From positions 1-64,000 of the forward strand of contig NZ_VJND01000011.1 of NCBI RefSeq assembly GCF_007556605.1: a stretch of DNA of 64,000 bases, in the 5' to 3' direction. The notes under the pieces were generated by a model, which was not told the DNA's origin, made no database searches, and was given only the letters and a program-made list of their open reading frames with translations. Position 1 is the stretch's first letter, and every line of letters begins with the position of its first letter. Position numbers and translations under genes: made by a program. Shown here in pieces: positions 1 to 64,000 of this stretch. The stretch is from Tepidimonas sediminis (GTDB lineage: Bacteria > Pseudomonadota > Gammaproteobacteria > Burkholderiales > Burkholderiaceae_C).

Positions 1-237
<237 letters not shown>

Positions 238-301
238 TCATGGGCCGGCGACCGTGCGGTGCCCCGTCTCCTCGGGAGGGCGCTGGCCGCGCGCGCCCAA
301 A

Positions 302-307
302 AGAATA
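302..307 (-). promoter_or_regulatory. Candidate extended -10 of an adk promoter
   Basis: On the minus strand the kdsB–adk spacer carries TGCTATTCT, an extended -10 (TGnTATNNT-like), about 90 bases before the adk ATG. No good -35 is visible. Prediction by eye only; adk might also be read from the kdsB operon. Confidence 0.3.
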
Positions 308-359
308 GCATGCACAGCCCGACACAGGCTTACAGCGCCACCGTACCCCGGGGAGGATG

Positions 360-1142
360 TCAGGCGCCCAGCAGCGCGCGCACGCGCTCCAGGTCTTCGG
401 GTGTGTCGACTCCGGGGCCGGGGGGCTGGTCGGTGACGTGCACCGCGATGCGCTGGCCATGCCAGAGCACGCGCAGCTGCTCCAGGGCCTCGCAGCGCTC
501 CAGCGGCGCCGGCTCCAGGGCCGGGAAACGCCGCAGGAAAGCGGCGCGGTAAGCATACAGCCCGATGTGGCGCAGCGGCGCCGCCCCGGACGGCCGCGCG
601 GCCAGATCCTGCCCGGCGTCGTGCCGCGGGGCATCGCGCCACCACGGGATCGGCGCGCGGCTGAACAGCAGCGCGGTGCCGCGGGCATCCAGCACCACCT
701 TGACGACGTTCGGGTTGAACAGCTCGGCGGCCTCGGTGATCGGGTGCGCGGCGGTGGCGGCGGCACAGTCGGTGCGCCGGTGCAGCAGCGCCGCCACCGC
801 GCGCACGAGCTCGGGGTCGATCAGCGGCTCGTCGCCCTGCACGTTGACGACGATGGCCTGATCCGGCAGGCCGAGCCGCTCGACCGCCTCGGCCAGGCGA
901 TCGCTGCCGCTCGGATGGTCGGCGCGCGTCAGCAGGGCCGGCACGCCGGCGCGCGCGCACACGGCGGCGATCTCGGCGTCGTCGGTGGCCACCGTGCAGC
1001 TGGCCGCGCCGCTGGCGCGCGCGCGCTCGGCCACGCGCACCACCATCGGCAGCCCGCCGAGATCCAGCAGCGGCTTGTCCGGCAGGCGCGTGGAGGCCCG
1101 CCGCGCCGGGATCAGCACGTGAAAGGGCGGTGCGTCGGTCAT
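360..1142 (-). CDS. kdsB: 3-deoxy-manno-octulosonate cytidylyltransferase (CMP-Kdo synthetase)
   Basis: KdsB activates Kdo with CTP to CMP-Kdo for lipopolysaccharide inner-core synthesis in the cytoplasm. The 260-residue product starts [20 protein letters not shown] and carries the family nucleotide-binding motif PARRxSTRLPxKPL near residue 12, the [12 protein letters not shown] segment and the C-terminal [15 protein letters not shown]. Length is normal for the family (about 250). The frame is open well upstream, but the ATG at 1142 overlaps the stop of the preceding Trm112-like gene as ATGA, which fixes the start and implies translational coupling. It is co-directional with lpxK, another lipid A gene. 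Confidence 0.95.
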
Positions 1143-1360
1143 CGCGCCTCCGGCGCGGTGGCGGGCCGCGGTGGCGCCAGCCGGTCCAGCTCCTCGTCGT
1201 CGAGCGGGCGCGCCTCGTTTTCCAGCAGCACCGGGATGCCGTCGCGCACCGGATAGGCCAGCCGCGCCCCGCGTGAGACCAGCTCGCCGGTTTCGCGCGC
1301 CAGCACCAGCGGGCCCTTGGTCACCGGGCAGACCAGCAGCTCCAGCAGCTTCGCGTCCAT
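1139..1360 (-). CDS. Trm112 family protein (YcaR-like)
   Basis: A 73-residue protein beginning [20 protein letters not shown] and containing [18 protein letters not shown], the hallmark of the bacterial Trm112/YcaR family found next to lpxK and kdsB in many proteobacteria. Family members are small zinc-ribbon-like proteins; this one keeps only one obvious Cys (CPVTKG), so metal binding is doubtful. Its cellular role is not settled in bacteria. The stop overlaps the kdsB start. An in-frame ATG at 1369 overlaps the lpxK stop as TGATG and would add three residues (MRA); either start is possible. Confidence 0.85.
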
Positions 1361-1368
1361 GGCGCGCA

Positions 1369-2433
1369 TCATAGCGCGGTGCCGCGCTCGGGCGCCCGCG
1401 CGTCCAGCCAGGCATCCAGCGCCGCCGTGAAGGCGGGCGGCAGCGCCAGCGTCAGCGGCACCGCCCACACGCGCACGCCCTCCGGCAGCGGTGTGCCGCG
1501 CAGCTTGACCGCGTCCTTTTCGGTGCAGAGCCAGTCACGCGGGCCGCCAGCCCGGGCGGCGGCCTGCAGGACCTGCCGCAGCTCGGCGGCCGGGGCGTGG
1601 TCGCGCAGCGGGCGTGCGGCCGCCAGCGGCACGCCGGCGGCGCGCAGCGCATCGAAGAACGCCTGCGGCCGCGCGATGCCGGCCAGCGCCCCCGGCGCCG
1701 GATACCGCCCGCTGGCCCACTCGGTCAGGGGCCGGCGCTCGCGGCCGTCGTCGGCCCAGTCGGCCAGCTGGCGCCGGGCGCTGAACTCGGGATACGGGTG
1801 GGCCGCCGGCGGCCGGCCCGGCGGCTCGGTGCGCAGCACCCACACCGTCGGCGCCGGCGTACGCCGCAGCGGCCAAGGCTCGCGCAGCGGCCCGGCCGGC
1901 AGCAGCCAGCCGTTGCCGACGTCGCGCGCGTCGAACAGCACCAGCGCCAGGTCCGCTGCGAGCGCCCAGTGCTGCAGGCCATCGTCGCTGACGACGATGT
2001 CCACCCGCGGATGGCGCTGCAGCAGGGCGCGCACGGCGCAGGGGCGATTCGGCGCCACCGCCACGGGCGCGCCGGTGGCCTGGGCCACCAGCACCGGCTC
2101 GTCGCCGCAGCGCGCCGGATCCGGGTCGTCGGCCACCAGGTGTGGCGCCGCCGCGTCGCCGCCATGGCCGCGCGCCACCACGCCCGGCGTGCGGCCGCGC
2201 GCGCGCAGGTGGTGCACCAGCGCGATGGTGGTCGGGGTCTTGCCCGCGCCGCCGGCGACGACGTTGCCGACCACCACCACCGGCACCGGTGCCCGCCATG
2301 GCCGCCACAGCCCTGCCGCCCACAGCATGCGGCGCAGCCCCAGCGCCGCGCCCATCAGCGCGTGCGCCGGCCACAGCGTGCGCGCGGCCGCGCCGCGCCG
2401 CGCCCACACACGCTGCCAGTCGAGGTCCGGCAT
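1369..2433 (-). CDS. lpxK: Tetraacyldisaccharide 4'-kinase
   Basis: LpxK phosphorylates the 4' position of the lipid A disaccharide at the inner face of the cytoplasmic membrane. The 354-residue product has the unusual family P-loop [18 protein letters not shown] near residue 55, the DDGLQHW segment near residue 145 and the [13 protein letters not shown] and CTEKDAVKL motifs toward the C-terminus. A hydrophobic N-terminal helix (residues about 20–45) is consistent with the membrane anchor. Start ATG overlaps the exbD stop as TGATG, so exbB–exbD–lpxK–Trm112–kdsB read as one coupled operon. Confidence 0.95.
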
Positions 2434-2855
2434 CACGGCGTGCCGCCGCTGCGCTGCGTGGCGAAGGTGATCTGCACCAGGCCGGCCTGGCGCGCCGCGT
2501 CCAGCACGTCGATGACCGACTGGTGCGTGGCGGCGGCGTCGGCCTGGATCACGAGCAGCGCATCGGGGCGGCCCTGCGCGGCCGCGCGCAGGGCCTGCGC
2601 CAGTGCCGCCACCCCGCGCTGCTCCAGCACCTGCGTCTCCACGGCCACCCGTCCGTCGGCCGCCACCGCGACGACGATCTCCGCCGGCCGCCGCGGCGGT
2701 GCCTCGGCCTCGGCGTGCGGCAGCGCCACCTGCAGCGCCGTGGCCTGGCTGAACGTCGTCGTCAGCATCAGGAAGATCAGGATCACCAGCAGCACGTCGA
2801 TGAACGGGATCAGGTTGATCTCCGGTTCGTCGCGCTGGCCGTGGCGGAAGTCCAT
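2433..2855 (-). CDS. exbD: Biopolymer transport protein ExbD/TolR family
   Basis: The 140-residue product begins MDFRHGQRDEPEINLIPFID, followed by one transmembrane helix (VLLVILIFLMLTTTF) with the conserved membrane Asp in PFIDVLLV, then a periplasmic domain. This is the ExbD/TolR family, which with ExbB/TolQ converts proton-motive force into work at the cell envelope. It lies 23 bases after exbB and overlaps lpxK. Because tolB–pal–cpoB sit elsewhere in the window without tolQRA, either a TonB-linked (ExbD) or a Tol-like role is possible; the lpxK neighbourhood is typical of genes called ExbD in this group. Confidence 0.88.
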   Translation of the reverse strand: MDFRHGQRDEPEINLIPFIDVLLVILIFLMLTTTFSQATALQVALPHAEAEAPPRRPAEIVVAVAADGRVAVETQVLEQRGVAALAQALRAAAQGRPDALLVIQADAAATHQSVIDVLDAARQAGLVQITFATQRSGGTP

Positions 2856-2878
2856 CGTCGCCTTCTTTCGCCGGGCCG

Positions 2879-3526
2879 TCAGCCGCGCAGCCGCAGCAGA
2901 TGGTGCGCGAAGCGCTCCGCCGCCACTTCCATCTCCAGCAGCAGCGCATCGGCGCGGGCGCGGTAAACGCGCCAGAAGATCAGCGCCGGCACCGCGATGA
3001 TGAGGCCGAACGCGGTGTTGTAGAGCGCCACCGAAATGCCGTGCGCCAGCTGCGCCGGGTTGCCGCCGCCGGGCAGCAGTCCGCCCGGGCCGGCCTGGGA
3101 GCCGAAGATCTCGATCATGCCGATGACCGTACCCAGCAGCCCCAGCAGGGGCGCGGCCGAGGCCACCGTGGCCAGTGCGCCAAGGTAGCGCTGCAGCCGC
3201 GCCGCGGCCAGCCGCCCGGCCGATTCCAGCGCCGCGCGCAGCTCGGCCTCGGTGGCGCGCGGGTTGGCCTGCAGCGTGGCCAGGCCCGCCGCCAGCACCG
3301 CACCCAGCAGCGAATGCTCGGCCAGCTGCTGCAGCACCGCCGGGGCGGGCACGCCGTGGCGCGACGCCTCGATGGCCTCGTCCACCAGCCCGTCCGGGGC
3401 GACGCGACCGCGCCGCAGGCTCCAGGCGCGCTCCAGGATCAGTGCCAGTCCGACCACGGAGCAGGCGATCAGGGTCCAGATCGGCCAGCCGGCGGCCTGT
3501 ATGATCGACAGCAACCCAACCTCCAC
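2879..3526 (-). CDS. exbB: MotA/TolQ/ExbB proton channel family protein
   Basis: A 215-residue membrane protein with three predicted transmembrane helices: residues about 13–30 (PIWTLIACSVVGLALILE), about 118–140 (ATVASAAPLLGLLGTVIGMI) and about 165–187 (VALYNTAFGLIIAVPALIFW). The LLGLLGTVIGMIEIF and TAFGLIIAVPALI segments are the family signatures. It forms the proton channel with the ExbD gene just downstream. The start is GTG at 3526, because the ATG-looking triplet upstream is out of frame. Divergent from xseA with about 80 bases between them. Confidence 0.88.
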   Translation of the reverse strand: MEVGLLSIIQAAGWPIWTLIACSVVGLALILERAWSLRRGRVAPDGLVDEAIEASRHGVPAPAVLQQLAEHSLLGAVLAAGLATLQANPRATEAELRAALESAGRLAAARLQRYLGALATVASAAPLLGLLGTVIGMIEIFGSQAGPGGLLPGGGNPAQLAHGISVALYNTAFGLIIAVPALIFWRVYRARADALLLEMEVAAERFAHHLLRLRG

Positions 3527-3607
3527 GGTGATGTCTCGTGGCGCGCATTATGGCCCAGCGGCCCGGTGCCACACGCGGCGTCGCCATCCCGCCAAGTGCC
3601 GTCGTTC

Positions 3608-4999
3608 ATGACGCCGTCGCCGTCGTCCGCCGCCGTCAGCCCCGCCGAGCCCGCCGCATGGCGCGTGGGGGCGCTGGTGGCCGCCGTGGCCGATGCGTTG
3701 CGGGCACGCTTCAACCCGGTGCGCGTCGTCGGCGAGGTGGCCGGCTGCAGCCGCGCCGCCAGCGGCCACGTCTACTTCGCGCTCAAGGACGAGGACGGTC
3801 AGCTGCGCTGCGCGATGTTCCGCCGCGCCGTCGAGGCCGCTGGCGGCGCCCTGCTGCGCGACGGCGCGCGCGTGGAGCTGGAGGGGCGGTTGGACGTGTA
3901 CGCGCCGCGCGGCGACCTGCAGCTGATCGTGGAGCGCGTGCGGCCGGCCGGGCAGGGCACCCTGTACGAGCAGTTCCTGCGCCTGAAGGAGGCGCTGGCG
4001 GCCGAAGGGCTGTTCGACGCCGCGCGCAAGCGGCCGCTGCCGCCCTTTCCGGCCAGCCTGGGCGTGGTCACCTCACCCGATGCGGCGGCGCTGCGCGACG
4101 TGGCCACGACGCTGAGGCGCCGCGTGCCACACCTGCCGGTGCGCCTGTATCCGTCGGCGGTGCAGGGCAGCGACGCGCCGGCCCAGCTGTGCGCGGCGCT
4201 GCGCCGGGCCTACCGCGACTTCGAGACGACCGGGGCGCCGCAGGTGCTGCTGCTGGTGCGCGGCGGCGGTTCGCTGGAGGACCTGTGGGCCTTCAACGAC
4301 GCCACGCTGGTGCGGACCATCGCGCAGGCGCCGATGCCGGTGATCTGCGGGGTCGGACACGAGACCGACTTCACGCTGGCGGATTTCGTCGCCGACCTGC
4401 GCGCCCCCACGCCGACGGCCGCCGCCGAGCTGTGCGCGCCGGCGCGCGTCGACCTGCTGGCCGAGCTGGCGCTGTGCCAGCGCCGCCTGCGCGAGGCGGC
4501 CTGGCGCCGGCTGGACGAGCGCGCGCAGCGGCTGGACCGGATGGTCCAGCGGCTGGGCCGGCCGTCGCAGCGCGTGGCCCGGCAGCAGCAGGTCCTGCAG
4601 GCGCTGCAGCATCGCCTGCGCCATGCGCTGGCGCTGGCGCTGCAGCATCAGCGCCAGCGCACCGAGGCGTGCGCCCAGCGCGCCGGGCCGCTGCTGCTGG
4701 CGGCGCTGCGGCAGCGGCGGCTGGCGCTGCTGGGCCTGGCCGGACGGCTGCCGCGCGCCGTGGCGCTGGCGCTGCAGCGCGAGCAGGCGCGCCTGCAGCG
4801 GGCGCAGGCCCAGGTGGCGCTGCTGGATCCGCAGCGCGTGCTGGAGCGCGGCTACGCGCTCGTCACCGATGCCGCCGGCCACGTGGTGACCGAGGCCGCG
4901 GCGCTGCGCCCCGGGCAGGCGCTGCACGTGCGCGTGGCGCGCGGCGCGTTCGAGGCCGCGGTCACGCGTCCGGGGTCGCCCGGCGCCGGGCGACGCTGA
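3608..4999 (+). CDS. xseA: Exodeoxyribonuclease VII large subunit
   Basis: The large subunit of exonuclease VII, which degrades single-stranded DNA from both ends with the small subunit XseB (not in the window). The 463-residue protein has the N-terminal OB fold (about residues 30–110, with VRVVGEVAGCSRAASGHVYF), the catalytic core with GVVTSPDAAALRDV and VRGGGSLEDLWAFND near residue 216, then GHETDFTLADFVADLRAPTP, and a long Leu/Gln/Arg-rich coiled coil (about 290–410). Length matches the family (about 450). The start is the ATG followed by a Ser/Pro-rich leader; a later start is conceivable because these first 15 residues are not conserved. Confidence 0.95.
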   Translation: MTPSPSSAAVSPAEPAAWRVGALVAAVADALRARFNPVRVVGEVAGCSRAASGHVYFALKDEDGQLRCAMFRRAVEAAGGALLRDGARVELEGRLDVYAPRGDLQLIVERVRPAGQGTLYEQFLRLKEALAAEGLFDAARKRPLPPFPASLGVVTSPDAAALRDVATTLRRRVPHLPVRLYPSAVQGSDAPAQLCAALRRAYRDFETTGAPQVLLLVRGGGSLEDLWAFNDATLVRTIAQAPMPVICGVGHETDFTLADFVADLRAPTPTAAAELCAPARVDLLAELALCQRRLREAAWRRLDERAQRLDRMVQRLGRPSQRVARQQQVLQALQHRLRHALALALQHQRQRTEACAQRAGPLLLAALRQRRLALLGLAGRLPRAVALALQREQARLQRAQAQVALLDPQRVLERGYALVTDAAGHVVTEAAALRPGQALHVRVARGAFEAAVTRPGSPGAGRR

Positions 5000-5009
5000 G
5001 CCGCGTCAA

Positions 5010-5034
5010 CCCCGCCGCCGCAAGGGAGGCGGGG
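5010..5034 (+). terminator. Inverted repeat after xseA, possible terminator
   Basis: CCCCGCC at 5010–5016 and GGCGGGG at 5028–5034 can form a 7-bp stem ten bases past the xseA stop, followed only by CTTGCC, so there is no proper T-run. The element immediately precedes TACAAT (5041–5046), a possible -10 for sodB. Termination is plausible but weakly supported. Confidence 0.35.
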
Positions 5035-5101
5035 CTTGCCTACAATGCGGCGCGTCGTCCTTGACATCATCCGTCACGACCCCCTGAACGAGGAACCCAC
5101 C

Positions 5102-5692
5102 ATGGAACACGTCCTGCCTCCGCTGCCCTTCGCGATCGACGCCCTGGAGCCGTACTACTCCAGGGAGACGCTCGAGTACCACCACGGCAAGCACCACCAG
5201 GCTTACGTGACCAACCTCAACAATCTGCAAAAGGGCACCGAGTACGAGTCGATGGCGCTGGAGGACATCGTCCGCAAGGCGCCCAACCCCGGCCCGATCT
5301 ACAACAACGCCGCGCAGGTCTGGAATCACACCTTCTTCTGGAACTGCATGAAGCCGGGCGGCGGCGGTGAACCGACCGGCGCGCTGGCCGAGGCCATCAA
5401 GGCCAAGTGGGGCAGCTACGCCGCCTTCCGCGAGGCCTTCGTCAAGAGCGCGGTCGGCAACTTCGGCTCCGGCTGGACCTGGCTGGTCAAGAAGCCCGAC
5501 GGCAGCGTCGACATCGTCAATACCGGCGCCGCCGGCACGCCGCTGACCACCGCCGACAAGGCGCTGCTGACGGTGGACGTGTGGGAGCACGCCTACTACA
5601 TCGACTACCGCAACCTGCGCCAGAAGTTCGTCGAGACCTTCCTCGACAAGCTGGTCAACTGGGAATTCGCGCAGGCCAACTACGTCGCCTGA
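5102..5692 (+). CDS. sodB: Superoxide dismutase [Fe]
   Basis: Converts superoxide to oxygen and hydrogen peroxide in the cytoplasm. The 196-residue product carries the metal ligands of Fe/Mn-SODs: His in the LEYHHGKHHQAYV segment near residue 27, His in QVWNHTFFW near residue 74, and Asp and His in DVWEHAYYIDY near residues 159 and 163. The Gln in NNAAQVWNHTFFW is the position typical of the iron enzyme, so Fe is the likely metal. GAGGAA six bases before ATG 5102 is a strong ribosome-binding site and decides the start over an upstream in-frame ATG. Monocistronic; a candidate -10 TACAAT lies at 5041–5046. Confidence 0.97.
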   Translation: MEHVLPPLPFAIDALEPYYSRETLEYHHGKHHQAYVTNLNNLQKGTEYESMALEDIVRKAPNPGPIYNNAAQVWNHTFFWNCMKPGGGGEPTGALAEAIKAKWGSYAAFREAFVKSAVGNFGSGWTWLVKKPDGSVDIVNTGAAGTPLTTADKALLTVDVWEHAYYIDYRNLRQKFVETFLDKLVNWEFAQANYVA

Positions 5693-5707
5693 CGGCGCGA
5701 CACCCCG

Positions 5708-5727
5708 GCCCCGCGCGCACGCGGGGC
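5708..5727. terminator. Strong hairpin between convergent sodB and DUF192 gene
   Basis: GCCCCGCG-CGCA-CGCGGGGC forms a perfect 8-bp stem with a 4-base loop 15 bases past the sodB stop. An alternative longer pairing joins GGGGCGGG (5723–5730) to CCCGCCCC (5757–5764), followed by TTCG. No U-run, so factor-independent termination is uncertain, but the position between convergent genes fits a bidirectional terminator. Confidence 0.45.
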
Positions 5728-5793
5728 GGGTCTCCGGGAGGTGGGCGCCTTGGCCGCCCGCCCCTTCGTCGGCGCCCGGGCGGCCGCCGGGCG

Positions 5794-6300
5794 TCAGCGC
5801 CCGCCGAACGGGCCGCCCGCCAGCCGGAAGCCCGGCCCGATGCCGCGCCGCGCGAACCAGCCGCGCGTCATCTCCAGCACGTAGCGCACCGGCTCGGCCG
5901 AGCAGTGACCGGTCTCGTCCAGCGGCCGCATGTCGGCCAGGTTGACGATGCGGCCGTCCTCGGCGATGAAGGCCGCCGTCAGCGGCACGAAAGTGTTGCG
6001 CATCCAGAAGCACTGCACCGCCGGCGCCTCGAACACGAACAGCATCCCCTCGTTGGGCGCCAGCTCGCGGCGCCACATCAGGCCCAGCGCGCGCTGCGCG
6101 TGGGTGGCGGCCACCTGGGCGTCGATCAGGTGCAGACCGGCGCGCAGCGTCACGCGCGGCAGGTCGAGCTGCGGCCGTCCCGGCGGCTCGGCGGCGGGCT
6201 GGGCGCGGCCGGCGCCGGCCAGCGCCAGCAGGGCCGCCAGCGCGGCCAGCCTGCGCCGGCGCGCCGCGCGCGCGGGGGAGGGATCGGTGCGATGCGCCAT
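5794..6300 (-). CDS. DUF192 family secreted protein
   Basis: A 168-residue protein with an N-terminal signal peptide: Arg-rich start (RAARRRR), hydrophobic core [14 protein letters not shown] and likely cleavage after GRA. The mature part has the DUF192 signature: LRRxL-type [21 protein letters not shown], the [16 protein letters not shown] segment, and the C-terminal [17 protein letters not shown]. The family is widespread, usually exported, and of unproven function. Start is the ATG at 6300; the frame runs further upstream without homology. It is divergent from icd (106 bases) and convergent with sodB. Confidence 0.87.
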
Positions 6301-6333
6301 GGCTCGTGTCAGGTTCGTAACGGTTTTGTCGCT

Positions 6334-6339
6334 AGAATT
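6334..6339 (+). promoter_or_regulatory. Candidate -10 of the icd promoter
   Basis: TAGAAT stands 67 bases before the icd ATG inside the only A+T-richer patch of the spacer (TTTTGTCGCTAGAATTTTG). No convincing -35 is visible. Prediction only. Confidence 0.3.
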
Positions 6340-6406
6340 TTGCCCGTCGGCCGCCTCCGCCACGAGCGCGGGGCCGTGCCGCTCACCACCCACGGAGACG
6401 TCCCCC

Positions 6407-7660
<1,254 letters not shown>

Positions 7661-7714
7661 GCGCCGTGCGGCGGGGCGCCGGCAGCGCCGGCCCCCGCGA
7701 CGCCGCGTTGGTGC

Positions 7715-7750
7715 GGGCCGCCTCGCCAGCCGGGGCGGCCCGCGCCTTTT
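7715..7750 (+). terminator. Rho-independent terminator after icd
   Basis: GGGCCGCC (7715–7722) and GGCGGCCC (7734–7741) form an 8-bp stem with an 11-base loop; GCGCC then TTTT (7747–7750) follows. Placed 54 bases after the icd stop and before clpS. Confidence 0.6.
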
Positions 7751-7813
7751 GCGCCGCCGCCACGGCCGACCCCGTCTGCTGAAGGGCGCGGCGATTTGTT
7801 GCAGAATGCGCGC

Positions 7814-8164
7814 ATGGCCACGACTCCGAAGCAACCCGATCTCACCCCGCAGCTGCCGGGTGGCGATGCGGCGGTGGTGGTGGAACGGCGCCGCCAGCGC
7901 GTGCCGCCGCCGCGGCTGTACCAGGTGGTGCTGCTCAACGACGACTTCACCCCGATGGAGTTCGTCGTGCGCGTGCTGCAGGAGTTCTTCCACAAGGACC
8001 GCGAGACCGCCACGCAGATCATGCTGCGCGTGCACGTGCACGGGCGCGGGGTCTGCGGGGTCTACACCCGCGACGTGGCCACCACCAAGGTCGAGCAGGT
8101 GACGCAGGCGGCGCGCGCCGCCGGCCATCCGCTGCAGTGCATCGCGGAGCCGGTTGAATCATGA
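7814..8164 (+). CDS. clpS: ATP-dependent Clp protease adaptor ClpS
   Basis: ClpS delivers N-degron substrates to the ClpAP protease. The 116-residue product has the core [17 protein letters not shown] (residues about 36–52), which contains the NDD motif at the N-degron pocket, and [24 protein letters not shown]. The N-terminal 30 residues are a flexible tail rich in Pro and Arg. It precedes clpA with about 90 bases between, the classic order. No Shine-Dalgarno is visible before ATG 7814, and a TTG 18 bases upstream is in frame, so the message may have a very short leader. Confidence 0.95.
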
Positions 8165-8178
8165 GCGCGCGGCCCCAT
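8153..8178 (+). promoter_or_regulatory. clpA: Candidate sigma-32 (heat-shock) promoter for clpA
   Basis: GTTGAAT (8153–8159) and CCCCATGT (8171–8178), separated by 11 bases, resemble the sigma-32 consensus CTTGAAA-N11–16-CCCCATnT. The -35 part lies in the last codons of clpS, and clpA starts 77 bases downstream. One mismatch at each end of the -35 and a short spacer make this moderate evidence. Confidence 0.4.
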
Positions 8179-8255
8179 GTTGTAAGCTCGAATCGCGGCG
8201 GCATCGCCCCGGCAGGCAGCGGCCGCGCCAGCATCGTCAGTGAAGGAAGTGCCCC

Positions 8256-10598
8256 ATGATCGCCCAGGAACTTGAAGTCAGCCTCCACATGGCCTTCGTC
8301 GAGGCGCGGCAGCAGCGGCACGAGTTCATCACCGTCGAACACCTGCTGCTGGCGCTGCTGGACAACCCCAGCGCCGCCGAGGTGCTGCGCGCCTGCAACG
8401 CCAACATCGAGGAGCTGCGCAAGCAGCTGACCACCTTCATCAAGGACAACACGCCCACCGTGGCCGGCACCGACGAGGTCGACACGCAGCCGACGCTGGG
8501 CTTCCAGCGCGTCATCCAGCGCGCCATCATGCACGTGCAGTCCACCGGCAACGGCAAGAAGGAGGTCACCGGCGCCAACGTGCTGGTGGCCATCTTCGGC
8601 GAGAAGGACTCGCACGCGGTCTATTACCTGCACCAGCAGGGCATCACCCGGCTGGACGTGGTCAACTACATCGCGCACGGCATCCGCAAGGGCGACCAGC
8701 CCGAGCCGGCCAAGGCCAGCGACGGCGCGGCCGAGCAGGAGGAGGGCGGTGCGGGCGAGGCGCGCGGCAACGAGAAGGCCTCGGTGCTGGAACAGTTCAC
8801 GCAGAACCTCAACCAGGCCGCGCGCGAGGGCCGCATCGACCCGCTGATCGGCCGCGAGGCCGAGGTCGAGCGCGTCATCCAGGTGCTGTGCCGCCGGCGC
8901 AAGAACAACCCGCTGCTGGTCGGCGAGGCCGGCGTCGGCAAGACCGCCATCGCCGAAGGGCTGGCCTGGCGCATCGTGCAGAAGGAGGTGCCCGAGGTGC
9001 TGGCGGAGGCCACCGTCTACGCGCTGGACATGGGCGCGCTGCTGGCCGGCACCAAGTACCGCGGCGACTTCGAGCAGCGCCTGAAGGGCGTGCTCAAGGC
9101 CCTGAAGGACAAGCCCAACGCGATCCTCTTCATCGATGAGATCCACACGCTGATCGGGGCGGGGGCGGCCTCGGGTGGCACGCTGGATGCGTCCAACCTG
9201 CTCAAGCCCGCGCTGTCCAGCGGCCAGCTCAAGTGCATTGGCGCCACCACGTTCACCGAGTACCGCGGCATCTTCGAGAAGGACGCGGCGCTGTCGCGGC
9301 GCTTCCAGAAGATCGACGTCGTCGAGCCCACCGTGGAGCAGACGGTGGAGATCCTCAAGGGCCTGAAGTCGCGCTTCGAGGCGCACCACGGCGTCAAGTA
9401 CGCCACCGCCGCGCTGCAGGCCGCCGCCGAGCTGTCGGCCAAGTACATCAACGACCGCCACCTGCCCGACAAGGCCATCGACGTCATCGACGAGGCCGGC
9501 GCGGCGCAGCGCGTGGCGCCGCCGTCCAAGCGCAAGAAGACCATCGGCAAGGCCGAGATCGAGGAGATCGTGGCCAAGATCGCGCGCATTCCGCCGGCCA
9601 GCGTCTCCAGCGACGACCGCAGCAAGCTGCAGAACCTGGAGCGCGACCTCAAGGCCGTCGTGTTCGGTCAGGACAAGGCGCTGGAGGTGCTGGCCTCGGC
9701 GGTCAAGATGGCGCGCTCGGGCCTGGGCAAGCCGGACAAGCCGATCGGCGCGTTCCTCTTCAGCGGCCCCACCGGCGTGGGCAAGACCGAGGCGGCGCGC
9801 CAGCTCGCCTACATCCTCGGCATCGAGCTGGTGCGCTTCGACATGTCGGAGTACATGGAGCGCCACGCGGTCAGCCGCCTGATCGGCGCGCCGCCGGGCT
9901 ACGTCGGCTTCGACCAGGGCGGTCTGCTGACGGAAGCCATCACCAAGAAGCCGCACTGCGTGCTGCTGCTCGACGAGATCGAGAAGGCGCACCCGGACAT
10001 CTTCAACGTGCTGCTGCAGGTGATGGACCACGGCACGCTGACCGACAACAACGGGCGCAAGGCCGACTTCCGCAACGTCATCATCATCATGACGACCAAC
10101 GCCGGCGCCGAGACGATGCAGAAGTCCACCATCGGCTTCACGACGCAGCGCCAGGCCGGCGACGAGATGGCCGACATCAAGCGCCTGTTCACGCCGGAGT
10201 TCCGCAACCGGCTCGATGCCATCGTCAGCTTCAAGCCGCTGGATGAGCAGGTCATCCTGCGCGTGGTCGACAAGTTCCTGCTGCAGCTGGAGCAGCAGCT
10301 GGCCGAGAAGAAGGTCGAGGTCACCTTCACCGACGCGCTGCGCCGTTACCTGGCCAAGAAGGGCTTCGATCCGCTGATGGGGGCGCGGCCGATGCAGCGC
10401 CTGATCCAGGACACGATCCGGCGCGCGCTCGCCGACGAGCTGCTGTTCGGCCGGCTGGTCGACGGCGGGCGCCTGACGGTGGACGTCGATACGCCGGAGG
10501 GCGGCGGCGAGCCGCAGGTCAAGCTCGACATCCAGCCGCTGCCGAAGAAGGACCGCAGGGCCGAACCGGCCGAGCCGGAGGAGGCTACCGCCGACTGA
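8256..10598 (+). CDS. clpA: ATP-dependent Clp protease ATP-binding subunit ClpA
   Basis: AAA+ unfoldase that feeds substrates into ClpP. The 780-residue product has the N-terminal Clp-N repeats (about 1–145), a first AAA+ module with Walker [10 protein letters not shown] near residue 226 and Walker [15 protein letters not shown], and a second with GPTGVGKTE near residue 505, [14 protein letters not shown], and the ClpP-binding region beyond. An acidic linker ([15 protein letters not shown]) separates the N-domain. E. coli ClpA is 758 residues. AAGGAAG precedes the ATG. It lies downstream of clpS, its adaptor. Confidence 0.97.
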
Positions 10599-10607
10599 AG
10601 CGCGCCG

Positions 10608-10644
10608 CCGGCTGCGCCCCGGTGGCGCAAGGGTGCGGAGCCGG
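10608..10644. terminator. Nested hairpin between convergent clpA and ogt-like gene
   Basis: CCGGCT (10608–10613) pairs with AGCCGG (10639–10644) around an inner stem GCGCC/GGCGC (10614–10618 with 10624–10628). It fills the convergent gap; there is no T-run, so its role as terminator is uncertain. Confidence 0.3.
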
Positions 10645-10651
10645 TGGCGAG

Positions 10652-11173
10652 TCAGGACGCGGCGGCGCGCGCGCCCTCACGCCGCAGCAGGGCGCGCTTG
10701 CGCTCCAGGCCCCAGCGGTAGCCCGTGAGGGCGCCATCCGCGCCGACCACGCGGTGGCACGGCACCAGCACGGCGATCGGGTTGGCCGCGCAGGCGGCCG
10801 CCACCGCGCGCGCGGCGCGCGGCTGCCCGAGCCGGGTCGCCAGCGCGCCGTACGTCGCGGTGGCACCGGGCGGGATCGCGCGCAGCTCTGCCCACACGCG
10901 CTGCTGAAACGGCGTGCCGCGTGGCGCCAGCGGAGGGGTGGGCGCGGCGTCCGGCGCACCGTCCAGCGCCGCCCGCACCGCCTCGATCCACGCGGCCGGC
11001 ACGGCGCCCGGTCGAGGCGGCCCGGGATGGTGGCGCGCCCAAGCGGCGCGCATTGCCACGGCGTCGTCGCCGAGCGCCAGCCAGCGCACGCCGTCCGGCC
11101 CGGCGGCCAGCAGCGCCAGCCCGAGCGCGCACGGCAGCAGCAGCGGTTCCCAGGCGGGCTGCGGGGTGTCCAT
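10652..11173 (-). CDS. ogt: Methylated-DNA–[protein]-cysteine S-methyltransferase
   Basis: Repairs O6-alkylguanine by transferring the alkyl group to its own cysteine. The 173-residue product has the C-terminal DNA-binding/active-site domain: [37 protein letters not shown] and the catalytic VLVPCHRVVGADGALTGYRWGLERK with PCHRV at about residues 136–140. The N-terminal part is poorly conserved, as is usual for Ogt. ATG at 11173 is preferred over an in-frame GTG three codons upstream. Divergent from sbcB with a GC palindrome between. Confidence 0.92.
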   Translation of the reverse strand: MDTPQPAWEPLLLPCALGLALLAAGPDGVRWLALGDDAVAMRAAWARHHPGPPRPGAVPAAWIEAVRAALDGAPDAAPTPPLAPRGTPFQQRVWAELRAIPPGATATYGALATRLGQPRAARAVAAACAANPIAVLVPCHRVVGADGALTGYRWGLERKRALLRREGARAAAS

Positions 11174-11186
11174 GACGGGCACTGTA

Positions 11187-11198
11187 GCACCGCGGTGC
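11187..11198. repeat. Perfect 12-bp palindrome between divergent ogt-like gene and sbcB
   Basis: GCACCGCGGTGC lies between ACTGTA (11181–11186; TACAGT, a -10-like hexamer for the minus-strand gene) and TACGAT (11210–11215; -10-like for sbcB). Its position suggests an operator, but GC palindromes of this length also arise by chance in such DNA. Confidence 0.3.
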
Positions 11199-11223
11199 GC
11201 CCGGGCGGGTACGATGGGCGCCG

Positions 11224-12675
11224 ATGAGCGCCGCTTCGACCTTCTTCTGGCACGACTACGAGACCTTCGGCCGCGACCCGCGGCAGCACTGGCCGGCGCA
11301 GTTCGCCGGCGTGCGCACCGACGCGGAGCTCAACGAGATCGAGCCGCCGCTGGTCCTGTACTGTCGGCCCAGCCCCGATGCCCTGCCGGATCCGCTCAGC
11401 TGCGTGCTGACCGGCATCACGCCGCAGCAGTGCCTGCGCGACGGCGTGCCGGAGCGCACCTTCGCCGAGCGCATCGAGGCCGAGCTGGCGCGGCCGGGCA
11501 CGATCGGGCTCGGCTACAACTCGATCCGCTTCGACGATGAGTTCACGCGCCACCTGCTGTGGCGCAACCTGCTGGATCCGTACGCGCGCGAGTGGCGCCA
11601 CGGCTGCGGCCGCTGGGATCTGCTGGACGTGGTGCGCGCCGCCTGGGCGCTGCGGCCCGACGGCCTCGAGTGGCCGCAGGTCGACGGTCGGGTCAGCCTG
11701 AAGCTGGAGCACTTGAGCGCCGCCAACGGGCTGACGCACGAGCACGCGCACGACGCGCTGTCGGACGTGCGCGCCACGATCGCGCTGGCGCGGCTGCTGC
11801 GCGCGCGCCAGCCGCGGCTGTACGCGTTCGCCTTCGCGCTGCGCGAGCGTGACCGCGTGCTGCGCGAGATGGGGCTGCCCTCGGCGCCGCGGCCGTTCGT
11901 GCACGTGTCGCCGCAGTTCGGCGCCGAGCGCGGCTTCCTGGCGGCGATGTGGCCGCTGGCGCCGCATCCGCGCAACCGCCACGAGGTGATCGCCTGGGAC
12001 CTGGCGCATGACCCGCGCGAGCTGGCGGATCTGCGCCCCGAGCAGGTGCGTGCGCGCCTGTTCCTGCGCCGCGAGCATGAGCGCGACGACTGGCGGCGTC
12101 TGCCGATCAAGACCGTGCACGTCAACCGCGCCCCGATCGTGATCGGTGGCCTGGCGGTGCTGCGGCAGGGGGCGGCGCAGCGCTTCGGCCTGGACCTCGG
12201 CGCGGTGGAGCGCCACGCGGCCCATGCGGCGGGACTGCCGGATCTGAGCGCCCTGTGGGCCGAGGCGTACGCGCCGCCCGAGCGCGACGGGGCGCCCGAC
12301 GTCGACGCCGCGCTGTACGCCGGCGGTTTCGTGGGGGACGAGGACCGCCGCCGCCTGCAGCGCCTGCGCCTGCTCGACCCGGCCGATCCGGCCTGGCGGC
12401 ACGCCGGGTTCGAGGACCCGCGCCTGGCGGAGCTGGTGTTTCGCTTCCGCGCCCGCAACCATCCGGAGACGCTGGACGAGGCCGAACGCGCGCGCTGGCG
12501 TGCGCACTGCCGCGCACGTCTGCACGGGGGCGCGGGCGGCCGCCCGACGGTGGCGCAGTTCCTGGCCGAGCTGGACGGGCTGGCCGAGCAGGCGCAGGCG
12601 CTGCGCGGGGCGCGGGGGCTGGCGATCCTGCAGGCGCTGCGCGACTACGTGGCGACGCTCGAGCCGGCTGGCTGA
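11224..12675 (+). CDS. sbcB: Exodeoxyribonuclease I
   Basis: 3'–5' exonuclease on single-stranded DNA, involved in recombination and mismatch repair. The 483-residue product begins with the DEDD exonuclease fold: FFWHDYETFGRDP (catalytic Asp/Glu at about residues 10 and 12), GYNSIRFDDEFTRHLLWRN near 100, and HDALSDVRATIALARLL near 180 with the last acidic residues. The C-terminal SH3-like and helical exonuclease-I domains follow, including LPIKTVHVNRAPIV. The length fits E. coli ExoI (475). Its 3' end overlaps the convergent GGDEF/EAL gene by 31 bases. Confidence 0.96.
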   Translation: MSAASTFFWHDYETFGRDPRQHWPAQFAGVRTDAELNEIEPPLVLYCRPSPDALPDPLSCVLTGITPQQCLRDGVPERTFAERIEAELARPGTIGLGYNSIRFDDEFTRHLLWRNLLDPYAREWRHGCGRWDLLDVVRAAWALRPDGLEWPQVDGRVSLKLEHLSAANGLTHEHAHDALSDVRATIALARLLRARQPRLYAFAFALRERDRVLREMGLPSAPRPFVHVSPQFGAERGFLAAMWPLAPHPRNRHEVIAWDLAHDPRELADLRPEQVRARLFLRREHERDDWRRLPIKTVHVNRAPIVIGGLAVLRQGAAQRFGLDLGAVERHAAHAAGLPDLSALWAEAYAPPERDGAPDVDAALYAGGFVGDEDRRRLQRLRLLDPADPAWRHAGFEDPRLAELVFRFRARNHPETLDEAERARWRAHCRARLHGGAGGRPTVAQFLAELDGLAEQAQALRGARGLAILQALRDYVATLEPAG

Positions 12676-15296
12676 TCCGCCTGCAGCCAGCGGCGGTGCT
12701 CGCCGCGCGCCACCCCCTGCAGATAGGCCGGCACCTGGCGCGCCGGCATCGGCGCGGCAAAGCCGTAACCCTGCACCGCGTCGCAGCCCATCGCGCGCAG
12801 CGCGTGCAGCTGCGTCGGCCGCTCCACCCCCTCGGCCACCGCGGTGCGGCCGAGCCGGTGGGCCAGCTCGACGGCGGCCAGCACGATGGCGGCGTCGTCG
12901 GCGTCGCGGTCGAGGTCGCGCACGAAGCCGCGGTCGATCTTGAGGCGGTCGATCGGAAAGTGCTTCAGGTACGCGAGGCTGGAGTAGCCGGTGCCGAAGT
13001 CGTCGATCGCGATGGTGGCGCCGGCATCGCGCAGGCGCTGCAGCTCGGCTTGGGCGCGCTGCGGGTCGCGCATCATCGCCCCTTCGGTGATCTCGAACTC
13101 CAGACCGCGCAGCGGCTGCGGCTCGCCGGCCAGCGCGGGCACGGCGGCGGTGCACGCCTGCAGCACCCGATCGGCCACGCCGTCACGGTCGAACTGGCGC
13201 GCCGAGAGGTTGACGCTGATGACCAGTTCGGGGTGCTGGGCGCGCCAGGCGTGCGCGTGGCGCGCCGCGCAGCCGCACACCCAGCGGCCCAGCGCCTCGG
13301 CCAGGTCCGCCGAGGCCTCCGCCAGCGGGAGGAAGGCCGCCGGCGGCAGCAGCCCGCCGTCCGGTTGCGGCCAGCGCACCAGCGCCTCCAGGCCCAGCAG
13401 CGGCAAGCCGTCACGCAGGCCATGGATCGGCTGGAAGTGCAGCGCCAGCGCGTCGTCGCGGATCGCCTCGCGCAGGCGCGTCTCGCGCTCGATGCGCTGC
13501 AGCACCGCCTCGTTCATCGACGGCGTGAAGTAGCGCCACGCCGCGCCACCCTCGGCCTTGGCGCTGTACATCGCCAGGTCGGCGCAGCGCAGCAGCTCGG
13601 CCGGCTCGGTGGCGTCTCGCGGCGCCAGCGCGATGCCGATGGAGGGGGTCAGGTAGACGCGCTGCCGCTGGCCGGCGGCCGGCTCGACCTCGAACGGCGC
13701 CGCCAGCGCTTCCAGCAGCGACAGCGCCACGCGGGCGGCCTGGGTGTCGTCGCTCACGTCGGGCAGCGCGACGACGAACTCGTCGCCGCCCAGCCGGCCG
13801 ACCACGTCGCCGGCACGCAGCCGCTGGCGCAACCGCGTGGCGGTCTGGCGCAGCACCGCGTCGCCGGCCTCGTGGCCGAGCGAGTCGTTGATGGCCTTGA
13901 AGCGGTCCAGGTCGATGAACAGCAGCGCCAGCGTCCCGCCGTGGCGCGCCCGCACCGCCAGCGCCTGCTGCAGCGCCTGCAGGAAGCCGGCGCGGTTGGC
14001 CAGCTCGGTCAGGCTGTCGGTGCGCGCCAGCCGTTCGATGGCCGCTTGCGCCTGGCGCCGCTCGGTCACGTCGGTGTAGAGCGTCACGAAGCCGCCGGTG
14101 CGCAGCGGCTCGCCATGGATTTCCAGCACGCGGCCGTTGGGCCTCGTGCGTTCGAAGCGGTGCGGCTCGAAGCGCAGCGCGCACTCGGTCAGCGTGCGCA
14201 CCAGGGCCTCGGGATCCTCGGTGGGACCGTACTCGCCGCGCGCGACGTTGTAGCGGAAGATGTCGGTCAAGGTCACCCCATGGCTTCCCATCAGCGCCTC
14301 GGGCAGATCGAGCAGCTCCAGCAGCCGCTGGTTCCAGACCTGCACCCGCAGCTCGCGGTCCACCATCGAGACGCCCACCGGGATGTTGTCCACCAGGGTG
14401 CGCAGGATGTCCAGCGCCTGCTCCAGCCGCTCGCGCTCGCGCCGCTGCTCGGTGATGTCGGTGTAGGTCGTCACGAAGCCGATCAGCTCGCCGTCGCGGC
14501 GGATCGGCTCGCCGATCACCAGGTGCGTGCGGCCATTCGGGCGCGTGCGCTCCAGCCGGTGCGGCTCGAAGCGCAGCGCCAGTGCGCGCCGCTGCGCCAC
14601 CGCCTCCTCGACGTCCACCGGGCCGTACTCGCCGCGGCTGGCCGGCACGCGGATCAGCTCGTCGAAATCCACGCCCTCGTGCAGCAGCTCGGCCGGCAGC
14701 TCCAGCACGCGGCCGAACTCGGCGTTCCAGACGCGCAGCTTGAGCTGGCGGTCGAAGACGCTGAGGCCCATCGGCAGGTGCTGCACGATCGCCTCGAGGT
14801 AGGCGCTGCGCTCGCGCAGCGCCTCCTGCAGCTGCACGCGCTCGGTGATGTCGATGTTGACGCCATAGGCGATGCGGTGGCCGCTGACGCCGTCACGCTC
14901 CACCACGATGCGCAGCAGGTGGTGCGTGATGCGCCCGTCCGGATGCGCCAGGCGGTAATGCGTGTCGCCGTGGCCGCGCGCGTAGGCCGCCTCCAGTTCC
15001 TCGTTGACGCGCTGGCGGTCCTGCGGCACCAGCAGCCGCAGCGCCGTGGCGCGGTCGGCGGGCTCGCCGGGGGCGATGCCGTGCATGCGCCGGAACATGT
15101 CCGACCACCACAGCTGCCCGCTGTCGAGATCGCGCGTCCAGTGTGCGATGCCGAGCCGGTCGAACAGCGCCGACACCCGCTGGCGCTCGTCCTCGACGCG
15201 CCGCCCCTTGGCGCGGCCGCGCCGCAGGGCATGCCACCAGCCGGCCATCGCCCCGATGGCCAGGGCCCAGCCGAGCGCGGCCAGGGCGGTCAGCAT
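12645..15296 (-). CDS. PAS/GGDEF/EAL cyclic-di-GMP signalling protein
   Basis: An 883-residue protein. A single N-terminal hydrophobic helix (LTALAALGWALAIGAMAGWW) is followed by three PAS-type sensor regions; the second and third (about residues 170–300 and 300–430) are clear duplicates, both containing RGEYGP, ALRFEPHR and ERTRPNGR. The GGDEF motif (GRLGGDEFVV) is at about residue 502 and an RxxD inhibitory site (RAGD) lies five residues before it. The EAL domain has EALVRW near 636, DDFGTGYSS, KIDRGFV and QGYGF, so both cyclase and phosphodiesterase sites look intact. Net activity cannot be told from sequence. Start ATG 15296 gives the helix at the very N-terminus. Confidence 0.93.
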   Translation of the reverse strand: MLTALAALGWALAIGAMAGWWHALRRGRAKGRRVEDERQRVSALFDRLGIAHWTRDLDSGQLWWSDMFRRMHGIAPGEPADRATALRLLVPQDRQRVNEELEAAYARGHGDTHYRLAHPDGRITHHLLRIVVERDGVSGHRIAYGVNIDITERVQLQEALRERSAYLEAIVQHLPMGLSVFDRQLKLRVWNAEFGRVLELPAELLHEGVDFDELIRVPASRGEYGPVDVEEAVAQRRALALRFEPHRLERTRPNGRTHLVIGEPIRRDGELIGFVTTYTDITEQRRERERLEQALDILRTLVDNIPVGVSMVDRELRVQVWNQRLLELLDLPEALMGSHGVTLTDIFRYNVARGEYGPTEDPEALVRTLTECALRFEPHRFERTRPNGRVLEIHGEPLRTGGFVTLYTDVTERRQAQAAIERLARTDSLTELANRAGFLQALQQALAVRARHGGTLALLFIDLDRFKAINDSLGHEAGDAVLRQTATRLRQRLRAGDVVGRLGGDEFVVALPDVSDDTQAARVALSLLEALAAPFEVEPAAGQRQRVYLTPSIGIALAPRDATEPAELLRCADLAMYSAKAEGGAAWRYFTPSMNEAVLQRIERETRLREAIRDDALALHFQPIHGLRDGLPLLGLEALVRWPQPDGGLLPPAAFLPLAEASADLAEALGRWVCGCAARHAHAWRAQHPELVISVNLSARQFDRDGVADRVLQACTAAVPALAGEPQPLRGLEFEITEGAMMRDPQRAQAELQRLRDAGATIAIDDFGTGYSSLAYLKHFPIDRLKIDRGFVRDLDRDADDAAIVLAAVELAHRLGRTAVAEGVERPTQLHALRAMGCDAVQGYGFAAPMPARQVPAYLQGVARGEHRRWLQADQPAGSSVAT

Positions 15297-15393
15297 GCCA
15301 GCGGCTCCGTCGTCACGATGCGACCAGTATAGGGCCGGGCCGCACCGGGTGGCCGGCCGGGCGGCTTCGGACTTACCCGCAGCGGCGCCGGTT

Positions 15394-16890
15394 TCAGCGT
15401 CGCCGCCCGCCGCCGGCCAGTCCGCCCAGCAGGCCGCGCACCAGCTGGCGCCCGAGCTGGGCGCCGACCTGGCGCACGGCGGTCTTGACCACCGCCTGCA
15501 CCAGGCCGTCGGTGTGGCCGCCGCGCGGGCCGCTGCGGCCGAACAGCACCTCGCCGACGAGCCCGCCGAGGCCGCCGCCACCGCCGGGCGCGGACGGCGC
15601 CGCCGCCGGCGCGGCGGCGTGCGCGGCGCGCAGCCGCTCGTAGGCGCTTTCGCGGTCCACCGCCTGCTCGTACACCCCGGCCACCAGCGAGGTGCGCAGC
15701 AGCCGCTGGCGCTCTTCGGGCGTGACGGGACCGAGCCGGCTGGCCGGCGGCAGCACCCAGGCGCGCTCGGTCTCGCTCGGCCGGCCCTTGGCGTCGAGCA
15801 GGCTGACCAGCGCCTCGCCGACGCCGAGCTCGGTGATCGCGCGCTCCAGATCCAGCCCGGCCTTGGGCCGCATCGTCTGCGCGGTGGCCTTGACCGCCTT
15901 CTGGTCGCGCGGGGTGAAGGCGCGCAGCGCGTGCTGCACGCGGTTGCCCAGCTGCGCCAGGATGCTGTCGGGGACGTCCAGCGGGTTTTGCGTGACGAAA
16001 TAGACGCCCACGCCCTTGGAGCGGATCAGCCGCACCACGAGCTCGATGCGCTCCAGCAGCACCTTCGGCGCGTCCTCGAACAGCAGGTGCGCCTCGTCGA
16101 AGAAAAAGACGAGCTTGGGCCTGTCGAGGTCGCCCGCTTCCGGCAGCACCTCGAACAGCTCCGACAGCAGCCACAGCAGGAAGGTGCCGTAGAGCCGCGG
16201 GGCGTTGAGCAGCTTGTCGGCGGCCAGGATGTTGACCACGCCCTGGCCATCCACCGTCTGCATGAGGTCGGCGATGTCGAGCTGCGGTTCGCCGAAGAAG
16301 CGGTCGGCCCCCTGCTGCTCCAGTGCCAGCAGCGCGCGCTGGATGGCGCCGATGCTGGCGGCGCTGACGTTGCCGTACTCGGTGGTGAACTGCCGCGCGT
16401 GTTCGCCGACGTGCTGCAGCATCGCGCGCAGGTCCTTCAGGTCCAGCAGCAGCAGGCCCTGGTCGTCGGCGATCTTGAACACGAGGTTGAGCACGCCGGC
16501 CTGGGTGTCGTTGAGGCCGAGCATGCGCGCCAGCAGCAGCGGGCCCATGTCGCTGATGGTGGCGCGCACCGGGTGACCCTGCTCGCCGAAGACGTCCCAC
16601 AGCGTGACCGGACAGGCCGCGGGCTGCGGCGCCGGCAGGCCGCGCTCGGCCAGCACCTGCGCCAGCTTGCCCTCGATGCGGCCGGGCTGGCTGATGCCGG
16701 TGAGATCGCCCTTGACGTCGGCCATGAACACCGGCACGCCGTGGCGCGAGAAGCCCTCGGCCAGCGTCTGCAGGGTGACGGTCTTGCCGGTGCCGGTGGC
16801 GCCGGTGATGAGGCCGTGGCGGTTGGCCTTGTCCAGCAGCAGGTGGCATTCGGTGGCGCCGTGGCGCGCGACGAGGATCGAGGGGCTCAT
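15394..16890 (-). CDS. DUF853/helicase HerA-like ATPase (YjgR family)
   Basis: A 498-residue P-loop ATPase starting [19 protein letters not shown], with Walker [11 protein letters not shown] at about residues 29–38, the DUF853 segment [16 protein letters not shown], Walker [13 protein letters not shown] near 260, and [32 protein letters not shown]. The C-terminus is a Gly-rich tail. It matches E. coli YjgR (about 500 residues); the family is related to HerA/FtsK translocases and its substrate is unknown. The ATG at 16890 is 5' of the conserved start; the frame upstream overlaps the yebC promoter region. Divergent from yebC. Confidence 0.9.
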
Positions 16891-16965
16891 CGGAGTGCGG
16901 AGGGTGGGCAGGGGACGGCAGGCAGGCGGCCGGGCCGCGCGGGCCGGCTCGTAGAATAGCGGATC

Positions 16966-16982
16966 GCCCCGCATGGCGGGGC
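16966..16982 (+). other. Leader hairpin upstream of yebC
   Basis: GCCCCGC-ATG-GCGGGGC makes a tight 7-bp stem with a 3-base loop, 40 bases before the yebC start. TAGAAT (16952–16957) just upstream is a -10-like hexamer, so the hairpin would sit near the 5' end of the transcript. Function unknown. Confidence 0.35.
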
Positions 16983-17021
16983 CCCGACGGCACGAGCCAC
17001 CCAGTTTACGACGAGGTTCGC

Positions 17022-17747
17022 ATGGCAGGACATTCCAAGTGGGCCAACATCCAGCACCGCAAGGCGCGCCAGGACGAAAAGCGCCAGCGCATCTGGACGC
17101 GCGTGGTGCGCGAGATCATGATCGCGGCGCGCCAGGGCGGTGGTGATCCGGCCGCCAATCCGCGCCTGCGGCTGGCCATCGAGAAGGCCAAGGCCGCCAA
17201 CATGCCGGCCGACACCATCAAGCGCAACATCGACAAGGCCACCGGCAACCTCGAGGGCGTCAACTACGAGGAAGTGCGCTACGAGGGCTATGGCATCGGC
17301 GGCGCGGCCGTCATCGTCGACTGCATGACCGACAACCGCGTGCGCACCGTGGCCGAGGTGCGCCACGTCTTCAGCAAGCACGGCGGCAACCTCGGCACCG
17401 AGGGGTCGGTGGCGTTCCAGTTCCAGCACTGCGGGCAGATCGTCTTCGAGCCCGGCACCAGCGAGGACAAGGTGATGGAAGTCGCGCTGGAGGCCGGCGC
17501 CGACGACGTGCTGACGCAGGAGGACGGCTCCATCGAGGTGCTGACCGCGCCGGCGCAGTTCGAGGCGGTGCGCGATGCGCTGCAGGCCGCGGGCCTGAAG
17601 CCCGCGATGGCCGAGGTGACCTGGCGCCCCACCAACACCGTGCAGCTGAGCGGCGAGGACGCGCAGCGGATGCAAAGGCTGCTGGACGCGCTGGAGGACC
17701 TGGACGACGTGCAGGACGTCTTCCACAACGCGGAGCTGGACGCATGA
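17022..17747 (+). CDS. yebC: YebC/PmpR family DNA-binding / translation-associated regulator
   Basis: The 241-residue product begins with the invariant [18 protein letters not shown] and contains [21 protein letters not shown] and [14 protein letters not shown], all hallmarks of the YebC family. Members have been described as transcriptional regulators and as factors easing ribosome stalling at proline stretches. Length is usual. GAGG upstream of ATG 17022 is the likely ribosome-binding site. Its stop overlaps the purD start (ATGA), so the two are coupled. Confidence 0.96.
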
Positions 17748-19054
17748 GCGCCGCGGGCCTGCGCGTGCTGGTGGTGGGCGGTGGCGGGCGCGAGCACGCG
17801 CTGGCGTGGAAGCTGGCGCAGTCGCCGCGCGCGGCGCGGGTGTTCGTGGCGCCGGGCAACGGCGGCACGGCGCTCGATGCGCGCCTGACCAACGTGCCGA
17901 TCACCGGCGTGGCCGAGCTGTGCGACTGGGCGAAGCGGGAAGGGATCGACCTGACCGTCGTCGGCCCCGAGGCGCCGCTGGCGGCCGGGATCGTCGATGC
18001 CTTCCGTGCCGCCGGACTGCGCATCGTCGGCCCGACGCAGGCCGCCGCGCGGCTGGAGAGCTCCAAGGCGTTCGCCAAGGCGTTCATGCAGCGCCACGGC
18101 ATCCCCACCGCCACGCACGAGACGTTCGCCGACGCGGCGGCGGCGCACGCCTACGTCGATCGGGTGGGCGCCCCGATCGTCGTCAAGGCCGACGGGCTGG
18201 CCGCCGGCAAGGGCGTGGTGGTGGCCATGACCGCCGCCGAGGCGCACGAGGCGATCGACTTCATGCTGCTGGACAACCGGCTCGGCGTGCAGCACAACGC
18301 CGAGGGCGCGCGCGTCGTCATCGAATCCTACCTGGAGGGCGAGGAGGCCAGCTTCATCGTGCTGGTGGACGGCACCCACGTGCTGCCGCTGGCCTCCAGC
18401 CAGGACCACAAGCGGCTGCTGGACGGCGACACCGGCCCCAACACCGGCGGCATGGGGGCCTACTCGCCGGCGCCGGTGGTGACGCCGGCGGTGCACGAGC
18501 GGGTGATGCGCGAGATCATCGAGCCGACCGTGCGCGCGATGGCCGAGGAGGGTACGCCGTACACCGGCTTCCTTTACGCCGGGCTGATGATCGGGCCCGA
18601 TGGTGCGCCGCGCACGCTGGAGTTCAACTGCCGGCTGGGCGATCCGGAGACGCAGCCGATCCTGATGCGCCTGCGCAGCGACCTGGTGGAGGTGCTGCTG
18701 GCGGCCTCCGAAGGTCGGCTCGACACCGTGACGCTGGAGTGGGACGCGCGCGTGGCGCTGGGCGTGGTGGTGGCCGCCGAGGGCTACCCGCTGCAGCCAC
18801 GCAAGGGCGATGCGATCGAGGCGCTGCCGCCGGATGCCGACGACGCCGTGGTGTTCCATGCCGGCACCACTCAGGCGGCGGACGGCCGGCTGGTCACCAG
18901 CGGCGGGCGCGTCCTCTGTTGCACGGCGCTCGGGTCCGACGTGGCCGCGGCGCGCGCGCGCGCCTACGCGCTGGTGCAGGGCGTGCGCTTCGCCGGCATG
19001 CAGTTCCGCCGTGACATCGGCCACCGGGCGCTGGCGCGCCCGCCGGCCATCTGA
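17744..19054 (+). CDS. purD: Phosphoribosylamine–glycine ligase
   Basis: GAR synthetase, the second step of purine synthesis: joins phosphoribosylamine and glycine with ATP. The 436-residue ATP-grasp protein starts with [20 protein letters not shown], then [30 protein letters not shown] near residue 145, the metal-binding [31 protein letters not shown] near 285, and a C-terminal domain. E. coli PurD is 429 residues. It overlaps yebC by 4 bases; hemF follows after 19 bases. Confidence 0.97.
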
Positions 19055-19073
19055 AGGGGCAGGAGGGATCGTC

Positions 19074-19991
19074 ATGGTCAGCGACCCGGTCAGTCTGGTG
19101 CGCGAGTACCTGCTTGGTCTGCAGGCGCGCATCACCAGCGCGATCGCCGAGATCGACGGCAAGTCGTTCCTTTCCGACGCCTGGGAGAAGGAGCCCGGCA
19201 GCCCGCTGCGGGGCAGCGGGGTGACGCAGATCCTGGAGGACGGTGAGGTGTTCGAGCGCGCCGGCTGCGGCTTTTCGCACGTCAGCGGCCCGAAGCTTCC
19301 GGCTTCCGCCACCCAGCACCGGCCCGAGCTGGCCGGGGCGCCGTTCGAGGCGCTCGGGGTGTCGCTGGTGTTCCACCCGCGCAACCCCTACGTGCCGACC
19401 GTGCACATGAACGTGCGCATGATCACCGCGCGCCCGCACGGCGGCGAGCCGGTGAGCTGGTTCGGCGGCGGCATGGACCTGACGCCCTATTACGGCTTCG
19501 AGGAGGATGCGGTGCACTTCCACCGCACCTGCGCGCAGGCGCTGGCGCCGTTCGGCGCCGACAAGTACCCGCGCTTCAAGGCCTGGTGCGACGACTACTT
19601 CTGCCTGCGCCACCGCGGCGAGCAGCGCGGCATCGGCGGCATCTTCTACGATGACCTCACCGAGCTCGGCTTCGAGGGCGGTTTTGCGCTGACGCGCGCG
19701 GTGGGCGATGCCTTCCTGCACGCCTACGTGCCGATCGTGCGGCGGCGCATGGAGACCCCCTACGGCGAGCGCGAGCGCCAGCACCAGCTGCTGCGGCGCG
19801 GCCGCTACGTCGAGTTCAACCTGGTGTGGGACCGCGGCACGCACTTCGGTCTGCAGTCCGGCGGGCGCACCGAGTCGATCCTGCTGTCGATGCCGCCGCT
19901 GGTGCGCTGGGCCTACGACGAGCGGCCGGTGCCCGGCACGCCCGAGCACCGGCTGCTGACCGAGTTCCTGGTGCGCCGGGACTGGCTGTGA
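19074..19991 (+). CDS. hemF: Oxygen-dependent coproporphyrinogen-III oxidase
   Basis: Aerobic enzyme of haem synthesis: decarboxylates coproporphyrinogen III to protoporphyrinogen IX using oxygen. The 305-residue product has [18 protein letters not shown], the signature [22 protein letters not shown] near residue 130, [21 protein letters not shown], and the C-terminal [21 protein letters not shown]. coli HemF is 299 residues. A near-perfect AGGAGGGA (19061–19068) decides ATG 19074. The stop overlaps the nadD GTG start. Confidence 0.97.
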
Positions 19992-20620
19992 ACGCGGCGG
20001 CGCCGCGGCGCGTCGGCGTCTTCGGGGGCGCCTTCGATCCGCCGCACCGCGTGCACCGGGCGCTGGCCGAGACCGCGCTGCGCCAGCTGAGGCTGGACGC
20101 GCTGCACGTCATCCCCACCGGCCAGGCGTGGCACAAGGCGCGCACGCTCAGCCCGGCAGCGCACCGTCTGGCGATGTGCCGGCTGGCGTTCGCGGACCTG
20201 CCCGGCGTCGTGGTGGACGAGCGCGAGCTGCGGCGACCCGGGCCGTCTTACACCGTGGACACGCTGGCCGAGCTGCGCGCGCTGCAGCCCGGCGCCGAGC
20301 TGCTGCTGCTCCTCGGGGCCGACCAGTGGAACGCGCTGCCGACCTGGCACCGCTGGCGTGACGTGCTGGCGCTGGCCACGCCGGTGGTGGCGGCAAGGCC
20401 GGGGGCGATGCTGGACGCCGGGCCGCACGGTGCGCCGCCGCGCACGCTGCCTTGGCCGCCGTGCGAGGTCAGCTCCACCGCCGTGCGTGCCGCCGCAGCC
20501 GCCGGTGCCGACGAGGCCGCGCTGGCCCGGCTGGTGCCCGCAGCCGTGGCGCGCTATATTGTCGACCATGGGCTGTACCGCGCGCCGGACGGCCCGCCAA
20601 CCGCCGATCTCCATGTCTGA
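19988..20620 (+). CDS. nadD: Nicotinate-nucleotide adenylyltransferase
   Basis: Adenylates nicotinate mononucleotide to deamido-NAD in NAD synthesis. The 210-residue nucleotidyltransferase starts [20 protein letters not shown] with the GGxFDPPHxxH nucleotide-binding motif, and has [42 protein letters not shown] and the C-terminal SSTAVRAA motif. The GTG at 19988 overlaps the hemF stop as GTGA; the only other in-frame starts lie deep inside hemF. Its 3' end overlaps rsfS by 8 bases. Confidence 0.95.
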
Positions 20621-21053
20621 CACGACCGCCCAACGCCGCATCCAGAAGCTCCAGCGCGCCATCGTCGACGGGCTGGAGGACGTCAAGGCCCAGGACATCC
20701 GCGTCTTCAACACCCAGGCGCTGACGCCGCTGTTCGAGCGCGTCGTCATCGCCAGCGGCACCTCCAACCGCCAGACCCGCGCGCTGGCCGCCAGCGTCTG
20801 CGACAAGGTCGTCGAGGCGGGGTTCCCGAAACCGCGCCTGGAGGGCGAGGACAACGGCGAGTGGATCATCGTCGACTGCGGCGAAGCGGTGGTGCACGTG
20901 ATGCAGCCGGCGATCCGCCAGTACTACCGGCTGGAGGAGATCTGGGGCGGCAAGCCGGTGCGGCTGCGCCGTGCCACGCCGCCGGCGGCCGCCGCGTCCG
21001 TGGCCGCGCCGGCCGAGTCGCGCACGCGCCGGCGCCGCGCCGCCCGCGCATGA
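20613..21053 (+). CDS. rsfS: Ribosomal silencing factor RsfS
   Basis: RsfS binds ribosomal protein uL14 and blocks subunit joining in stationary phase. The 146-residue product shows IVDGLEDVKAQDIRVFNT, VIASGTSNRQTRALAASV near residue 50, GEWIIVDCGEAVVHVM and the C-terminal YRLEEIWGG. It is longer than the usual 105–120 residues because of an Ala/Arg-rich tail (ending [10 protein letters not shown]). Sandwiched between nadD and rlmH with overlaps at both ends, the standard arrangement. Confidence 0.95.
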   Translation: MSDTTAQRRIQKLQRAIVDGLEDVKAQDIRVFNTQALTPLFERVVIASGTSNRQTRALAASVCDKVVEAGFPKPRLEGEDNGEWIIVDCGEAVVHVMQPAIRQYYRLEEIWGGKPVRLRRATPPAAAASVAAPAESRTRRRRAARA

Positions 21054-21520
21054 AGTGCCACGTGGTGGCGGTCGGGCAGCGCCTGCCGGCGTGGGCCGAG
21101 GAGGCGTGTGCCGACTACCTGAAGCGCTTTCCGCCCGAGGCGCGGGTGGTGGTGCACGCCGTCAAGGCTGAGCCGCGCAGCGAAGGCCGCCCGGTGGCGG
21201 CCGTCATGGCGGCCGAAGCCGCGCGGCTGCGCGCGGCCTGCCCGAAGGGCGCGCACCTCGTGGTGCTGGACGAACGCGGGCAGCGCTGCACCACCGAGGA
21301 GCTGGCGCAGCGCTGGGCGCGCTGGCAGCAGCGGGGCGACGACGTCGCGCTGCTGATCGGCGGCCCGGACGGCCTGGATCCGGCGCTGCGGGAGCAGGCG
21401 CACGAGCGGCTGCGCTTGTCGGATCTGACGCTGCCGCATGCGCTGGTGCGCGTGCTGCTGCTGGAACAACTCTACCGCGCGTGGTCGATCCACGCCGGCC
21501 ATCCCTATCACCGCGCATGA
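21050..21520 (+). CDS. rlmH: 23S rRNA (pseudouridine-1915-N3)-methyltransferase
   Basis: SPOUT methyltransferase that methylates pseudouridine 1915 of 23S rRNA in assembled ribosomes. The 156-residue product starts [19 protein letters not shown] and has [19 protein letters not shown], the SAM-binding [14 protein letters not shown] near residue 100, and the C-terminal [23 protein letters not shown]. Length is exactly that of the family. Coupled to rsfS and maf through ATGA overlaps on both sides. Confidence 0.97.
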
Positions 21521-22158
21521 ACGTCCCCTTCGTCGACCTGCCCGCTGACGGCCAGCCGTGGGTGTACCTGGCCTCGCAGAGCCCGCGCCGCCAGGCGCTG
21601 CTGCGCGAGTGGGGGGTGCTGCCGGTGCCGTTGCTGCCCGATGCGGATGAGGACGCCGAGGCGCTGGAGGCCCCCCGCCCCGGCGAGCCGCCCGCCGCCT
21701 ACGTGCGCCGCGTCACGCGCGCCAAGCTGAGCGCGGCGCTGGCGCGCCTGCGGCGGCGCGGCTGGCCCGCCGGCGTGGTGCTGGCCGCCGATACCACGGT
21801 GGCGCTGGACGGCGCGATCCTGGGCAAGCCGGCCGATGCGGCCGCGGCGCGCGCGATGCTGGCGCGCCTGTCGGGCCGCACGCACGAGGTGCTGACCGCG
21901 GTGGCGGTGGCCGCCGGCGGTCGGCGCTGGCTGCGCGTCAGCCGCTCGCGCGTGGTGTGGCGGGCGCTGGCGCCGGCCGAGATCGACGCCTATGTGGCCA
22001 GCGGCGAGCCGTTCGGCAAGGCCGGCGCCTACGCGATCCAGGGGCGCGCGGCGCTGTGGGTGCGCCGCATCGCCGGCAGCCACAGCGGCATCGTCGGCCT
22101 GCCGGCCTTCGAGACCGGCGAGCTGCTGGCGCGCGCGGGGCTGGCGCTGCTGCGCTAA
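21517..22158 (+). CDS. maf: Maf family nucleotide pyrophosphatase
   Basis: House-cleaning pyrophosphatase acting on non-canonical or free nucleoside triphosphates (dTTP/UTP type or m7GTP type). The 213-residue product has [18 protein letters not shown] at residues about 15–32, [19 protein letters not shown] with the catalytic Asp near 90, [11 protein letters not shown], and [14 protein letters not shown] near 170. The [11 protein letters not shown] segment fits the dTTP/UTP (YhdE) type. Start ATG overlaps the rlmH stop as ATGA. Confidence 0.95.
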
Positions 22159-22171
22159 GCTAGGGGCCACC

Positions 22172-23659
<1,488 letters not shown>

Positions 23660-23684
23660 GGGGCGACCGTGCGTGGCGCGGTGA

Positions 23685-25457
23685 TCAGCCCGCCGCGCCG
23701 TCGTCCAGCCCGCGCGCGTGCAGCCGCGCGTACAGACCGCCGGCGGCCAGCAGCTCGGCGTGGCGCCCCTGCTCGACGATGCGGCCGCCTTCCAGCACGA
23801 CGATGCGGTCGGCGTGCTCGACGGTGGAGAGCCGATGCGCGATCACCAGCGTCGTGCGCCCGGCCATCAGACGCGCCAGCGCCTCCTGCACCAGTCGCTC
23901 CGACGTGTTGTCCAGCGCCGAGGTGGCCTCGTCCAGGATCAGCACCGGCGCGTCCTTGTAGATCGCGCGCGCGATCGCCAGCCGCTGGCGCTGCCCGCCG
24001 GAGAGTTGCGCGGCGTTGTGGCCGACCACGGTGTCCAAGCCCTGCGGCAGCGCCGGCCACCAGTCGCCGAGGTTGGCCGCCTGCAGCGCCGCGCGCACGC
24101 GCGCCTCGTCCGGCTGCGGATCGCCCAGCGCGACGTTGGCGCGCACCGTGTCGTTGAGCAGCACCACGTCCTGGCTGACCATCGCGAACTGGCGCCGCAG
24201 CGCCACCAGGTCCCACTCGCGCACGTCGCGCCCGTCGAGCAGCACGCGACCGCGCTGCGGTTCGACGAAGCGCGGCAGCAGGTTGACGAGCGTGGTCTTG
24301 CCGGCCCCGGACGGGCCCACCAGCGCCACCACCTCGCCGGCGGCCACCTCCAGGGTCACGGCGCGCAGCGCGTGGCCGCTGCCCTGGGCGTAGCTGACCC
24401 AGACATCGTCCAGCACGAGCGCGCCGCGCGCGCGCGGCACCGCGTGCGTGCCCCCGCCTTGCAGCGGCGTGGCGTCGATCAGCGCCAGCCCGCGCTCCAG
24501 CGCCGCCAGCCCGCGCGTGATCGGCGTGGCCACGTCGGCCAGCTGGCGCAGCGGCGTCACCAGCATCAGCATCGCCGTGACGAAGCCGACGAAGCTGCCG
24601 ACCGATACCCCGCCCTGCGCCTGCCACAGCGCGATCACGATCACCGCCGACAAGGCGGCGGCGGCCAGCAGCTGCGTCAGCGGCGTCATCAGCGCGGCGG
24701 CCACCGTGCTGCGCAGCGCCAGCCCGCGCAGCGTGGCGTTGAGCCGGTCGAAGCGCGCCTGCTGCTGCGCCTGCGCCTCGTGCAGGCGGATCAGGCGGTG
24801 TGCCAGCACGTTTTCCTCCACGACGTAGGCCAGTTCGTCGGTGGCGCCCTGGCTGCGCCGCGTCACGCCGTAGAGCCGGCGCGACAGCGTGCGCATGCCC
24901 CAGGCCAGCGGCGGAAACATCGCCAGCACCACCAGCGTCAGCGCCCAGTTCAGCCACAGCAGGTAGGCCAGCAGCGCCGCGATCGTCAGCACCGTGCGCA
25001 CCAGCGTCAGCAGCGCCCCCACCAGCTGCGTCGCACCGGTGTTGGCCTCGTAGACCACGGTGTTGGACAGCTGGCTGGCGCTTTGCTCGGCGAACAGCCG
25101 CAGCTCGGCGCGGCCCAGCCGCTCGAACATCGCGCGCCGCAGCGCCACCATGCCGCCGTTGGCGGTGTAGGCCAGGCCGTAGTGGGCCGCAAACGTGGCC
25201 AGCCCGCGCAGCGCGAACAACCCCACCAGCGCCACCGGCACCGCCCACAGCGGCACGCGCCCGGCGACGAACCCCTCATCCAGCAGCAGCTTCAGCAGCG
25301 CCGGGATGGCCGGCTCGGTGGCGGCGGCCAGCAGCGCCCCCAGCAGGGCCAGCGCCAGCCCCGCCCGCGCGGGACGGAAGTACGGCCACAGACGGCGCAG
25401 GCGCTGCGGCAGCGTGGCGCCTGCCGGCTGGGGGGAGGTGGAGCGTTCGGGGGACAA
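23685..25457 (-). CDS. msbA: Lipid A/ABC exporter, MsbA type
   Basis: A 590-residue half-transporter with an N-terminal membrane domain (six predicted helices, about residues 25–320) and a C-terminal ATPase domain: Walker A VGPSGAGKTTLV near 390, Q-loop, signature LSGGQRQRLAIARA near 495, Walker B VLILDEATSALD and the switch His in IAHRLSTV. MsbA-type exporters flip lipid A precursors across the inner membrane; the strong family resemblance and NRNxALVNLLPRF-like style support that, but other multidrug half-transporters look alike. The only in-frame start is a TTG at 25457 with no clear Shine-Dalgarno, so the exact N-terminus is uncertain. Confidence 0.85.
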   Translation of the reverse strand: MSPERSTSPQPAGATLPQRLRRLWPYFRPARAGLALALLGALLAAATEPAIPALLKLLLDEGFVAGRVPLWAVPVALVGLFALRGLATFAAHYGLAYTANGGMVALRRAMFERLGRAELRLFAEQSASQLSNTVVYEANTGATQLVGALLTLVRTVLTIAALLAYLLWLNWALTLVVLAMFPPLAWGMRTLSRRLYGVTRRSQGATDELAYVVEENVLAHRLIRLHEAQAQQQARFDRLNATLRGLALRSTVAAALMTPLTQLLAAAALSAVIVIALWQAQGGVSVGSFVGFVTAMLMLVTPLRQLADVATPITRGLAALERGLALIDATPLQGGGTHAVPRARGALVLDDVWVSYAQGSGHALRAVTLEVAAGEVVALVGPSGAGKTTLVNLLPRFVEPQRGRVLLDGRDVREWDLVALRRQFAMVSQDVVLLNDTVRANVALGDPQPDEARVRAALQAANLGDWWPALPQGLDTVVGHNAAQLSGGQRQRLAIARAIYKDAPVLILDEATSALDNTSERLVQEALARLMAGRTTLVIAHRLSTVEHADRIVVLEGGRIVEQGRHAELLAAGGLYARLHARGLDDGAAG

Positions 25458-25653
25458 GGCGGATGGGAGGAAGCAGGCGGGAACTCGCCGGTGGCGTCCA
25501 GATCACCTACCGGGCGATCCGTTATTATCGGCGCGCCCGCCTGCACGGCCGGCCGTTTTCCCGGCCGGGCGGCCGGTCGGCGCGGCCCGACGACGTTTCC
25601 CGTCCCCCAGGCCGGCCGGCGCAGCCGGCGGGGCTCCTGCGCTCGAAGTCCGG

Positions 25654-26976
25654 ATGAACCGCCACCTCCCTGCCCCTGTCACCCTGTCGTTGCCGCGCGC
25701 CGCGCGCCGGCGTTTCCTCGGTCAGGCGGCCGCCCTCGCGCTGGGCGGCGCGGGGATACCCGCGGCGCGGGCGCAGTTCCGCGTCGAGGTCACCGGCGTC
25801 GGCATGCAGCAGATTCCGTTCGCGATCGCGCCGTTTCGCGTGCCGCCCGGGCTGCCGCAGGACGTGGCCGCCATCGTCGCGGCCGACCTCGTGCGCAGCG
25901 GCATGCTGCGTCAGCTGCCGGCCAACGTGCCGGGGCTGGATGAGACGGCGCGGCCGGAGCTGGCGCCTTGGAAGGCGCAGGGCGTCGACGCCCTGCTGAC
26001 CGGCAGCGTGCGACCGCTGGCCGACGGCCGCTTCGATGTGCGTTTCCGCCTCTGGGACGCGGTGCGCGGCACCGACCTCGGCGGGCTGAGCTACCCGGTC
26101 GGCGCCGGCCAGCTGCGTCTGGCGGCGCACCGCATCGCCGACTACGTCTACGAGAAGCTCACCGGCGAGAAGGGGGTTTTTTCCACCCGCATCGCCTACG
26201 TCGGCGAGCAGGGCGGGCAGTTCCGTCTGTGGGTGGCCGACGCCGACGGCGAAAACGCCCAGGCGGCGCTGTCCAGCAGCGAGCCGATCATCTCGCCGGC
26301 CTGGTCGCCCAACGGGCAGCAGCTGGCCTACGTCTCCTTCGAGGCGCGCAAGCCCGTCATCTACGCGCACGACCTGGCCAGCGGGCGGCGGCGCCTGCTG
26401 GCGAGTTTTCGCGGCTCCAACAGCGCGCCGGCCTGGTCGCCCGACGGGCGGCGCCTGTACGCGACGCTGACGCTGGCCGGCAGCTCGCAGATCTACGCGC
26501 TCGACCTGGAGGGCGGGGCGCCGCAGCGCATCACGCAGACCGGCGGCATCGACACCGAGCCGGCCTTCGCCCCCGACGGCAAGTCGGTCTACTTCGTCAG
26601 CGACCGGGGCGGCGCGCCGCAGATCTACCGCATGACGCCCGACGGCCGCGAGGTCACGCGCGTGACCTTCGAGGGCGCGTACAACATCTCGCCCGCCGTC
26701 AGCCCGGACGGCCGTCATCTGGCCTACGTGACGCGCACCAACGGCGGCTTTCAGCTGCGCGTGCTGGACCTGACCACCGGCAGCATCAGCGCCCCGACCG
26801 ACACCAGCGCCGACGAGAGCCCGAGCTTTGCGCCGAACGGCCGCCTGATCATCTACGCCACGCGCGTGCAGGGGCGCGAGGTGCTGATGACGACGACGCT
26901 GGATGGGCGCGTCAAGGCGCGCCTCAACGCGCAGGGCAACGTGCGCGAGCCCGACTGGGGGCCGCTGCAGGGCTGA
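25654..26976 (+). CDS. tolB: Tol-Pal system protein TolB
   Basis: Periplasmic beta-propeller protein of the Tol-Pal system, linking inner-membrane TolQRA to Pal during outer-membrane constriction. The 440-residue product has an N-terminal TolB-N domain (FRVEVTGVGMQQIPFAIAPF…), then a six-bladed propeller with the repeating PAWSPxGxxLAYVS/FVSDRGG motifs (residues about 190–430). The signal sequence contains a twin-arginine-like ARRRFLGQAA followed by LALGGAGIPAARAQ, which suggests Tat rather than Sec export. First gene of tolB–pal–cpoB; tolQRA are not adjacent. Confidence 0.96.
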   Translation: MNRHLPAPVTLSLPRAARRRFLGQAAALALGGAGIPAARAQFRVEVTGVGMQQIPFAIAPFRVPPGLPQDVAAIVAADLVRSGMLRQLPANVPGLDETARPELAPWKAQGVDALLTGSVRPLADGRFDVRFRLWDAVRGTDLGGLSYPVGAGQLRLAAHRIADYVYEKLTGEKGVFSTRIAYVGEQGGQFRLWVADADGENAQAALSSSEPIISPAWSPNGQQLAYVSFEARKPVIYAHDLASGRRRLLASFRGSNSAPAWSPDGRRLYATLTLAGSSQIYALDLEGGAPQRITQTGGIDTEPAFAPDGKSVYFVSDRGGAPQIYRMTPDGREVTRVTFEGAYNISPAVSPDGRHLAYVTRTNGGFQLRVLDLTTGSISAPTDTSADESPSFAPNGRLIIYATRVQGREVLMTTTLDGRVKARLNAQGNVREPDWGPLQG

Positions 26977-27030
26977 GGCCGCGCCGACCCGGTACCGTTT
27001 TCCGACCACTTCCGCATCGATCCGCCGACC

Positions 27031-27624
27031 ATGACCACCCTTCGCATCCCGTCTCCGTTCCGTCCGACCCCGCTGCGCCTGCTGGCGCTGGCCACCGCGG
27101 CCGCCGTGCTGGCGGGCTGCTCCAGCGTGCGGCTGGACGAAAGCGCCCCGGTGACCGACCGCAGCGCCGCCCCGGTGCAGCCCGTTGGGGGCGGGGCGGC
27201 TGGCGGTGGCGCCGGCGCGGCGGGCGCCGCGGTCGACGGCCGCACCGTGGTGCCGGTGCAGACCGTCCCGGCCGAGCAGGGGCAGCCGCCGGCCAACGTC
27301 GCGCGCGTCATCTACTTCGACTTCGACTCCTACGTCGTCAAGCCCGAATTCATGGCCACGCTGGAGGCGCACGCGCGCTTCCTCAACGCCGACCGCAGCC
27401 GCCGCGTGGTGCTGGAGGGTCATACCGACGAGCGCGGCGGGCGTGAGTACAACCTGGCGCTCGGGCAGAAGCGCGCCGACGCCGTGCGACGCGCCCTGGC
27501 GCTGCTGGGCGTGCAGGACGCGCAGATGGAGTCCGTCAGCTACGGCAAGGAAAAGCCTGCGGTCCAGGGCAGCGGTGAGGAGGTCTGGAGCCGCAACCGC
27601 CGCGTCGAGCTGGTCTACCGTTGA
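27031..27624 (+). CDS. pal: Peptidoglycan-associated lipoprotein Pal
   Basis: Outer-membrane lipoprotein that binds peptidoglycan and TolB. The 197-residue precursor has a lipobox AVLAGCSS (Cys at about residue 30), a Gly/Ala-rich linker (about 50–75), and an OmpA-like domain beginning IYFDFDSYVV with the diaminopimelate-binding GHTDERGGREYNLALGQKRADAV near residue 130. Length is typical. Follows tolB by 54 bases and precedes cpoB by 20. Confidence 0.97.
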   Translation: MTTLRIPSPFRPTPLRLLALATAAAVLAGCSSVRLDESAPVTDRSAAPVQPVGGGAAGGGAGAAGAAVDGRTVVPVQTVPAEQGQPPANVARVIYFDFDSYVVKPEFMATLEAHARFLNADRSRRVVLEGHTDERGGREYNLALGQKRADAVRRALALLGVQDAQMESVSYGKEKPAVQGSGEEVWSRNRRVELVYR

Positions 27625-27644
27625 GGCGCGCGAGGGGATCCGCC

Positions 27645-28469
27645 ATGGCCTGCGTCCTTGCACCGCGGTCGCGCGCAGCGTGGCTGGGCCGCTCGATGGC
27701 GGCGGCCGCGCTGGCGTGGCTGTTCGCCACCCCCTCTTGGGCGCTGTTCGCCGACGACGACGCCCGCCGCGCCATCCTCGAGCTGCGCGGCCGCGTGGAG
27801 GCCCAGCGCCAGCAGCTGGAGGCGCAACGCCAGCTGATCGAGGAGCTGCAGCGCGCGTTGCAGGCTGCGCAGCAGGATCTGGAGCCGGCGCGCCGCGGCC
27901 TGCTGGAGCAGACCAACCAGCTGGAGACGCTGCGCCGCGAGCTGGCGCAGCTGCGCGGACAGCAGGAGCAGCTGGCGTTCCAGCTCGCCGAGCTGCAGCG
28001 CCAGCAGCGCGACGCGCTGGCGGCGCTGGACGAACGGCTGCGCGCGCAGGAGCCGGTCAAGGTCGCGCTGGAGGGTCAGGAGTTCACCGTCCGGCCCGAG
28101 GAGAAGGCCGCCTTCGAGGCGGCGATGGCGGCGCTGCGCGCCTCGGACTTCCGGCGTGCCGCGCAGCTGCACGCCGAGTTCCTGCAGCGCTTCCCGGCCA
28201 GCGGCTACGCGCCGCTGGCGCTGTACTGGCGCGGCAACGCGCTTTACGCGGCGCGCGACTACAAGCCGGCCATCGAGGCCTACCAGCAGCTGCTGCAGGC
28301 GCATCCGGGCCATCCGCGTGCGCCGGAGGCGATGCTGGCCATCGCCAGCTGCCAGGTCGAGCTCAAGGACCTCAAGGCCGCGCGCGCCACCTGGCAGGCG
28401 CTCATCAGGCAGTACCCCGACAGCGAAGCCGCCGCGGCTGCGCGCGAACGGCTCAGCCGCCTGCGCTGA
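27645..28469 (+). CDS. cpoB: Cell division coordinator CpoB (YbgF), TPR protein
   Basis: Periplasmic protein that couples Tol-Pal to peptidoglycan synthesis at division. The 274-residue precursor has a signal peptide (AAAALAWLFATPSWA), a Glu/Gln/Leu-rich coiled coil (residues about 40–135) and C-terminal tetratricopeptide repeats (FEAAMAALRASDFRRAAQLHAEFLQRFP; LYAARDYKPAIEAYQQLL; AMLAIASCQVELKDLKAA). GAGGGG ten bases before ATG 27645 sets the start; an in-frame TTG overlapping the pal stop is less likely. Third gene of the tolB–pal–cpoB operon. Confidence 0.93.
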   Translation: MACVLAPRSRAAWLGRSMAAAALAWLFATPSWALFADDDARRAILELRGRVEAQRQQLEAQRQLIEELQRALQAAQQDLEPARRGLLEQTNQLETLRRELAQLRGQQEQLAFQLAELQRQQRDALAALDERLRAQEPVKVALEGQEFTVRPEEKAAFEAAMAALRASDFRRAAQLHAEFLQRFPASGYAPLALYWRGNALYAARDYKPAIEAYQQLLQAHPGHPRAPEAMLAIASCQVELKDLKAARATWQALIRQYPDSEAAAAARERLSRLR

Positions 28470-28483
28470 CCCCGGCGCACCCC

Positions 28484-28489
28484 TACAAT
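28484..28489 (+). promoter_or_regulatory. Candidate -10 upstream of the YeeE/YedE gene
   Basis: TACAAT lies 14 bases before the ATG and just after cpoB. No -35 is visible at the right distance; the transcript would have a very short leader. Weak prediction. Confidence 0.25.
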
Positions 28490-28502
28490 CGCGTCCTCGA
28501 TC

Positions 28503-29618
28503 ATGGACGCCAACGCATTCCAATCCTTGCACACCACGGTGCTGTGGGCGGTGTTCGCCGTCGCGGCGATCTTCGGCGCGCTGGCCCAGCGCACTCACTT
28601 CTGCACCATGGGGGCGCTGAGCGACCTCGTCAACATGGGGGACTCGACGCGCCTGCGCATGTGGGTGATGGCCATCGGCGTGGCGATGGTGGGCTTCCAC
28701 GTGCTGGCCGGGCTCGGCGTCATCGACGCCAGCAAGACCATCTACTTCGGCGGCCGCATCATCTGGGCCTCGGCCCTGGTGGGCGGGGCGCTGTTCGGCT
28801 TCGGCATGGTGCTTGGCTCCGGCTGCGGCAGCAAGACGCTGGTGCGGCTGGGCGGTGGCAGTCTCAAGGCGCTGGTGGTGTTCTTCGTGATGGGGTTTGC
28901 CGCCTACGCCACGCTGCGCGGCATCACCGCGGTGTTGCGTGACCGCACGGTCGACAGGGTGGCCTTCGAGATGCGCCCGGGCAGCACGCTGCCGGCCTGG
29001 CTGGCGCAGCAGCTGGGCTGGCCGGCGGAGACGGCGCTGCTGGTCGTGGGCTGCGGCGTGGGGCTGGCGCTGATGGCTTGGGCCGCCGCCTCCGCCGATT
29101 TCCGCCGCAGCGCCGACGCCTGGCTCGGCGGCGTCGGCGTGGGCCTGACGGTGGTGGCGATGTGGGCGGTGTCGGGCTGGCTCGGCTTCGTGCCGGAGCA
29201 CCCGGAGACGCTGGAGCCGGTGTTCGTCGCCACCCAGAGCGGCCGCATGGAGGCACTGACCTTCACCGCCCCGCTGGCCTACACGATCGACTGGCTGATC
29301 TACTTCAGCGACGCCAACAAGGTGCTGACGCTCGGCGTGGTCAGCGTGCTCGGGGTGGTGGCCGGCTCGGCGGCCTGGGCGCTGGCCACGCGTTCCTTCC
29401 GCTGGGAGGGGTTCGCCGGCACGCGCGATACCGCGCTGCACATCGTCGGGGCGCTGTGCATGGGGGTGGGCGGCGTCACCGCGATGGGCTGCACGATCGG
29501 GCAGGGCCTGTCAGGGGTCTCGACGCTGAGCCTGACCAGCGTGCTGGCGCTGCTCGGCATCGTGGCCGGGGCGCTGGCGGGGTTCCGGTTCCAGATCTGG
29601 CTGCTGGAGCGTGACTGA
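28503..29618 (+). CDS. YeeE/YedE family sulfur-compound transporter
   Basis: A 371-residue multi-pass inner-membrane protein of the YeeE/YedE (TsuA-like) family, whose characterised members import thiosulfate. It has two pseudo-symmetric halves with about nine helices and the family cysteines: QRTHFCTMGA near residue 35, GSGCGSKTLVRLGGGSLKAL near 104, and GGVTAMGCTIGQGLSG near 328. Some homologues are linked to selenium metabolism, so the substrate (thiosulfate or another sulfur species) is inference. Its stop overlaps the start of tcdA, also a gene acting on tRNA chemistry, by 8 bases. Confidence 0.88.
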   Translation: MDANAFQSLHTTVLWAVFAVAAIFGALAQRTHFCTMGALSDLVNMGDSTRLRMWVMAIGVAMVGFHVLAGLGVIDASKTIYFGGRIIWASALVGGALFGFGMVLGSGCGSKTLVRLGGGSLKALVVFFVMGFAAYATLRGITAVLRDRTVDRVAFEMRPGSTLPAWLAQQLGWPAETALLVVGCGVGLALMAWAAASADFRRSADAWLGGVGVGLTVVAMWAVSGWLGFVPEHPETLEPVFVATQSGRMEALTFTAPLAYTIDWLIYFSDANKVLTLGVVSVLGVVAGSAAWALATRSFRWEGFAGTRDTALHIVGALCMGVGGVTAMGCTIGQGLSGVSTLSLTSVLALLGIVAGALAGFRFQIWLLERD

Positions 29619-30435
29619 GGCCGCCGGCGCTCCCGCGCTCGACGCCGCGCGCCGCTTTGGCGGCGTGCGGCGCCTGTACGGCGAGCGCGGTGCGCGGGCG
29701 ATCGCCGATGCCCACGCGGTCGTCATCGGGGTCGGCGGCGTCGGCTCCTGGGCCGCCGAGGCGCTGGCGCGCAGCGGCATCGGGGCGCTGACGCTGATCG
29801 ACCTCGACCACGTCGCCGAATCCAACGTCAACCGCCAGCTGCACGCGCTGGATGCGACGCTGGGCATGGCCAAGGTGCTGGCCATGCGCGAGCGGGTGCT
29901 GGCGTTCCATCCCGGCTGCCGGGTGGAGCCGGTGGAGGACTTCGTCGGACCGGACAACTGGCCGCAGCTGCTGCAGGCGGCGTGCGCGCGCCAGGGGTCG
30001 CAGCGGGCGCTCGTGGTGCTCGATTGCTGCGACCAGATGGCGGCCAAGGTGACGCTGGCCGCCTGGGCGCGCGCCAGCCGCGTGCCGTTCATCACCGTCG
30101 GCGCTGCCGGCGGCAAGCGCCACGCCGAGCGCGTCGAGATCGACGACGTCGCGCACGCCACGCACGATCCGCTGCTGGCGCAGCTGCGCCAGCGGCTGCG
30201 CCGTCACCATGGCGCCCCGCGGCAGGGCCCGATCGGCGTGCCGGCGGTGTTCAGCCGCGAGCCGGTGACCGTCCCGGCCGTGGCGGCCGCGTGCGACGCC
30301 GCGGTCGACGGCAGCCTGAACTGCCACGGCTACGGCTCCAGCGTGGCCGTCACGGCCACCTTCGGCCTGTGTGCGGCCGGCTGGGCGCTCGAGCGGTTGG
30401 CCAGCCTCGCGGACGGCATTTCGCCTGCGCTATAA
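29611..30435 (+). CDS. tcdA: tRNA threonylcarbamoyladenosine dehydratase (TcdA/CsdL)
   Basis: E1-like enzyme that cyclises t6A37 to ct6A in ANN-reading tRNAs. The 274-residue product has the ThiF/MoeB nucleotide-binding fold: RRFGGVRRLYGERG, VVIGVGGVGSWAAEALARSGIGALTLIDLD near residue 35, ESNVNRQLHAL, VEDFVGPDN and a C-terminal GSVAVTATFG-type segment. The GTG at 29611 overlaps the preceding gene. The last three codons contain the -10 of the tRNA-Lys gene (TATAAT at 30431–30436; TAA is the stop). Confidence 0.92.
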   Translation: MTEAAGAPALDAARRFGGVRRLYGERGARAIADAHAVVIGVGGVGSWAAEALARSGIGALTLIDLDHVAESNVNRQLHALDATLGMAKVLAMRERVLAFHPGCRVEPVEDFVGPDNWPQLLQAACARQGSQRALVVLDCCDQMAAKVTLAAWARASRVPFITVGAAGGKRHAERVEIDDVAHATHDPLLAQLRQRLRRHHGAPRQGPIGVPAVFSREPVTVPAVAAACDAAVDGSLNCHGYGSSVAVTATFGLCAAGWALERLASLADGISPAL

Positions 30436-30436
30436 T
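30431..30436 (+). promoter_or_regulatory. Perfect -10 of the tRNA-Lys promoter
   Basis: TATAAT overlaps the tcdA stop codon and lies 39 bases before the tRNA 5' end. No matching -35 is seen 16–18 bases upstream. The hexamer is the best -10 in the window and the surrounding DNA is highly GC, so chance occurrence is unlikely. Confidence 0.55.
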
Positions 30437-30474
30437 GACAGCTTTCCTTTCGCGCCGCGAGAGCGGCAGCGGTT

Positions 30475-30550
30475 GGGTCGTTAGCTCAGCCGGTAGAGCA
30501 GCGGACTTTTAATCCGTTGGTCGCAGGTTCGAATCCTGCACGACCCACCA
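30475..30550 (+). tRNA. tRNA-Lys (anticodon TTT)
   Basis: 76 bases including encoded CCA. Acceptor GGGTCGT pairs with ACGACCC; D-arm TAGCTCAGCCGGTAGAGCA; anticodon loop CTTTTAA with TTT at 30508–30510; T-arm GCAGGTTCGAATCCTGC; discriminator A then CCA at 30548–30550. Confidence 0.98.
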
Positions 30551-30562
30551 AAAAATTCAACG

Positions 30563-30606
30563 GGTCACGCCGTCTTCATCCTCGTAGACCGGCTGCCGGC
30601 GTGACC
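30563..30606 (+). other. 10-bp perfect inverted repeat between tRNA-Lys and its terminator
   Basis: GGTCACGCCG (30563–30572) and CGGCGTGACC (30597–30606) form a 10-bp stem with a 24-base loop. CGGGTC (30561–30566) is also complementary to GACCCG (30621–30626), the 5' arm of the terminator downstream, so two exclusive folds exist. It lies 84 bases before the UPF0016 transporter gene. Could be a leader switch or simply a processing signal of the tRNA transcript. Confidence 0.4.
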
Positions 30607-30621
30607 TGATCGTGACGAACG

Positions 30622-30644
30622 ACCCGCACCCGGCGGGTTTTTTT
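30622..30644 (+). terminator. Rho-independent terminator after tRNA-Lys
   Basis: ACCCGC (30622–30627) and GCGGGT (30633–30638) form a 6-bp stem with a 5-base loop followed by seven T (30638–30644). It stands 47 bases upstream of the UPF0016 gene. Confidence 0.8.
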
Positions 30645-30690
30645 GTGCCCGCGCCGGGCTCGGGCGGCGCAACCGACGGGACCGATCGAG

Positions 30691-31275
30691 ATGGCATGGG
30701 AAGCGCTGGCGGTGTCCACCGGGGTGGTGGCGCTGGCCGAGATGGGCGACAAGACGCAGCTGCTGGCGCTGCTGCTGGCGGCGCGCTTTCGCCGGCCGCT
30801 GCCGATCGTGGCCGGCATCGTGGTGGCCACGGTGCTCAACCATGCGCTGGCGGGGGCGGTCGGGGCGTGGCTGGCGGCCCACGTCAGCCCGGCCTGGCTG
30901 CGCTGGGGGCTTGGGCTGTCGTTCCTGGCGATGGCGGCCTGGATGCTGATCCCGGACAAGGTCGACGAGGACGACGTGCGCATCGCGCCGCGCTGGGGGG
31001 TGTTCGGTGCCACGGCGCTGGCGTTCTTCCTGGCGGAGATGGCCGACAAGACGCAGATCGCCACCGTGGCGCTGACGGTGCACTACGCCGCGCCGCTGGC
31101 GGTGGTGGCCGGCACGACGCTGGGCATGCTGCTTGCCGACGTGCCGGCGGTGTTCGTCGGCGACCGGCTGGCGCGGCGCGTGCCGATGCGGCTGGTGCAC
31201 GGCGTGGCCGCGGCGATCTTCGCGCTGCTGGGACTGGCGACGCTGCTCGGCGCGGGGGTGTCGCTCGGTTTTTGA
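30691..31275 (+). CDS. UPF0016/GDT1 family Mn2+/Ca2+ transporter (TMEM165-like)
   Basis: A 194-residue membrane protein made of two homologous halves of three helices, each opened by the family motif E-x-G-D-(K/R)-(T/S): AEMGDKTQLLALLL near residue 16 and AEMADKTQIATVAL near 115. Family members export manganese (MneA/MntX) or act in cation/proton exchange in the inner membrane. An acidic connector (DKVDEDD) lies between the halves. ATG 30691 is chosen because upstream codons run into the tRNA terminator. The stop codon overlaps the -35 of the next gene's promoter. Confidence 0.9.
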   Translation: MAWEALAVSTGVVALAEMGDKTQLLALLLAARFRRPLPIVAGIVVATVLNHALAGAVGAWLAAHVSPAWLRWGLGLSFLAMAAWMLIPDKVDEDDVRIAPRWGVFGATALAFFLAEMADKTQIATVALTVHYAAPLAVVAGTTLGMLLADVPAVFVGDRLARRVPMRLVHGVAAAIFALLGLATLLGAGVSLGF

Positions 31276-31300
31276 CACCCGGCGGACGCTGCGCCACAAT
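31272..31300 (+). promoter_or_regulatory. Sigma-70 promoter of the metallo-beta-lactamase gene
   Basis: TTGACA (31272–31277) and CACAAT (31295–31300) with exactly 17 bases between them; the -35 overlaps the stop of the preceding gene. Start of transcription would be near 31307, about 75 bases before the coding region. Confidence 0.7.
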
Positions 31301-31302
31301 CG

Positions 31303-31327
31303 ATGCATTCGTGCATGCTTATGTGCA
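31303..31327. promoter_or_regulatory. TGCA half-site cluster / palindrome at the predicted transcription start
   Basis: ATGCATTCGTGCAT (31303–31316) is a palindrome with a TTCG centre, followed by a third TGCA at 31324–31327; TGCA recurs at 31304, 31312 and 31324. Placed right over the expected start of transcription, it could be an operator or a short 5' RNA hairpin. Confidence 0.4.
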
Positions 31328-31382
31328 ATTGAGAAGGCGCCGGCGTTGCGCCGCCGGTGCCGGGATCCCGAGGAGAATGCCG

Positions 31383-32411
31383 ATGTCCCCGACCACCCTG
31401 ACGCGCCGCCGCTGGCTGCGCCTGAGCGCCGGCGGCGTGGCCGGCGTGGCGGCGCTGGCCGCCGTGCCCGAGGTGCGCGTGTTCGCCCAGCAGCTGCAGG
31501 ATTTCATCGAGGGCCCGCCGGTGCCCGACATCGAGCCGCAGCGCATCACGCCGCACGTCTGGATGATCTACGCCAAGGACGGCTTTCCGACGCCGGAGAA
31601 CCGCGGCGTGATGGCCAACGTGGTGTTCGTCGTCACCCGTGTCGGCGTCGTCATTCTGGACTCGGGCTGCTCGCTGCAGCACGGCCAGATGGCCATCCGC
31701 ATGATCCGCAAGGTCACCGACAAGCCGGTGGTGGCGATCTTCAACAGTCACTACCACGGCGACCACTGGCTGGGCAACCACGCCTTCGTCGAGGCGTTCG
31801 GCGCCAGCCTGCCGATCCACGCGCTGCCGCATACCATCGAGATGATCCGCGGCACCGAGGGCAACCTGTGGCGCAGCCTGATGGAGCGCTGGACCAACCA
31901 GGCCACGATGGGCACCAGGGTGGTGCCGCCCAACACGCCGACCGAGCATGGGCGCACCTACCGCTTCGGCGACGTGACGCTGCGCATGCATCACTACGGA
32001 CGCGCGCACACGCCGTCCGACCTGTGCATCGAGGTGGTGGAGGATCGCTTCACCTACGTCGGCGACATTGCGATGGAGAATCGCATCGCCAACATCGACG
32101 ACGGCTCCTACCCGGGCACCTTCAAGTACTACGAGGCGCTGCAGAAGGCCACCGGCAGCGGGCAGCTGTTCTGGCCCGGTCACGGCCGCGGCAGCACGAC
32201 GCTGCTGGAGGACTACGGCACGTTTCTCAAGGGCATCTGGGAGCCCTGCGTGCAGGCGGTCAAGGACGGCGTGCCGCTGGAGAAGGCCAAGGAGCTGGTG
32301 CTGAAGGATCCACGGGTGGCGCGGCGGGCCAGGGACATGGCCGGTTTCGACAGCAACATCGGCAAGTACACGAGCCTGGCGTACCTGGAGGCCGAGAAGG
32401 AGCTGTTCTGA
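31383..32411 (+). CDS. Metallo-beta-lactamase fold hydrolase, Tat-type signal
   Basis: A 342-residue protein. The N-terminus TRRRWLRLSAGGVAGVAALA looks like a twin-arginine signal, so it is probably exported folded. The mature part is a metallo-beta-lactamase: zinc motif FNSHYHGDHWLGNHAF near residue 120, then HYGRAHTPSD, VGDIAMENR and WPGHGRG. It resembles SoxH-type and quinoprotein-associated zinc hydrolases; the substrate is unknown. AGGAGA six bases before ATG 31383 favours this start over an ATG two codons upstream. It has its own promoter and stands just before the tungstate transporter; a functional link is not shown. Confidence 0.85.
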   Translation: MSPTTLTRRRWLRLSAGGVAGVAALAAVPEVRVFAQQLQDFIEGPPVPDIEPQRITPHVWMIYAKDGFPTPENRGVMANVVFVVTRVGVVILDSGCSLQHGQMAIRMIRKVTDKPVVAIFNSHYHGDHWLGNHAFVEAFGASLPIHALPHTIEMIRGTEGNLWRSLMERWTNQATMGTRVVPPNTPTEHGRTYRFGDVTLRMHHYGRAHTPSDLCIEVVEDRFTYVGDIAMENRIANIDDGSYPGTFKYYEALQKATGSGQLFWPGHGRGSTTLLEDYGTFLKGIWEPCVQAVKDGVPLEKAKELVLKDPRVARRARDMAGFDSNIGKYTSLAYLEAEKELF

Positions 32412-32434
32412 CGGCGGCGGCGCGCCGCGGCAGG

Positions 32435-32453
32435 GGCGGTTAGCATAGCCGCC
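32435..32453 (+). promoter_or_regulatory. Hairpin/operator directly before tupB
   Basis: GGCGGTTAGCATAGCCGCC folds into 8 bp (one G-U pair) with loop GCA, ending one base before the tupB ATG. It would bury the ribosome-binding region in RNA, or serve as a dyad for a metal-responsive repressor in DNA; TAGCAT within it is also -10-like. No larger molybdenum/tungsten-cofactor riboswitch is apparent. Confidence 0.4.
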
Positions 32454-32454
32454 C

Positions 32455-33183
32455 ATGGATGGCGTGATGCCGACGTTCGCCCAGGCGTGGGCGCTCGTGC
32501 ACGGTGGCGATGCGCTGCTGTGGTCGACCGTGACGCGGTCGATCGCGGTCAGCGGTTCGGCCACCGCGCTGGCGTGCCTGCTCGGTCTGCCGCTGGGCGC
32601 CTGGCTCGGGGTGGTGCGCTTTGCGGGGCGGGGGGCGCTGGTCACGTTGCTGGATGGCCTGCTGGCCGTGCCTTCGGTGGTGGTCGGCCTGCTGGTCTAC
32701 CTGCTGCTGTCGCGCTCGGGGCCGCTCGGTTTTCTCGGCTGGCTGTTCTCGTTTCCGGCGATGGTGCTGGCGCAGACGCTGCTGGTGCTGCCGGTGGTGG
32801 TCAACCTCGCGCGCCGCGCCGTGGAGCAGGCCGAGCGCGACCACGGCGAGCAGCTGCAGGTGCTGGGAGCAGGGGCGGGCTGGCGCGCCCTGTTGCTGGC
32901 CTGGGACGAGCGCCATGTGCTGCTGTCGGCGGCGCTGCTGGCCTTCAGCCGTGCCGTGGCCGAGGTGGGCGCAGTGATGGTCGTCGGCGGCAACATCGAG
33001 GGCTACACCCGCGTGATGACCACCGCGATCGCACTGGAGACCAGCAAGGGGGACCTGCCGCTGGCACTGGCGCTCGGTCTGGTGCTGCTGCTGGTGGTGG
33101 TGGGGCTGCACGCGCTGGCGGCGCTGGCGCTGCGCTGGGCGCGCGGCGGCGTGCGGCCGTGGCCGCAACGGGAGCCCGCATGA
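32455..33183 (+). CDS. tupB: Tungstate ABC transporter, permease
   Basis: The 242-residue inner-membrane permease has about six helices and the EAA-like loop AVEVGAVMVVGGNIEGYTRVMTTAI (here RAVAEVGAVMVVGGNI) near residue 172, characteristic of the TupB/ModB-like permeases of tungstate systems. It opens a three-gene operon with the ATPase and binding protein, each overlapping the next by 4 bases. Assignment to tungstate rests mainly on the TupA motif two genes on and on the tungsten enzyme operon nearby. A second in-frame ATG four codons in is an alternative start. Confidence 0.9.
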   Translation: MDGVMPTFAQAWALVHGGDALLWSTVTRSIAVSGSATALACLLGLPLGAWLGVVRFAGRGALVTLLDGLLAVPSVVVGLLVYLLLSRSGPLGFLGWLFSFPAMVLAQTLLVLPVVVNLARRAVEQAERDHGEQLQVLGAGAGWRALLLAWDERHVLLSAALLAFSRAVAEVGAVMVVGGNIEGYTRVMTTAIALETSKGDLPLALALGLVLLLVVVGLHALAALALRWARGGVRPWPQREPA

Positions 33184-33902
33184 CCGCCGCGCCAAGGCTG
33201 ACCCTGCGCGGGGTGTCGGTGCGGCGCGGGGGGCGATGGGCGCTGCGCGGTCTGGATCTGGCCATTCAGCCCGGCGAGCGCGTGGCGCTGGTGGGCCCCA
33301 ACGGCAGCGGCAAGTCGACCCTGCTGCGGCTGCTGGCCGGTGTGCTGCCGCCCGACGAAGGTGACCTCCTGCGCCCGCCCGGACAGCGCGTCGGCATGGT
33401 GTTCCAGCAACCTTATCTGCTGCGTACCAGCGCCTGGCTCAACGTGGCGTTGGCGGTGTGGCTGCAGGGGCGCCCGTGGTCGCAGGCGGTGCAGGCGGCC
33501 CACGAGGCGCTGGCGCAGGTCGGGCTGGCGCAACAGGCCGGCCAGCCTGCGCGCACGCTCTCCGGCGGGCAGCAACAGCGGCTGGCGCTGGCACGCGCCT
33601 GGGCCCTGCGGCCGGAACTTTGGCTGCTCGACGAGCCCACCGCGAGCCTGGATCCGCAGGCCAGCGCCGAGCTGGAGGCGCTGCTGCGACGGGCGCTGCA
33701 GGGCGGCCCGGACGGGCCGGCGCGCACGCTGGTGTTCAGCAGCCATCGCCTCGGGCAGGTGCGCCGTCTGGCCACGCGCGTGCTGTACCTCCAGGGCGGG
33801 CGGCTGCTGGCCGATCTGCCGGTGGCGGCGTTTTTCGATGTGGCCGAGCTGGCGCGGCGGGCGCCGGCGGCGCTGCGCTTCGTGCGTGAGGAGTTGCCGT
33901 GA
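33180..33902 (+). CDS. tupC: Tungstate ABC transporter, ATP-binding protein
   Basis: A 240-residue ABC ATPase with Walker A LVGPNGSGKSTLLRLLAG near residue 37, Q-loop VFQQPYLLRTSAWLNVALA, signature TLSGGQQQRLALARAWAL near 123, Walker B LWLLDEPTASLDP and switch His in FSSHRLGQV. Energises uptake with the TupB permease. It starts at an ATGA overlap with tupB and ends at a GTGA overlap with tupA. Confidence 0.9.
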   Translation: MTAAPRLTLRGVSVRRGGRWALRGLDLAIQPGERVALVGPNGSGKSTLLRLLAGVLPPDEGDLLRPPGQRVGMVFQQPYLLRTSAWLNVALAVWLQGRPWSQAVQAAHEALAQVGLAQQAGQPARTLSGGQQQRLALARAWALRPELWLLDEPTASLDPQASAELEALLRRALQGGPDGPARTLVFSSHRLGQVRRLATRVLYLQGGRLLADLPVAAFFDVAELARRAPAALRFVREELP

Positions 33903-34711
33903 GGCGGCGTGCCTGGCTGCGCGGCGCCGGCGCGGCGCTGCTGACGGCGGCGGCGCCGGCCGGGGCTGCCCCGCCGGTGATCGTGCTGGCCTCCACCACC
34001 TCGACCGAGCAGTCCGGGCTGTTCGCCCACCTGCTGCCCCGTTTCCGTCAGGCCACCGGCATCGAGGTGCGCGTGGTCGCGGTGGGCACGGGGCAGGCGC
34101 TGGACATCGCGCGCCGCGGCGATGCCGATGCGCTGCTGGTGCACGACCAGGCTGCCGAGGAGGCGTTCGTCGCCGAAGGTCATGGCCTGCGGCGCGTCGA
34201 GGTCATGGTCAATGACTTCGTCTTGGTGGGGCCCCGGGCGGATCCGGCTGGGGCGCGTGGCGGCGACATCGTCGCGGCGCTGCGGCGCATCGCGGCGGTG
34301 GCTGCGCCGTTCGTCTCGCGCGGCGACCGCAGCGGCACGCACCTGGCCGAGCGGCGTTTCTGGGCCCTGGCCGGGGGGGCGCCGAGCGGTCGCGCCTATC
34401 GTGAGTGCGGCTGCGGCATGGGGCAGGCGCTCAACGTGGCCGCGGCGCTGGGGGCCTACACCCTGGCCGATCGGGCCACGTGGGCGAGTTTTCGCAACCG
34501 CGCCGATCTGGCGGTGCTGGTGCAGGGCGATGCGCGGCTGCGCAACCCGTATGCGGCCATCGTCGTCAACCCGCGCCGCCACCCGCACGTGCGGGCCGAG
34601 GCGGCGCAGCGCTTCGTCGACTGGCTGGCTTCGGCGGAGGGGCAGGCGGCGATCGCGTCCTTCCGCCGCGACGGCCAGCCGGTGTTTCAGCCGGTGGCGG
34701 CCGGGCGCTGA
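33899..34711 (+). CDS. tupA: Tungstate ABC transporter, substrate-binding protein
   Basis: The 270-residue precursor has an export signal (RRRAWLRGAGAALLTAAAPAGA, a possible Tat signal) and a periplasmic PBP-like domain. The mature N-terminus VIVLASTTSTEQSGLF contains the TTTSTxxSGL-type oxyanion-binding motif that marks TupA; VAVGTGQALDIARRGDADAL and SRGDRSGTHLAERRFW supply further binding segments. Tungstate is the expected ligand, with molybdate excluded in characterised homologues. GTG start overlaps tupC. Convergent with the regulator gene, 10 bases away. Confidence 0.92.
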   Translation: MRRRAWLRGAGAALLTAAAPAGAAPPVIVLASTTSTEQSGLFAHLLPRFRQATGIEVRVVAVGTGQALDIARRGDADALLVHDQAAEEAFVAEGHGLRRVEVMVNDFVLVGPRADPAGARGGDIVAALRRIAAVAAPFVSRGDRSGTHLAERRFWALAGGAPSGRAYRECGCGMGQALNVAAALGAYTLADRATWASFRNRADLAVLVQGDARLRNPYAAIVVNPRRHPHVRAEAAQRFVDWLASAEGQAAIASFRRDGQPVFQPVAAGR

Positions 34712-34721
34712 GCGTGCGCCG

Positions 34722-35804
34722 TCAGCGCGGCTGCAGCTTGCGGTAGATGGTGGCGCGGCTGATGCCGAGCCGGCGCGCGGCCTCGGCGACGTTGCCGCCG
34801 GCCTCGGCCACGGCCTGGCGGATCAGGGCGGCTTCGCGGTGGCGCAGCGGCAGCGCGGCAGCGGCCGCGCCGGGCGGAGGCTCGGCGTCGGCCAGCCGGG
34901 CCAGCACCACCACGCGCAGCGCGCTCCAGGTCGGCACCTCCCAAGGAGCACGCTGCCGGCGCGCGGCGTCGAACAGCGCCGCCGCCGGCAGCGCCAGCGC
35001 CTCCTCCACGTGCGGCCACGGCGTGCGCAGATCCAGCATCTCGGCGGCGGTGCGGTTGGCCGCGACGATGACGCCCTCGCCATCGAGCACCAGCAGGCCA
35101 TCGTCGTCGTCGCCGGGCAGGCGGCCGGGCCAGGTCAGCCGCAGGCTCAAGGCGTGCGGCACGGCGGCCACCAGGGCATGCTCGATGCGGCGCGCCGCCA
35201 CCGCCACCAGGTGCTTGAGCGCGCGCCGCTCCGGCGCCAGCACGCCGGTCAGGTCCAGCATGCCGGCGCAGCGGCCGTCGGGTCCGAACAACGGAGCGCC
35301 GGCGCAGGAATAGACCGCGGTGTCGTCGAAGAAGTGCTCGCCGCGGTGCAGCCACACCGGCACGCGCTCGGCCAGCGCCGCGCCGATGGCGGTGGTCCCC
35401 ACCGCCCGCTCCGACAGGTCCACACCGATGCGGGCGATGGCGTGCACGTGGCGGTTGGACGGATCGGCCGGACCGTGCACGTCCAGCACCACGCCGTCGG
35501 CGTCGGTCAGCAGCGCGAAGTAGCCGGTGTCGCGCATCGCGCGCGCCAGCGTCGCCTCGATGACCGGCGCGGCGGCACGGCGCAGCGCCGTGCCGGCTTC
35601 CAGCACGCGCCGCTGCGCGGCGGCGCTGACGGTGTCGAAGGCCAGCCGCTCGTGCGGCCGGCGCCCCTGCGCCAGACAGCGCCGCCACGAGGCCACGATC
35701 CAACTCTCCAGCGGTGCCGGCACCTCGCGCTGCTCCAGCAGCCAGTCGCGGCGCGCCTGCTCGATGGCGCGCAGCCGCTCGTCGACGGCGGTGGGGGTGG
35801 CCAT
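34722..35804 (-). CDS. GAF/PAS/Fis-type regulator without an AAA+ domain
   Basis: A 360-residue regulator in the style of AcoR. It has an N-terminal region with ESWIVASWRRCL (residues about 28–39), a GAF domain (about 75–200: YFALLTDADGVVLDVHG, VGTTAIGAAL, AGAPLFGPDGRCAGMLDLTG), a PAS-like segment (about 240–300: LLVLDGEGVIVAANRTAAEMLDL) and a C-terminal Fis helix-turn-helix (GNVAEAARRLGISRATIYRKL). The central sigma-54-interacting AAA+ domain with GAFTGA is absent, so it cannot act as an ordinary enhancer-binding protein. GAGGAGA before ATG 35804 sets the start. Divergent from the aldehyde oxidoreductase operon, its likely target. Confidence 0.85.
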   Translation of the reverse strand: MATPTAVDERLRAIEQARRDWLLEQREVPAPLESWIVASWRRCLAQGRRPHERLAFDTVSAAAQRRVLEAGTALRRAAAPVIEATLARAMRDTGYFALLTDADGVVLDVHGPADPSNRHVHAIARIGVDLSERAVGTTAIGAALAERVPVWLHRGEHFFDDTAVYSCAGAPLFGPDGRCAGMLDLTGVLAPERRALKHLVAVAARRIEHALVAAVPHALSLRLTWPGRLPGDDDDGLLVLDGEGVIVAANRTAAEMLDLRTPWPHVEEALALPAAALFDAARRQRAPWEVPTWSALRVVVLARLADAEPPPGAAAAALPLRHREAALIRQAVAEAGGNVAEAARRLGISRATIYRKLQPR

Positions 35805-35845
35805 CGGGTTGGTCTCCTCGCGGCATCCCGCTGGGTGGCGGGCTG

Positions 35846-35858
35846 TCTCATTTTGAGA
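35846..35858. promoter_or_regulatory. Palindromic operator between regulator and aor operon
   Basis: TCTCA-TTT-TGAGA, a perfect 5-bp dyad with a 3-base centre, lies 41 bases before the regulator gene and 117 bases before the ferredoxin gene, in the only A+T-rich part of the spacer. The Fis-type helix-turn-helix protein encoded alongside is the natural candidate to bind it. Prediction. Confidence 0.5.
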
Positions 35859-35975
35859 ATTTCGGCGTTGCGTGCGGGAAAACCCTTGTGCACGACGGCG
35901 CCGCGCGACCAAGAATAGCCGAAAACCCGACTGCGGGCAGGGGCGATGCCCGCGCACCCCCAGAGGAGACAAGGC

Positions 35976-36458
35976 ATGCAGAAAGTGCTGCACCTCGACC
36001 CGGCCAAGTGCACCGGGTGCCTGTCGTGCGAGATGGCCTGCTCGTACGAGAACTACGGCGTCTTCGCCACCTCCAGGTCGCGCATCAAGGTGTTCGACTT
36101 CCACCACACCGGCCGCAAGGTGCCTTACACCTGCACCCAGTGTGACGAGGCGTGGTGCCTGCACGCCTGTCCGGTGGAGGCGATCACGGTCGACAAGGTC
36201 ACCGGCGCCAAGGTCGTCAGCGAAGCCACCTGCGTCGGCTGCAAGGTCTGCACCATCGCCTGCCCGTTCGGCACCATCAATTACGTCGCCGAGACCGGCA
36301 AGGTGCAGAAGTGCGATCTGTGCGGCGGGCAGCCGGCGTGCGCCGAGGCCTGCCCGACCGGCGCCATCACCTACATCGATGCCAACTGGACGGGCCTGGC
36401 GCGCATGCAGCAGTGGGCCGACAAGCTCGGCAACCAGAGCGCTCCGGCGGCGGCCTGA
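35976..36458 (+). CDS. aorA: Ferredoxin-like subunit of tungsten aldehyde oxidoreductase (AorA-like)
   Basis: A 160-residue electron-transfer protein with four cysteine groups, enough for four [4Fe-4S] clusters: CTGCLSCEMAC (from residue about 11), CTQCDEAWCLHACP, CVGCKVCTIACP and CDLCGGQPACAEACP. In the characterised Aromatoleum enzyme a subunit of this type passes electrons from the tungsten subunit to the FAD subunit and polymerises into a filament. AGGAGA before ATG 35976 decides the start. First gene of the operon; the tungsten subunit follows after 30 bases. Not expected to be exported. Confidence 0.9.
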   Translation: MQKVLHLDPAKCTGCLSCEMACSYENYGVFATSRSRIKVFDFHHTGRKVPYTCTQCDEAWCLHACPVEAITVDKVTGAKVVSEATCVGCKVCTIACPFGTINYVAETGKVQKCDLCGGQPACAEACPTGAITYIDANWTGLARMQQWADKLGNQSAPAAA

Positions 36459-36488
36459 CCCCCCGCACCCGATTTCGAGGAGACGACC

Positions 36489-38336
36489 ATGGCATGGGCT
36501 GGCAAGATTCTGCGCGTCAACCTCACCGCGGGCACCTGCACGCCGGAGCCGCTGAACATGGACTGGGCGCGCCAGTACCTGGGTTCGCGGGGGCTGGGCA
36601 CCAAGTACCTGGTGGAGGAGATCGACCCCAAGGTCGATCCGCTGTCGCCGGACAACAAGATCATCTGGGCCACCGGGCCGCTGACCGGCACGATGGCCTC
36701 CACCGGCGGGCGCTACACCGTCATCACCAAGGGGCCGCTGACCGGGGCGATCGCCTGCTCCAACTCCGGCGGCTACTGGGGCGCGGAGCTGAAGATGGCC
36801 GGCTGGGACATGATCATCTTCGAGGGGCGCGCGCCCAAGCCGGTCTACCTCTACATCCAGGACGACGTCGCCGAGCTGCGCGACGCCTCGCACCTGTGGG
36901 GCAAGAGCGTCTGGGAGACCGAGGAGACGCTCAAGACCACGCTGCAGGATCCGCTGCTGCGCATCTCCAGCATCGGCCGCGCGGGCGAGAACCAGGTGCT
37001 GTTCGCCTGCGTCGTCAACGACCTGCACCGCGCTGCCGGGCGCTCCGGCGTCGGCGCGGTGGCCGGCAGCAAGAACCTGAAGGCCATCGCGGTGCGCGGC
37101 ACCAAGGGCGTGGGCAACCTCCATGACCCCAAGGCGTTCATGGCGGCCACGCGCGCGGCCAAGAAAGTGCTGGCGGACAACGCCGTCACCGGCCAGGGCC
37201 TGCCGAAGTACGGCACGCAGGTGCTGATGAACGTCATCAACGAGATCGGCGCGCTGCCGACGCGCAACCACCGCGACGTGCAGTTCGAGGGGGCGGACGA
37301 CATCTCCGCCGAGGCGATGCTGCGGCCGCGCCCCACCGACGGCAAGACGCACCTCGTCACCAATCAGGCGTGCTTCGGCTGCACGATCGCCTGCGGGCGC
37401 ATCAGCAAGATCGACGAGACGCACTTCAGCGTGCAGAACAAGCCGCAGTACTGGGGCGCCAGCGGCGGGCTGGAATACGAGGCTGCCTGGGCCCTGGGAG
37501 CCGCCAACGGCGTGCGCGACCTGGAGGCGCTGCAGTACGCCAACCTGATCTGCAACGAGCATGGCATGGATCCGATCAGCTTCGGCGCCACCGTCGGCGC
37601 GGTGATGGAGCTGTACGAGCTGGGCGTGCTGACCAAGGAGCAGATCGGGCTGGAGGCGCCGTTCGGCTCGGCGCGCGCGCTGTGCGAGCTGGCCGAGATG
37701 ACCGCCCACGGCGTCGGCTTCGGCAAGGAAATCGGCCTGGGCAGCAAGCGTCTGTGCGAAAAGTACGGCCACCCGGAGCTGTCGATGAGCGTCAAGGGGC
37801 AGGAATTCCCGGCCTACGACAGCCGCGGCATCCAGGGCATGGGCTTGGCCTACGCCACCAGCAACCGCGGCGCCTGCCACCTGCGCGGCTACACGGTGGC
37901 CTCCGAGGTGCTTGGCATCCCGGTCAAGACCGATCCCCACGTCACCGAGGGCAAGCCCGAGCTGGTCAAGGCGTTCCAAGACGCCACGGCGGCGTTCGAC
38001 TCGGCCGGCATCTGCATCTTCACGAGCTTTGCCTGGACGCTCGCGGACGTCGCACCACAGGTGGCGGCGGCGTGTGGCGAAGCGTTCACCGTGCAGGAGC
38101 TGGAGCGCATCGGCGAGCGCATCTGGAACCTGGAGCGCGAGTTCAACCTGGCCGCCGGCTTCACCGCCAAGGACGACACGCTGCCGCCGCGCCTGCTGAC
38201 CGAGCCGGCCAAGACCGGCCCGGCCAAGGGGCTGGTCAACAAGCTGCCGGAGATGCTGCCGAAGTACTACCAAGTGCGTGGCTGGGACGAGCAAGGTCGC
38301 CCGACGCCCGAGACCAAGGCCCGCCTCGGGCTGTGA
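36489..38336 (+). CDS. aorB: Tungsten-containing aldehyde ferredoxin oxidoreductase, catalytic subunit (AorB-like)
   Basis: Oxidises aldehydes to carboxylic acids, and can reduce acids in reverse, at a tungsten-bis-pyranopterin site. The 615-residue product has the family N-terminus GKILRVNLTAGTCTPEPL, RGLGTKYLVEEIDP, the pterin-binding GPLTGTMASTGGRYTVITKGPLTGAI near residue 65, GRSGVGAVAGSKNLKAIAVRG, the cluster motif CFGCTIAC near 297 and a later Cys (AGICIF) near 510 for one [4Fe-4S] cluster. Length is that of the family. GAGGAGA precedes the ATG. Tungstate uptake genes lie 2 kb away, supporting W rather than Mo. Confidence 0.95.
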   Translation: MAWAGKILRVNLTAGTCTPEPLNMDWARQYLGSRGLGTKYLVEEIDPKVDPLSPDNKIIWATGPLTGTMASTGGRYTVITKGPLTGAIACSNSGGYWGAELKMAGWDMIIFEGRAPKPVYLYIQDDVAELRDASHLWGKSVWETEETLKTTLQDPLLRISSIGRAGENQVLFACVVNDLHRAAGRSGVGAVAGSKNLKAIAVRGTKGVGNLHDPKAFMAATRAAKKVLADNAVTGQGLPKYGTQVLMNVINEIGALPTRNHRDVQFEGADDISAEAMLRPRPTDGKTHLVTNQACFGCTIACGRISKIDETHFSVQNKPQYWGASGGLEYEAAWALGAANGVRDLEALQYANLICNEHGMDPISFGATVGAVMELYELGVLTKEQIGLEAPFGSARALCELAEMTAHGVGFGKEIGLGSKRLCEKYGHPELSMSVKGQEFPAYDSRGIQGMGLAYATSNRGACHLRGYTVASEVLGIPVKTDPHVTEGKPELVKAFQDATAAFDSAGICIFTSFAWTLADVAPQVAAACGEAFTVQELERIGERIWNLEREFNLAAGFTAKDDTLPPRLLTEPAKTGPAKGLVNKLPEMLPKYYQVRGWDEQGRPTPETKARLGL

Positions 38337-38347
38337 CCGGCCCGCGG

Positions 38348-38385
38348 GCGCCGGAGGGCCGATGCCGGCCGGCCGGCGCCGGCGC
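38348..38385 (+). other. GC-rich intercistronic hairpin between aorB and aorC
   Basis: GCGCCGG (38348–38354) can pair with either of two overlapping CCGGCGC copies (38373–38379, 38379–38385), and the intervening DNA is a run of GGCC/GCCGGC palindromes. It might stabilise the aorA–aorB part of the message. Palindromes are common in DNA of this composition. Confidence 0.25.
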
Positions 38386-38416
38386 GGCTGCCATCCCGCC
38401 GACTGGAGCCCAGCCC

Positions 38417-39694
38417 ATGACGCATCATGTGATCCTTGGCGCCGGCCCGGCCGGCGTCATCGCCGCGGAAACGATCCGCAAGCATGCGCCCGCCGACCGC
38501 ATCACGCTGGTCGGCGACGAGCCCGAGCCGCCGTACTCGCGCATGGCGATCCCGTACCTGCTGATCGGCCAGATCGGCGAGCCGGGCACGTACCTGCGCA
38601 AGGCGCCCGGCCACTACGAGGCACTGCGCATCGAGCGCGTGCACGGCCGCGCCAGCGCCGTGGACGTGCAGGCGCGCACCGTGCGGTTGGCCGATGGCGC
38701 CACGCTGTCGTTCGACCAGCTGCTGATCGCCACCGGCTCGCAGCCCGTCAAGCCGCCGATCCATGGCATCAGCCTGCCCGGTGTTCACCATTGCTGGACG
38801 CTGGCCGATGCGCGTGCGATCCTGCAGCGCGCCACGCCCGGCGCGCGCGTGCTGCAGCTGGGCGCCGGCTTCATCGGCTGCATCATCATGGAGGCGCTCA
38901 AGCAGCGCGGCGTGCAGCTGACGGTGGTCGAGATGGGCGACCGCATGGTGCCGCGCATGATGGGGCCGGCCGCCGGCGGCATGATCCGCCGCTGGTGCGA
39001 ACGGCAGGGCGTGCGGGTGCTGACCGGCACGCGCATCGAGGCCATCGAGCACGCGGCGCCGTTGCAGGCCCGGCTGTCCAACGGCGAGCGCGTGGCCGCC
39101 GATCTCGTCATCATCGCCGCCGGGGTGCGCCCGGCGATAGGGTTCCTGGAAGGCAGTGGCATCCGCTGCCTGCAGGGCGTGCTGACGGACGAGCGCATGC
39201 AGACCAGCGTGCCGGGCATCTACGCCGCCGGCGACTGTGCCGAGGCGTTCGACGAGATCACGGGCCGCACCCTCGTCAGTGCCATCCAGCCCAACGCCGC
39301 GGAGCAGGCGCGCGTGGCCGCCCTCAACATGGTGGGCCGACCGGCGCGCTTGCGCGGCGTCACGCAGATCAACGTGTTGGATACGCTCGGACTGATCTCC
39401 ACCAGCTTCGGCCAGTGGCAGGGCGTGCCGGGCGGGGAGCGGGTCGAATGGGTCGACGAGCGGCAGAACCGCGTCATCAGCCTGGCCTTCGACGGCGACC
39501 GTCTGATCGGCAGCAACACGGTTGGCTGGACGGAGCACGTCGGCGCGCTGCGCGGGCTGGTGGAGGGCAGGGTGCGTCTGGGTCCGTGGAAGGAGACGCT
39601 GCGGCGTGATCCCACCCAGTTCATGGCCGCCTACCTGGCCAGCGCGCAGGGCCAGGCCGGCTGGTGCGGTGCCGCCGACGTCCGTCGTCGTTGA
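38417..39694 (+). CDS. aorC: FAD/NAD(P)-dependent oxidoreductase subunit of aldehyde oxidoreductase (AorC-like)
   Basis: A 425-residue pyridine nucleotide-disulfide oxidoreductase-fold flavoprotein: FAD-binding HVILGAGPAGVIAAETIRKH at residues 3–22, LLIATGSQPVKPPIHG near 105, a second Rossmann motif VLQLGAGFIGCIIMEAL near 150 for NAD(P)H, and VPGIYAAGDCAEAF near 268. No redox-active CxxxxC pair is present, as in NADH-dependent reductases rather than disulfide reductases. In the Aromatoleum complex this subunit exchanges electrons with NAD+. Follows aorB by 80 bases. Confidence 0.88.
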   Translation: MTHHVILGAGPAGVIAAETIRKHAPADRITLVGDEPEPPYSRMAIPYLLIGQIGEPGTYLRKAPGHYEALRIERVHGRASAVDVQARTVRLADGATLSFDQLLIATGSQPVKPPIHGISLPGVHHCWTLADARAILQRATPGARVLQLGAGFIGCIIMEALKQRGVQLTVVEMGDRMVPRMMGPAAGGMIRRWCERQGVRVLTGTRIEAIEHAAPLQARLSNGERVAADLVIIAAGVRPAIGFLEGSGIRCLQGVLTDERMQTSVPGIYAAGDCAEAFDEITGRTLVSAIQPNAAEQARVAALNMVGRPARLRGVTQINVLDTLGLISTSFGQWQGVPGGERVEWVDERQNRVISLAFDGDRLIGSNTVGWTEHVGALRGLVEGRVRLGPWKETLRRDPTQFMAAYLASAQGQAGWCGAADVRRR

Positions 39695-39761
39695 TGCCGC
39701 GCCTGCCAGCCCGTCGGCCCGGCGCCGCGCATCTTCGGGCGCCGCGCACTACCATGCCACG

Positions 39762-40013
39762 ATGAACATCACGCTCAAGCTGTTCGCGACGTTGTCGGAT
39801 CACCTTCCGGCCGGCACACGCGGCAACGCGATCACGTTGCCGTTGGCCGACGGCGCCACGGTGCAGGAGGCCATCGACCGGCTCAACCTGCCGCCCAGGC
39901 TCGTGCATCTGGTGCTGGTCAACGGGGTATACGTGCCGCCAGAGCAGCGCGGTGAGCGCGTGCTGGCCGACGGCGACGTGCTGGCGATCTGGCCGCCGAT
40001 CGCGGGGGGGTGA
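39762..40013 (+). CDS. MoaD/ThiS family sulfur carrier protein (AorD-like)
   Basis: An 83-residue ubiquitin-like protein starting MNITLKLFATLSDHLP and ending in Gly-Gly (PIAGG), the thiocarboxylate-forming tail of MoaD/ThiS proteins. MoaD supplies the dithiolene sulfur of the pyranopterin that holds tungsten or molybdenum. Its place in the aor operon suggests a dedicated carrier for the tungsten cofactor. LADGDVLAIWPPIAGG is the typical C-terminal strand. Starts 67 bases after aorC. Confidence 0.88.
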   Translation: MNITLKLFATLSDHLPAGTRGNAITLPLADGATVQEAIDRLNLPPRLVHLVLVNGVYVPPEQRGERVLADGDVLAIWPPIAGG

Positions 40014-40017
40014 CGCG

Positions 40018-40344
40018 TTGCCGGACGGTGCCGACGCGGGTGCGCAGCCCGAGGCGGTACCGCCTCGTTTCGAGCGCGAGCTCACCGCCAGCGCCGCGGA
40101 GTGGGAGCGCATGGTCGGGCTGGTTTGTCCGGATGCCCGTCTCGTATCCATGCAGGGCCGGGCGTGGATTCCCGTCGGCGCGGGCGGCTTGTCGCTGCGC
40201 TGGCGCGACCTGCCACCGGTTGCCCTGGGGGCGGTAAGGCTGCCGCGGCTGCGCGTGCGCTTCCGCTTCCGCGCGGTGCCGGCCGACCGGCGTACCTCCT
40301 TCATGCAGGACTTCGACCGCGGCACGCGGCGCGGTGGCGGCTAG
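40018..40344 (+). CDS. Uncharacterised 108-aa protein of the aor operon
   Basis: Not recognised as a named family. The frame is open from inside the MoaD-like gene and the first plausible start is TTG 40018, four bases after that gene's stop. The product has an acidic, Pro-rich N-terminus (PDGADAGAQPEAVPPRF), then AEWERMVGLVCPDARLVSMQG, WIPVGAGGLSLRWRDLPP, an Arg-rich strand LRVRFRFRAVPADRR and a C-terminus SFMQDFDRGTRRGGG with three terminal glycines. No membrane helix or signal. Coupling to the carrier suggests a maturation or assembly role for the tungsten enzyme; this is inference. Confidence 0.7.
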   Translation: MPDGADAGAQPEAVPPRFERELTASAAEWERMVGLVCPDARLVSMQGRAWIPVGAGGLSLRWRDLPPVALGAVRLPRLRVRFRFRAVPADRRTSFMQDFDRGTRRGGG

Positions 40345-40354
40345 GCTTGGCCAT

Positions 40355-40369
40355 GCCGCACAATGCGGC
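40355..40369 (+). terminator. Short hairpin at the end of the aor operon
   Basis: GCCGCA-CAA-TGCGGC, a 6-bp stem with a 3-base loop, 11 bases past the last aor gene, followed by CTTGCGTTTGC. Possible weak terminator before the OsmC gene. Confidence 0.35.
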
Positions 40370-40402
40370 CTTGCGTTTGCTTCAACCCTTTGCTCGCTCA
40401 TC

Positions 40403-40849
40403 ATGGCTCATCACGTCAACGTCACGCTCACCCGCCGCAGCGGCTACCAGTTCGAGATCGACTTCGGCGCCGACTGGCCGCACGTGTTCAGCGACGAGCC
40501 GGCCCCGCTCGGCCAGGGGCAGGGCCCCACGCCCAACCACCTGCTGCTGGCGGCGGTGGCCAACTGCCTGTCGGCCAGCCTGACGTTTGCGCTGACCAAG
40601 TTCAAGAACGACCCCGGCGCCCTGCGCGCGGTGGCGCGTTCCACCGTCGAGCGCAACGAGCAGGGCCGGCTGCGCATCCAGCGCATCGAGGTCGACATCC
40701 AGCTGGAGCGCCCCGGCGCCGACTACGAGCACCTGGACCGCATCCTGGCGCAGTTCGAGGAGTTCTGCACCGTCTCGATGAGCGTGCGCCAGGGGGTGCC
40801 GATCGACATCCGCGTTCTGGACGGCAGCGGGCAGCGGCTCAAGGGTTGA
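40403..40849 (+). CDS. OsmC family protein
   Basis: A 148-residue OsmC/Ohr-fold protein. It has NHLLLAAVANCLSASLTFAL near residue 45 with the family's first cysteine, and FEEFCTVSMSVRQGVPIDI near 120 with the second, the pair that forms the peroxidase site in OsmC/Ohr enzymes. Cytoplasmic; likely thiol peroxidase or detoxification role, substrate unknown. ATG 40403 is chosen because it precedes HHVNVTLTRRSGYQF; the upstream frame is not conserved. Its 3' end overlaps the convergent rdgC by 11 bases. Separated from the aor operon by a hairpin, so probably independently expressed. Confidence 0.87.
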   Translation: MAHHVNVTLTRRSGYQFEIDFGADWPHVFSDEPAPLGQGQGPTPNHLLLAAVANCLSASLTFALTKFKNDPGALRAVARSTVERNEQGRLRIQRIEVDIQLERPGADYEHLDRILAQFEEFCTVSMSVRQGVPIDIRVLDGSGQRLKG

Positions 40850-41738
40850 GCGGCCCGCCCAGCGCGGCGATCAGGTCGTCGAGCAGGCTGGACAGCTCAC
40901 CGGTGGCGATCGCCGCATCGGCGTCGAAGCGATCCGCCTCGCCGTGGTCGCTGGCCTCGAAGACGCCGTCGTCGAAGGCGATGCGGCGCAGCTGCAGGGC
41001 CTCGGTCAACACGAACTGCACGCGCCCGTCCCAGTCCAGCGCCAGCCGGGTGGGCCGCTTGCCCTGCGCCAGGTGCGTGCGCATCGCTTCGGCGTCCAGC
41101 GTGTGGCGCGCGTAGCGCACCATCGGCGGGCTGTCGCCGTCGCCCTTGAGCTCCACCTCGCGCCCGGGGGCGAAGTGGAGCGGCCAGTCCTCGGTGCTGC
41201 TCCCGAGCCACGCCGCCATGGCGCTGGCCGGGGAAGTGGCCGTGGCCAGCGGCTCGGCGCGCCAGCCTGGCAGCGCCTCCACCAGCGCCGTGGTCACGGC
41301 GTCCACCCGCCGTGCCGTGGTCGTGTCCAGCAACAGACGGCCCGCGCGCACGTCCCACCAGACCCACACGTCCGCCGACTGGGCGAAGGCGCGTGGCAGC
41401 AGTTCCTGCTGGATGGCCTCCTTGAGCTCGCGCTGCTCGCGCCGCCCCGGCTGGCGCCCCTCGGTGGCCTCGATCCGGGCGCAACGCGCCTCGAGTTCGC
41501 GCCGCACTGCCGTGGCCGGCACGCGCTTGTGCTCCAGCCGCAGCCGCATCAGCCGGTGCCCGGCCACCGCCTCCACCAGCGGCGCGTGCGGATCGTCGCG
41601 CGGCGGCACCCAGCCCAGGCTTTCCGCCTGCGTCGGCCCGCACGGCACGAAGGGGCGCCGCCGCAGCGCCTCCTCGATCGCCTCCAGCTCCAGCGTCGGC
41701 GCCTCGGCCACGCGCAGCACGGTCAGGTTCTTGAACAT
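40839..41738 (-). CDS. rdgC: Recombination-associated protein RdgC
   Basis: Ring-shaped DNA-binding protein that restrains RecA filaments. The 299-residue product starts MFKNLTVLRV and contains FVPCGPTQAESLGWVPP near residue 38, RLRLEHKRVPATAVRREL, AFAQSADVWVWWDVRAGRLLLDTTTARR, and DGVFEASDHGEADRFDADAAIATGEL near the C-terminus, all family features. E. coli RdgC is 303 residues. ATG 41738 is preferred to an upstream in-frame start. Convergent overlap of 11 bases with the OsmC gene. Confidence 0.95.
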   Translation of the reverse strand: MFKNLTVLRVAEAPTLELEAIEEALRRRPFVPCGPTQAESLGWVPPRDDPHAPLVEAVAGHRLMRLRLEHKRVPATAVRRELEARCARIEATEGRQPGRREQRELKEAIQQELLPRAFAQSADVWVWWDVRAGRLLLDTTTARRVDAVTTALVEALPGWRAEPLATATSPASAMAAWLGSSTEDWPLHFAPGREVELKGDGDSPPMVRYARHTLDAEAMRTHLAQGKRPTRLALDWDGRVQFVLTEALQLRRIAFDDGVFEASDHGEADRFDADAAIATGELSSLLDDLIAALGGPLNP

Positions 41739-41802
41739 CGGCCAGGCTTCTCCGCCGCCGTGCGCGGCGGCAGCCCCCGCAGGCGCGTCGCGCACGGCCA
41801 AC

Positions 41803-41825
41803 AAAAAGGCCCCGCATGCGGGGCC
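41803..41825 (-). terminator. Rho-independent terminator of tRNA-Gly
   Basis: On the minus strand GGCCCCGCATGCGGGGCC is a perfect 18-base palindrome followed by five T (41803–41807). It lies 11 bases past the tRNA-Gly 3' end and before rdgC. Confidence 0.85.
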
Positions 41826-41835
41826 GGTTCGATTC

Positions 41836-41909
41836 TGGAGCGGCTGATGGGAATCGAACCCACGTCTTGAGCTTGGGAAGCTCAGGTCCTACCATTGAAC
41901 GACAGCCGC
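41836..41909 (-). tRNA. tRNA-Gly (anticodon CCC)
   Basis: 74 bases including encoded CCA. Acceptor GCGGCTG pairs with CAGCCGC; anticodon stem TGAGC/GCTCA with loop TTCCCAA, anticodon CCC; T-arm GTGGGTTCGATTCCCA; discriminator T then CCA. Preceded by a TACAAT -10 and followed by a terminator. Confidence 0.97.
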
Positions 41910-41919
41910 GCTGAAGCGT

Positions 41920-41925
41920 ATTGTA
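41920..41925 (-). promoter_or_regulatory. -10 of the tRNA-Gly promoter
   Basis: TACAAT on the minus strand, ten bases from the tRNA 5' end, inside a short A+T-rich patch. No good -35 is seen. Confidence 0.5.
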
Positions 41926-42007
41926 GCGAATCGTCGTGCACCCACCTCGGCGGCTGCCTCGCACGCGAGCCGGCTTCGGGTCTTGGGGAAGCGGCCGCAA
42001 GGCTGAT

Positions 42008-43639
42008 TCAACCTCGCGCCACCTCCCACCCCACGATCTGGCGCCTCGTGCGGCTGAACTCGACGCCCAGCTCGATCACCTCCGTGATGCCCGGCGCGCC
42101 GCGATATTTGGCCGCGTAGTCGCGAGCCTTGAGCTGCCGCATGGCCTCGCCGGTGGGCTCCTCGCCGTCGACCACCTTGAACTCGATCACCCAGGCGCGG
42201 CCGGCGTGGCGGATGACGAGGTCGCACTGGCCCGGGTTGGAGACCTCCTCCGGCACGATGTCCAGGCCGAGGCTGGCCAGATGGCTGTAGAAGACGCTGG
42301 CGTAGTAGCCCTCGTACCGGGCGATGGGGTTGGCGCGCACCCAGTCGTGCGGGATGCTGGCGTAGAGCCGCTCGAAGTGCGCGCGCAGGCCCTCGGCATC
42401 GCCTTCGGTGAGCAGGTCGTACAGCCGCATCGTCAGCTGGGACAGCGGCGTGCCGCCCGGCAGCCACCCCCCCAGCAGCAGCGCCTCGTTGAGGGCGCTG
42501 CGCACCTCCAGGTTGGGCACGCGCAGCGTGTAGACGGTGGCTGCGCCCTTGCGCTGCTGGCCGTCGATGGTGAGATAGCCGGTCTGCCACAGCAGCGCCT
42601 CGGGCTCGATGCGCTCCACGTCGAAGGCCGACAGCAGCTGCTCGCTGGCGTAGAGCCGCTCCAGCTGCGGGGTGAAGAACCCCTTGCCGCGCAGCCAGTG
42701 CACCAGAAACGTCGGCGTGCCGGTCTCGAACCAGTGCGCGCGGAACTGCCGCTCGGCCAGCAGCAGCAGCACGTCGAACGGGTTGTAGACGCTCACCGGC
42801 CCCCAGCGGTAGCCGTTGTACCAGCGGCGGATCTCCTCGCGGTCCAGCGGCTGGCCTTCCTCGGCAGCGGCCTGCAGTTCCGGCGCGAAGACGGTGTCGA
42901 TGTCTTCATCCGTGTAGCCGCAGATCGTGCCGTACTCGGGCGACAGCGTGATGTCGCGCAGGTTGTTCAGGCCCGAAAAGATGGAGACCTTGCTGAACTT
43001 GGACACGCCGGTCAGCAGCACGAAGCGCAGGTCGGCGTCTCTGCCCTTGATGACGCTGTAGAGGTTGCGCAGGCCCTCGCGCATGGCGCGGGCGACCTCC
43101 GGCGTCTCGAGGTTGTCGAGGATGGGCTTGTCGTATTCATCGACCAGCACCACGGCCTGGCGGCCGTGGGCTTCGGCGCTGCGGGTGATGAGGTCGGCAA
43201 AGCTGCCGGGGATGTCCTCGGGGTCTTCCAACGCGACGCCCAGGCGCTGCGCCTGCTCGCGCAGCTGGCGGCGGATGTGGCGCTCGAGTTCCTCGCGCTT
43301 CTCCAGCCGGCCTTCGGCAAAGCTCAGGCGAATCACCGGGTGCGGCCTGGCCCAGTCCCAGTGGTCGGCCAGGAACAGCCGCTCGCGCGGGGCGCTGCCG
43401 TCGGATCCATCGTGCGCGTCGAACAGTTCGCGGCGGCACTCGAAGGCGCAGGCGATGGTGTCCAGCAGCAGGCTCTTGCCGAAGCGGCGCGGGCGCGAGA
43501 GGAAGTAGTGCTTGCCGCTGTCGACCAGGCGCGCGATCAGCGGCGTCTTGTCGACGTAGTAGTAGCCGCCCTCGCGGATGTCGCGCAGGGTCTGGATGCC
43601 GATGGGCAGCTTGCGGCGGGTGGGCGTGACCTGGTTCAT
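42008..43639 (-). CDS. AAA-ATPase with C-terminal PD-(D/E)XK nuclease domain (DUF1703 type)
   Basis: A 543-residue protein beginning KLPIGIQTLRDIREGGYYYVDKT, the start of the AAA-ATPase-like family, with the atypical P-loop SRPRRFGKSLLLDTI near residue 47, VVLVDEYDKPILDN near 170 (Walker B) and LTGVSKFSKVSIFSGLNNL near 215. The C-terminal part (about 440–543) has the nuclease-like fold with CDLVIRHAGRAWVIEFKVV (Asp and E-x-K). Families of this type are numerous, patchily distributed and of unknown function; mobile or defence-related roles are suspected. It stands alone between tRNA-Gly and gabD. Confidence 0.88.
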   Translation of the reverse strand: MNQVTPTRRKLPIGIQTLRDIREGGYYYVDKTPLIARLVDSGKHYFLSRPRRFGKSLLLDTIACAFECRRELFDAHDGSDGSAPRERLFLADHWDWARPHPVIRLSFAEGRLEKREELERHIRRQLREQAQRLGVALEDPEDIPGSFADLITRSAEAHGRQAVVLVDEYDKPILDNLETPEVARAMREGLRNLYSVIKGRDADLRFVLLTGVSKFSKVSIFSGLNNLRDITLSPEYGTICGYTDEDIDTVFAPELQAAAEEGQPLDREEIRRWYNGYRWGPVSVYNPFDVLLLLAERQFRAHWFETGTPTFLVHWLRGKGFFTPQLERLYASEQLLSAFDVERIEPEALLWQTGYLTIDGQQRKGAATVYTLRVPNLEVRSALNEALLLGGWLPGGTPLSQLTMRLYDLLTEGDAEGLRAHFERLYASIPHDWVRANPIARYEGYYASVFYSHLASLGLDIVPEEVSNPGQCDLVIRHAGRAWVIEFKVVDGEEPTGEAMRQLKARDYAAKYRGAPGITEVIELGVEFSRTRRQIVGWEVARG

Positions 43640-43750
43640 GCCGCCAAGGGTAGCACGGTCACACCCACGGGATCGCCGTCGCCGCCAGGCGGGGAGGGTG
43701 GGCGCAGGCTCTTCCATTCACGTCGCGACCACCTGCCCGCGCGCCGGCGG

Positions 43751-45229
43751 TCACTTGAGCACGTCGCCGATGCAGACGTACTTGATCTCGACGTACTCGT
43801 CGATGCCGTGGTGCGACCCCTCGCGGCCAAGGCCCGACTGCTTGACGCCGCCGAACGGCACATGCTCGGTGGCCAGGATGCCGACGTTGACGCCGACCAT
43901 GCCGTACTCCAGCGCCTCGGCGACACGGAAGATGCGTCCCACGTCGCGGCTGTAGAAGTAGCCCGCCAGGCCATATTCGGTGTCATTGGCCATGCGGATC
44001 ACCTCTTCCTCGGTACGGAAGCGGAACACCGGCGCAAACGGGCCGAATGTCTCTTCCCGGGCGCACAGCATGTCGGGCGTGGCGTCGGCCACCACGGTGG
44101 GCGCATAGAACAGCCCGCCGAGGCGCCGTCCGCCGGTCAGCAGCCGCGCGCCCTTGGCCAGCGCGTCGTCCACGTGGCGCTGCACCTTCTCCACCGCAGC
44201 CTCCTCGATCAGAGGCCCCTGGTTGACGCCCTCCTCGAAGCCGTTGCCGACCCTGGCGGTGGCCACTTTGGCGGCGAACTTCTGCACGAACGCCTCGTAC
44301 ACCCCCTCCTGCACGTAGATGCGGTTGGAGCAGACGCAGGTCTGGCCGGCGTTGCGGTACTTGCTGGCAAACGCCCCTTCCACCGCGCTGTCGATGTCGG
44401 CGTCGTCGAAGACGATGAACGGCGCGTTGCCGCCCAGCTCCAGCGACAGCTTCTTGATCGTCGGGGCGCTTTGCGCCATCAGGATGCGGCCGACCTCGGT
44501 GGAGCCGGTGAAGCTCAGGTGCCGCACCACGGGGCTGGCGCACAGCACCTGGCCGATCTCGACGCTGCCGGGGCCGTCGCTGGTCAGCACGTTGAGCACG
44601 CCGGCCGGGATGCCGGCGCGCATGGCCAGCTCCGCGGCCGCCAGCGCCGTCAGCGGCGTCTGTTCGGCCGGCTTGATCACCACCGTGCAGCCGGCGGCCA
44701 GCGCCGGGGCCACCTTGCGCGTGATCATCGCCAGCGGAAAATTCCACGGCGTGATGGCCGCGCAGACGCCGATGGGCTGCTTCAGCACCAGCAGCCGGCG
44801 GTTCATGTCGAAGGGCGGCAGCGTCTCGCCGTTGACGCGCTTGGCCTCCTCGGCGAACCACTCGACGAAACTGGCGCCGTAGGCCACTTCACCCTTGGCC
44901 TCCGGCAGCGGCTTGCCCTGCTCGGCGGTCATCAGCCGCGCCAGATCGTCCTGGTGGGCCATGAGCAGTTCGTACCACCGGCGCAGGAGGTTGGCGCGTT
45001 CCTTGGCCGTGCGGTTGCGCCACGCCGGCCAGGCGGCGTTGGCCGCGGCGATGGCGGCTTCGGCCTCGGCCGGTCCGAGCCGGGCCACCTCCGCGAGCCT
45101 GGCCCCGGTGGCCGGGTCGTGCACGGCAAAGCGCGCCGGGCCGGCCACCCAGCGGCCATCGATCAGCGCGTCGGTCTTCAGCAGCGTCGGGTCACGCAGC
45201 AGGGCAAGCGGTGAGGTCGGCATGTCCAT
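43751..45229 (-). CDS. gabD: Succinate-semialdehyde dehydrogenase
   Basis: Oxidises succinate semialdehyde to succinate, the last step of GABA breakdown. The 492-residue aldehyde dehydrogenase has [23 protein letters not shown] near residue 160, FTGSTEVGR near 240 (NAD(P) binding), the general base Glu in [16 protein letters not shown] near 262, and the catalytic Cys in [11 protein letters not shown] near 297. Length and [17 protein letters not shown] fit GabD closely. GGAG seven bases before ATG 45229 sets the start over a longer frame. Preceded by its own CTGTACC-type promoter. Confidence 0.93.
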
Positions 45230-45267
45230 CGGGAAACTCCATCCATCCAGGCTCCTGTGATCGCCGT

Positions 45268-45302
45268 ACTGTAGCCCGGCCGGCGTGCGCGTGGCGGTAC
45301 AG
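45268..45302 (-). promoter_or_regulatory. gabD: gabD promoter with CTGTACC box
   Basis: On the minus strand CTGTACC (45296–45302) is followed after exactly 22 bases by TACAGT (45268–45273), a candidate -10; the box adjoins the poor -35 region. The same box, spacing and a near-identical -10 occur before potA. Transcription would begin near 45261, about 30 bases before the gabD ATG. Confidence 0.6.
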
Positions 45303-45323
45303 CGCGCGACAGCCGGCACGCCG

Positions 45324-45349
45324 TTGTGCCGGGCTGCGGGCCGGTACAG
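45324..45349 (-). promoter_or_regulatory. Second MocR-type operator upstream of gabD
   Basis: CTGTACC (45343–45349) and GGCACAA (45324–45330) on the minus strand, 12 bases apart: a degenerate copy of the CTGTACC-N12-GGTACA dyad found at the pot and gabT/MocR promoters. The two CTGTACC boxes upstream of gabD lie 47 bases apart in direct orientation. Confidence 0.5.
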
Positions 45350-45375
45350 CCTCACCATGGCCGGCCGATGACGGC

Positions 45376-46347
45376 TCACCGATACCGCACGCCCGGCAGC
45401 ACGCACAGCATCTCGTACAGCAGGTTGGCGCCGAGCAGCGCAGTGTTGCCGCTCGGGTCGTAGGGAGGGGAGACCTCGACGAGGTCACAGCCCACCAGCC
45501 GCAGGCCACGGCAGCCGCGCACGATCTCCAGGGCCTGCGGGACGGTCAGCCCCCCGATTTCCGGGGTACCCGTTCCTCCGGCGTAGGCCGGGTCGATGCC
45601 GTCGATGTCGAAGCTGAGGTAGGTTGGGGTCTGCGGTCCGATCTGCTGACGAATCTGATCCATCAGCGGTGCCAGCGTTTGCCCCCAGACCTCGTGGGCA
45701 GGCACGAGGTGAAATCCTTGGCGGCGCGGCCAGTCGAAGTCGTCGATGGCGTACCCCGTCCCCCGCAGCCCTATCTGCCAGACCTTGTTTCTCTGCAGCA
45801 GCCCTTCCTCGACCGCCCGCCGGAACGGCGTGCCATGGGCCAACGGTTCGCCGAACATGGCGTCGTTGACGTCCGCGTGGGCATCGACGTGGATCAGCGC
45901 CACCGGGCCATGTCGAGCGGCCACCGCGCGCAGGATCGGCAGCACGAGGGTATGGTCCCCGCCCAGCGTCAGCGGAGTGCAGCCGGCGTCGATGATGGGG
46001 CGGTAGTGGCGCTCGATGATGTCGACCGATTTCGGCAGGTGGTAAGGATTGATCGGCACATCCCCAAGATCGGCTACCTGCAGCGTGTCGAACGGTGCGG
46101 CACCCGTGGCCATGTTGTAGGGCCGCAGCAGAGCCGACTCGGCGCGGATCTGGCGCGGACCGAAGCGGGCGCCCGGGCGATGGCTGGTGCCGATGTCCAG
46201 CGGCACGCCGATGAATGCGGCGTCGAGGCCGTGCGGGGTGTCGGCCGCCGGCAGGCGCATCATCGTCGCCGGTCCGCCGAAGCGCGGCATCTCGTTGCCG
46301 CCGAGCGGCTGGTTGCGCGGCGGGATGGGGTGGACCGGTTCGTTCAT
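45376..46347 (-). CDS. speB: Ureohydrolase (agmatinase / guanidinobutyrase)
   Basis: A 323-residue manganese ureohydrolase. Binuclear-metal ligands are visible in [14 protein letters not shown] (near residue 138), [14 protein letters not shown] (near 163) and [19 protein letters not shown] (near 245). It hydrolyses a guanidino compound to urea and an amine. Characterised relatives are agmatinase (giving putrescine) and 4-guanidinobutyrase (giving GABA). With gabT and gabD beside it and no putrescine-to-GABA enzymes visible, guanidinobutyrase is the more economical reading, but sequence alone does not decide. Start ATG overlaps the upstream permease stop. Confidence 0.85.
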
Positions 46348-47174
46348 CGCCGGGTCCTTCCGCGCAGCCACTCCAGGGTCAGCATCAGTGCCGTGGTGAA
46401 AAGCGTCAGCAGCGTCGCCACCGCGGCGATCGTCGGGGAAATGTTTTCACGGATGCCGGTGAACATCTGTCGGGGCAGCGTCACCTGGTCGGGGCCGGCC
46501 AGGAAGAGTGTGACCACGACCTCGTCGAAGGAGGTGGCAAAGGCGAACAGCGCGCCGGACAGCACGCCGGGAGCGATCACCGGCAGTGTGACGCGGCGAA
46601 ATGTCTCCAAGGGGCTGGCACCGAGACTGAGACTTGCGCGCACGAGGTTCTGGTTGAAGTTCTGCAGCGTGGCGGTGACGGTGGTGACGACGAACGGCGC
46701 GCCCAGCGCCGCGTGAGCCAGGATCAGGCCGAGGTAGGAGTCGTTGAGGCCGAGGCGGGCGAAATAGAGGTAGGTGCCGACCGCCACCACGATCACCGGC
46801 ACCACCATCGGCAGCAGGATGAGGCTGTTGACCAGCTCCTTGCCCGGGAAGCGCGAGCGCGCCAGCCCCATGGCCGCCAGCGTGCCCAGCACGGTGGCGA
46901 TCAGCGTCGCGGCGGGGGCGACGATGAAGCTGTTGCGGGCAGCGCGCGCCCACTCCGGTGCCGAGGCCATCTCACGGTACCAGCGCAGCGACCAGCCCTC
47001 GATTGGATACGCCAGAAACGTGCTGTCGCTGAACGACAGCGGCACGATCGCCAGGATCGGCAGCAGCAGGAACACCAGCACCAGAGCCGCCATCAGCCGC
47101 AGCGCCCACCAGCCCAGGATGTCCGGCCAGCGGTAGTGGGCGGGCAGGTCCGGTCGCAGTCGCAACCCTTTCAT
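46344..47174 (-). CDS. potC: Polyamine-type ABC transporter, permease 2
   Basis: A 276-residue inner-membrane permease with about six helices (first ALRLMAALVLVFLLLPILAIV) and the EAA loop LSLGASPLETFRRVTLPVIAPG near residue 190. Its features (MVVPVIVVAVGTYLYF, LAHAALGAPFVV) are those of PotC/PotI proteins of putrescine/spermidine and related transporters. Coupled to the ureohydrolase by a 4-base overlap and separated from the other permease by 4 bases. Confidence 0.87.
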   Translation of the reverse strand: MKGLRLRPDLPAHYRWPDILGWWALRLMAALVLVFLLLPILAIVPLSFSDSTFLAYPIEGWSLRWYREMASAPEWARAARNSFIVAPAATLIATVLGTLAAMGLARSRFPGKELVNSLILLPMVVPVIVVAVGTYLYFARLGLNDSYLGLILAHAALGAPFVVTTVTATLQNFNQNLVRASLSLGASPLETFRRVTLPVIAPGVLSGALFAFATSFDEVVVTLFLAGPDQVTLPRQMFTGIRENISPTIAAVATLLTLFTTALMLTLEWLRGRTRR

Positions 47175-47178
47175 CCGG

Positions 47179-48432
47179 TCACCCCAGACTGAGACCGCCG
47201 CGCGCGACGCGACGGTAGAACCCGAACAGCACCAACGTGGCGCCGAGCAGCACCCCGCCGAGGGCGCACGCCATGCCCCAGTTGACCTCCACGTTGGTGT
47301 ACTGGGCGATGTAGTAGCTCAGCATCTGGTCGCCGGCTCCGCCCAGCAGCGCGGGGGTCACGTAATAACCGATCGACGTGATGAACACCAGCAGACACCC
47401 TGCGGCCACGCCCGGGTAGGTCTGGGGCACGTAGACGCGGAAAAACGCCGCCAGGGGGTGGCTGCCCAGAGAGACGGCGGCGCGCAGGTAGTTCGCGGGC
47501 ACGCTCCTCATCACGCTGTACAGCGGCAGGATCATGAACGGCAGCAGGATGTGCACCATGGCGATGATCACGCCGGTGCGGTTGAACAGCAGCGGCAGCG
47601 GCGCGTCGATGAGGCCCAGGGCCTGCAATCCGCGGTTGATCAGTCCGTTGCTCTGCAGCAGCACGATCCAGGCCGCGATGCGCACCAGTACCGAGGTCCA
47701 GAACGGCAGCAGCACCAGGATCAGCAGCAGGTTGGCACGCCGTTCGGGCAGCGTCGAGAGCCAGAACGCCAACGGGTAGGCCATCAGCAGCGCCACGACC
47801 GTCACGGTGGCGCTGATGGCGAAGGTGCGCAGCAGGATGTCCCCGAAAACCGCCTCTTCCGCGGGCAGCCGCTGCAGATTGCCCTCGACGTCGCGGCGCA
47901 AGTCGATCGCTGCCAGCAGGTAGTCTGGCGTCCAGCGCTGCGTATTCTTGGCAATGGCGCGCCAGTAATCCAGCTCGGCCCAGCGCACGTCGAGCTCCAG
48001 AAGCGCCGCGCGCGCCTTTTCGGGAGGCGGCGGGTCCGTGCGGATGGCGCGATAGGTGCCCATGATCAGCGAGCGCGCCCCGGGCGCCTCGCTGTTGAGC
48101 CGCCGCGCCAGCGCGCCGGCCTGGGCTGTCTCCTCGATCGCGTAAAGGTCGGCCACGATCGCCGCATAGGCGGCATCCGGCGGGGCGTGGTGTCCGTCCC
48201 AGAGCTGCAGGGCACGTGCGGTGGCGGGCAGGGCGTCGGCGACCTCGGGGTTCTCGACGCCGCGCAGCAGCATCGCGGCCAGCGGCACCAAAAAGAACAC
48301 CAGCAGGAACAGAAGCAGCGGGGCGGTCAGGGCCGCCGCGCGCCACTGCTGGCGCCGCTGGGCGCGCCGCAGGCGCCGCACGAGCTCGCGCCCGCCAGCG
48401 GCCGAGACGGCAGGGGTTACTGCGCCGCCCAT
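47179..48432 (-). CDS. potB: Polyamine-type ABC transporter, permease 1
   Basis: A 417-residue permease, longer than E. coli PotB (275) because a periplasmic insert of about 140 residues (55–190) follows the first helix (LLLFLLVFFLVPLAAMLL). The transport core has VTVVALLMAYPLAFWLS, LLILVLLPFWTSVLVRIAAW and the EAA loop VSLGSHPLAAFFRVYVPQTYPG near residue 340. Such long-loop forms are known among proteobacterial opine/polyamine systems. Its start overlaps the binding-protein gene end by 16 bases. Confidence 0.87.
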   Translation of the reverse strand: MGGAVTPAVSAAGGRELVRRLRRAQRRQQWRAAALTAPLLLFLLVFFLVPLAAMLLRGVENPEVADALPATARALQLWDGHHAPPDAAYAAIVADLYAIEETAQAGALARRLNSEAPGARSLIMGTYRAIRTDPPPPEKARAALLELDVRWAELDYWRAIAKNTQRWTPDYLLAAIDLRRDVEGNLQRLPAEEAVFGDILLRTFAISATVTVVALLMAYPLAFWLSTLPERRANLLLILVLLPFWTSVLVRIAAWIVLLQSNGLINRGLQALGLIDAPLPLLFNRTGVIIAMVHILLPFMILPLYSVMRSVPANYLRAAVSLGSHPLAAFFRVYVPQTYPGVAAGCLLVFITSIGYYVTPALLGGAGDQMLSYYIAQYTNVEVNWGMACALGGVLLGATLVLFGFYRRVARGGLSLG

Positions 48433-49460
48433 GCCGCGAAGCGCTTCTCCAGGGCCTCACCCTGGTCGGCCCAGAACTGGATGTTGAAGCGCAGCGCCTC
48501 GCGGCTGTTGGCCGGCGACGTGGGCAGCTGCTCCAGCACCTTCGCATCCAGACGGGCGATCGCCTTCGTGTTGGTGGGGCCGTAGGAGATCAGGCGGGCG
48601 TATTCGGCTTGTGCCTCGGGGGTGCTGGCCAGCGCGATGAACCGGTGGGCCAGATCCCGGTTCGGCGAACCCTTCGGGATGACCCAGTAGTCGAGGTCAT
48701 AGATGCCGCCCGTCCAAGTGATCTTGAGGTTGCGACCTTCGCGCTGGGCCGCGTCGATGCGGCCGTTGTAGGCGGTGGTCATGACGACGTCGCCGGCGAC
48801 GAGGAACTGGGGCGGCTGGGCGCCAGCCTCCCACCACTGGATGTGGGGCTTGAGCTCGGTCAGCTTGCGGAAGGCCCGGTCGGCGCCTTCCTTGGTGGCC
48901 AGTACCTTGTAGACATCGGCCGGCTTGACGCCGTCTGCCATCAGGGCGAACTCCAGGTTGTAGCGAGCCCCCTTGCGCATGCCGCGCTTGCCCGGATATT
49001 TCTTCACGTCCCAGAAATCGGCCCAGCTCTTCGGGGCGTCCTTCAGTCGGTCGCCGTTGTAGGCCAGCACCGTCGACCACACGAACGTACCGACTCCGCA
49101 GTCGTGCACGGCGTCGGGCATGAAGTCGGCCTTGTTGCCGATCTTGGACCAGTCCAGCTTCTCGAACAGCCCCTCGTCGCAGCCGCGGCTGACATCCGGG
49201 CTTTCGACCTCGACCACGTCCCACGTGACACGCCGGGCCTCGACCATGGCCTTGATGCGCGCCTGCTCGCCGTTGTACTCGACGGCAGTCACCCGCACGT
49301 TGGCCGCCTTCTCGAAGGGCTCGATGTAGGCCTTCTTCTGGGCGGCACCGTTGGCACCGCCAAAGTTGACGACCGTCAGCGTGGCCTGTTGCGCGTAGGC
49401 CGTCCAGGCGGTCAGCGCGATGGCAGCGGCGATGGCGGCGGGGATGGCAGCACGTTTCAT
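48417..49460 (-). CDS. Polyamine-type ABC transporter, substrate-binding protein
   Basis: A 347-residue periplasmic binding protein. Signal peptide MKRAAIPAAIAAAIALTAWTAYA, cleaved before QQATLTVVNFGG. The mature protein resembles PotD/PotF: NFGGANGAAQKKAYIEPFEK, VVEVESPDVSRGCDEGLFEKLDW, KSWADFWDVKKYPGKRGMR, and WEAGAQPPQFLVAGDVVMTTAYNGR near residue 215. The ligand could be putrescine, guanidinobutyrate, GABA or a related cation; the operon's enzymes favour one of these. GAGGAGA precedes the ATG. Second gene after potA. Confidence 0.88.
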   Translation of the reverse strand: MKRAAIPAAIAAAIALTAWTAYAQQATLTVVNFGGANGAAQKKAYIEPFEKAANVRVTAVEYNGEQARIKAMVEARRVTWDVVEVESPDVSRGCDEGLFEKLDWSKIGNKADFMPDAVHDCGVGTFVWSTVLAYNGDRLKDAPKSWADFWDVKKYPGKRGMRKGARYNLEFALMADGVKPADVYKVLATKEGADRAFRKLTELKPHIQWWEAGAQPPQFLVAGDVVMTTAYNGRIDAAQREGRNLKITWTGGIYDLDYWVIPKGSPNRDLAHRFIALASTPEAQAEYARLISYGPTNTKAIARLDAKVLEQLPTSPANSREALRFNIQFWADQGEALEKRFAAWAAQ

Positions 49461-49488
49461 CGGGGATCTCCTCTGGTGGTGGAAGACG

Positions 49489-50565
49489 TCATCGGTAGGC
49501 GCGCAGGTGTTGCGCGGGCAGGTGCAGCCGTATCGGCTGCCCGGGCTGGACGGGAGCGGCAACCAGCGGCCGCTTGACCGTGATTTCATGTTGCGCATGG
49601 CGGCACCGCAGCCTGACGTGGTCGCCGAAATAGATCACGTCCTCGACCGTGGCCATCAGGACGTTGTCGCTGGCGGTCTCGTCGTCGGCCAGCACGCCGA
49701 TGCGCTCCGGGCGAATGCAGCAGGTCACCGGGGTGCCGGGGCCGGCGGCGTTGACGTTGAGCGCGGTCAGGCGGACGCCGCCGCCGACATCGACAATCAC
49801 ACCTCCCTCCCGCGCGGCAGCCACCGTGCCGGGCAGGTTGGTGCTGTCGCCGACGAAGGTGGCGACGAAGCGGTTGACGGGGGTCTCGTAGAGGCGTTCG
49901 ACCGGGTCGATCTGCTGGATGATGCCGTCGTTGAACACGGCCACCCGATCGGACATCGTCAGGGCCTCGGACTGGTCGTGTGTCACGTAGACGAACGTCA
50001 GGCCGAGGCGGCGGTGCAGGGCCTTGAGTTCCAGCTGCATATGTTCACGCAGCTGCTTGTCCAGCGCCCCGAGCGGTTCGTCCATCAGCACCAGCTGCGG
50101 GTCGAACACCAGCGCCCGCGCCAGCGCGACGCGTTGGCGCTGCCCCCCTGACAGCTGCGCCGGGTACCGGTCGGCCAAGGCCACCATCTGCACCATGTCC
50201 AGCGCGCGCCGGATCCGTCGCTCCCGTTCGGCGCGGTCGAGGCGACGCACCGTCAGCGGATAAGCGATGTTTTCCGCCACCGTCATGTGCGGAAACAGCG
50301 CATAGTCCTGAAACACCATGCCGAAGTGGCGCTTGTGTGGCGGGGTGTGGGTGATGTCGCGCTCGCGCAGCAGGATGCGGCCTGCCGTCGGCGTCTCGAA
50401 GCCCGCCAGCATCATCAGCGTGGTGGTCTTGCCCGATCCGGATGGTCCGAGCAGCGAGATGAACTCCCCAGTCTCGATCGTCAGGTGCAGGTCGCGCACG
50501 ACGAGATGTTTGCCGTCGTAGGTCTTCTGGACGGCGTCGAAGGTGACGAGGGGGTTGGCGGCCAT
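49489..50565 (-). CDS. potA: Polyamine-type ABC transporter, ATP-binding protein
   Basis: A 358-residue ATPase: Walker A LLGPSGSGKTTTLMMLAG near residue 38, Q-loop VFQDYALFPHMTVAENIAYPL, signature QLSGGQRQRVALARALVF near 133, Walker B LVLMDEPLGALD, switch His in YVTHDQSEAL, and a C-terminal TOBE domain (about 280–358: TCCIRPERIGVL). ATG 50565 is the start: an in-frame GTG at 50592 would lie inside the predicted -10. First gene of the pot–ureohydrolase operon. Confidence 0.92.
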   Translation of the reverse strand: MAANPLVTFDAVQKTYDGKHLVVRDLHLTIETGEFISLLGPSGSGKTTTLMMLAGFETPTAGRILLRERDITHTPPHKRHFGMVFQDYALFPHMTVAENIAYPLTVRRLDRAERERRIRRALDMVQMVALADRYPAQLSGGQRQRVALARALVFDPQLVLMDEPLGALDKQLREHMQLELKALHRRLGLTFVYVTHDQSEALTMSDRVAVFNDGIIQQIDPVERLYETPVNRFVATFVGDSTNLPGTVAAAREGGVIVDVGGGVRLTALNVNAAGPGTPVTCCIRPERIGVLADDETASDNVLMATVEDVIYFGDHVRLRCRHAQHEITVKRPLVAAPVQPGQPIRLHLPAQHLRAYR

Positions 50566-50590
50566 AGGGCTGGGCAGGACGATGAACGGC

Positions 50591-50625
50591 ACTCTAGCCT
50601 ACGGCGGTGCATTCGGCCGGTACAG
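50591..50625 (-). promoter_or_regulatory. potA: potA promoter with CTGTACC box
   Basis: On the minus strand CTGTACC (50619–50625) is followed after 22 bases by TAGAGT (50591–50596), a candidate -10 for a start near 50583, about 18 bases before the potA ATG. Box and spacing equal those before gabD. Confidence 0.6.
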
Positions 50626-50643
50626 TTGGCACCGCCCCGCGTG

Positions 50644-50673
50644 GGCGCTGTACCGCCGCGCAGGCCGGTACAT
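50644..50673. promoter_or_regulatory. MocR-type operator upstream of potA
   Basis: CTGTACC (50648–50654) and GGTACAT (50667–50673), inverted and 12 bases apart, embedded in GGCGCTGTACCGCC…GGCCGGTACATGG. It is nearly identical, with the same 12-base gap, to the site over the MocR gene start (56912–56941). It lies 20–50 bases upstream of the potA promoter box. Confidence 0.65.
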
Positions 50674-50763
50674 GGATTCCCGGGGGGCTGCGACGGTGCA
50701 TCCGGCACCTCCATGGGGACGTGCGATGCGCCAACATGGGGATATCCTGCTGCACGGATGGCT

Positions 50764-51936
50764 TCATTCCCACGCCGCCGGCGCCGTGCCCAACCCCGGC
50801 GGCGGCAGCTCCGCCATGGGCCGCGCGCCGTCGAAGCGCACCGGATGCGCCACCATCGGCGGGCGGTCCTGTCGGGCCGGCAGCACGAGGCCGCGCGCCA
50901 AGGTGTGCGGATGCGCCATCACTTGGGCGAGGTCGTGGATGGGGGCGCACGGCACGCCGGCGGCTTCCAGCGCCTGCGCCCAGTCGCCGGTGGGGCGCGT
51001 GCGCAGCCAGTCGGCGATGCGCGGCACCAGTTCGCCGCGGTGCTGCACGCGCGCGGGGTTGGTGGCGTAGCGCGGGTCGCGCGCCACTTCCGGGTGACCT
51101 GCCACCTCGCAGAAGCGGGCGAACTGCGCGTCGTTGCCGACCGCCAGCACCAGGTGCCCGTCGGCGGTGGCAAACGCCTGGTATGGCACGATGTTGGGGT
51201 GGGCGTTGCCCAGGCGCCGGGGCGTGGCGCCGCCGATCAGCTGGTTGGCCGCCTGGTTGGCCAGCATCGCCACCGCGACGTCGAACAGCGCCACGTCCAG
51301 CACGCGGCCGCGGCCGGTGCGGGCGCGTTCGTGCAGGGCGGCCAGGATCGCCGTGGCGGCGTAGAGGCCGGTCATCAGATCGATCACCGCCACGCCGACC
51401 TTCAGCGGCTCGCCGTCGGGCTCGCCGGTGATGCTCATCAGGCCGGCCTCGGCCTGGATGGCGAAGTCGTAGCCGGGCTTGGACGCCAGCGGCCCGCTCT
51501 GGCCGTAGCCGGTGATGGAGCAGTAGATCAGGCGCGGGTTCAGGCGCGTGAGGCTTGCGGCATCCAGTCCAACCTTGGCCAGCTGGCCGACCTTGTAGTT
51601 TTCCAGCAGCACGTCGGCCTGGGCGGCCAGCTGCCGCACCTGCGCGATGCCGTCGGGGTGGGTGAGATCCAGCGCCACCGAGCGCTTGCCGCGGTTGGCG
51701 CAGATGAAGTAGGCGGACTGGCGCGCTGCGCCCTCGCCCCACCACGGCGGGCCCCAGGCGCGGGTGTCGTCGCCGCCGCCGGGTCGCTCGACCTTGAGCA
51801 CGTCGGCGCCGTAGTCGGCCAGGATCTGGCTGGCCCACGGGCCGGCCAGCACGCGCGACAGGTCCAGCACCCGCACGCCCTCGAGCGGCCGGGGCGGGGC
51901 CGGGGCGGCGGAGGGGGGTGGGGTGGAGGCATCCAT
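50764..51936 (-). CDS. CaiB/BaiF family CoA-transferase, likely glutarate CoA-transferase
   Basis: A 390-residue class III CoA-transferase: [20 protein letters not shown] near residue 18, [40 protein letters not shown] with the catalytic region containing Asp near 170 ([11 protein letters not shown]), and the C-terminal [10 protein letters not shown]. It sits 14 bases after gcdH on the same strand, so it probably activates glutarate to glutaryl-CoA with succinyl-CoA as donor. Other dicarboxylates are possible for this family. Confidence 0.85.
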
Positions 51937-51950
51937 CGGCGGCCCCCTTT

Positions 51951-53138
51951 TCAGTTGGCGAACGCCGCGATGCCGGTGATGGCACGGCCCAGGATCAGCG
52001 CGTGGATGTCGTGCGTGCCTTCGTAGGTGTTGACGACCTCCAGGTTGACCAGGTGGCGCGCCACGCCGTATTCGTCGCTGATGCCGTTGCCGCCCATCAT
52101 GTCGCGCGCCATGCGGGCGATCTCCAGCGCCTTGCCGCAGCTGTTGCGCTTGCACACGCTGGTGAGCTCCACCGGCGCGCGCCCCTCGTCCTTGAGCCGC
52201 CCCAGCCGCAGGCACGCCTGCAGGCCGATGCCGATCTCGGTCAGCATGTCGGCGAGCTTCTTCTGGATCAGCTGGTTGGCCGCCAGCGGCCGGCCGAACT
52301 GGCGCCGATCCAGCACATACTGGCGCGCGCGCAGGTAGCAGTCTTCCGCCGCGCCGAGCGCCCCCCAGGCGATGCCGTAGCGCGCGCTGTTGAGGCAGGT
52401 GAAGGGGCCCTTGAGACCGCGGATCTCGGGGAAGGCGTTCTCCTCAGGGCAGAAGACGTCGTCCATGACGATCTCGCCGGTGATGGAGGTGCGCAAGCCC
52501 ACCTTGCCGTGGATGGCCGGGGCCGACAGGCCTGCCCAGCCCTTTTCCAGCACGAAGCCGCGGATCTGACCCTCGTCGTCCTTGGCCCAGACGACGAACA
52601 CGTCGGCGATCGGCGCGTTGGTGATCCACATCTTGGCGCCGCTCAGGCGCCAGCCCCCCGGCACCTTGCGCGCGCGCGTGGTCATGCTGCCCGGGTCGGA
52701 GCCGTGGTTGGGCTCCGTGAGGCCGAAGCACCCCACCCACTCGCCGCGGGCGAGCTTGGGCAGGTATTTCTGCCGCTGCGCCTCGGTGCCGAATTCGAAG
52801 ATCGGCACCATCACCAGCGAGCTCTGCACGCTCATCATGCTGCGGTAGCCGCTGTCGACGCGCTCGACCTCGCGCGCGATCAGGCCGTAGCTGACGTAGT
52901 TCAGGCCGGCGCCACCGTACTGCTCGGGGATGGTGGGGCCGAGCAGCCCCAGCTCGCCCATCTCGTGGAAGATCGCGCGGTCGGTCTGCTCATGCCGGAA
53001 GGCCTGCTGCACGCGCGGCAGCAGCTTGTCCTGACAGTAGGCGCGCGCGGCGTCGCGCACGGCGCGCTCCTCCGGCAGCAGCTGGTCGTCGAGGAAGAAC
53101 GGGTCGGCCCAGTCGAAGGCGGTCTTGGTCGGTTTCAT
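51951..53138 (-). CDS. gcdH: Glutaryl-CoA dehydrogenase
   Basis: FAD enzyme that oxidises and decarboxylates glutaryl-CoA to crotonyl-CoA in lysine, tryptophan and glutarate breakdown. The 395-residue acyl-CoA dehydrogenase has [19 protein letters not shown] near residue 65, [17 protein letters not shown] near 130, the Arg-containing [17 protein letters not shown], and the catalytic Glu in [20 protein letters not shown] near 370. Length equals that of characterised GcdH. ATG 53138 starts [14 protein letters not shown]. Operon gcdH–CoA-transferase, divergent from a LysR gene. Confidence 0.95.
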
Positions 53139-53288
53139 GGTACGGGTGTGGGGAATCGGGCAGGTGGGGTGGCGCCCTTGGCACGCTGGCTTCAGGTATG
53201 CCGCGACGGAATCGTAGGGCGATGAGTGCTCCACGGCAAACGATTTTTTCTGGTGCTGATATGAGTTTTTCGTATATCTTATGCGCGG

Positions 53289-53317
53289 CAGTCATAAAAT
53301 ATAACTGTCAGTCATAT
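53289..53317. promoter_or_regulatory. CAGTCATA direct repeats and dyad in the gcdH–lysR spacer
   Basis: CAGTCATA occurs at 53289–53296 and 53309–53316, exactly 20 bases apart; the second copy is part of ATATaACTG-T-CAGTcATAT (53299–53317), a near-palindrome. The spacer 53139–53331 is strikingly A+T-rich against its surroundings and holds several -10-like hexamers in both directions. Likely LysR-protein binding region; no single promoter can be fixed by eye. Confidence 0.5.
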
Positions 53318-53331
53318 TTTTCGCTTGATCC

Positions 53332-54249
53332 ATGCGCCGCCGCCTTCCCACCCTGCAGGCCCTGCAATGCTTCGAGGCCGCCGCACGCCACCAGAGCTTT
53401 TCGCGCGCGGCGCAGGAGCTGGCGCTGACGCAGGGGGCGGTGTCACGCCAGGTGGCGGGGCTGGAGGGCATGCTCGGCGTCAAGCTGTTTCGCCGCACGC
53501 AGCACGGCATGGCCCTGACCCCGGCGGGGGCGGATTACGCGCGGCAGGTCCGCCTGCGACTGGAGGCGCTGGAGCGCGACACGGTCGACCTGATGGCCCG
53601 CCGCGGTCAGGGTGACAGCGTCACGCTGGCCACCGTGCCGACGTTTGCCACGCGCTGGCTGATTCCGCGCCTGCCGCGGCTGGCGGCGCGCCACCCGCAG
53701 CTGCTGGTGCACCTGGAGACGCGCACGCGCCCGTTCCTGTTCCTCGACAGCGGACTGGAGGCGGCGCTGTGGGCCGGCACGCCCGCGCAGCTGCGCCAAT
53801 GGGCCGGCACGCGTGCCACGCGCCTGCTGGACGAGGAGGTGCTGCCGGTGTGCAGCCCGCGGCTGCTGCCCCACGGGCAGCCGGTGCCGCCGCAGGAACT
53901 GGTCGGCCTGCCGTTGCTGCAGCAGTCCACCCGGCCCGACGCCTGGCGGCGCTGGTTCGAGGCGCAGGGTGTGGAGGCGCCGCACGCGATGGCCGGGCCG
54001 CGCTACGAGCTGTTCTCCATGCAGGCCGCAGCGGCCATCGCCGGGCTGGGCGTGGCGCTGATGCCGACCCTGCTGGTGCAGCAGGAGCTGGCCCGCGGCG
54101 AGCTGGTGGTGGCGTGCGCCGCGCCGCTGCGCGGCGAGCGCGCCTACTACCTGGTGCAACCCGACGGGCCCGAGCGCGAGGCGCTGGCGCGCCTGCGCGC
54201 GTGGCTGGTGGAGGAGTGCGCCGCCGCGGCCCGCTCGCCGCCGGGGTGA
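53332..54249 (+). CDS. LysR family transcriptional regulator
   Basis: A 305-residue regulator with an N-terminal winged helix-turn-helix (TLQALQCFEAAARHQSFSRAAQELALTQGAVSRQVAGLE, residues about 7–45, shown here in parts) and a C-terminal inducer domain (about 90–300: LATVPTFATRWLIPRLPRL, VCSPRLLPHG, SMQAAAAIAGLGVALMPTLL). The GcvA-like subgroup has this style. Its divergence from gcdH suggests control of glutarate genes (GcdR-like). ATG 53332 follows GCTTGATCC, so the ribosome-binding site is weak. Confidence 0.9.
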   Translation: MRRRLPTLQALQCFEAAARHQSFSRAAQELALTQGAVSRQVAGLEGMLGVKLFRRTQHGMALTPAGADYARQVRLRLEALERDTVDLMARRGQGDSVTLATVPTFATRWLIPRLPRLAARHPQLLVHLETRTRPFLFLDSGLEAALWAGTPAQLRQWAGTRATRLLDEEVLPVCSPRLLPHGQPVPPQELVGLPLLQQSTRPDAWRRWFEAQGVEAPHAMAGPRYELFSMQAAAAIAGLGVALMPTLLVQQELARGELVVACAAPLRGERAYYLVQPDGPEREALARLRAWLVEECAAAARSPPG

Positions 54250-54252
54250 GTC

Positions 54253-54299
54253 ATCATCCTTGCAAATCTGGAGTTGTGCTCCATAATTGCAAGGATGAT
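54253..54299. repeat. 13-bp inverted repeat spanning the start codon of the DUF4143 ATPase gene
   Basis: ATCATCCTTGCAA (54253–54265) and TTGCAAGGATGAT (54287–54299) are exact inverted copies. Inside them TGGAG (54269–54273) pairs with CTCCA (54279–54283) around loop TTGTG. The right arm contains the ATG (54295–54297) and the AAGG of the ATPase gene, so an RNA hairpin would hide its start. No target-site duplication is seen. Confidence 0.6.
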
Positions 54300-55473
54300 C
54301 GAGCGACGGCTGTTGCGTGAAGTGTTGTTGGCGCTGGATGAGGCCCCGGCGGTGGCCTTGCTGGGGCCACGGCAGGCGGGCAAAACCACCTTGGCGCTGG
54401 AAGTGGCGGCGCGCCGACCGGCGGTGTATCTCGATTTGGAGTCGGAGGTCGATCGGGCCAAGCTGAGCGATCCGGCGCTCTACCTGTCGGCTCACGAGGA
54501 CAAGTTGGTCATTCTGGATGAGGTGCAACGTACTCCCGAGCTGTTTCGCACGCTGCGCGGTCTGATCGATCAGGGGCGACGCCGGGGCCAAGGGACGGGA
54601 CGCTTTCTGGTGTTGGGCTCGGCCTCGATCGAGCTGCTTCGGCAATCCAGCGAGTCGCTGGCCGGGCGGATCCGCTACCTGGAACTCGGGCCGCTGGACG
54701 CAGGGGAGGTGGGATCAGGGCGGTTGCAAGCCCTTTGGCTGCGTGGGGGCTTTCCCTTGAGCCTGTTGGCTGCCTCCGATGCGGCCAGCCTGCGCTGGCG
54801 GCTTGACTTTATTCGCACCTACCTGGAGCGCGACATCCCGCAGCTGGGCCCGCGCATTCCGGCGGAGACCCTGCGCCGTTTCTGGACCATGCTGGCCCAC
54901 CAGCAAGGGGCTTTGCTCAACGCGGCCGCGTTGGCGCGCGCCTTGGCGGTCGATGGCAAGACCGTGGCGCGCTACCTCGACCTGCTGGTGGATCTGCTGC
55001 TGGTGCGGCGGCTGCCGCCGTGGTCGCACAACGTGGGCAAGCGGCTGGTCAAGTCACCCAAGGTGTATGTGCGCGACAGCGGGTTGGTGCACGCGCTGCT
55101 GGGCATTGCCGACCACGAGGCGCTGCTGGCGCACCCCGTGGCCGGGGCGAGTTGGGAGGGCATGGTCATCGAGTCCCTGTTGGCGGCCGCCCCCGCGGGC
55201 ACGCAGGCGTCGTTTTTCCGCACCGCGGCGGGGGCGGAAATCGACTTGCTGCTGGAGCTGCCAGGCCATGCAGCGCCATGGGCTGTTGAAATCAAGCGAA
55301 GTTCGGCGCCGAAACTGGAGCGAGGGTTTTATGCCGGACTGCAGGCCGTGCAACCCGAGCGGGCCTGGGTGGTGTATGCCGGAAGCGAGCGCTTCGCGCT
55401 GGCCCCGGGCGTGGAGGCGATGCCGCTGCCCGAAGCCGTGCGGCTGTTGGCTGACCGTGACCCGGGCGAATGA
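54295..55473 (+). CDS. ATPase with DUF4143 domain
   Basis: A 392-residue P-loop protein: MIERRLLREVLLALDEAPAV, Walker A LLGPRQAGKTTLALEVA near residue 22, Walker B KLVILDEVQRTPELFRTLRG near 72, sensor FLVLGSASIELLRQSSESLAGR, and C-terminal DUF4143 (about 195–360) with SPKVYVRDSGLVHALLG, WEGMVIESLL, and FFRTAAGAEIDLLLEL plus VEIKRSS, a PD-(D/E)XK-like arrangement. Function unknown. Its codon use (many TTG, GTT) and lower G+C differ from neighbours, hinting at recent transfer. Unusual start inside a long inverted repeat. Confidence 0.88.
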   Translation: MIERRLLREVLLALDEAPAVALLGPRQAGKTTLALEVAARRPAVYLDLESEVDRAKLSDPALYLSAHEDKLVILDEVQRTPELFRTLRGLIDQGRRRGQGTGRFLVLGSASIELLRQSSESLAGRIRYLELGPLDAGEVGSGRLQALWLRGGFPLSLLAASDAASLRWRLDFIRTYLERDIPQLGPRIPAETLRRFWTMLAHQQGALLNAAALARALAVDGKTVARYLDLLVDLLLVRRLPPWSHNVGKRLVKSPKVYVRDSGLVHALLGIADHEALLAHPVAGASWEGMVIESLLAAAPAGTQASFFRTAAGAEIDLLLELPGHAAPWAVEIKRSSAPKLERGFYAGLQAVQPERAWVVYAGSERFALAPGVEAMPLPEAVRLLADRDPGE

Positions 55474-55500
55474 CCCAGCCCTCGCGCCAGGACGTGTTGT

Positions 55501-56811
55501 TCAACCCTTCGCCGCCGCCAGCGCCGCCTCCATGATCGCCAGCCCTTCGTCGAGCAGCGCGTCGCTGGCCGTCAGTGGCACCAGGATGCGGATCACGTTG
55601 CCGTAAAGCCCGCAGGACAGCAGCACCAGCCCGCGCTGCAGCGCCTCGGCGCACAGGCGCCGCGTCAGCTCGGCGGCGGGGCGGGTGAGGTCGCCGCCCT
55701 CGAACAGCTCGATGGCCACCATGGCCCCCAGGCCCCGCACGTCGCGGATCTCGGCATGGCGCGCCATCATCGCGGTCAGCCCCGCGCGCAGCCGCTCGCC
55801 GATGGCGCGGCTGCGCTCCAGCAGCCGCTCCTCCTCGAACACATCCAGCACCGCCAGTGCCGCCGCGCACGCCAGCGGATGCCCGGCGTAGGTGCCGCCC
55901 AGCCCGCCCGGTGGCACCTTGTCCATCAGCTCGGCGCGGCCGATGACGGCGGAGATCGGAAAGCCGCCCGCCATGCTCTTGGCCATCGTGACCATGTCCG
56001 GCGCCACGCCCCACTGCTCGCAGGCCAGCCAGGTGCCGGTGCGGCCGGCGCCGGTCTGCACCTCGTCGGCGATGAAGACGATGCCGTGCTCGTCGCACAG
56101 CCGGCGCAGTGCGCGCGCGAACTCGAACGGCGCGACGTAGAAGCCCCCTTCGCCCTGCACCGGCTCCAGGATGATGGCGGCCACGCGCTGCGGCTCGATG
56201 TCGTACTTGAAGAGGTGCTGCAGGCTGCGCAGCGCGTCGTCCACCGTCACGCCGTGCAGCGCGTTGGGGTATTCGGCGTGATAGACCTCGGCCGGAAACG
56301 GCCCGAAGCCTGCCTTGTAGGGTGCGACCTTGCCGGTCAGCGCCATGCCCAGCAGCGTGCGGCCATGGAAGCCGCCGCCGAAGGCGATGACCGCCTGCCG
56401 GCCGGTGGCGGCGCGCGCGATCTTGACGGCGTTTTCCACCGCCTCGGCGCCGGTGGAGAGGAAGAACGCCTTCTTGGCGAAGTCGCCGGGCGTCCTGGCG
56501 ATCAGGCGCTCGGCCAGCTCGACGTAGGGTTCGTAGGCCAGCACCTGAAAGCAGGTGTGGTGCAGCTTGTCCAGCTGCGCCTTGACGGCCTCGACGATGC
56601 GCGGGTGGCGGTGGCCGGTGTTGAGCACCGCGATGCCGCCGGCGAAGTCGATGTAGCGGCGGCCCTCGACGTCCCAGACCTCGGCGCCTTCGGCGCGCTC
56701 GGCGAACACTTCATGCGTCTGGCCCAGCCCGGCGGGCAGCGCGGCGCGGCGGCGCGCCATCAGGGCGGCGTTGGTGCGGGAGGCGGCGGGCAGGTTCGGA
56801 TCACGGTGCAT
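55501..56811 (-). CDS. gabT: 4-aminobutyrate–2-oxoglutarate transaminase
   Basis: PLP enzyme that turns GABA and 2-oxoglutarate into succinate semialdehyde and glutamate. The 436-residue class III aminotransferase has IDFAGGIAVLNTGHRHPRIV near residue 52, STGAEAVENAVKIAR near 110 (phosphate binding), EPVQGEGGFYVAP, FIADEVQTGAGRTG near 240 and the PLP lysine in TMAKSMAGGFPISAV near 270. All these are typical of GabT. AGGAGAGA precedes the ATG. Divergent from the MocR-type gene across a shared operator; its product feeds gabD. Confidence 0.95.
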   Translation of the reverse strand: MHRDPNLPAASRTNAALMARRRAALPAGLGQTHEVFAERAEGAEVWDVEGRRYIDFAGGIAVLNTGHRHPRIVEAVKAQLDKLHHTCFQVLAYEPYVELAERLIARTPGDFAKKAFFLSTGAEAVENAVKIARAATGRQAVIAFGGGFHGRTLLGMALTGKVAPYKAGFGPFPAEVYHAEYPNALHGVTVDDALRSLQHLFKYDIEPQRVAAIILEPVQGEGGFYVAPFEFARALRRLCDEHGIVFIADEVQTGAGRTGTWLACEQWGVAPDMVTMAKSMAGGFPISAVIGRAELMDKVPPGGLGGTYAGHPLACAAALAVLDVFEEERLLERSRAIGERLRAGLTAMMARHAEIRDVRGLGAMVAIELFEGGDLTRPAAELTRRLCAEALQRGLVLLSCGLYGNVIRILVPLTASDALLDEGLAIMEAALAAAKG

Positions 56812-56911
56812 GGTCGGTCTCTCCTGGGACGGGCACGGGGTGTGCGGGTCAGACCCCGATCATCGGCGCCGGGCACCCCCGCTACCATATACACCCGCAC
56901 GGCCGCGCGCG

Positions 56912-56941
56912 GGCGCTGTACCGCCGGCCGGACCGGTACAG
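56912..56941. promoter_or_regulatory. MocR-type operator in the gabT–MocR spacer
   Basis: CTGTACC (56916–56922) and GGTACAG (56935–56941), inverted and 12 bases apart, within GGCGCTGTACCGCC…GACCGGTACAG. The right half ends five bases before the MocR ATG, as expected for autorepression, and the site lies about 100 bases before gabT, for which TATATG/TATGGT on the minus strand near 56884–56891 is a possible -10. Confidence 0.65.
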
Positions 56942-56946
56942 AGCCG

Positions 56947-58359
56947 ATGTTTGCCCTCGACCCCCAAAGTCCGACGCCGCTGGTGCAGCAGATCGTGGAC
57001 GGCTTTCGCGAGCTGATCCGCGCCGGCGTGCTGCGTCCGGGCGCGAAGGCGCCGTCGATCCGGCAGTTCGCGCATGCGCACGGCGTCAGCGTCTACACCG
57101 TGGTGGACGCATACGACCGGCTGGTGGCGCTGGGCTACTTCGTCTCGCGGCCGCACTCGGGGTTTTTCGTGCGCAGCCGCGACGTGCGGACCGGGACCAC
57201 CGCCGAGGCCGGGCCGCAGTACCACTTCGACTCGATGTGGTACCTGCGGCGGGTGTTCGAGAACCGCAACCTGCGCTTGAAGCCCGGCTGCGGCTGGCTG
57301 CCGCACGACTGGCTGTTCGGTGACGGTGTGCGGCGCAGCCTGCGCGCGCTGGCGGCGCAGGAGGTCGATCTGGGTGGCTACGGTGAGCCCAAGGGCTACA
57401 CGCCGCTGCGCCAGCTGGTGCGCGACCTGCTGGCCGAGCAGGAGATCGCGCTGACCGGCGACCAGGTGCTGCTGACGCACGGCTCCAGCCAGGCGATGGA
57501 TCTGGTCGCGCGCCGTCTGGTGCGCCCGGGCGACGCGGTGCTGGTCGACGAGCCGGGATACCCGAACCTGCTGTTCTCGCTGCGTTTCCTTGGCGCGCGC
57601 TTGATCGGTGTGCCGCGCACCCCCTGGGGCTGGGATCTGGCGACGCTGGAGGCGCGCATCGCCGAGCACGCCCCGAAGGTGCTGTTCACCCAGCCGCGGC
57701 TGCACAGCCCCACCGGCTCGGTGGCCAACCTGGCGCAGCTGCACCGGCTGCTGCAGCTGGCCGAGCGGCACGGCCTGCGCATCGTCGAAAACGACCTCTA
57801 CGCCGACCTCGACCCGGAGCCGCGGCCGTCGCTGGCCAGCCTCGATCAGCTGCAGCGCGTGATCTACATCGGCAGCTTCTCCAAGACCGTCTCGCCCAAC
57901 CTGCGCGTGGGCTTCGTCGCCGCGCATCCGGAGGTGCTGGAGGATCTGGCGCAGCTGAAGATGATCTCCGGCCTGACGTCGTCCGAATTCGCCGAGCGGC
58001 TGACCTACGGGGCGCTGACCGACGGTCGTTGGCGCAAGCACCTGCGCGGCCTGCGCCAGCGCCTGGCCGCGGCGCAGCAGGCCACCGCCGAGCGGCTGCA
58101 GCGGCTGGGCTTCGAACTGTTCGCCCAGCCCGGCGCCGGCATGTTCCTGTGGGCGCGCCACCCGGCCATCGACAACGCGTCCACCCTGGCCTACCAGGCC
58201 GCCGAGCACGACATCCTGCTCGGCCCCGGGCACCTGTTCGGCCTGGACCTTGCGCCCAGCCCCTGGCTGCGCTTCAACGTCGCGTTCTGCGACGACGAGG
58301 CGCTGTGGGGTTTCCTGGCCAAGGCCACGGGCGCCCAGGCCACGGGCGCCTGCCACTGA
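56947..58359 (+). CDS. MocR/GabR-type transcriptional regulator (GntR helix-turn-helix plus aminotransferase domain)
   Basis: A 470-residue regulator. Residues about 10–75 are a GntR-type winged helix (QQIVDGFRELIRAGVLRPG, GVSVYTVVDAYDRLVALGYF). The rest is a class I aminotransferase fold: YGEPKGYTPLRQLVRDLL near 145, VLVDEPGYPNLLF near 198, and the PLP-lysine region IYIGSFSKTVSPNLRVGF near 312 (SFSK keeps the lysine). Such proteins sense PLP with an amine ligand; GabR responds to GABA. CTGTACC-type dyads at its own start, at potA and at gabD suggest it controls this island. A 13-base direct repeat (GGCCACGGGCGCC) codes a duplicated ATGA in its C-terminus. Confidence 0.9.
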   Translation: MFALDPQSPTPLVQQIVDGFRELIRAGVLRPGAKAPSIRQFAHAHGVSVYTVVDAYDRLVALGYFVSRPHSGFFVRSRDVRTGTTAEAGPQYHFDSMWYLRRVFENRNLRLKPGCGWLPHDWLFGDGVRRSLRALAAQEVDLGGYGEPKGYTPLRQLVRDLLAEQEIALTGDQVLLTHGSSQAMDLVARRLVRPGDAVLVDEPGYPNLLFSLRFLGARLIGVPRTPWGWDLATLEARIAEHAPKVLFTQPRLHSPTGSVANLAQLHRLLQLAERHGLRIVENDLYADLDPEPRPSLASLDQLQRVIYIGSFSKTVSPNLRVGFVAAHPEVLEDLAQLKMISGLTSSEFAERLTYGALTDGRWRKHLRGLRQRLAAAQQATAERLQRLGFELFAQPGAGMFLWARHPAIDNASTLAYQAAEHDILLGPGHLFGLDLAPSPWLRFNVAFCDDEALWGFLAKATGAQATGACH

Positions 58360-58369
58360 GGCGGCGCGC

Positions 58370-59734
58370 TCATACCTCCCACACCGCCCCGTGCTCCGGC
58401 ACGAGGGCGGTACGGCGCAGCTCGCGTTCGATACGGCAGCGCAGCGTGTCGGCGGCATCGGGCTCCCCGTGCACGACGAAAGTGCGCCGCGGCTGCCCCG
58501 GGATCGCGCGCAGCCACGCCAGCAGCCCCTCGCCGTCGGCGTGGGCGGAGGCCGACAGCAGCTGCGCGACTTCGGCGCGCACCGGCCAGTCCTCGCCGTG
58601 GATGCGCAGGCTGGCGGCCCCGCGCTGCAGCGTGTCGCCACGCGTGCCGGGCGCCTGGTAGCCGGTCAGGATGACCATGTGCCGGTGGTCGCCGAGGTAG
58701 AGCTTGAGGTGATGCAGCACCCGGCCCCCGGTGGCCATGCCGCTGCCGGCCAGGATCACCTTGGGGCCGTGATGGCGTGCGATGGCCTTCGATTCGTCCG
58801 GCGTCATCGCTGCCTTGACCGTGCGCGTCATCTGCTGCACCTCGTGGTGGCTGAGGCGGTGCTCGCCGAGGTGGCGCTCCAGCAGCGCGGTGGCGTGGAT
58901 CGCCATCGGGCTGTCGAGATAGACCGGCAGCGCCGTCGGCAGGCGATGCTGGCGCTTGAGTTGGGCGATGGCGTGCAGGATGGCCTGCGCCCGCCCGACC
59001 GCGAACACCGGCACCACGGCGGTGCCACCGCGCGCCGCCACGCGCGCCAGCAGCGGCGCCAGCTCCTCGATCAGGTCGGTGTCGGGGTGCTGTCGGTTGC
59101 CGTAGGTGGATTCGACCACCACCGCGTCGGCCTGCGGCGGCGGATCGGGCGGCAGCATCATCAGGTCGTCGGCGCGGCCGAGGTCACCGGAAAACAGGAT
59201 GCGCCGACCGCCCACCTCCACCAGCACCTGCGCCGCCCCCAGAATGTGGCCGGCGCCGAAGAACTGCACGCGCCAGCCGCGCAGCGGCTCGAACGGCTGG
59301 TAGACCGGCTGCGGCCGCAGCAGGCGCAGCGCGTGCTCGGCATCGGCCACCGTGTACAGCGGCAGCGCCGGGCTGTGCTTGGAGTAGCCGTGCCGGTTGG
59401 CGTAGGCGGCGTCCTCCTCCTGCAGGTGGGCGCTGTCGGGCAGCAGGATCTCGCACAGGTCGCGCGTGGCGTGCGTGCACCAGACCTTGCCGCGGAAGCC
59501 CTCGCGCACCAGCAGCGGCAGGTGGCCGCTGTGGTCCAGGTGCGCGTGCGTCAGCACCACCGCACCGATCTGCCCCGGCACCACCGGCAGCGGCGCGCGG
59601 TTGCGCAGCCGCAGCGCCTTGTAGCCCTGGAACAGGCCGCAATCGACCAGCAGCTGCTGGCCATCATGGCGCAGGAGGTACTTGGAGCCGGTGACGGTGC
59701 CGGCTCCACCGAGGAACTGGATCGTGACGGTCAT
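58370..59734 (-). CDS. Metallo-beta-lactamase/beta-CASP RNA-processing-type hydrolase
   Basis: A 454-residue protein of the CPSF73/Ysh1-like bacterial family: zinc ligands in VVLTHAHLDHSGHLPLLV near residue 60, GAGHILGAAQVLV near 158, FSGDLGRADD near 180, the beta-CASP domain with VVVESTYGNRQH near 207 and AVGRAQAILHAI, ILAGSGMATGGRVLHHL near 335, and the C-terminal FVVHGEPDAADTLRCRIE with the last His. Expected to be an RNA exo/endonuclease in the cytoplasm; substrates unknown. Ends 10 bases from the convergent MocR gene. Confidence 0.9.
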   Translation of the reverse strand: MTVTIQFLGGAGTVTGSKYLLRHDGQQLLVDCGLFQGYKALRLRNRAPLPVVPGQIGAVVLTHAHLDHSGHLPLLVREGFRGKVWCTHATRDLCEILLPDSAHLQEEDAAYANRHGYSKHSPALPLYTVADAEHALRLLRPQPVYQPFEPLRGWRVQFFGAGHILGAAQVLVEVGGRRILFSGDLGRADDLMMLPPDPPPQADAVVVESTYGNRQHPDTDLIEELAPLLARVAARGGTAVVPVFAVGRAQAILHAIAQLKRQHRLPTALPVYLDSPMAIHATALLERHLGEHRLSHHEVQQMTRTVKAAMTPDESKAIARHHGPKVILAGSGMATGGRVLHHLKLYLGDHRHMVILTGYQAPGTRGDTLQRGAASLRIHGEDWPVRAEVAQLLSASAHADGEGLLAWLRAIPGQPRRTFVVHGEPDAADTLRCRIERELRRTALVPEHGAVWEV

Positions 59735-59822
59735 GGGGTCATCCTACCCCAGACCGCCGGGGCCGGGAGCGGAAGCCTGGCGATGCGTGGCCGCGCGCGT
59801 CGTCAACGTCGCCGGCGCAGCC

Positions 59823-60950
59823 TCACGAGAAAAAATCGCGCGCCTTCTCGAACCAGCTCTTCTCGTGCGGGCTGTGCTTGGTGCCGCCCTTGCGGAACGA
59901 CTCGTCCAGTTCGCGCAGCAGGCGGCGCTGGTGCTCGGTCAGCTTGACCGGGGTTTCCACGACGATGTGCGCGTACAGGTCGCCGGGGTAGCTGGAGCGC
60001 ACGCCCTTGATGCCGCGGCCGCGCAGGCGGAACGTCTTGCCGGTCTGCGTGCCCTCGGGGATGTCGATGACGGCCTTCTGGCCGTCCAGCGTCGGGATCT
60101 CCACCTCGCCGCCGAGGGCCGCGGTGGTGATGCTGACCGGCACCTGCACGTGCAGGTCGTCGCCGTCGCGCTCGAAGATTTCGTGGCGGCGGATGCGGAT
60201 CTCGATGTAGAGGTCGCCGGGCGGGCCGCCGTTGCGGCCGGGCTCGCCGTTGCCGCTGGAGCGGATGCGCATGCCGTCGTCGATGCCGGCCGGGATCTTG
60301 ATCTCCAGCGTCTTGTGGCGCTTGACGCGGCCCTCGCCGTGGCAGGTGGGGCAGGGCTCGGGGATGATCTTGCCGCTGCCGTGGCAGTGCGGGCAGGTCT
60401 GCTGCACGCTGAAGAAACCTTGGCGCATCTGCACCACGCCGTTGCCGTGGCAGGTGGGGCAGGTCTTGGCGCTGGTGCCGGGCTTGGCGCCGCTGCCGCG
60501 GCAGGTGTCGCACTCGTCCCAGCTGGGCACGCGGATCTGCGTCTCCTTGCCACGCGCGGCTTCCTCCAGCGTGATCTCCATCGCGTAGGAGAGGTCGGCG
60601 CCGCGGTACATCTGCCGCCCGCGCGCGCCGCGCGGCGCGCCGAAGATGTCGCCGAAGATGTCCCCGAACGCCTCGGAGAAGCCGGCGAAGCCGTCGCCGC
60701 CGCCGGCACGCATGGTCGGATCGACGCCAGCGTGGCCGTAGCGGTCATAGGCCGCGCGCTTCTCGGGGTCGGACAGGATCTCGTAGGCTTCCTTGACCTC
60801 CTTGAACTTCTCCTCCGCCGCCTTGGCGGCGTCCCCCTGGTTGCGGTCGGGGTGGTATTTCATCGCCAGCTTGCGGTAGGCCTTCTTGATGTCGTCCTCG
60901 CTGGCGCTGCGGGGCACCCCCAGGGTCTCGTAGTAGTCGCGTTTGGCCAT
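59823..60950 (-). CDS. dnaJ: Chaperone protein DnaJ
   Basis: Hsp40 co-chaperone that loads substrates onto DnaK and stimulates its ATPase. The 375-residue product has the J-domain (residues 1–70, HPD in MKYHPDRNQ near 33), a Gly/Phe region (about 75–110), four zinc-binding repeats [32 protein letters not shown] (about 145–210), and C-terminal substrate-binding domains ([14 protein letters not shown]). Length matches E. coli DnaJ (376). Third gene after grpE and dnaK, behind a strong hairpin. Confidence 0.97.
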
Positions 60951-60981
60951 GGCGATCCGTTGCGTGTCGTGCTGAACGAAA

Positions 60982-61014
60982 GCCGCGCCGGGCCCGCGGA
61001 CGGCCCGGCGCGGC
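60982..61014 (-). terminator. 13-bp hairpin between dnaK and dnaJ
   Basis: GCCGCGCCGGGCC and GGCCCGGCGCGGC form an uninterrupted 13-bp stem with a 7-base loop. On the minus (transcribed) strand it is followed by TTTCGTTC. It lies 26 bases past the dnaK stop, where partial termination would keep dnaJ below dnaK, or it may stabilise the dnaK message. Confidence 0.55.
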
Positions 61015-61040
61015 GTGGGGCGGCTCGGGCCGCCGTCGCG

Positions 61041-62975
<1,935 letters not shown>

Positions 62976-63034
62976 GATGCTGATGCTCCTTGCTTGACGG
63001 TGTCGGGACCGTGCGGATGTCGAACTGCTGGCCT

Positions 63035-63063
63035 AGATGCGGCTGGGGCCGGTGCCTTTCAAG
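63035..63063 (-). promoter_or_regulatory. dnaK: Sigma-32 promoter for dnaK
   Basis: On the minus strand CTTGAAA (63057–63063) and CCGCATCT (63035–63042) with 14 bases between, against the consensus CTTGAAA-N11–16-CCCCATnT; the -10 has one mismatch. It lies just past the grpE stop and about 60 bases before the dnaK ATG. Confidence 0.7.
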
Positions 63064-63067
63064 GGGG

Positions 63068-63598
63068 TCACTGCCCCGCCGGTGCCGCCACCGTCACCAG
63101 GGCGGGGCGCAGCACGCGTTCGTGGATCAGATAGCCCTTTTGCAGCGTGGCCACCACGGTGTTGGCGGGCTGCTCGGCCGGCACCATGCTGATGGCCTGG
63201 TGCTGGTGCGGGTCGAAGCGCTCGCCGGCCGCCGGCGCGATCGGCGTGACCTTGTGGCGCTGCAGGGCGCTCACCAGCTGGCGCAACGTGGCCTGCATGC
63301 CCTCGCGCAGCTGCTCCGGCGTGGCCTCCTGGACATTCAAGCCCGCCTCCAGGCTGTCGACCACCGGCAGCAGGCTTTCGGCAAACGCCTCCACCGCGAA
63401 CTTGCGCGCCTTGGCCATTTCCTCCTCGGCGCGGCGGCGCGTGTTGTCGGCGTCGGCCAGCGCGCGCAGCAGCTGGTCGTTGAGCTCGGCCACGCGCTGC
63501 TGCAGCGCCTGCAGCTCCGCGGACGGGTCGGGGACCGGCTGGGCGGCTGCGGCGGCCTGCTGGGCCGCGGTGTCGTGCGCTTGGTCTTGGGTGGTCAT
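63068..63598 (-). CDS. grpE: Nucleotide exchange factor GrpE
   Basis: Releases ADP from DnaK. The 176-residue product has an Ala/Gln-rich N-terminus, a long helix (residues about 30–75, [39 protein letters not shown] in parts) and the C-terminal wing with [16 protein letters not shown] and [21 protein letters not shown]. Length and order (grpE–dnaK–dnaJ) are typical. ATG 63598 starts MTTQDQAHD; the longer upstream frame covers the promoter. Confidence 0.96.
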
Positions 63599-63656
63599 GG
63601 TCGTGGCGTGGAACCGGTCGGAGGTTGGATGTGGAAAGTGAACGAACCGCCTCGGC

Positions 63657-63685
63657 AGATGGGGTTGCCGCTGACGGCTTTCAAG
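63657..63685 (-). promoter_or_regulatory. grpE: Sigma-32 promoter for grpE
   Basis: On the minus strand CTTGAAA (63679–63685) and CCCCATCT (63657–63664) with 14 bases between: an exact match to the sigma-32 consensus. It is 58 bases before the grpE ATG. Confidence 0.85.
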
Positions 63686-63759
63686 GGGCGCGCTGGCACG
63701 GCACATGGGGGTGACGCGTCATGCCAGAATGGTGGCTCGATCACGAGGAGACCCTGGTC

Positions 63760-64000
63760 ATGAAGCTGTTCCGATACGGCCCTCCCGGCGATGAACGCCC
63801 GGGTCTGCTGGATGCGCACGGCGTGCGCCGCGATCTCTCCGGCGTGGTCGGGGATCTGGCGCCGCACACGCTGAGCCCGGACGCGCTGGCGCGCCTGCGG
63901 CGGCTCGATCCGGCGCGCCTGCCGGAGGCGGATCCGGACGCGCGGCTGGGGCCGCCGGTGGGGCAGATCGGCAACGTCATCGCCATCGGTCTCAATTATG
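63760..64000 (+). CDS. Fumarylacetoacetate hydrolase family protein, N-terminal part (cut by window edge)
   Basis: About 80 residues are visible, starting MKLFRYGPPGDERPGLLDAH and reaching VGQIGNVIAIGLNY, the start of the catalytic core of the FAH family (GLNY is followed by the metal-binding region outside the window). Members are Mg2+-dependent hydrolases or decarboxylases of beta-keto/enol acids, often in aromatic or sugar-acid breakdown; the exact substrate cannot be told. GAGGAG nine bases before ATG 63760 sets the start. Divergent from grpE. Confidence 0.88.
   Translation, partial: MKLFRYGPPGDERPGLLDAHGVRRDLSGVVGDLAPHTLSPDALARLRRLDPARLPEADPDARLGPPVGQIGNVIAIGLNY

Follow-up and report, generated by a model that had tools for sequence, protein, structure and literature searches.

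An inverted repeat in Tepidimonas sediminis straddles the promoter of a gene for an AAA_14/DUF4143 protein and runs into its start codon. The repeat keeps a fixed geometry with the promoter, is retained with the gene in homologues, occurs in the genomes scanned only in front of genes of this family, and gives way in distant family members to repeats of other sequence. On balance we favor the view that the gene product binds its own palindrome and regulates itself, binding and repression being predicted from sequence; likelier still is some form of DNA site specific to the gene. The features of the locus, numbered within the window (the whole 64-kb stretch of DNA that was analyzed), are as follows.

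53332-54249, + strand: LysR-type regulator gene, upstream and co-directional; left flank of the acquired unit
54253-54273, + strand: left arm of the inverted repeat, with half-site CCTTGCA (54258-54264) plus GGA (54270-54272); conserved columns in homologues -37 to -31 and -25 to -23
54260-54265, + strand: -35-like hexamer TTGCAA, from a promoter scan; inside the left arm
54274-54278, + strand: 5-nt center of the repeat, within a weakly conserved stretch of homologues (about -22 to -16)
54279-54299, + strand: right arm of the inverted repeat, with half-site TCC (54280-54282) plus TGCAAGG (54288-54294), continuing into the start codon; conserved columns in homologues -15 to -13 and -7 to -1
54282-54287, + strand: -10-like hexamer CATAAT, 16 bp past the -35; mostly inside the right arm
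54295-55473, + strand: AAA_14 and DUF4143 gene, PADLOC candidate PDC-S01, from profile matches, an AlphaFold model and structure comparison; AAA_14 at residues 18-139, winged helix at about 190-260, DUF4143 at 178-335, PD-(D/E)XK-like C-terminal domain at about 283-390
55501-56811, - strand: aminotransferase-like gene (named by eye), downstream and convergent; right flank

The repeat, the promoter within it and the gene product

An earlier note on this DNA described two exact 13-base arms, ATCATCCTTGCAA (54253-54265) and TTGCAAGGATGAT (54287-54299), around a 21-base spacer with an inner 5-bp stem (TGGAG/CTCCA), and reading the sequence confirmed all of these. Taken as a single repeat, the structure has two 21-nt arms that are 90% complementary and lie 5 nt apart. 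When inverted repeats were scored (match +1, mismatch -2, loop of at most 24), it reached 15, the top score of all those in the window; ten block-shuffled copies of the window gave none of at least 15, and a mean of 2.2 of at least 12. (The runners-up, at 4624-4661 and 60982-61014, are GC-rich and score 13.) The same note placed both the ATG and its ribosome-binding bases in the right arm. The ATG (54295-54297) is indeed there, but AAGG abuts it with zero spacing and so makes a poor Shine-Dalgarno site.

A promoter scan of positions 54150-54400 returned a single sigma-70-like site, TTGCAA and CATAAT separated by 16 bp (0.0 in shuffles). Since its -10 hexamer ends 7 nt upstream of the ATG, the predicted transcription start falls on the ATG or next to it, and the native mRNA of the window gene is probably leaderless. 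This geometry was counted in 74 homologues, four of 78 having been dropped as having no start codon in the stretch used. In 68 of the 74 the start codon follows the -10 at a distance of 7 nt. The -35/-10 spacer measures 16 in 63 genes and 17 in nine; 61 have CATAAT or CATAAA as the -10, and 65 have TTGCAA or TTGCAT as the -35. Upstream conservation stops beyond about -39 and is low at the center of the repeat. The GGA/TCC boxes within the spacer rank with the best conserved positions, and the CC/GG ends of the repeat are also conserved, although a promoter requires neither.

The gene encodes a 392-residue protein that matches the Pfam profiles PF13635 (158.6 bits, cut-off 28.1) and PF13173 (87.7 bits, cut-off 27). 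It also matches the models of PDC-S01, a single-gene phage-defense candidate of PADLOC (best E 3.2e-90, PADLOC calling rules not being applied), any link to defense being putative. PDC-S01 is described as an ATPase fused to a PD-(D/E)XK domain and as the fourth most common defense across prokaryotes, in an account according to which most such candidates still await validation; the description of PDC-S01 given there mentions neither an operator nor regulation (PMC12988326).

An AlphaFold model (pLDDT 84.3, pTM 0.85) contains an AAA+ domain, a predicted winged helix and a C-terminal alpha/beta domain; one relative has weak HTH matches at residues 226-272, below the Pfam cut-offs. Searching the sequences of solved structures with the window protein gave nothing useful, and Foldseek alone gave one match at E of at most 0.001 (1xmx); the AAA+ relatives came from re-examining its hits. 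Nearest over residues 1-270 are two archaeal AAA+ ATPases, PABY2304 (2qen, Z 12.6) and SSO1545 (2fna, Z 11.8), with sequence identity of 16-17% and a match that excludes the C-terminal nuclease-like domain. Other matches to the nucleotide-binding and winged-helix part include 7dfv (Z 10.9) and CED-4 (Z 10.7), and STAND/NLR ATPases in general (CED-4, Apaf-1, plant NLRs, Avs5) share this arrangement at Z of about 8-11; unlike them, the 392-residue window protein has no sensor repeats and carries its effector-like domain, which is nuclease-like, at the C terminus. This domain (residues about 243-389) resembles Can2 (Z 8.3), VC1899 (Z 7.9) and McrBC (Z 6.9), values near the background of the tool; the same holds for its likeness to Can2/Card1-type nuclease domains and McrC as a class (Z about 7-8), and the window protein has no CARF domain. 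In an alignment of 40 sequences E315 and K334 are invariant and D317 and E332 are present in at least 90%; by eye, these four residues may be assigned to a PD-(D/E)XK active-site motif. An EhD plus ExK pair lies within the last 160 residues in 236 of 274 family genes. The protein would accordingly combine a small AAA+ ATPase of STAND-like type, winged helix included, with a domain resembling PD-(D/E)XK nucleases.

Retention of the repeat and transfer of the gene

The earlier note proposed looking for the repeat upstream of orthologous ATPase genes, and it is retained there. A scan of public genomes, from which the best 80 of 548 relatives were kept, gave genes of 65-98% identity, the 98% one being in Tepidimonas alkaliphilus, on contigs labeled as many bacterial groups (many are metagenome bins, whose taxonomic labels may be wrong). 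The same block ends at the start codon in nearly all of these 80. It is degraded in L017 and L036, and L013, L025 and L078 depart from the pattern if the listed start position is taken. A gapless fit to the block directly before the start was found in 68 of 78 distinct homologues at least 60% identical to the window gene. The main-clade homologues are related to one another, and counts within the clade are thus not independent events.

The converse question, whether the repeat always precedes a DUF4143 gene, was put to genomes of the phylum. Among 398 Pseudomonadota genomes the motif (at most two mismatches) occurs in five, every site being directly before a family gene, whereas a reversed-pattern control had none among the matches listed for the same 398; in the window genome the site is present once. 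The half-site CCTTGCAW occurs 80 times in the repeat windows of 71 genes and 13 times in the rest of 446 kb, where equal base frequencies would give about 27. In viral contigs a relaxed motif was found in five. It precedes a family gene in three of these (L270-L272, the last ending at the contig edge). Two near-identical contigs (L378 3567-3603, L379 2979-3015) have a close palindrome match within a coding sequence of a phage, and neither contig yielded a family gene; the setting looks like what we take to be a T4-type replication cluster. A phage decoy was considered for these two, but the motif in coding sequence is probably a coincidence. L381 (2511-2543) carries a less exact form of the main-clade palindrome.

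The gene itself has clearly been transferred, in line with the earlier suggestion of a transferred unit. Homologues 77-81% identical lie on contigs assigned to several phyla (among the best 80 of 548 relatives), and within the genus the family gene is patchily present. Its codon use departs from that of its neighbors much as had been noted, at least in outline (GC3 0.81, against 0.88-0.94 in four neighboring genes). One same-genus genome (G002) has gene and repeat at the equivalent place. Another (G009, locus L117, reverse complement, about 2415-2480) has lost the gene body but still has the repeat and the opening codons, the -10 of this remnant being CATCAT in place of CATAAT. The LysR and aminotransferase genes are joined directly in G001 and G004, and via unrelated DNA in G006. 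At these three empty sites, a comparison that the earlier note had called for, there is no repeat and, by eye and across diverged flanks, no target duplication, and so no sign of a mobile end. Elsewhere in the genus the same gap holds a YoeB-like toxin gene (PF06769, G010) or a CcdB-like gene (PF01845, G005); G007 and G008 had no downstream match within the stretch read. Such varied contents mark the gap as a site for small cargo. Nor did the DNA past the gene give any sign that the repeat is the end of a mobile unit, for no conserved 3' counterpart was found: the half-site core occurs in one of 69 downstream 150-nt stretches, and the 7-mers that these share are only GC-rich.

Some main-clade copies have type I restriction neighbors, HsdM upstream in L012 and a fragment matching EcoEI_R_C downstream in L029, and by eye L011, L020, L021 and L063 have similar DNA downstream. 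A gene for a phage-integrase-type recombinase adjoins the family gene in L067 (PF00589) and in six other Rhizobiales-type loci.

Other repeats in distant relatives and paralogues

Distant members were examined in a first set of 193 distinct family genes, using the 210 nt upstream of the Walker A motif; 21 family ORFs without a Walker-A pattern, duplicates, and genes with less than 210 nt upstream were left out, and a second set was filtered in like manner. An inverted repeat scoring at least 10 was found in 79 of the 193 genes, compared with 0.84% of 11,580 dinucleotide shuffles. Taking one representative per cluster at 50% identity, the counts were 25/64 for the family and 36/420 for control genes of the same loci (Fisher p 3e-9); this control rate is overstated, since six of the 15 control windows scoring at least 12 hold, by eye, the same palindromes read from the divergent neighbor. 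The second set came from two other phyla and was picked after the first result (centers G208, with a Spirochaetales label, and G211, with a Chloroflexi label). Here 43/81 genes had such a repeat, as did 32/58 representatives of new clusters against 4/60 controls (p 5e-9). The palindromes of distant members are mostly unrelated to that of the window, for instance AAGCTTGTATTTTGAGCGAT-C-ATCGCTCAAAATACAAGCTT (L096), CATTTTGCTATTTTAATATT-C-AATATTAAAATAGCAAAATG (L104) and GACATCATTTGACAGATTGTAAGTT-G-AACTTACAATCTGTCAAATGATGTC (L171).

Some members have direct repeats. Among the 96 outside the main clade whose inverted repeats score below 9, direct repeats of at least 10 were present in 20, against 17/488 controls, and of at least 15 in 11, against 1/488; the periods are mostly 32-33 (10 genes) and 46 (four genes). 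The feature is not universal, for 76 of these 96 have neither an inverted repeat of at least 9 nor a direct repeat of at least 10. Certain high-scoring repeats (L332, L347) resemble terminators of upstream genes. Of eight named plasmid loci only two have an inverted repeat of at least 10, those of Moraxella bovis (21) and Runella slithyformis (18). The Dinoroseobacter locus (CCTTGCAA-N15-TTGCAAGG) and that of Emticicia score 8, with values of 5-6 for Thermus HB8, Marinobacter and Subdoligranulum. At the HB27 locus the repeat, of score 8, sits in apparent coding sequence; the gene there is shortened at the N terminus and may not be TT_P0211 (see below).

Outside the main clade 29 of 87 genes have no such promoter, and in 42 of the other 58 the inverted repeat overlaps a promoter hexamer. 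This exceeds uniform placement (mean 27.7, maximum 41 in 1000) but not the 41.3 obtained when repeat positions were swapped among genes. A gene-by-gene fit of repeat to promoter was accordingly set aside, a shared position near the start explaining the overlap equally well. That distant relatives have repeats of their own, different but at the same place, suggests that each protein recognizes and controls its own promoter.

Paralogues within one genome mostly differ in their repeats (e.g. G507, G530, G181, G505), which argues against a single host regulator. In G507, where 12 genes were examined, six have palindromes of at least 10 and four have direct repeats of period 33. The words differ, except that TTGGCAAAT is common to L330 and L331, and the direct repeats (L334, L338, L339, L342; 20-27 nt, period 33 bp) have a separate word for each paralogue. 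L227 and L245 of G212 share a single intergenic site as their palindrome. The numbers of DUF4143 matches per genome (27 in G507, 23 in G212, 17 in G181) indicate large expansions within single cells. The window genome has two more, a divergent full-length copy (L002) and a 194-aa fragment (L003); no palindrome was found upstream of L002. No recurrent neighbor gene emerged at 80 loci, the largest neighbor group comprising seven, so that the gene itself is the simplest candidate for the factor traveling with the site.

Which part of the protein might recognize the site was examined by comparing half-site similarity with protein identity over 45 genes. Correlations were 0.39-0.41 (rho) for the whole protein, the AAA domain and the winged helix, and 0.31 for the recognition-helix region. 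The corresponding partial correlations were 0.07 for the winged helix (54/500 permutations as high), 0.11 for the recognition-helix region (7/500), 0.12 for the nuclease (16/500) and 0.12 for the AAA domain (25/500). Over these 45 genes, no domain, the winged helix included, stands out as the DNA recognizer. Winged helices of STAND proteins frequently have no part in DNA binding.

Readings of the repeat and their meaning for the family

Whatever recognizes the repeat must travel with the gene, differ among paralogues and act at the promoter. Only the gene product always travels, and a cognate operator is thus the most economical reading. The earlier note had raised an autoregulatory operator as one possibility, and the comparisons speak for it: the promoter that the repeat spans keeps a constant layout, and in distant relatives its place is taken by other palindromes or by phased direct repeats. 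We propose that the repeat serves the gene as a DNA operator within its promoter; the operator half-sites, CCTTGCA-N5-GGA and TCC-N5-TGCAAGG, would enclose and contain the -35 and -10. Transcription would start at the ATG or one base upstream, giving a leaderless mRNA. The AAA+/winged-helix/nuclease-like protein would bind the palindrome as a dimer or higher oligomer and hold its own promoter low, and repression would be relieved once an invader, for instance, engages the protein or uses it up. With a separate word for each family lineage, paralogues in one cell need not cross-regulate.

A host-encoded regulator, rather than the gene product, could also be what the palindrome serves, since any repressor would use an operator placed over a promoter. 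We think this unlikely, because the same site accompanies the gene into contigs assigned to different phyla, and because of the differing repeats of paralogues and the lack of a recurring neighbor described above. About equally improbable is a site for recombination, transposition or nuclease recognition, whether as a terminus of a mobile unit or as what the encoded nuclease targets. The gene has moved about in the course of evolution and occupies a cargo site in the genus, the protein has conserved PD-(D/E)XK-like residues, and the G009 remnant retains the repeat without the gene body. However, there is no conserved sequence past the stop codon, the empty sites show neither repeat nor duplication, and such a site would not require fixed spacing to the -35, the -10 and the ATG.

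The earlier note's other proposal, that in RNA the repeat would block initiation, is not favored. A hairpin in the 5' region would hide the start codon and make translation less efficient, if only for transcripts that read through from upstream genes. The gene does lie close behind the co-directional LysR gene, the ATG does fall within the right arm, and the RNA of 54247-54330 is predicted to fold strongly (-34.5 kcal/mol, z -4.9). Against this, with the conserved -10 ending so near the start codon, the native transcript would lack the left arm. In 67 distinct main-clade blocks, moreover, the pairs at -37 to -23 (802 Watson-Crick, 23 G-U, 180 other) are close to what is expected if the paired columns are independent (799, 24 and 182). 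There is thus neither covariation nor a G-U excess in these 67 blocks, and what is conserved in the arms is a pair of similar sequences rather than a stem that covaries. Outside the main clade, where start codons are estimates, the inverted repeat touches the start in only 14 of 87 genes and ends at least 5 nt upstream in 64, and some members carry direct repeats, which are unable to form such a hairpin. We rate this explanation a little below the two preceding ones, though the hairpin may still act on read-through RNA. Least probable is that the palindrome is a mere by-product of the conserved promoter, for TTGCAA and CATAAT account for part of the conservation but not for the GGA/TCC boxes and CC/GG ends, nor for symmetry kept in distant members despite unrelated sequences.

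An autoregulatory operator has parallels among defense genes. Toxin-antitoxin operators, restriction C proteins and HTH methyltransferases that repress their own promoters are all cases of autoregulation. The likeness lies in a palindrome over the gene's own promoter and in the mobility of the genes; the difference is that the regulator there is the antitoxin, C protein or methyltransferase, not a single AAA+/nuclease protein. We know of no anti-phage activity of the window gene. An ATPase likened to SSO1545, IniR of mycobacteria, reportedly binds a promoter and switches on transcription (PMC5760070); it differs in having 818 residues and a separate C-terminal DNA-binding domain, and in activating another operon. 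In Thermus the DUF4143 gene TT_P0211 is reported to rise 6.6-fold with plasmid, only when Argonaute is present (PMC4406477). In the literature searched on DUF4143, PF13635, AAA_14, PDC-S01, SSO1545 and antiphage autorepression, most subscription journals lying outside the search, the palindrome is undescribed.

PDC-S01 is among the commonest defense candidates of bacteria and archaea, with function unproven (PMC12988326). A lineage-specific promoter site would offer a testable handle on it, as a biochemical ligand and as a means to induce or silence the gene, and the family may provide natural protein-DNA pairs for learning the recognition rules of a STAND-like winged helix. More tentatively, and with rather less confidence than we place in self-binding, the AAA_14/DUF4143 (PDC-S01) family could be a very large set of self-addressed defense ATPase-nucleases, in which every lineage marks its promoter with a private DNA word, either a palindrome or a direct repeat with a phasing of about 23 or 32-33 bp. 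While parked there the protein would be repressed, and perhaps inactive; displacement by an invader protein or competing DNA would induce the gene and free the enzyme, and fast divergence of the words would prevent interference among up to dozens of paralogues per cell.
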